Below are positions 1 through 20,634 of a stretch of DNA of 20,634 bases, piece after piece. The stretch comes from a virus: positions 1 to 20,634 of IMG/VR virus record IMGVR_UViG_3300035204_000619, one strand, 5' to 3'. The position numbers were made by a program, and so were the translations under genes. The notes under the pieces were generated by a model. It was given only the letters and a program-made list of their open reading frames with translations, made no database searches and was not told the origin of the DNA. The stretch's first letter is position 1. Each line of letters opens with the position of its first letter.

Positions 1-83
1 TAATCATGATTTTTCTTTTCCATAATACCAAGTGCTGTTCCACAAATTTCTTTGTGGTATTCAAACAATTCTTTACGATTCAT
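1..83 (-). CDS. Partial gene, N-terminus of a DUF1599/Nmad1-like protein
   Basis: Only the first 27 codons lie in the window; the gene runs off the left edge. The peptide begins MNRKELFEYHKEICGTALGI and reaches a KKNHD(Y) motif. An N-terminal helix followed by a K-N-x-D-Y motif resembles the phage DUF1599 / nucleotide modification associated domain 1 family, whose exact activity I cannot state. The ATG at 83-81 is chosen because its frame stays open to the edge. It is preceded by a weak AGGAAAA Shine-Dalgarno element and is the third copy of a triplicated start region. It follows dUTPase, consistent with a nucleotide-related gene neighbourhood. The family call rests on a short fragment and is tentative. 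Confidence 0.45.
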   Translation of the reverse strand, partial: MNRKELFEYHKEICGTALGIMEKKNHD

Positions 84-138
84 AATTTATTTTCCTGACG
101 ATTCATAATTTATTCTCCTTATTCATAGTTTATTCTCC
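78..138 (-). repeat. Triplicated ribosome-binding site plus start codon
   Basis: Three near-identical copies of GGAGAATAAAYTATGAAT occupy 121-138, 101-118 and 78-95 (minus strand), the last with GGAAAA in place of GGAGAA. The copies are 20 and 23 bases apart, so the three ATGs are in different frames. The first two ATGs open peptides MNKENKL (126-103) and MNRQENKL (106-80). Each of these ends in a TGA that overlaps the next ATG. The first copy also encodes the last codons and stop of dUTPase. Only the third ATG opens the downstream gene. This looks like tandem duplication of a translation initiation region. Confidence 0.8.
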
Positions 139-591
139 AGTGGACCCAAATCCACCATCACGGTTTGTCTTTAGTGTTGGTATCTCGTCCAACAACCTAA
201 AAGTAGTCTTTTCATTCTTCACAAGTTCACCTTGGCAAACTCTATCACCCTGCTTTATATATTGCGTTTCATTTGAACTATTTATCATCAGAACAAAAAC
301 TTCTTCAACATAATCCGAATCAATAACACCTTCACAGTTGGCCAAAGAGAGGCCTTTCTTCAAAGATAATCCCGACCTCGGATGCAACCGAACAGAATGT
401 CCTTTTGGTATATCCAAAATCAAACCAGTGGGGATAAGTACCCGTTGATTTGGTTTCAATTCTAAATCCGATTCTACACACGCATACAAATCAAAACAAG
501 CAGAATCAGCAGTACCATATGTTGGCACCGTTGCATATTCTGATAGTTTATATGCTCCAATAATTGCTACTCTATTTCTACAACAACTCAT
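130..591 (-). CDS. dut: dUTP diphosphatase (dUTPase)
   Basis: A trimeric-type dUTPase of 153 residues that hydrolyses dUTP to dUMP and pyrophosphate, keeping uracil out of DNA and supplying dUMP for dTMP synthesis. The family motifs are in order: ADSACFDLYA near 28-37 (motif 1), PRSGLSLKKG at 71-80 (motif 2), GVIDSDYVEEV at 88-98 (motif 3, with the Asp and Tyr present), GDRVCQGEL at 115-123 (motif 4) and RDGGFGSTG at 144-152 (motif 5, C-terminal arm). Length is typical. The ATG overlaps the stop of the upstream glycosyltransferase-like gene as ATGA, with GAGGAG upstream. It complements dCMP deaminase elsewhere in the window in the dUMP/dTMP pathway. Confidence 0.95.
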   Translation of the reverse strand: MSCCRNRVAIIGAYKLSEYATVPTYGTADSACFDLYACVESDLELKPNQRVLIPTGLILDIPKGHSVRLHPRSGLSLKKGLSLANCEGVIDSDYVEEVFVLMINSSNETQYIKQGDRVCQGELVKNEKTTFRLLDEIPTLKTNRDGGFGSTGE

Positions 592-1232
592 TCAAATGTA
601 TCTCCTCTACATTGCCAATCAATTTTCGATTCTGATATGTTCATACCACGAAGAATATTCCTTTTTTGCTCATTGTCTGATAACCCCATTTCCATTATTG
701 TATTTTCATCTGCACTTCCGCCCCACACACAATACCTAGCATCTACAATTACATTATATTTTATACCATTCTCTTTCATCCACTGTTCCATTGTAAATAA
801 AACTTCATGGTCAAAGAATTGCTTATTGTGGGGTTGTGGTTTGTTGCACCTGTCTATCCATTCTTCTAAAAATCTGATACTTTCAGTGCTGTAATTAAAA
901 TAGAGTGGTGAGGCCTTGATACCTCTCCAAAATGGTGCAGGACTTACGGCCGCAAAAGTTGTATTTTTGTCTATATTATCAAAAACAGAGAATTCATTTT
1001 TGTGTATTTTAGTGTCTATATCTACCCACAACACGGGTTCTTTTATTTCTTTGAGAATTGACAGTATTGTTTCTGGCTTACGCAAACAATTTTCTTGATA
1101 AGAAAATCCAGAACTTAGGTTTTCAATATGACAACTTATACCCAACGAAGTTGCATCTTTTAAAAATCTTTTATAGTGGTCACTATAATATGTGCTACCA
1201 CTTATATCAGCATAATAAGAAATGATTTTCAA
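588..1232 (-). CDS. Putative GT-A-fold glycosyltransferase (DxD family), second paralogue
   Basis: A 214-residue protein beginning KIISYYADISGS. It carries the motif VLWVDIDTKI near 67-76; a DxD inside a hydrophobic strand is typical of GT-A nucleotide-sugar transferases, where it holds the metal-sugar-nucleotide. A later FFDHEVL near 140 resembles the second acidic region of such enzymes. The upstream gene shares the KI[IV]S[FY]Y start, a Cys-x-x-Lys segment, the LW[VI]DIDT strand and an SxxSxRF(F/L)(D/E)E segment, so the two look like divergent paralogues. No ATG is available near the start; the frame opens with TTG at 1232, three bases after the preceding stop. The stop overlaps the dUTPase start (ATGA). 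Donor sugar and acceptor are unknown. Confidence 0.6.
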   Translation of the reverse strand: MKIISYYADISGSTYYSDHYKRFLKDATSLGISCHIENLSSGFSYQENCLRKPETILSILKEIKEPVLWVDIDTKIHKNEFSVFDNIDKNTTFAAVSPAPFWRGIKASPLYFNYSTESIRFLEEWIDRCNKPQPHNKQFFDHEVLFTMEQWMKENGIKYNVIVDARYCVWGGSADENTIMEMGLSDNEQKRNILRGMNISESKIDWQCRGDTFE

Positions 1233-1234
1233 TT

Positions 1235-2065
1235 TTATCTCTTTCTTCTTCCTATATTTTTTATACCCACTCTCCCTTTCGGATTTACATTCTTCTTCAG
1301 ATTTAAAATCTTCCTTTTAGCAGTTCGTTTTGGTCGAGATGGTTTTCTTTTTACTTTTGGAGGCATGTTTGAATCACCTTCAGGACTATTTGCGGCAAAG
1401 TTTCCCCCATGATATTGTTCAATAACATTCACTGTTGCGTTGGAGGGCAACATTTCATTTCCACTTATCCCAATTTTCCTCCAAGAAGCATCCAAAAAAC
1501 CAAATTTCATATCAGGTTCACCATTTGCTCTAGCAGTATTTCTTTTTGTGATTTGTCCTTGTTCAGTTATAAACTTATACCAGACTTGCAACATACCATC
1601 GTGGTCGCCACCCTCAGAAACATCTTTTACTGCTTTAATAGTTTCATCAAAAAATCTTCTACTATGAATACTATTCTGTGCATAACAAACATCACACAAA
1701 ACTGTGTTCTGATTTGAGGAAGGCCTTCCCTTTACTCTAAAGTGTTGTTCCCATGCAACATCAAAATCATAATCTTCAACTCCATTTGGTAAAGCATAAA
1801 GAAATGTATCAATATCAATCCATAAAATCTTACCATGCTCTATCATTTTATCTTTTATGAATTGTTGTTTTCTGCAACACATTGTAGACCAATCGTTTTT
1901 TCCCTTTTCTATTTCCACAATATCATAATCAAAAACTGGGCCGCTTCTTGTTTTTTTATTTTTACTGTTCAGTTCATCCAAACGAGAAATAAACCTCTTG
2001 CCCCATTTTTTGTAATATGGGTCGGGTGTATAAAAACTAACAATCTTTGGTAACTCTAACCCCAT
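1235..2065 (-). CDS. Putative GT-A-fold glycosyltransferase with basic C-terminal tail, first paralogue
   Basis: A 276-residue protein starting MGLELPKIVSFYTP. The strand KILWIDIDTFLYALPNG near 80-96 carries a DxD motif like that of metal-dependent nucleotide-sugar transferases. A GGDHDGMLQVW segment near 151-161 fits the later acidic catalytic region. The last roughly 45 residues are strongly basic (KVKRKPSRPKRTAKRKI and onward to GRRKR), unlike a normal catalytic domain. This tail could bind nucleic acid or an anionic surface. The ATG at 2065 is preferred to the one at 2071 because it forms TAATG with the upstream stop and lies at normal spacing from a GGGGG ribosome-binding site. It is followed by a related gene. 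Substrates are unknown. Confidence 0.6.
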   Translation of the reverse strand: MGLELPKIVSFYTPDPYYKKWGKRFISRLDELNSKNKKTRSGPVFDYDIVEIEKGKNDWSTMCCRKQQFIKDKMIEHGKILWIDIDTFLYALPNGVEDYDFDVAWEQHFRVKGRPSSNQNTVLCDVCYAQNSIHSRRFFDETIKAVKDVSEGGDHDGMLQVWYKFITEQGQITKRNTARANGEPDMKFGFLDASWRKIGISGNEMLPSNATVNVIEQYHGGNFAANSPEGDSNMPPKVKRKPSRPKRTAKRKILNLKKNVNPKGRVGIKNIGRRKR

Positions 2066-2901
2066 TAGCATCCCCCTATCTTGGTATAAAGCATGTCATC
2101 TGACATAACAAGACTATTAACAGTTTCATTATTTTCTGCAATAGCAGGCAACATACTCTTATATAGTTCTTCTGTTAAACAATTAATATCAAAATCATCA
2201 TCAAAAGTAATTATACCATTTGTATTAAAATACTCACTGATAGTTGGACAGCCCCAATAAATTGGAACAGTCCAAGAGGCAAAACAGTCAGTTATTTTTT
2301 CCGTGAAATAATCGGGATATAAATCATTTTCCGTTACAATAGAAAATCGATATGGAACTATAGCAGATGATTTGTCTGGATGACCATCAACTGTTTTGTT
2401 TTCAAACCCAATTCTAGGAGAACCGCAGGCCCCACCATAAAGGTCTAACGAACCCATGTACTTTCTGGCAACCTGATGTCTATAGTTGTGGCCTGTACAA
2501 CCTGTTTTGGGTGATGCAATCATGGAACACATCTTAGTTTTTTCAGGTGCTTTATCTAATATTGGAAGCCATGGATGATTGCTTCCGGCAAAACAAAATC
2601 TAAGATTGGGGGCCATGCTTAATTTTGTTTTATCACTAATATAAATTTCTTTATATGAAGCAATAACCATTGGGTCTTGCAAAATCCTATCATGTTCGGG
2701 TATCATTGCCCTAGACTCGCAAAGCCAGGCATATTTGTCTGGAACACCATTAATCATATCTGGTCTTGTTATTGCTCTATCCATAACAACACTTGGATAA
2801 TCACCCTCTGTTGTCCATTCAAAATATCTTGGTTTATGGACAAAACAAGAAGAATGATTCGTATTAAATGGGGCCCCAATGGCTTTTAATTTGGGTTTCA
2901 T
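2065..2901 (-). CDS. Glycosyltransferase family 10 (fucosyltransferase-like)
   Basis: A 278-residue protein resembling alpha-1,3-fucosyltransferases (GT10). The C-terminal half holds the family signature: YRFSIVTEND near 184-193, then YPDYFTEKITDCFASWTVPI near 195-214 and YWGCPT. These match the conserved K/R-F-x-x-x-x-E-N-S ... DY-x-TEK region that binds the GDP-sugar. A DLYGGACG segment near 153-160 fits the VDLYG region. The N-terminal half is weakly recognisable (TKMCSMIASPKTGC near 123-136). It starts 8 bases after the regA stop, with AAGGAAAT upstream. It may fucosylate a virion or host glycan, but the acceptor cannot be inferred. Confidence 0.75.
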   Translation of the reverse strand: MKPKLKAIGAPFNTNHSSCFVHKPRYFEWTTEGDYPSVVMDRAITRPDMINGVPDKYAWLCESRAMIPEHDRILQDPMVIASYKEIYISDKTKLSMAPNLRFCFAGSNHPWLPILDKAPEKTKMCSMIASPKTGCTGHNYRHQVARKYMGSLDLYGGACGSPRIGFENKTVDGHPDKSSAIVPYRFSIVTENDLYPDYFTEKITDCFASWTVPIYWGCPTISEYFNTNGIITFDDDFDINCLTEELYKSMLPAIAENNETVNSLVMSDDMLYTKIGGC

Positions 2902-2909
2902 AGGTTAAT

Positions 2910-3308
2910 CTATTTCCTTCCTATATGATATTTTGGGCACAATTCCCAATCATCCTTATCTTTATATGATAGAATCTTTATCCTGTTTATTTCACAAATT
3001 GGTTCTTTAATTTTATCCTTATCCAAGACCTCAATAAGTCCCCATTCTTCTAATAGAGAAGAAATCTTATTTCGTCTTGCTATGTCATCTTCATTTATAT
3101 CAGACGGAAGACCATCCAATACAAACAGTTCCTTGAAGTGAACGATGTAGTATCTGCCCTTCTTGTGTAAGATGTGGCACGATTGATATAGTTTCTTTTC
3201 TTTTCTTGAAGAAACTCCTATTCTTGTTAGGGTTTCTTTTATTTTCAAAAAATCATCGGGTTCGTTAAAATCTACTTCAACAAAAGTATCTATTATGTCC
3301 TCACTCAT
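2910..3308 (-). CDS. regA: RegA translational repressor
   Basis: A 132-residue homologue of T4 RegA, which binds start regions of early mRNAs and blocks ribosome access. Alignment by eye with T4 RegA is strong: EPDDFLKIKETLTRIGVSSR near 16-35, KLYQSCHILHKKGRYYIVHF near 39-58, SSLLEEWGLIEV near 83-94 and the C-terminal LCPKYHIG. It is slightly longer than the 122-residue T4 protein. It closes the gp45-gp44-gp62-regA order known from T4, where RegA represses these replication genes. A 44-base gap with no clear promoter separates it from gp62. The ATG has GGAG upstream. Confidence 0.95.
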   Translation of the reverse strand: MSEDIIDTFVEVDFNEPDDFLKIKETLTRIGVSSRKEKKLYQSCHILHKKGRYYIVHFKELFVLDGLPSDINEDDIARRNKISSLLEEWGLIEVLDKDKIKEPICEINRIKILSYKDKDDWELCPKYHIGRK

Positions 3309-3352
3309 GATATATTCTCCATTTTACAACATCACAGAAATAAATTACTAAT

Positions 3353-3739
3353 CTATCTATGCTTTCCACCCTTTTGAATAATAGAGCATATATGTTCAAT
3401 TTGCTCAGGAGTAAGTATTTTTAGTGCTTCTTCTGCTCTCTGGTTAGAGTATCCATAATATTCTTTCACCGCATCAAGTTGTTCTGATTTTTGAACCTTG
3501 AACCATTTACTGAATCGTTTTCTGGAACGAATAGAATGCCGAAGAAAATCAAATTGTAGATTTTTGTCCAAATGGGAATATAGATTCATCTCATTTGATT
3601 GGAGAATTGTATCTGGAAAATAAGACAAAGACCTATTGATAATGAACGGTGTGTATTGTCTTTCTACTGTTTCATCATCAGTATTCATCAAATCTTTCTT
3701 GCTATGATTAATAGCATTTAGATAATCTCCTAATTTCAT
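3353..3739 (-). CDS. 62: Sliding clamp loader small subunit gp62
   Basis: A 128-residue protein matching marine T4-like gp62, which with gp44 forms the loader that places the gp45 clamp on DNA. Recognisable segments are MKLGDYLNAINHSKKDLM at the start, PFIINRSLSYFPDTILQSNE near 31-50, HLDKNLQFDFLRHSIRSRKR near 56-75 and KEYYGYSNQRAEEALKIL near 92-109. It is clearly shorter than T4 gp62 (187 residues). The start overlaps the stop of the GroES-like gene as ATGA, so translation is probably coupled to it rather than directly to gp44 as in T4. Confidence 0.85.
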   Translation of the reverse strand: MKLGDYLNAINHSKKDLMNTDDETVERQYTPFIINRSLSYFPDTILQSNEMNLYSHLDKNLQFDFLRHSIRSRKRFSKWFKVQKSEQLDAVKEYYGYSNQRAEEALKILTPEQIEHICSIIQKGGKHR

Positions 3740-4002
3740 CTATCCACCGCCACTACTGCATCTTCGTGAACAACATCATATTCACCAACATGGTTGCCTT
3801 TTGCTGTTCTAACATCCCAATAAATTTTATCACCTTCCCTGATGTCCTCTACGACCTCTGGACCTACCGATACAACGACCGACCAAACATATCCAGATGA
3901 AACATCCTTATCTTCATAAATGATGCCAGCAGAGGTTGTCTTCTCTCCACCGATGTCAGTCGTTACTGCTATCCATTTTCCTATTGGTTTGAATTTGCTC
4001 AC
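3736..4002 (-). CDS. GroES/Cpn10-like co-chaperonin
   Basis: An 88-residue protein with the Cpn10 fold pattern: FKPIGKWIAVTTD near 4-16 (first strand), the flexible EKTTSAGIIYEDK near 20-32 corresponding to the GroEL-binding mobile loop, VVSVGPEVV near 43-51, REGDKIYWD near 55-63, and the terminal EYDVVHEDAVVAVD. T4 encodes a functional analogue, gp31, that replaces GroES during capsid protein folding. This protein may cap the host GroEL for gp23 folding, but that is inference. The start is GTG at 4002, forming a GTGA overlap with the gp44 stop; no ATG is available in frame nearby. Its position between the two clamp-loader genes is unusual. Confidence 0.75.
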   Translation of the reverse strand: MSKFKPIGKWIAVTTDIGGEKTTSAGIIYEDKDVSSGYVWSVVVSVGPEVVEDIREGDKIYWDVRTAKGNHVGEYDVVHEDAVVAVDR

Positions 4003-4934
4003 TTGAAATCACACTCCATCATAATCTCCACCAAACACGCAGTCAAGTTTATCTCTGCATCTGCAACAAAGGCCGACTTGTATTGATATTCTGCAATAAT
4101 CAAAACCAACTTTGGAATGCTGTTACTTTCAAAATGCTCATACATTCCATCATATAAATTTCGGAAGATTTGCGTAGGGTCGTTGTCAATATTTTCAACC
4201 ACCCATTTTCTTACAGAAGTAAAGTCCTTTTCTTTCATAGAAGAAATCAACTTCTTGGTATCAACCTCACCTATTTGTGTAAGTATTCCAATATCAATTG
4301 ACCCTGCAACAGAATATCGTTGCAACTCATTAATAACTCTACGGAAATCTGGGAAATGTTTACTGATAAGTTCCGCAAGAACCTTTTCCTCATAAGGAAT
4401 ACCCTCTTTGTCAAGAATGTGTGACACTCTTTTCATAAAGGTCATGGCAAGTTTTGGTCGTTCTTTATTTGGAATTAAAAAATTAACAACGGTACACCGT
4501 GAATGTATCGGTTCAATAATTCTATTCTTGAAATTGCAAGTCAGAATAAATCGGCAATTATCACTAAATTCTTCAATAAACCCACGCAATGCAGGTTGTG
4601 TGGATTGAGCATTTGAATAATCAAATTCGTCAAGTATTACAACCTTCTTGTTGCCTGAGATAGAAATAGAACTGGCAAAATCACGAATGCGTGTTCGGAG
4701 TGTGTCAATGTTTCCATCTTCCGAACAGTTGATAGTTATTACATCGGTATCTAATTCATTACATAAGGCCTTCGCAATCGTGGTCTTACCACAACCTGCT
4801 CCACCCGAAAGAAGCAAATTTTGAGATTCACCTGCCTTTATCATATCCTTAAATGTATTCTTAATCGATTCAGGAAGAACACACTCATCAATTGTCCTTG
4901 GGCGATATTTTTCTACCCATAGGTAATGTTCCAT
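3999..4934 (-). CDS. 44: Sliding clamp loader large subunit gp44 (AAA+ ATPase)
   Basis: A 311-residue AAA+ ATPase, the catalytic subunit of the clamp loader. It shows VEKYRPRTIDECVLP near 7-21 (usual clamp-loader N-terminus), Walker A GGAGCGKT at 44-51, Walker B ILDEFD at 100-105 and the arginine-finger SRC motif at 145-147. The length is close to T4 gp44 (319). It uses ATP to open and place gp45 on primer-template junctions with gp62. The ATG lies 4 bases after the gp45 stop, and the stop overlaps the next gene's GTG, so the 45-44 block reads as one operon with the downstream co-chaperonin. Confidence 0.95.
   Translation of the reverse strand: MEHYLWVEKYRPRTIDECVLPESIKNTFKDMIKAGESQNLLLSGGAGCGKTTIAKALCNELDTDVITINCSEDGNIDTLRTRIRDFASSISISGNKKVVILDEFDYSNAQSTQPALRGFIEEFSDNCRFILTCNFKNRIIEPIHSRCTVVNFLIPNKERPKLAMTFMKRVSHILDKEGIPYEEKVLAELISKHFPDFRRVINELQRYSVAGSIDIGILTQIGEVDTKKLISSMKEKDFTSVRKWVVENIDNDPTQIFRNLYDGMYEHFESNSIPKLVLIIAEYQYKSAFVADAEINLTACLVEIMMECDFK
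4018..4046 (-). promoter_or_regulatory. Possible internal sigma70-like promoter in 3' end of gp44
   Basis: TTGACT (4046-4041, minus strand) is followed after 17 bases by TATGAT (4023-4018). Transcription would begin just before the GroES-like gene. It lies inside gp44 coding sequence, so the match may be chance. Confidence 0.25.
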
Positions 4935-4938
4935 TTAT

Positions 4939-5628
4939 TCAACCTTTATATGATGAAGTTCGTTCAAGGGCGACAAAATATGTCAAATCTTTACTTTTAT
5001 GCTTGAATTGTGATACTGTATTCTTCGTAATAGAAACTTTATAATCACCAGGCATCAACTTCAAAGTTTCTATTTTGAAATGAAAGTCAAAGTCGTCCAC
5101 ATCTATATTTGTGTCTAATTCAACTGTGTAGTTGTTGCTACCTTTGTCTGCTTTGTCAAACACAATGATTGAAAGTGTTCCCGATGCATTTGTGATTGAA
5201 AGGTCACTAACACCAAGAACTGATGCGGCCTTTCTTACATCTGAAAAATTCTTTTCGGTCAAATCGAATTCTACAACAACATCCTTTACAGGAATTGTCT
5301 TATCTGTTGTGGTAAGAAGGTTTGGTTCACAATAGTAATATTTTACGGACGAACCTTTTCCTTTAATTTTTACAAACTTGTCATGAAACTCTAATTCTGG
5401 GTCATCAAAAAGAGATAATGTTCCGAGAAACTTATTCAAATCCCAAATCCCAAACTCCGTTTCAAATGTTTCTGTAACATTTGCCTCCGCCAACACATTC
5501 TTGATTGGTGTCACCGTTGTTAGGCGGTTGCCTGGTTTCACCAAAATGTTTGAATTCAACGAAGCAAAATTTTTCAAAATTTCAAATGTTGCTGTTGATA
5601 GTTTCATACCTTTACTCACTGTTTTCAT
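4939..5628 (-). CDS. 45: DNA polymerase sliding clamp gp45
   Basis: A 229-residue homologue of the T4 clamp (228 residues), a trimeric ring that tethers the replicative polymerase and, in T4, also activates late transcription with gp55. Supporting segments are MKLSTATFEILKNFASLNSN near 8-27, FGIWDLNKFLGTLSLFDDPE near 58-77 and a C-terminal region ending in DLTYFVALERTSSY. The product and length fit the position directly before gp44. The ATG is preceded by GGAG at normal spacing. The last residues of gp55 in this window resemble the T4 clamp-binding epitope, consistent with gp45 also being a transcription partner here. Confidence 0.95.
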   Translation of the reverse strand: MKTVSKGMKLSTATFEILKNFASLNSNILVKPGNRLTTVTPIKNVLAEANVTETFETEFGIWDLNKFLGTLSLFDDPELEFHDKFVKIKGKGSSVKYYYCEPNLLTTTDKTIPVKDVVVEFDLTEKNFSDVRKAASVLGVSDLSITNASGTLSIIVFDKADKGSNNYTVELDTNIDVDDFDFHFKIETLKLMPGDYKVSITKNTVSQFKHKSKDLTYFVALERTSSYKG

Positions 5629-5650
5629 AATAAAATCTCCATACTAAAAA

Positions 5651-5812
5651 TTATTTGTTGCGGCCACAACCGCAACCTGGCTCTTGTGGGGGAGTATAAT
5701 TAGAACTCCTCTGTTTTCTGTTGTTTATTGTATCATAACTTTTTGATTTTGCAACCTTTGATTTAAATTTTCCTGTGTATCTTTTTATGTTTGCTCGTTT
5801 TCGTCTGCTCAT
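5651..5812 (-). CDS. Small basic protein with C-terminal CGCG motif
   Basis: A 53-residue protein, very basic at its N-terminus (MSRRKRANIKRYTGKFKSK) and ending PPQEPGCGCGRNK. No family is recognised. Its ATG overlaps the stop of the upstream gene as ATGA, and its stop lies about 20 bases before the gp45 start, so it is enclosed in a coupled operon. Two Cys in C-G-C-G could bind metal in a multimer or with a partner, possibly the Cys-rich protein encoded just upstream. Coding status rests on context and the overlap. Confidence 0.6.
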   Translation of the reverse strand: MSRRKRANIKRYTGKFKSKVAKSKSYDTINNRKQRSSNYTPPQEPGCGCGRNK

Positions 5813-6363
5813 ATTGTTTCAAAACTTCCATCATTTTTCACATCTTGAACCACGGATAATTCTACAATATCTACTCCCATAGTTTCACAATAACCTTCTA
5901 TCTTCTTTTTTCTTTCAAAACCATTATATTCATCTATTCTATCTTCTGATTCTAACTCTGATTTTGTGAAATTGGTAAACCCTGGCATTTGTAAAGGGCA
6001 TACAACATTAGGAAAATCTAACTTTATATACTCATCCTTTTCTTTTCTGTTCAACCAAGTGGACTGTCTATCGCCACACCCACATTCCAAACAATAATTA
6101 CGACCTTCTTCAACTTTACTATCCCCACGATATTCGCAAGGCGGTAAACCAATATCACCCAAACCGTTACAACTCATGTTACGAACTTCTACAACCATAT
6201 CATCTGCTCGTTTACCATCAAACCCCTTAGATATATAAGATTTTGTTATATTTTTTGCTTTTTCAAATATACTGGGTTTTTTTACTTTGGTTTTTGGTTT
6301 AGATTTAGGTTTAGAATTACTAGAACTCCAACCACCAGTTGCAACTATTCGTTTTTTTGCCAT
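5809..6363 (-). CDS. Conserved-looking Cys-rich protein, possible zinc-binding domain
   Basis: A 184-residue protein with no firm family. The N-terminus is Lys/Ser-rich and low in complexity (residues 18-33 are mostly K, P, S and T). A central segment, roughly 64-125, holds Cys residues in the order NMSCNG, PPCEYRG, YCLECGCGDRQSTW, then NVVCPLQMPGF. The CxxCxC followed by a distant C-P-L resembles small metal-binding modules in phage proteins, but I cannot name one. A lone Cys lies near 158. GAGGAT precedes the ATG at good spacing. The stop overlaps the following small basic gene. It sits just upstream of the replication clamp operon. Confidence 0.7.
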   Translation of the reverse strand: MAKKRIVATGGWSSSNSKPKSKPKTKVKKPSIFEKAKNITKSYISKGFDGKRADDMVVEVRNMSCNGLGDIGLPPCEYRGDSKVEEGRNYCLECGCGDRQSTWLNRKEKDEYIKLDFPNVVCPLQMPGFTNFTKSELESEDRIDEYNGFERKKKIEGYCETMGVDIVELSVVQDVKNDGSFETI

Positions 6364-6364
6364 C

Positions 6365-6571
6365 TTAGTTATCCTCGGTCAAATTCATTCCACTTTTCTG
6401 AGGCGGGTCAATTTCAAGTAAAAGTTTAGAACAAGCAGATTCTTCAATCCATTGTTTTTCACCTGTTGTATATTCTACCAAAACTTTTGCACCATCTTTC
6501 TTTACAACATTTCCTGTTCTGCGTGTTTTTGTCACAACAACAGATTCCCCAATATTATACTTGCTCATCAT
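6365..6571 (-). CDS. Small protein, possible SH3-like beta-barrel
   Basis: A 68-residue protein starting MMSKYNIGESVVVTKTRRTG. The pattern (Y-x-I-G-E-x-V-V-V, then TRRTGNVVKKDGAKVLVEY and TGEKQWIEES) alternates hydrophobic strands and turns like KOW/Tudor-type small barrels, but no specific family is identified. It overlaps the end of the preceding gene by 17 bases; the ATGATG start is preceded by AGAGGA. It ends one base before the next gene. Function unknown. Confidence 0.65.
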   Translation of the reverse strand: MMSKYNIGESVVVTKTRRTGNVVKKDGAKVLVEYTTGEKQWIEESACSKLLLEIDPPQKSGMNLTEDN

Positions 6572-6743
6572 CTTCTTCCTCTTTTATATCATATGAAATA
6601 TATTCTTCATAAAGATATTCTTTTAAATCAGACTTTACATTGTGTCTATCGTTTCGTGCTTGGTGTTTTCGTTCGTTTTTGTTTGGTCTATAATATTCAA
6701 TGTCATCAAATACATCAAACATATCATTTTGTTCTTTGTCCAT
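6555..6743 (-). CDS. Small charged hypothetical protein
   Basis: A 62-residue protein (MDKEQNDMFDVFDDIEYYRP...) with an acidic start, a basic middle (NKNERKHQARNDRH) and a very acidic end (KEEEDDEQ). No family is recognised. It starts 14 bases after the RNase H stop with a good AGGAG ribosome-binding site and overlaps the next small gene, so it is probably expressed. A C-terminal acidic tail is common in small phage proteins that bind nucleic-acid-binding partners, but no role is claimed. Confidence 0.6.
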   Translation of the reverse strand: MDKEQNDMFDVFDDIEYYRPNKNERKHQARNDRHNVKSDLKEYLYEEYISYDIKEEEDDEQV

Positions 6744-6757
6744 AATCTCCTTTTCTC

Positions 6758-7591
6758 CTAAAAATCTTCAATCACATCTATAAGATTACGCAAACGATGC
6801 GTTATCATATAATTTAGCATATTAGAACGACCTGCTGTTTCTTGAGAATCAAACTGTTCTAATATCTGAGATTCTAAATCCTCTGGTATATATGAAAAAT
6901 CAATTAAAGTTTGATTTCTTTGCCAATTTCTTTCCTTAGTCCAAGGCGTCAAATCTTCAAGAATTTTTGCAATTTTCACTTTACCACAAGGCCTTTGTCT
7001 TTTATCTTTATTTATAAAAGCATCATCATCAGAGAGAAGGTTCGGAATACCATCCGAAGAATCTCCCTTGATGATGTGTTCTATCAAAAATGATTGAGGG
7101 TCTTCACATACTAGCAACTTCTTGTGAAGTGGAGTATATTGCTTTACATTTTCATATCGTTGCAACTGTTGAAAGTCCTTATCAGAAGAAATTATCATAA
7201 TCTTTTCTTCCGAATGGTATTTTTTACACATTGTTGCAATAATATCATCTGCTTCGCATTTAGGCATAAACAAATGTTTATATGGAAAGTTTTCTTTCAC
7301 TTCGGTTCTAATTATATCAAAAACCGTAAATACATCGTCCCAATTCAAAGAAGATTTTTCCTTTTGTTTCTTTCTGTTTGCTTTGTATTCAGGAAAGAAA
7401 TCTTTCCGCCATACATTTCCAGAATCGTGGCATATTACCAATTCACCGTATTCTTTTGAAAACTTATTCTTGAAAAATCTATAAGTATTCAACACCATAT
7501 GACGAACCAAATCTTCCGAAAAATCTTCACCATTACGAGTTTGAGCAAACAAACTTCCAATGATAATTTGATTATTGTCTATTAAAATCAT
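6758..7591 (-). CDS. rnh: RNase H, 5'-3' exonuclease (T4 Rnh / FEN-1 family)
   Basis: A 277-residue homologue of T4 RNase H (305 residues), which removes RNA primers and adjacent DNA from lagging-strand fragments. Metal-binding acidic motifs are visible: ILIDNNQI near 2-9, CHDSGNVWRKDFFPEYKANR near 54-73 (the DxxxxxWRxxxxxxYKxxR pattern), EADD at 113-116, SSDKDF at 135-140 and GDSSDGIP at 176-183. The ending, LRNLIDVIEDF, matches the T4 end in character. The start is set by alignment of MILIDN with the T4 core. No clear Shine-Dalgarno lies before it. The 93-base upstream spacer is AT-rich with a weak hairpin. Confidence 0.92.
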   Translation of the reverse strand: MILIDNNQIIIGSLFAQTRNGEDFSEDLVRHMVLNTYRFFKNKFSKEYGELVICHDSGNVWRKDFFPEYKANRKKQKEKSSLNWDDVFTVFDIIRTEVKENFPYKHLFMPKCEADDIIATMCKKYHSEEKIMIISSDKDFQQLQRYENVKQYTPLHKKLLVCEDPQSFLIEHIIKGDSSDGIPNLLSDDDAFINKDKRQRPCGKVKIAKILEDLTPWTKERNWQRNQTLIDFSYIPEDLESQILEQFDSQETAGRSNMLNYMITHRLRNLIDVIEDF

Positions 7592-7631
7592 TTTATAGAA
7601 TTGCTATTTAGTATTTTTTTATAAGAAAGTA

Positions 7632-7666
7632 GAATAAAAAATTGAATTTTGTCAGAATTTTTATTC
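7632..7666. other. AT-rich imperfect hairpin between glutamine synthetase and RNase H
   Basis: An inverted repeat: 7632-7643 (12 bases) pairs with 7656-7666 (11 bases), with one bulged base and a 12-base loop. Nearly all pairs are A-T, so as RNA it would be weak. It might act as a poor terminator, a processing site or simply reflect base composition. The rest of the 93-base spacer holds no convincing gene; a 17-base-spaced TTCAAT/TATAAA pair is too weak to call a promoter. Confidence 0.25.
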
Positions 7667-7684
7667 ACAGTTTTTATCAAATGC

Positions 7685-8776
7685 CTATTTTGAAGCAACT
7701 TTCTCCTTGCTTGTTGTTGCGATTTCTGAATCAACACGAAGGATACTATCCAACAAAGAAGCGATTGCTTCGTATGGGTCAATATTTCCACCAGGCCGTC
7801 TATCTTCAAGATAATTTTTGTTGTGTGGAATACGAATAGCAGTCGTTCGGTCACTATCACCCCACTCAAAAGTATCAATATGGCAAGTTTCATTTTTACC
7901 TGTCAATCGGTTTTCATTCCCAATACCATAAACTTTAATATGCTTTTTGTGGTCTTCTGAAATTCCTACCAACAAATCATCAATGTATCGTTTATTATCA
8001 TCGTTATCACGCAAAGTTGGTGTACTGAAATTGATATGACATCCTGTTCCTGCCCAACTATCATTATCCTTGAATAGTTTCGGATAATATTCTACTGCAA
8101 AATCATTTTCTTCTGCAAGTTGGTCATAAAGAAATCGTGCCATCCACAAATCATCTGCAACATCCAATGCTGTATTTGGGCCCAACTGATATTCCCACTG
8201 TGAAAGCATTACTTCTGCATTTGTACCTGTCAGAGTTAATCCTAAATCGATACACCTTCGAGCATGTTCTCGTACAATGTCTTTACCACGAATAAAGTTA
8301 CCTGTTCCACAATAATAACGACCTTGTGGGCCTGGGAACATTGTCTTTTCAGTCTTTTCTTCTTCATCCCAACGAGTTGGCCATAGATATGGTTGTTGAT
8401 TTTTTGGATTTATGAAAATATATTCTTGTTCAACTCCAAACAAAATACTATTCGCATCTTCGTTTTTATCTACAATTTTCAAAAGGTCTGACCTTGTATT
8501 TGAAATGTGTGGATTCCCTTTAGTGTTGTATACTTCACATAAAACATATCCTCTTTGTGGATTTTCTGATGACATATACAACTTTCGTGGTTTCAAAACC
8601 ATATCACTGTTAGAAACTTCTGCTTGATTGGTACTTGAACCATCAAATCCCCACTCTGGGATGTCATCAATATCTAAATTTCTATCCGATTTAATATACT
8701 TTGTTTTGGTTCGCATACCAGTATGCTCTCCACCATCTAACCAAATATATTCTAACTCAAAAACATTTTCTCTCAT
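7685..8776 (-). CDS. glnA-like: Glutamine synthetase, type II (eukaryotic-like GSII)
   Basis: A complete 363-residue glutamine synthetase that forms glutamine from glutamate, ammonia and ATP. Size and motifs fit the compact GSII family rather than bacterial GSI: YIWLDGG near 10-16, WGFDGSSTNQA at 42-52, FGVEQEY at 113-119, FPGPQGRYYCG at 147-157, NAEVMLSQWEYQLGP at 186-200, WAGTGCHINFS at 241-251, NRLTGKNET at 289-297 and EDRRPGGNIDPY at 324-335. The metal-, ATP- and glutamate-binding signatures all look intact. The short C-terminal tail (TSKEKVASK) has no adenylylation motif. An AAAGGAT site precedes the ATG. It follows a methyltransferase gene by 23 bases. As a phage-carried metabolic gene it may raise glutamine supply for nucleotide synthesis in infected cells. 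Confidence 0.95.
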   Translation of the reverse strand: MRENVFELEYIWLDGGEHTGMRTKTKYIKSDRNLDIDDIPEWGFDGSSTNQAEVSNSDMVLKPRKLYMSSENPQRGYVLCEVYNTKGNPHISNTRSDLLKIVDKNEDANSILFGVEQEYIFINPKNQQPYLWPTRWDEEEKTEKTMFPGPQGRYYCGTGNFIRGKDIVREHARRCIDLGLTLTGTNAEVMLSQWEYQLGPNTALDVADDLWMARFLYDQLAEENDFAVEYYPKLFKDNDSWAGTGCHINFSTPTLRDNDDNKRYIDDLLVGISEDHKKHIKVYGIGNENRLTGKNETCHIDTFEWGDSDRTTAIRIPHNKNYLEDRRPGGNIDPYEAIASLLDSILRVDSEIATTSKEKVASK

Positions 8777-8799
8777 AATAAATCCTTTATCATTACTAA

Positions 8800-10407
8800 C
8801 TACTTTTTATGGAACACAAATATGGGTTCATATTTGTAAAATGTTCCATTTATTTTACAAAAATTCTTACACTTGGGAACACCATTTTCGTCTAATCTAT
8901 TCTGGCCAGGCATTCCCTCCATGGCCATCTTCAATGTATATTTATACTCCATTCCAAGACTTTCTAAAATATCTCTGGAATCTTTTTCTAATGGAAGGTA
9001 GTTTCCTTTGACTAAAAGGTCTGCAACATTCCACAACAAATATCTGTCATTTGCCAAAAACTCAACACAAGTTTCTAGTGTTGGTCTTAGGAATCCATCT
9101 CTCCACGATTCGTAGGATGTTCCGTATCTTTTGTAAGATTGGTTTTCATCCTCTGAATATGCTTCTCTATTGAAATAAGGCGGTGAAGTAAAGATGAGGT
9201 CAATCTTTCCTCTATATTGTTGGAAGTCTGGGTGTCTTCCGATGTCTTCGGCACACTCTTGGAAGATGTGATATGTGTTTGGTTCACTGAGGAATGAACT
9301 TCCTCTGTATGTGTTTGAGTTGTAGAACTCTGCGACATCTTCATACTTAGACACACTATCCCCATCAACAATGCGAACATTATCAGGATTGGGGTCAGTG
9401 CCAATATAATGGATGCACCTATCATCACGACAGGACATAGCACCAAGAATGCGGCCGCCCCAACCAGAACTTGGGTCATAAATGTTAATAATTTCTTCAT
9501 CTTTACAATGCTCCGTAAATCTTTCATACACACACTTTGCAGTTGCAGGTGGATAATTGTGTGCGACTTGAATATATCCTATTCTAAAAGAAGCAAATCC
9601 TTTTGGAAAAATCTTCTCACCTAATTTATAAACTCTAATGTTATACACAGTATTGTCTGGCATATTGTCAATGTCAAATGTGCTGTGATTTTTATACTCT
9701 ATCCATCCCTTTTCTTTGTAATCTAAAACTTGTTGTTTTGTCAAATGAAGAATGTCGGATTGATTTAGTTGATGATATCCTGTGTTTACCCCTTCTCTCA
9801 TTTTCACTTCTTCAAGAATAAATCCCCTACCTCTGAAAATTTGAGGTGAATTATGAAATGCGGTCAACCACTCCTCACCTGTTTCAACTTCAACCACTGA
9901 AAACTTGGGGTCATTTTTGATAGCAGATTTTGCGTGATTATACATCGAATCTCTGCGAAAATGTCGCATTGAACCTTTATACATCTTTTCAATAAACCTG
10001 TCATCGGCAAACAAATCATATATGGAATATCCATTATCTTTATCACTATAATTAATTCTCGTTTTCATCATATTAGCAAACCATTGGTCTACCTCTGCAC
10101 CAAGTCGAACACGATTTATAATGACATCATTTTCAATGTCGGATAACTCATCTGTAAACACAAACTTTCGTTCAACAGGATATCCTTCTAACTTATTCCA
10201 TTCATCAATAATATCTTTCTCATTCTTACCTGTTCTTGGTGGATTGCCTTGATTGTCCCAAATATCAACGATTGTTTTTCTCATCTCAATAACCCAATCA
10301 CGAAATTCGTCAGGGGTCATATTTACCAAATCGTCAAAGTGACAATTAATTTCGTGATTCAATAAAGCATCATTTCTTTCAAAAAATGGTTTTGTCATAA
10401 CTTTCAT
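8800..10407 (-). CDS. DNA methyltransferase (SPPY type) with long N-terminal region
   Basis: A 535-residue protein whose C-terminal part is a SAM-dependent amino-methyltransferase of DNA. Motif I, YDPSSGWGGRILGA at 310-323, binds SAM. The catalytic motif FTSPPYFNREAY at 406-417 is the S-P-P-Y form used for exocyclic amino groups (N6-adenine or N4-cytosine). Motif I precedes motif IV. The roughly 300-residue N-terminal region is not recognised; it includes RYERF-like and HFRRDSMYNHAK segments and might recognise the DNA target. The start overlaps the SET gene stop (ATGA). Modification could protect phage DNA from host nucleases; the target sequence is unknown and no partner restriction enzyme is seen. 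Confidence 0.85.
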   Translation of the reverse strand: MKVMTKPFFERNDALLNHEINCHFDDLVNMTPDEFRDWVIEMRKTIVDIWDNQGNPPRTGKNEKDIIDEWNKLEGYPVERKFVFTDELSDIENDVIINRVRLGAEVDQWFANMMKTRINYSDKDNGYSIYDLFADDRFIEKMYKGSMRHFRRDSMYNHAKSAIKNDPKFSVVEVETGEEWLTAFHNSPQIFRGRGFILEEVKMREGVNTGYHQLNQSDILHLTKQQVLDYKEKGWIEYKNHSTFDIDNMPDNTVYNIRVYKLGEKIFPKGFASFRIGYIQVAHNYPPATAKCVYERFTEHCKDEEIINIYDPSSGWGGRILGAMSCRDDRCIHYIGTDPNPDNVRIVDGDSVSKYEDVAEFYNSNTYRGSSFLSEPNTYHIFQECAEDIGRHPDFQQYRGKIDLIFTSPPYFNREAYSEDENQSYKRYGTSYESWRDGFLRPTLETCVEFLANDRYLLWNVADLLVKGNYLPLEKDSRDILESLGMEYKYTLKMAMEGMPGQNRLDENGVPKCKNFCKINGTFYKYEPIFVFHKK

Positions 10408-10841
10408 TTCACTTCTTCTGTTGTCATATTACCATAACCAGGCCCATAATAGTGTAAAATTTCTTCACCCTTTTCAATTGGTTTTATTGCTGTAACTGTT
10501 ATTGTTCTGGACTTTGCATCATATTTAAATTCTATATGTGAACGGGATTTCTTGACACTATTATTATAGAGTTGAATATATCCTGTTGCTAAGATAAAAT
10601 TCATCCCTCTATTTTGACAAGTTTTACACCTACAAGGCAAAGTATAACAAATTTGTCTAATTTCTTTATGAATTAAATCTGGTTGACGATATCCCGTCAC
10701 CACAAACGGTGCAACTTCTAGGACTTCGCCTTCTTGGATATCTTCCGAGGCAAAAACCCCATATCCACCCAAATCACTTTTCTTACCAACAATCTTTGTT
10801 GCTTGATGCAACACATCATATAATTCTTTTTTAGTTTCCAT
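10404..10841 (-). CDS. SET-domain protein
   Basis: A 145-residue protein consisting of little more than a SET domain, the fold of protein-lysine methyltransferases. The N-terminal signature GGYGVFASEDIQEGEVLE is at 25-42. LYNNS near 91-95 stands where the family usually has N-H-S. AIKPIEKGEEILHYYG near 118-133 matches the terminal A-x-x-x-I-x-x-G-E-E-L-x-x-x-Y-G motif. Pre- and post-SET Cys clusters are reduced; a CRCKTC segment near 70-75 may bind metal. The substrate is unknown. A strong sigma70-like promoter lies so close upstream that its transcript would have almost no leader. The stop overlaps the methyltransferase start. Confidence 0.85.
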   Translation of the reverse strand: METKKELYDVLHQATKIVGKKSDLGGYGVFASEDIQEGEVLEVAPFVVTGYRQPDLIHKEIRQICYTLPCRCKTCQNRGMNFILATGYIQLYNNSVKKSRSHIEFKYDAKSRTITVTAIKPIEKGEEILHYYGPGYGNMTTEEVK

Positions 10842-10849
10842 AATCTTTC

Positions 10850-10877
10850 ATTATATCCATATTTATCATAAAGTCAA
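10850..10877 (-). promoter_or_regulatory. Sigma70-like promoter before SET gene
   Basis: TTGACT (10877-10872) and a perfect TATAAT (10855-10850) are separated by exactly 16 bases on the minus strand. A second TTGACT starts five bases upstream. The -35 box overlaps the last codons of the PLP-enzyme gene. The expected start site falls about 2-3 bases before the SET ATG. Confidence 0.7.
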
Positions 10878-11816
10878 GTCAAAATTATCATATACTTCTT
10901 CTTTTGTTGGCCGTCTTCCAACAACCCAAAAAAGTGTTTTATTAGAAATATCAATATTTTCTTTCATCCACTTATGTGCTTTTGCCTCATATAGTTCATC
11001 AAACATTTCACCGTCACCGAAAAACTCTTGTTCACCTTTTCCATATTGTGTTTTTAGTGGAATCATTTTATAGTCATGAATAGGATATTCAAGAGGATTA
11101 ACATAATAATCAATTTTCTTACTTCTATCTGGCCCCACACATATACCATATATGTTTTTTATTGTCTTTTCGTATTTTACAATTCCACGAAGAATTGCAG
11201 CCATTTGTATACCACTCCCGACAGGTACTATTAAGTTTTCCAAAGTGTCTGGAATGTTCATCACCTGTTCTGTGATTGGGTCTAAAATACTTTCAGGAAA
11301 ATTGTCTACATTATCACTATAAACCACATTGAATGCATTTTCTGCTTCTGCAAGTTTTCTCATTCGTGATAAGACAGGACCGTGCATCCCTGTACCACAT
11401 ACATTTCTAATGTCTGCACCAAAATGTCTGGCAAGTGCCATCATGTGATGATTATATAAAGTTGTCGGGGATGAACCACCCACACAAATTATACATTCTA
11501 AGCCGTAAAACTGACAAACTTGTGTCATAATCGTACCAGAGGTGGAATGCACTTGTGTGTGGGTGATTACTTTACCACCGAAATCTTCTTTGATTGTTTC
11601 TAAATTGTTTTTGATAAGCATAATTGCTTGTCTTACTTTACCACCATTCATACCATTCTTTCCAAATGGTTGAAACAAATCATCTCTCTTATACAGAATA
11701 CCATCGTACTCTTGTATAGGTGTGTTTTCGTTTATAATTTGATACTCTACCAATGGGGCCTCCGTTGTCGTTGTATTAGAATGGAAGGGAAGTTCTGAAT
11801 TGTCTGAATGATTCAT
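10866..11816 (-). CDS. Fold-type II PLP-dependent enzyme (ACC deaminase / D-cysteine desulfhydrase-like)
   Basis: A 316-residue enzyme of the tryptophan synthase beta fold. YKRDDLFQPFGKNGMNGGKV at 42-61 matches the K-R-E/D-D-L ... G-N-K-x-R motif; Lys60 is the probable PLP Schiff-base residue. THTQVHSTSGTIMTQVCQFY at 85-104 fits the Q-S-N-H-x-x substrate/phosphate loop region, and VPVGSGIQMAA near 205-215 is the Gly-rich phosphate-binding loop. In characterised relatives such enzymes deaminate ACC or desulfurate D-cysteine, releasing ammonia; the substrate here is not predictable. The ATG at 11816 is chosen over a start nine codons upstream because GAGGAG lies at correct spacing. It overlaps the methyltransferase-like gene by 41 bases. 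Neighbouring glutamine synthetase could use released ammonia. Confidence 0.8.
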   Translation of the reverse strand: MNHSDNSELPFHSNTTTTEAPLVEYQIINENTPIQEYDGILYKRDDLFQPFGKNGMNGGKVRQAIMLIKNNLETIKEDFGGKVITHTQVHSTSGTIMTQVCQFYGLECIICVGGSSPTTLYNHHMMALARHFGADIRNVCGTGMHGPVLSRMRKLAEAENAFNVVYSDNVDNFPESILDPITEQVMNIPDTLENLIVPVGSGIQMAAILRGIVKYEKTIKNIYGICVGPDRSKKIDYYVNPLEYPIHDYKMIPLKTQYGKGEQEFFGDGEMFDELYEAKAHKWMKENIDISNKTLFWVVGRRPTKEEVYDNFDLTL

Positions 11817-12447
11817 TATAAAAATTCTCCTCTGATTCTGCACCCCAATATCGTCTATTCATTTGCTCTGCTGTAAATAAGACAGGGGCAACACCTGCAA
11901 ACGGGTCAACTACCATATCACCTTCTTCTGTTAGGTTAGAAATTACATACTCACAAAAATCTTTTGACCACACAGATTGATTTAAAACCTTACTCTGTTT
12001 ATCAACATAAATATCCCTCAACCAATCTCCTTTTCTTGTGATTGTGCCTTTGTATGTATACACTAACATATGTTGAAATGTAAAATAGTACATATCCCTT
12101 TTACCGACTTCATTGCGAACAACAATTTTATAGTCCTTCAATATCATTCCTTGTTCTTCAAGACATTTAGCATACCACATATGATTGGAAAGGATTGAAC
12201 CGTTTACTCGTCTGTCCGTTTGGCAGATTACAACGAACCCGTCCTTCTTTACGATTCGTGCAAACTGTTCTGTTGCCTTTTTCTGAAAATCTTGATACGA
12301 CTCAATGCCATCTTTTGATTTGTCGAATTCTGTTTGAGATAAATCTGGACAAGAAGTAAACACTAAATCAACAGATTGGTCTGGTATATTTGGCATATAA
12401 TCAAACGCATCACCTTTTACATAATCATCAATTTTATAATTCATCAT
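11776..12447 (-). CDS. DNA methyltransferase-like protein (N4/N6 family) with altered catalytic motif
   Basis: A 223-residue protein with the circularly permuted order of beta-class N4/N6 methyltransferases: the catalytic region first, SAM-binding motif last. VDLVFTSCPDLSQTEF near 26-41 occupies the place of motif IV, but the usual S/D-P-P-Y/W reads S-C-P-D. WSKDFCEYVISNLTEEGDMV and VDPFAGVAPVLFTAEQMNRR near 180-199 give motif X and motif I, though the usual G-x-G reads G-V-A. RRYWGAE is the following acidic strand. The SAM fold seems kept while base methylation is doubtful. It follows gp46 with an ATGATG overlap; AGGAT precedes the start, and either ATG may be used. Downstream it overlaps the PLP enzyme. 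Confidence 0.75.
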   Translation of the reverse strand: MMNYKIDDYVKGDAFDYMPNIPDQSVDLVFTSCPDLSQTEFDKSKDGIESYQDFQKKATEQFARIVKKDGFVVICQTDRRVNGSILSNHMWYAKCLEEQGMILKDYKIVVRNEVGKRDMYYFTFQHMLVYTYKGTITRKGDWLRDIYVDKQSKVLNQSVWSKDFCEYVISNLTEEGDMVVDPFAGVAPVLFTAEQMNRRYWGAESEENFYNESFRQFRTSLPF

Positions 12448-14156
12448 TTTATCCTGCTAAAATTGTTCTTCTTTTCAAACACAATATGATTGCCAAACTT
12501 ATCTGTCATTGTATCAGATTTATGAGAAATTACAAATATATTCGCACGATTTCCGAAAGTTGTTAAGAGTTTCAGAAACTCCTCTGTGCCAACTGCATCC
12601 AACGATGAATCAAATACTTCATCCAATATCAACAAGTTACAGTTCACACTATTTTTCAATCTTGCCACTTCTCTCCACGCCAAAAGCAACGACAAATCAA
12701 TCCTCAATCGTTCACCCTCACTAAAACTATGATATGTAAACTCGTCACGATGGCGACTCTTGATTGTTTCATTAAAGTTTTCATCCAAGTCAAACTGGCA
12801 AAAGAAATCCATATCCGCAAGATACTTGTTGATGAGTTTGTTCATAATTGGCAAATAGTGTTTAATAATCTTTGCTTTGATGCCACTATCACGCAACAAC
12901 ATAGAAGCAATCTCGTAATAATGTTTGTCTTCTATTTTCTCTTTTCGTTCCTCAACATATCCCTTACCCTCTCCTATAATTTGTTGCAATTCGTCTTTTG
13001 TAGTTTGAATTTCTGTACCTTCGGTTTGAATGTTTTCAATGTTTTCTCGTATCTTATCAATATATTGATTTGATGCACTTATTTGGTTTTGATTTTCATT
13101 GACTTCTCCTTCGACAACACGAACATTTTCTAAAATTGCATTAATTTCTCTCAGTTCTTTTTCTTTTTCTTCGATAGTTTCTGCAAGTTGACAAATAGAA
13201 TCTTCAACCTCTTGTTTCTTATCACCCTTCTCTTTATATACTTCTTCTTTATGTGTGTCATCTATGTCTTGCTTACAAGATGGGCAAGTATCATTCTCTT
13301 GATAAAACTTTATATTCTTTTCAATTTCTTTGACTTTATTGTTGAGTTGTTTTGATATTGATTCAGTCTTCAACAATTCCTTAGAAATTGTATCTTTGTC
13401 TTTTGTTTCTTTTAACAACTCATCGATTTTTGATAAGTTACTTTCTATTTCGTCTTGCCACTTTTTGACTTTCTTTTGTGTTGATTCAATTTCTTTCTTG
13501 TATTTTTGTACACTGTCCGATGATTTCTTTTCAAGAGAATTTATAATTCCTTGTTTTGCATCTACCTTTTCTTTGGTAATTTCTATTTTATGGTCGATGT
13601 CTTTGATATACTCTTTTGTCATCTGTAATCTACCACGAACAAGAGTATTCATTACAGAGAATACATCAATGTCAAGAAGATTCTCTACTACCAACCGTCT
13701 ATCCTTTGCAGATAGTTTCATAAACGGCACATAGTTAGATGAACCAAGAATTACTACCTGTGTAAATGATTTATATGTCATCTTGAGGATTTGTTCTTCA
13801 AGAATTTTCTGGTAATCTTTGGACTTTGCATCTTGGTCAAGCAAGTTGCCGTTTTTGTGTATCTCAAACTTCTTGGGTTTTAAACCACGAACAACCCTAT
13901 ATTCATCTTTACCAACAGAAAACTCTATCTCTACTTCACAATCCTTTTCATTAATCGAATTAGGAAGTTGCGGAATGTTGATACCACGAAACGATTTACC
14001 AAACAATACAAAAGTAAGAGCATCAAGAATGGTTGACTTTCCTGCACCGTTCTCACCAGATATAAGAACTGTGTTGTCTTTGGTAAGGTCTAGTGTTGTT
14101 TTATAGTTGCCCGTTGAAAGAAGATTCTTCCAACTCAGTTTTGAAAATATAATCAT
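12444..14156 (-). CDS. 46: Recombination endonuclease subunit gp46 (Rad50/SbcC-like ATPase)
   Basis: A 570-residue SMC-type ATPase, close to T4 gp46 in length, which with gp47 resects DNA ends for recombination-dependent replication. Walker A is GENGAGKS at 34-41. Long coiled coils run from about 175 to 290 and 300 to 410. The zinc hook CPSCK at 291-295 lies at their apex. The ABC signature FSEGERLR is near 478-485, Walker B LLILDEVFD near 508-516 and the switch His in FVISHK near 541-546. The start overlaps the gp47 stop and the stop overlaps the methyltransferase-like start, both as ATGA, so the accessory genes downstream are likely co-translated with this core operon. Confidence 0.95.
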   Translation of the reverse strand: MIIFSKLSWKNLLSTGNYKTTLDLTKDNTVLISGENGAGKSTILDALTFVLFGKSFRGINIPQLPNSINEKDCEVEIEFSVGKDEYRVVRGLKPKKFEIHKNGNLLDQDAKSKDYQKILEEQILKMTYKSFTQVVILGSSNYVPFMKLSAKDRRLVVENLLDIDVFSVMNTLVRGRLQMTKEYIKDIDHKIEITKEKVDAKQGIINSLEKKSSDSVQKYKKEIESTQKKVKKWQDEIESNLSKIDELLKETKDKDTISKELLKTESISKQLNNKVKEIEKNIKFYQENDTCPSCKQDIDDTHKEEVYKEKGDKKQEVEDSICQLAETIEEKEKELREINAILENVRVVEGEVNENQNQISASNQYIDKIRENIENIQTEGTEIQTTKDELQQIIGEGKGYVEERKEKIEDKHYYEIASMLLRDSGIKAKIIKHYLPIMNKLINKYLADMDFFCQFDLDENFNETIKSRHRDEFTYHSFSEGERLRIDLSLLLAWREVARLKNSVNCNLLILDEVFDSSLDAVGTEEFLKLLTTFGNRANIFVISHKSDTMTDKFGNHIVFEKKNNFSRIK

Positions 14157-15199
14157 ACAGAAAGCGACTCCATATATAAATCTTTGATGATGCGTTTCAT
14201 CTTTTCTTTATCTTTCACTTCTTCTAGTGTGTCAATCTCACCATTGATGAGAGTAACAGTATCTTGTGCTAAATCAACAATTTCTTCTTGTGTCCATTCT
14301 GCAATGTTCAATTCCTCTACAACTGTAATTTTTGCAACACCACAGTCATAAAGTTTATCCATAAATCTGTCAAATGAATATGGATGATTTTTTTCTTCAA
14401 TATACAATTTAATATACGCACCTTTCATATAACCACAATCAAAAGCATCCGCATCAATAGGGCCCTCTGTATCGTTATATGTGATTGAATGAAACATCTT
14501 ATGAGGGTTGGGAATGAATTCCATTTCTCTTGTATTTGTATCTAATATATGAAAACCTTTTTGTTCATGTAAATCAGAAAAGGTGATTTGATATTGTGTC
14601 CCCATATAATAGATGTTGTCTTTTTCTTGACGACAATGGAAGTGTCCAGAAAGAACCTTCTCATATCGTTTGAATATATTTGGACTTAGACCCCCATCAA
14701 ACTTCACACCACGCATAACATCGTAACCATCCAACTCTAAATGTCCTACTAATATAGGAGCAGATGCAGTTTTGATAAACTTAATAGATTCTTCATAGTT
14801 TTCTTTACACACCCAAGGCAAAAGTGCAATATCCAATCCATCAAAATTCACTATTTCTGGTGTTTCATATAATTGCAAAACATTTCCAAACAATTCACGA
14901 ATTGAATTGACTTCGTTTGTGTTTCTATAATAGACATCGTGATTACCAAGAATACAATGCATCTCTATACCTTCATCACGAAACTTATCAATAAATTTTG
15001 TCCGAATTTGATTTAGGATATTGAAATTGACAAACTTTCGCCTGTCCATCAAATCTCCTGCATGTATTATTGTCTTTATATCATTCTCTTTGAGATATGG
15101 AAAAAACACATCATCAAAAAACTTCATAAAATAATCAAAAAATAATTGAGAGTCGCCTCTCGCCCCGAAATGGGAATCATTCAATATGGCAATTTTCAT
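14153..15199 (-). CDS. 47: Recombination endonuclease subunit gp47 (Mre11/SbcD-like)
   Basis: A 348-residue metallophosphoesterase, the nuclease partner of gp46. Metal-binding motifs are in order: NDSHFG at 7-12, AGDLMDRR at 47-54, GNHD at 85-88, VGHLELDG near 151-158 and SGHFHCRQ at 184-191. Together with gp46 it forms the phage counterpart of Mre11-Rad50, trimming double-strand ends so that UvsX, with UvsY, can start strand invasion. The ATG overlaps the gp55 stop and the stop overlaps the gp46 start. Possible extra promoters lie inside gp55 just upstream. Confidence 0.95.
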   Translation of the reverse strand: MKIAILNDSHFGARGDSQLFFDYFMKFFDDVFFPYLKENDIKTIIHAGDLMDRRKFVNFNILNQIRTKFIDKFRDEGIEMHCILGNHDVYYRNTNEVNSIRELFGNVLQLYETPEIVNFDGLDIALLPWVCKENYEESIKFIKTASAPILVGHLELDGYDVMRGVKFDGGLSPNIFKRYEKVLSGHFHCRQEKDNIYYMGTQYQITFSDLHEQKGFHILDTNTREMEFIPNPHKMFHSITYNDTEGPIDADAFDCGYMKGAYIKLYIEEKNHPYSFDRFMDKLYDCGVAKITVVEELNIAEWTQEEIVDLAQDTVTLINGEIDTLEEVKDKEKMKRIIKDLYMESLSV

Positions 15200-15810
15200 T
15201 CTTTATCATTTTCTCCCAAATCTTCTAAGTTTGGTTTCTTTTTTGGTTTTCTGCCTCTTTTCTTGGGAGTAAACTTCACGATATCTGCCTCACTCAAAGA
15301 AAAATGGTCTGCTAGAGGATTATTAGATTCTACAGAAACCGAACCGCTTGTCAATAATTCTTTGTTTATATTACCATAAATATCCGCACTGTCAATAAGT
15401 TTATACTTAATATACACTTGTTTTTTCTCTTTTTGTATCCTTCTTAAAAAGGCATAATAGATTATCTGTGTAAAATACGAAAAAGGATTTTTTGATTTCT
15501 CTGGGTCGAAATTACTACAATACATCAGGCAATTTTCAATTCCATCTGCAATCATCTCATCTTTGTATGGGTAATTTATAAAATTAGGTCTATATGACAA
15601 ATGTGTGGCAATATCCAAAAAACACTTACCAATGTAATCTGTGACAGGTGGGTCTGATTCGCCACTATCCCTTGCATCTTCGACTTCTTTCTTCCAATCC
15701 TTCATGTGTTCATAAAACTCTTTGTTGTTCACATAATGATTTTCTGGAATTTCTTCCGCTTCGTTTTCTTCTATATCATCAAATTCATTTAATTCTTCAT
15801 ACTCATCCAT
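15196..15810 (-). CDS. 55: Late-transcription sigma factor gp55
   Basis: A 204-residue homologue of T4 gp55 (185 residues), which directs host RNA polymerase to late promoters. YVNNKEFYEHMKDWKKEV near 26-43, DEMIADGIENCLMYCSNFDP near 84-103, KNPFSYFTQIIYYAFLRRIQ near 106-125 and KEKKQVYIKYKL match the T4 protein and its sigma region 2-like core. The end (PNLEDLGENDKE) resembles the T4 clamp-binding end SLDFLYE. Just before it is KKRGRKPKKKP, an AT-hook-like sequence not present in T4 gp55. A very good GGAGGT site and a sigma70-like promoter lie upstream, fitting early or middle expression by host-type polymerase. Confidence 0.92.
   Translation of the reverse strand: MDEYEELNEFDDIEENEAEEIPENHYVNNKEFYEHMKDWKKEVEDARDSGESDPPVTDYIGKCFLDIATHLSYRPNFINYPYKDEMIADGIENCLMYCSNFDPEKSKNPFSYFTQIIYYAFLRRIQKEKKQVYIKYKLIDSADIYGNINKELLTSGSVSVESNNPLADHFSLSEADIVKFTPKKRGRKPKKKPNLEDLGENDKE
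15327..15354 (-). promoter_or_regulatory. Possible internal promoter in gp55 (second of a tandem)
   Basis: TTGACA (15354-15349) and TAGAAT (15332-15327) are 16 bases apart on the minus strand, inside gp55. It could supply extra gp47/gp46 transcript. Coding constraint and base composition may explain it. Confidence 0.3.
15368..15395 (-). promoter_or_regulatory. Possible internal promoter in gp55 (first of a tandem)
   Basis: TTGACA (15395-15390) and TAATAT (15373-15368) are separated by 16 bases on the minus strand, the same -10 form and spacing as the promoter before gp55. It would serve gp47 and gp46. It is inside coding sequence, so it remains tentative. Confidence 0.35.
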
Positions 15811-15849
15811 AGCACATTACCTCCATATAACTTATTTTCATATACGGGT

Positions 15850-15877
15850 ATATTATCACAAAAATAACACAAGTCAA
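15850..15877 (-). promoter_or_regulatory. Sigma70-like promoter before gp55
   Basis: TTGACT (15877-15872) and TAATAT (15855-15850), 16 bases apart on the minus strand, lie in the 157-base gap between the preceding gene and gp55. TGTGAT just upstream of the -10 box recurs in the uvsY promoter. The predicted leader then carries a GGAGGT ribosome-binding site 8 bases before the ATG. The rest of the gap is AT-rich with no gene seen. Confidence 0.7.
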
Positions 15878-15967
15878 ATTATTTTTACAAAATTAGAATT
15901 TTATTTTCAAAATCCTGATTTTAAATAATACATAAAGTGTGCCCCACTAAAGTATATTAATAAGGCA

Positions 15968-16525
15968 TCAAATATAATCATTTGGGTCAGGACTCCAATC
16001 ATCAAGATTACATCCATAAGGCCCATAATCATCTTCAGGCGGTGAAGGATGTTCATCTTCAACGACCTCATCCTCAATAACATCTTCAACAAACCATTCA
16101 TCTTGCATACTATTCAATAGTTCTTGTGGAATGTCAGTTGACATATAATCTTTTATCATATCTTTTATTGCATCATAATTGCCACGCATCTCATCTGCCA
16201 TTCTTTGTTCTTCTTCTGGTGTCATCTTTACAATGCCGCCTGTTTTTCTGATAATAAGATAATACTCCAATACGGCATCTGATGGATTTATGATATCAAC
16301 GATATAATCTTTTGGAATGGTTACTCTTTTGTCTTTGCTATAATTCATCCAATTTTTTAGAATTAGTTTTTCGTGTCGTGGCATACCAAACTTATCAACC
16401 ATAATCATTGTTTCCATATCAAAAGGTTGTTCAATAAGAAATTTGCCATTCATATCTTTTGTAATAGAGCAAATGATGTTTTCACCACTTCTCAATTTCA
16501 ATATTTTGTATTTGTTTTGTTTCAT
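15968..16525 (-). CDS. Conserved-looking phage protein, possible Sm-like N-terminus and acidic tail
   Basis: A 185-residue protein of uncertain family. The first 95 residues (KILKLRSGENIICSITKD, then GKFLIEQPFDMETMIM, LILKNWMNYS and KDYIVDIINPSDAVLEYYL) show the beta-strand pattern of Sm/Hfq-like small barrels as seen in some T4-like marine phage proteins. This is a fold-level guess. Residues 103-135 look helical (PEEEQRMADEMRGNYDAIKD). The last 45 residues are strongly acidic with several Trp/Tyr (NLDDWSPDPNDYI). GGGAG precedes the ATG. It follows uvsW by 9 bases and is the last gene of that operon. An RNA-related role would fit an Sm fold but is not shown. Confidence 0.65.
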   Translation of the reverse strand: MKQNKYKILKLRSGENIICSITKDMNGKFLIEQPFDMETMIMVDKFGMPRHEKLILKNWMNYSKDKRVTIPKDYIVDIINPSDAVLEYYLIIRKTGGIVKMTPEEEQRMADEMRGNYDAIKDMIKDYMSTDIPQELLNSMQDEWFVEDVIEDEVVEDEHPSPPEDDYGPYGCNLDDWSPDPNDYI

Positions 16526-16534
16526 AATTCTCCC

Positions 16535-18022
16535 TTATATTTGAATGACTACATTCTTGTAATTAAATTTTTCGGAATTATAAATTTTCACCCGTTCCAT
16601 AAAATGTTGTAGTGTGTAATTTTGATGTGATTTATAATGTAAATCGTCTGCAATATCATATAATTTTGCACACTCCTTATATTTAGACTTTCTTAATTGC
16701 CGCCCGATGCTCTGCAATACACGAATTCTGGATTTTGAAGGTGATGAAAAAATGATATTATGCAATCGTCTAATTGAAACACCTGTACTAAATGTTCCAT
16801 AAGAGGCAACAATGATTGCATTCGTTTCATTTTCGGTAAGTTTTCTAATTTCTTCTCTTTGTTCAACATTTGTTCCACCATATATGAAGAATACCTTTCT
16901 GTTCTTATTTGCTTTACTCTTGATGAGTTCAAATAAACCTTTACCGTGTTTTTCAACATATTGAAAAAGAACTAAGGTATTTCCCTTTGTATTTAGGGCA
17001 AGATTACAAATAAATTCGTTTCTTTTTGGATTTGTTACTATGAAATCTATTTCTTCTTGATATTTGAAATTCTTTGCCAATTTACAGTCTTGTTCTGGAT
17101 GCTTTAGTAGAATACAATCAATTTTCAAATCAGACAATAGGTTATCTTCAATTAGTTTTGTGGTAGTGGTAACTTTGTATACAGGTCCGAACAAACCTTC
17201 AATAACCAATTTATGAGTATCTGTTCCATCAAGTGTTCCTGTCGTTCCTACTCTAAATGGACAATCTTTTAGTTTAGTCATCAGAGTTGTGAGAGATTTG
17301 GATTTGAAAAGATGACACTCATCTCCAAATACAGAGGTGAACTGTTCAAACCACTTTTCTGGTAATTTATAGATGCTTTGCCAAGTTGTAATTACAACTC
17401 GTTTATCTGTATTTTTATCTCTACCCGAATGTATAGTATGACACATATCTTCTGCATCCCAATTATCATTTGAACTATAATCTATAAAATCAGATTTCAT
17501 TTGTTCTACAAGTGATTTTGTAGGAACTACAATGAGGACTTTATTTTTATCCTCTTGTAGTCGTTTTCTGACTAAACCATAAATTATTAGAGATTTTCCT
17601 GATGCTGTCGGTGACAATAGCAATGTTCGTTTGTTGTTTAGAGATTGTTGCATTGCTTGAATTTGGTGTTTGTGTGGTTTTATTTTTTGCCCTGAAGCAT
17701 GGATGTTCAAAGATTCAAGATATTTATGAACCATCTGTTTAGTATATTTACCTTTGTCTTCTTCAAAATCTATACCAACCCATATGTTTCGTTCTTTTGC
17801 AAAATGTTTTACATAATCTAAAAGGCCTGCATATAAAAGTTGTGAGTGGATGTTGTATAATCTAATTTTACCATCCCACATTTTATTTCTATAAGATGGC
17901 ATAAATTGATAACCAGGCACAGTGAATGTAAAAAAATCACAAAGTTCTTGTGCAGTTCCTCTGTCACAATCTATCTTTATATTCACATCGTCTTTCTTTG
18001 TGATTATGATACTTTGGGTCAT
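16535..18022 (-). CDS. uvsW: UvsW helicase (recombination and fork remodelling)
   Basis: A 495-residue superfamily 2 helicase. In T4, UvsW unwinds R-loops and branched DNA, drives fork regression and helps switch replication from origin- to recombination-dependent initiation. The N-terminal domain has the family's VPGYQFMPSYRNKMWDGKIR near 35-54. Walker A is SPTASGKS near 137-144, motif II DECH near 234, motif III GTTGTLDG near 257-264 and motif VI QSIGRQLRKSK near 452-462. The ATG at 18022 is preferred over an upstream TTG because it forms an ATGA overlap with the dCMP deaminase stop. It sits in the same operon as uvsY. Confidence 0.93.
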   Translation of the reverse strand: MTQSIIITKKDDVNIKIDCDRGTAQELCDFFTFTVPGYQFMPSYRNKMWDGKIRLYNIHSQLLYAGLLDYVKHFAKERNIWVGIDFEEDKGKYTKQMVHKYLESLNIHASGQKIKPHKHQIQAMQQSLNNKRTLLLSPTASGKSLIIYGLVRKRLQEDKNKVLIVVPTKSLVEQMKSDFIDYSSNDNWDAEDMCHTIHSGRDKNTDKRVVITTWQSIYKLPEKWFEQFTSVFGDECHLFKSKSLTTLMTKLKDCPFRVGTTGTLDGTDTHKLVIEGLFGPVYKVTTTTKLIEDNLLSDLKIDCILLKHPEQDCKLAKNFKYQEEIDFIVTNPKRNEFICNLALNTKGNTLVLFQYVEKHGKGLFELIKSKANKNRKVFFIYGGTNVEQREEIRKLTENETNAIIVASYGTFSTGVSIRRLHNIIFSSPSKSRIRVLQSIGRQLRKSKYKECAKLYDIADDLHYKSHQNYTLQHFMERVKIYNSEKFNYKNVVIQI

Positions 18023-18543
18023 GGACTCCAAATCTTTCCACTGGTTTTGATTTTGATACGACCCTTTGAAACATCACCAGACCATAAAATGACTTCAATG
18101 TTTGCTTTTTCTAACATCTCTATACCAATATCTACTAACTTCTTTGATTCACCTGTATAACGGTCATACATTTCTTTATGACTTACTACTTTATTTATAC
18201 CACTTGCAATTATTGCTCTGGCACAATCTGGGCAACAGGCCCAAGTAGCATACATTGTTGAATCTTTTGGACTATATTTTGCTTGAAAACAACTTAAAAT
18301 AGCATTGCGTTCTGCGTGTTCAATATAGTGATATTTGTCATCAGTTTGAAGCACCTTATTACACTCTCTCAGACCCTCTGGCAAGGTATTACAACCGTGT
18401 GAGAGGGCGCCCATTGTAGGATGGACGATGACTGCTCCGACCTGTGTAGAGGGGTCAGGACTGCTGCCTGCGATTCTGTATGCGTGATGAAGGTAAGTCC
18501 TACAAATCTCACTATCAGGATATGTTTTATTGATAATTTCCAT
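18019..18543 (-). CDS. cd: dCMP deaminase
   Basis: A 174-residue zinc-dependent deoxycytidylate deaminase giving dUMP for dTMP synthesis. HAERNA at 77-82 supplies the zinc-binding His and catalytic Glu; CPDC at 104-107 supplies the two Cys ligands. DPSTQVGAVIVHP at 30-42 and SHGCNTLPEG at 48-57 are the usual early core segments. The ATG at 18543 is chosen because it forms TGATG with the uvsY stop; an in-frame GTG ten codons upstream would overlap uvsY more. Downstream it overlaps uvsW. Together with dUTPase in this window it feeds the same dUMP pool. Confidence 0.92.
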   Translation of the reverse strand: MEIINKTYPDSEICRTYLHHAYRIAGSSPDPSTQVGAVIVHPTMGALSHGCNTLPEGLRECNKVLQTDDKYHYIEHAERNAILSCFQAKYSPKDSTMYATWACCPDCARAIIASGINKVVSHKEMYDRYTGESKKLVDIGIEMLEKANIEVILWSGDVSKGRIKIKTSGKIWSP

Positions 18544-18980
18544 CAATTTATTCCACTTATAAATTTCTTCCACTCAATAGCATTTCGTATATTCCATTGC
18601 ATAGAAGATATTGCCTTTATTATATTATCCAAGTATGAAACCTTTTCTTTTTGATATGCAACCTTCATTGAAAGTTCTATTAATTCTGTATCCGAATCTA
18701 AATATTTGTCTAAATCTGCTTTAAGAATTTTGTAATTAAATTGCTCCCAACCCAATTCATATAGTTTTTCTTGACTCATCTTACCACTGTAATATTCCCA
18801 CTTCATTCTTTTCATTGTTGAATAGTTTGCTTCGTTGGTTTTCAACAACAACTTTTCATCAAATAAGAGATTGAGGTATTTGTTGTGTAATTGGGGAATC
18901 TTGATAGATTCTGTATCTAATTCTGTTTCATTTAGTGATAGGTCTTTTGCAACCATATCACGAATTTTTTCTAATTTCAT
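18543..18980 (-). CDS. uvsY: Recombination mediator UvsY
   Basis: A 145-residue homologue of T4 UvsY (137 residues), which loads UvsX recombinase onto gp32-coated single-stranded DNA. Similarity is modest but spread along the protein: MKLEKIRDMVAKDLSLNETE at 1-20 (T4 MRLEDLQEELKKD), the YYSGK segment near 64-68 (T4 YYSGR), a middle region with LDKYLDSDTELIELSMKV and a C-terminal helix with IRNAIEWKKFISGIN. Its position next to uvsW supports the call. A strong promoter and an AGGAG site are upstream. The stop overlaps the dCMP deaminase ATG. Confidence 0.82.
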   Translation of the reverse strand: MKLEKIRDMVAKDLSLNETELDTESIKIPQLHNKYLNLLFDEKLLLKTNEANYSTMKRMKWEYYSGKMSQEKLYELGWEQFNYKILKADLDKYLDSDTELIELSMKVAYQKEKVSYLDNIIKAISSMQWNIRNAIEWKKFISGIN

Positions 18981-18997
18981 AATATACTCCTGCGATT

Positions 18998-19025
18998 ATT
19001 ATATCACAGATTTAGGAAAAGTCAA
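18998..19025 (-). promoter_or_regulatory. Sigma70-like promoter before uvsY
   Basis: TTGACT (19025-19020) and a perfect TATAAT (19003-18998), 16 bases apart on the minus strand, fill the 50-base gap between gp3 and uvsY. TGTGA directly precedes the -10 box, as in the gp55 promoter. It would start the uvsY-cd-uvsW operon independently of the structural genes upstream. Confidence 0.75.
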
Positions 19026-19030
19026 TAATT

Positions 19031-19543
19031 TTATGGCAAAGGTGTAACATCATATGCTTGATATGCAAAGGTGACTGTAGATGTTAGGGGTTCTGAATCT
19101 GTGGATGTACTATCAAAATCAATTCCTGTGATGGATTTGGGAAACATATTATAGAAATTGATTTGTACTAATGGATTATATGCACTTGACAGAAGTATTA
19201 AAGTTCCATCAGACATTCCATCAATAGTACCTTCTACATTTTCAAATTCTTTTGCGTTTTGTGTGCTTGTCATCCAATTGTGAATTTCCAACCAATTTTC
19301 TAATTTCTCATCAATAAGAAAGGTAAGATTTAATTCATCATATATTGGATTTGTTGCAGCGAGGTGTAAAGGTATAGTGTTTCCACCACCAGAAAACACA
19401 GGAATATTATCAAATGAAAGACCAGGCAAAGGCCCCATTTGACAGTTGTATGTCATCTTTGGTGCTTTTTGTAGTTTGAATTGAAATGAAGTTGCCTTCA
19501 AGTAATTTTGATTATCGGTTTGTGATGTGCTAAAATTGGCCAT
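19031..19543 (-). CDS. 3: Tail completion / sheath stabiliser protein gp3
   Basis: A 170-residue protein similar in length and pattern to T4 gp3 (176), the terminal ring of the tail tube that stabilises the sheath before head joining. The clearest match is LTFLIDEKLENWLEIHNWM near 73-91 (T4 FIVDEELKSWIGMYEWM). It also shares PLPGLSFDNIPV near 38-49, VQINFYNMFPKSITGIDFD near 126-144 and a final strand SEPLTSTVTFAYQAYDV. The related tube protein gp19 is the alternative. GAGAGGAT precedes the ATG. It follows gp23 and its terminator, so read-through or a separate late promoter is needed; no clear TATAAATA is seen in the gap. Confidence 0.8.
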   Translation of the reverse strand: MANFSTSQTDNQNYLKATSFQFKLQKAPKMTYNCQMGPLPGLSFDNIPVFSGGGNTIPLHLAATNPIYDELNLTFLIDEKLENWLEIHNWMTSTQNAKEFENVEGTIDGMSDGTLILLSSAYNPLVQINFYNMFPKSITGIDFDSTSTDSEPLTSTVTFAYQAYDVTPLP

Positions 19544-19570
19544 ATAATTATCCTCTCATAATATGTATGC

Positions 19571-19602
19571 AAAAGAAAAGAGGGAGTCCGAAGACTCCCT
19601 CT
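19571..19602 (-). terminator. Rho-independent terminator after gp23
   Basis: On the minus strand, AGAGGGAGTC and GACTCCCTCT form a perfect 10-bp stem closed by a TTCG tetraloop with the favoured C-G closing pair. The stem is followed by CTTTTCTTTT. It lies 35 bases downstream of the gp23 stop and before gp3. The rest of this 93-base gap is AT-rich without a gene. Confidence 0.9.
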
Positions 19603-19636
19603 CATCAATCAAAATAATAAATAATAAAATTATTAT

Positions 19637-20634
19637 TCAAGAACTTGTCGGACCGTGAAGGCCAGTGATGGAGAAAATTCTATAATATAGATTTTCTCTT
19701 GTAAATCCTGCATTAGAACCGAGGTCAACACTGAAAGCACTATCATTTCGTGAATCACCGTTGAATGGATTTTGTGCAAGACCATATCGTGTCTTGAATC
19801 CAATTTTTGGTTGGAATGATTGTTCGTCAACTGCACGAACCATTTGCAACGGAACATATGGACAGTAGAACATACCAGCGTCGTATGGGTTTGCACCCTT
19901 ATATCCAACACAAGCATAGTTCGCACTGGAGAATGGGTCTACATAGACTTTCATTCCACCACCGATTGTTCCAACAAACAAATCACCAGTATCATCTGGA
20001 CGATTTACTGTGCTACCACCGTGGACTGCAAGACCAGTATCTAAAAGACCTGTCATTGCAAGTGCGGAAGCAACATTACTGTTACAAATTAGAAGGTTTC
20101 CTTTTCCTCGGCGAGTTTCGAGAGCAATTTGATTTGCTTCTCGTTCGATTTGGAACAAAAGACCTTTCCAATGTTCAACAGACCATCGACCATCTGAATC
20201 TGCACTAATATCATAGTTGCCAGTGGCAGTTAAATCGCCGTGTTGGGCGCCACGAATAGCAGTTAGATAAATTGTACGAATAACTTCTCGGTTGATTTCA
20301 CCAAGAATTTCTGCTGAAAGAATGTTAGCAAGTTCTGATTCTGCATCTAAACCGTGGACTGCTTTCAAGTCTTGTGCAAGTTCAGTCGTGTATTCTGCTT
20401 TCAAAGCACGGCTTTGAGCAGTCACAGTTGCCTTGTCAATGGTGAATGCCATTTCGTTGAATTGTGGACCAGCATCAGTACCCAAGTGTTCTGCTTGGTC
20501 TGTACTCATACCACGACCTGCACTATAATTTTCATCTAGTGGGTCGCTTCCTGCTTCACCATATCCACCACCGTGCATACGGCCATCATGTGATGGGTCC
20601 CAACTTGAAGCACCATCCCAAGTAGTATCACCTG
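19637..20634 (-). CDS. 23: Major capsid protein gp23 (partial, 3' part)
   Basis: The reading frame is open to the right edge of the window, so only the C-terminal 331 or so residues are present; T4 gp23 has about 520. Recognisable gp23 segments are FNEMAFTIDKATVTAQSRAL, EYTTELAQDLKAVHGLDAE, ELANILSAEILGEINREVIR, KGNLLICNSNVASAL and GFKTRYGLAQNPF. In the T4 paradigm this is the precursor hexamer subunit, cleaved by the prohead protease and folded with GroEL plus a phage co-chaperonin; a GroES-like gene is in this window. The Met at 20578 is internal, not the true start. A strong UUCG terminator follows. Confidence 0.95.
   Translation of the reverse strand, partial: GDTTWDGASSWDPSHDGRMHGGGYGEAGSDPLDENYSAGRGMSTDQAEHLGTDAGPQFNEMAFTIDKATVTAQSRALKAEYTTELAQDLKAVHGLDAESELANILSAEILGEINREVIRTIYLTAIRGAQHGDLTATGNYDISADSDGRWSVEHWKGLLFQIEREANQIALETRRGKGNLLICNSNVASALAMTGLLDTGLAVHGGSTVNRPDDTGDLFVGTIGGGMKVYVDPFSSANYACVGYKGANPYDAGMFYCPYVPLQMVRAVDEQSFQPKIGFKTRYGLAQNPFNGDSRNDSAFSVDLGSNAGFTRENLYYRIFSITGLHGPTSS

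Follow-up and report, generated by a model that had tools for sequence, protein, structure and literature searches.

The question raised by this locus is why a phage carries, among its replication genes, a gene for glutamine synthetase (GS), and whether this gene encodes a working enzyme that would serve phage DNA replication. The window, i.e. the whole stretch of 20,634 nucleotides that was analysed, is identical with the record of its contig. It belongs to a T4-like phage: the core genes gp23, gp19, gp44, gp45, gp46, gp47, gp55, UvsW, UvsY and RegA are all found in it, with gp44, gp45, gp62 and RegA located on one side of the GS gene, and gp46, gp47, gp55, UvsW, UvsY, gp19 and gp23 on the other. 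The gene order is dUTPase, RegA, gp62, a GroES-like protein, gp44, gp45, RNase H, GS, a methyltransferase-like protein that we refer to as MT535, a SET-domain protein, a PLP-dependent enzyme, a second methyltransferase, gp46, gp47, gp55, UvsW, dCMP deaminase, UvsY, gp19 and gp23. The features of the window that bear on the GS gene are the following:

130–591, minus strand: dUTPase, nucleotide metabolism context
6758–7591, minus strand: T4-type RNase H / 5'-3' exonuclease, downstream neighbour of the GS gene
7685–8776, minus strand: type II glutamine synthetase (GSII), 363 aa, identified by the open reading frame, by Pfam, NCBIfam and PDB profile matches and by an AlphaFold model
8051–8053, minus strand: codon 242 of the GS gene, Ala, aligned with human Asn248 / GSI Asn264
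8777–8788, minus strand: Shine-Dalgarno-like AAGGA, 6 nt 5' of the GS start codon, reading AAAGGATTTATT-ATG
8800–10407, minus strand: MT535, methyltransferase-like protein of 535 aa with an SPPY motif, immediate upstream neighbour of the GS gene
10866–11843, minus strand: PLP-dependent enzyme (PALP fold), found beside the methyltransferase also in phages that lack GS
18019–18573, minus strand: dCMP deaminase, nucleotide metabolism context

The sequence-only reading had placed the GS gene between core T4-like genes; this holds for the block as a whole and for RNase H on the downstream side, but MT535, on the upstream side, is not a core T4 gene. The comparison of the whole window with deposited phages has given no near match, and the closest match of its gp46 among isolates, to cyanophages, is only 47% identical, so the window represents a lineage without a close isolate. 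A role of GS in defence has been considered and rejected: PADLOC gave no match to GS, and only generic methyltransferase matches to its neighbours. Beside the dUTPase gene, at positions 588–2901, are located three genes that look like glycosyltransferases, of which only the one at 2065–2901 matched a family (Glyco_transf_10).

The GS gene is a full-length open reading frame of 363 codons that begins with ATG; the normal length and the good ribosome-binding site that had been noted from the sequence are both confirmed, the protein falling within the compact GSII range of approximately 340–370 aa. It consists of a beta-grasp domain (residues ~8–84) and a catalytic domain (residues ~104–346), matching Gln-synt_C (1.6e-16) and Gln-synt_N (9e-9) of Pfam and the GlnII model of NCBIfam (2.2e-88), while a profile search of the PDB matches GSIIs at approximately 1e-72 to 1e-64, and GSI at 1e-8 or weaker. 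Against the GlnII equivalog model NF041605, the protein scores 297 bits, which is below the curated cut-off of 500 bits; this cut-off is passed by none of the 198 genomes of a Bacteroidota reference draw, which nonetheless carry clear GSIIs, and the model therefore describes one subgroup only. We have classed the gene by the GSII family and not by this equivalog. An AlphaFold2 model of the monomer, built from 34 sequences of the window and of related loci, has a mean pLDDT of 93, and its superposition on the Streptomyces GSII (PDB ID:4bax) gives a Z of 43.2, with an rmsd of 1.6 over 333 residues, compared with a Z of approximately 30 for GSI structures; the viral library of Foldseek yielded distant amidoligase folds, none of them usable as a match to GS. 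In a tree of 107 proteins, rooted on GSI through a long root, the split between GSII and GSI has a support of 100. The assignment of the gene to the GSII family and fold is far beyond chance, and the tree and the fold (Z of 43 versus 30) bear out the earlier proposal of a full-length GSII, as opposed to a GSI, a GSIII or another ligase. The claim that the enzyme lacks the adenylylation site of GSI also stands, by architecture, since GSII has no equivalent of the C-terminal region of GSI that bears Tyr397.

The active site has been compared in an alignment of the human, yeast and Streptomyces GSIIs with 128 viral and 43 cellular sequences. All residues of the ammonium pocket are present, with D45, S48, Y155 and E296 corresponding to human D63, S66, Y162 and E305, whose roles have been described (PMC4737493). 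The metal and ATP ligands are all kept (E134, E136, E196, E203, H253, E338, R319, R324 and R340 in human numbering), as is the arginine of the glutamate site (human R299, GSI R321), which is R290 in the window; the pocket, the metal ligands and the set of arginines are invariant, or nearly so, across the 128 viral GSIIs. The exception is residue 242, an alanine at the position of Asn264 of GSI, a residue that coordinates glutamate (PMC5403932). Asparagine occurs at this position (248 in human numbering) in 126 of the 128 other viral sequences and in 42 of the 43 cellular ones, the remaining cellular sequence reading X; alanine is found only in the window and in its 71%-identical relative, L001, which is counted twice among the 128. 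The earlier statement that all ligand-binding signatures are present is thus right for the ammonium pocket, the metal ligands and the arginines, and wrong for human Asn248, and the replacement of the equivalent of Asn264 means that the glutamate affinity or the substrate of the enzyme may be altered. Human His304 is replaced by Asn295, at a position that is variable among viral GSIIs, and an acidic insert is located near residues 134–144. The pN/pS of GS between the window and L001 is 0.27, next to 0.26 for RNase H, 0.24 for gp46 and 0.20 for gp45; despite Ala242, these values point to purifying selection on the gene, and the retained catalytic set is likewise consistent with the apparently intact, functional gene of the sequence-only reading.

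To place the gene among its relatives, we have gathered 47 IMG/VR loci, with GS alone as the query. The T4 genes of the window surround GS in 37 of these 47 uncultured contigs. MT535 directly adjoins GS in 33 of the 37, and it is the better conserved of the two: its identity to the relatives is mostly 60–76% (85% in L001), and that of GS is 39–46% (71% in L001). Empty sites also occur: in L053, the order is MT535, an ORF of 120 aa and RNase H, and in L001, it is MT535, GS, a 121-aa homologue of this small ORF (judged by eye) and RNase H. In six loci (L006, L007, L011, L012, L013 and L016), GS is located on the opposite side of MT535, an arrangement that forms a single clade of the MT535 tree (100/99). 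The distribution of GS on this tree requires three changes, and loci with GS are found on both sides of it; GS is thus an old gene of the lineage, with few losses or gains, and a dispensable one. Many close relatives keep the block without GS, and glutamine supply is therefore not generally limiting for those phages.

Three further observations concern the neighbours of GS. MT535 has a conserved N-terminal part of 280 aa that belongs to no known family, and its profile search against the PDB gave no match at an E of 0.01. Weak homologues of the SET-domain protein (10404–10841) adjoin gp46/gp47 in many relatives. PALP-like ORFs, similar to the PLP-dependent enzyme of the window, adjoin the methyltransferase-like gene whether or not the phage carries GS, and a modification pathway is possible.

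Beyond the T4-like block, a profile scan has confirmed GSII relatives on at least 592 IMG/VR viral contigs, as against only four deposited phage records, all of which are huge-phage assemblies; the GS of the window is no oddity, but one of hundreds of viral GSIIs. Several unrelated phage arrangements, including that of gp46, MT535, RNase H and gp45, have GS beside replication or nucleotide genes: GS adjoins a ribonucleotide reductase (RNR) gene in L183, the order primase, GS, ThyX, RNR is read by eye in L002 and L004, and in L045 (5021–8465) a DNA polymerase A is split, with the GS frame precisely at the junction of its UDG/exonuclease and polymerase parts. In L046 (5030–6717), GS is also located beside a split family A DNA polymerase, of which the locus covers the first junction only.

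Glutamine is the amide donor in purine and CTP synthesis. The reading that we prefer, with a probability of roughly 0.72, is that the gene encodes a working phage GSII, which would be expressed together with the replication genes and would join glutamate and ammonium, using ATP, into glutamine; the glutamine would then be the source of amide nitrogen as purines and CTP are made while the phage DNA replicates, and the phage would benefit from the additional supply. This reading is supported by the family, the fold, the nearly complete active site, purifying selection and the steady placement among replication and nucleotide genes, with which the glutamine-for-nucleotides role proposed earlier appears to fit, although such neighbours are no proof of a nucleotide role. 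The gene is structurally sound, under purifying selection and old in a T4-like lineage, and several unrelated phage groups have a GSII next to their replication genes; the notion that glutamine supply limits phage DNA synthesis is therefore a testable idea.

The strongest alternative is general nitrogen assimilation, in which the phage GS would sustain ammonium capture under nitrogen limitation, or evade the control of host GS, and would feed nucleotides and, to the same extent, amino acids and protein. The chemistry of the enzyme is identical in the two cases, the GSI adenylylation region is absent, and the host genes glnA, gltBD and amt of SAR11 are upregulated during pelagiphage infection (PMC12753301); moreover, the GS of moraphages, reported as an AMG (PMC12619734), and that of Ross Ice Shelf viruses (PMC10721903) have been interpreted as nitrogen metabolism. 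The window, however, has no recognised amt, PII or GOGAT gene, and the neighbours of GS are replication and nucleotide genes; we consider this explanation unlikely.

Ala242 gives rise to a less likely proposal, that of a substrate shift: the enzyme would be a divergent gamma-glutamyl amide ligase, which glutamylates another amine or serves the modification of nucleic acids or metabolites. Asn264 is indeed also replaced in the polyamine ligases GlnA2 (by Pro) and Haloferax GlnA-2 (by Gly), and the genes of a methyltransferase-like protein, paired with GS in most of the T4-like loci, and of a PLP enzyme are located nearby. The known ligases, however, additionally lose D50, S53, Y179 or E327, all of which are kept in the window; since the ammonium set D50/Y179/E327, whose members are lost in the GlnA2/3 and GmaS ligases, is retained in full, the proposal is weakened. 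Moreover, other GSIIs beside the same methyltransferase-like gene retain the asparagine, and each of the two genes is found without the other, which leaves a ligase of this kind improbable. That the protein is an inactive remnant, or non-catalytic, is very improbable: one glutamate-coordinating residue is changed, but the reading frame is full-length, with a ribosome-binding site, a low pN/pS and a confident model, and the remaining active site is intact.

With respect to origin, the tree of 107 proteins places the window and L001 on a long branch, amid other phage GSIIs. The human, yeast, Rickettsiales-type, and Marinimicrobia-type plus Streptomyces GSIIs form one group elsewhere, and those of Bacteroidota cluster with a different set of viral GSIIs (98). 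A recent host or eukaryotic origin has been rejected: the identity to any cellular GSII is at most approximately 46%, and the window is located outside the eukaryotic and bacterial clades, in a tree with weak deep branches. Because of these weak forks and of the long root, our claim goes no further than that none of the cellular GSIIs sampled was a recent donor of the gene; the phage GSIIs appear to be divergent lineages, rather than recent copies of sampled cellular genes. The term "eukaryotic-type", used in the sequence-only reading, is misleading for a gene that falls within a broad phage GSII set and outside the eukaryotic clade, and should not be taken to mean an origin from eukaryotes.

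Compared with the Streptomyces GlnII (4bax), yeast Gln1 (PDB ID:3fky) and human GLUL, the GS of the window has the same fold, length, catalytic acids and arginines, but it is only 38–44% identical to them, it carries the N248A and H304N replacements and the acidic insert (~134–144), and it is located outside the clade of cellular GSIIs. A large group of viral GSIIs was found beside the mimivirus GS in the Global Ocean Sampling survey of 2007 (PMC1821046); those were assigned from shotgun sequences, whereas here GSII is tied to a defined T4-like block, to relatives with empty sites and to a thioredoxin-fused form. The moraphages and Ross Ice Shelf viruses also carry a phage-borne GS, but belong to other phage groups, and the passages on their GS give neither its type nor a test of its active site. 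The four huge-phage records (LR756502, LR745206, LR756501 and LR756503), unannotated genomes of 635–735 kb, encode GSIIs that are approximately 40–42% identical to that of the window; in LR756502, the sole locus of the four that was opened, no methyltransferase-like/RNase H block surrounds GS. Phage GS genes are usually only passing entries in AMG lists. Viral GSII has been known since 2007, and several later publications describe phage GS as an AMG, the gene of the window being a divergent new member of this known kind; what is new here is the N264A replacement, the conservation of the T4-like block together with its empty sites, and the fusion to thioredoxin that relatives show.

This fused form occurs in 21 of the 47 loci, the GS of the window being unfused, as are the 363-aa GS ORFs of L005 and L017:

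L025, 5623–7116; also in L010, L014, L015, L019, L021, L023–L036, L038 and L047: thioredoxin-fused GSII with a CGWC N-terminal domain

The fusion extends the N-terminus by approximately 120 residues, which include a CGTP loop and a CGWC motif that is invariant; the profile search of this domain matches thioredoxins (E of 1e-4 to 1e-2), and so does its predicted fold (Foldseek E of 5e-5, TM of 0.66). The domain has no detectable match in any deposited phage, and our search of open-access papers has found no earlier report of a thioredoxin-GS fusion, which offers a concrete lead on how a metabolic enzyme of viruses might be controlled by redox state. A wider picture, which we consider unlikely, is that phage GSIIs form an old branch of the family, adapted to phages and retained in the replication programme of uncultured T4-like phages, that the activity of the thioredoxin-fused branch follows the redox state or electron supply, and that N264A has remodelled the glutamate site of the window lineage to suit a modified substrate or regulation. 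In four of the fused enzymes (L010, L014, L028 and L036), the segment around the metal-binding glutamate (human E196) reads GFHPEVM, where others have GTNAEVM.
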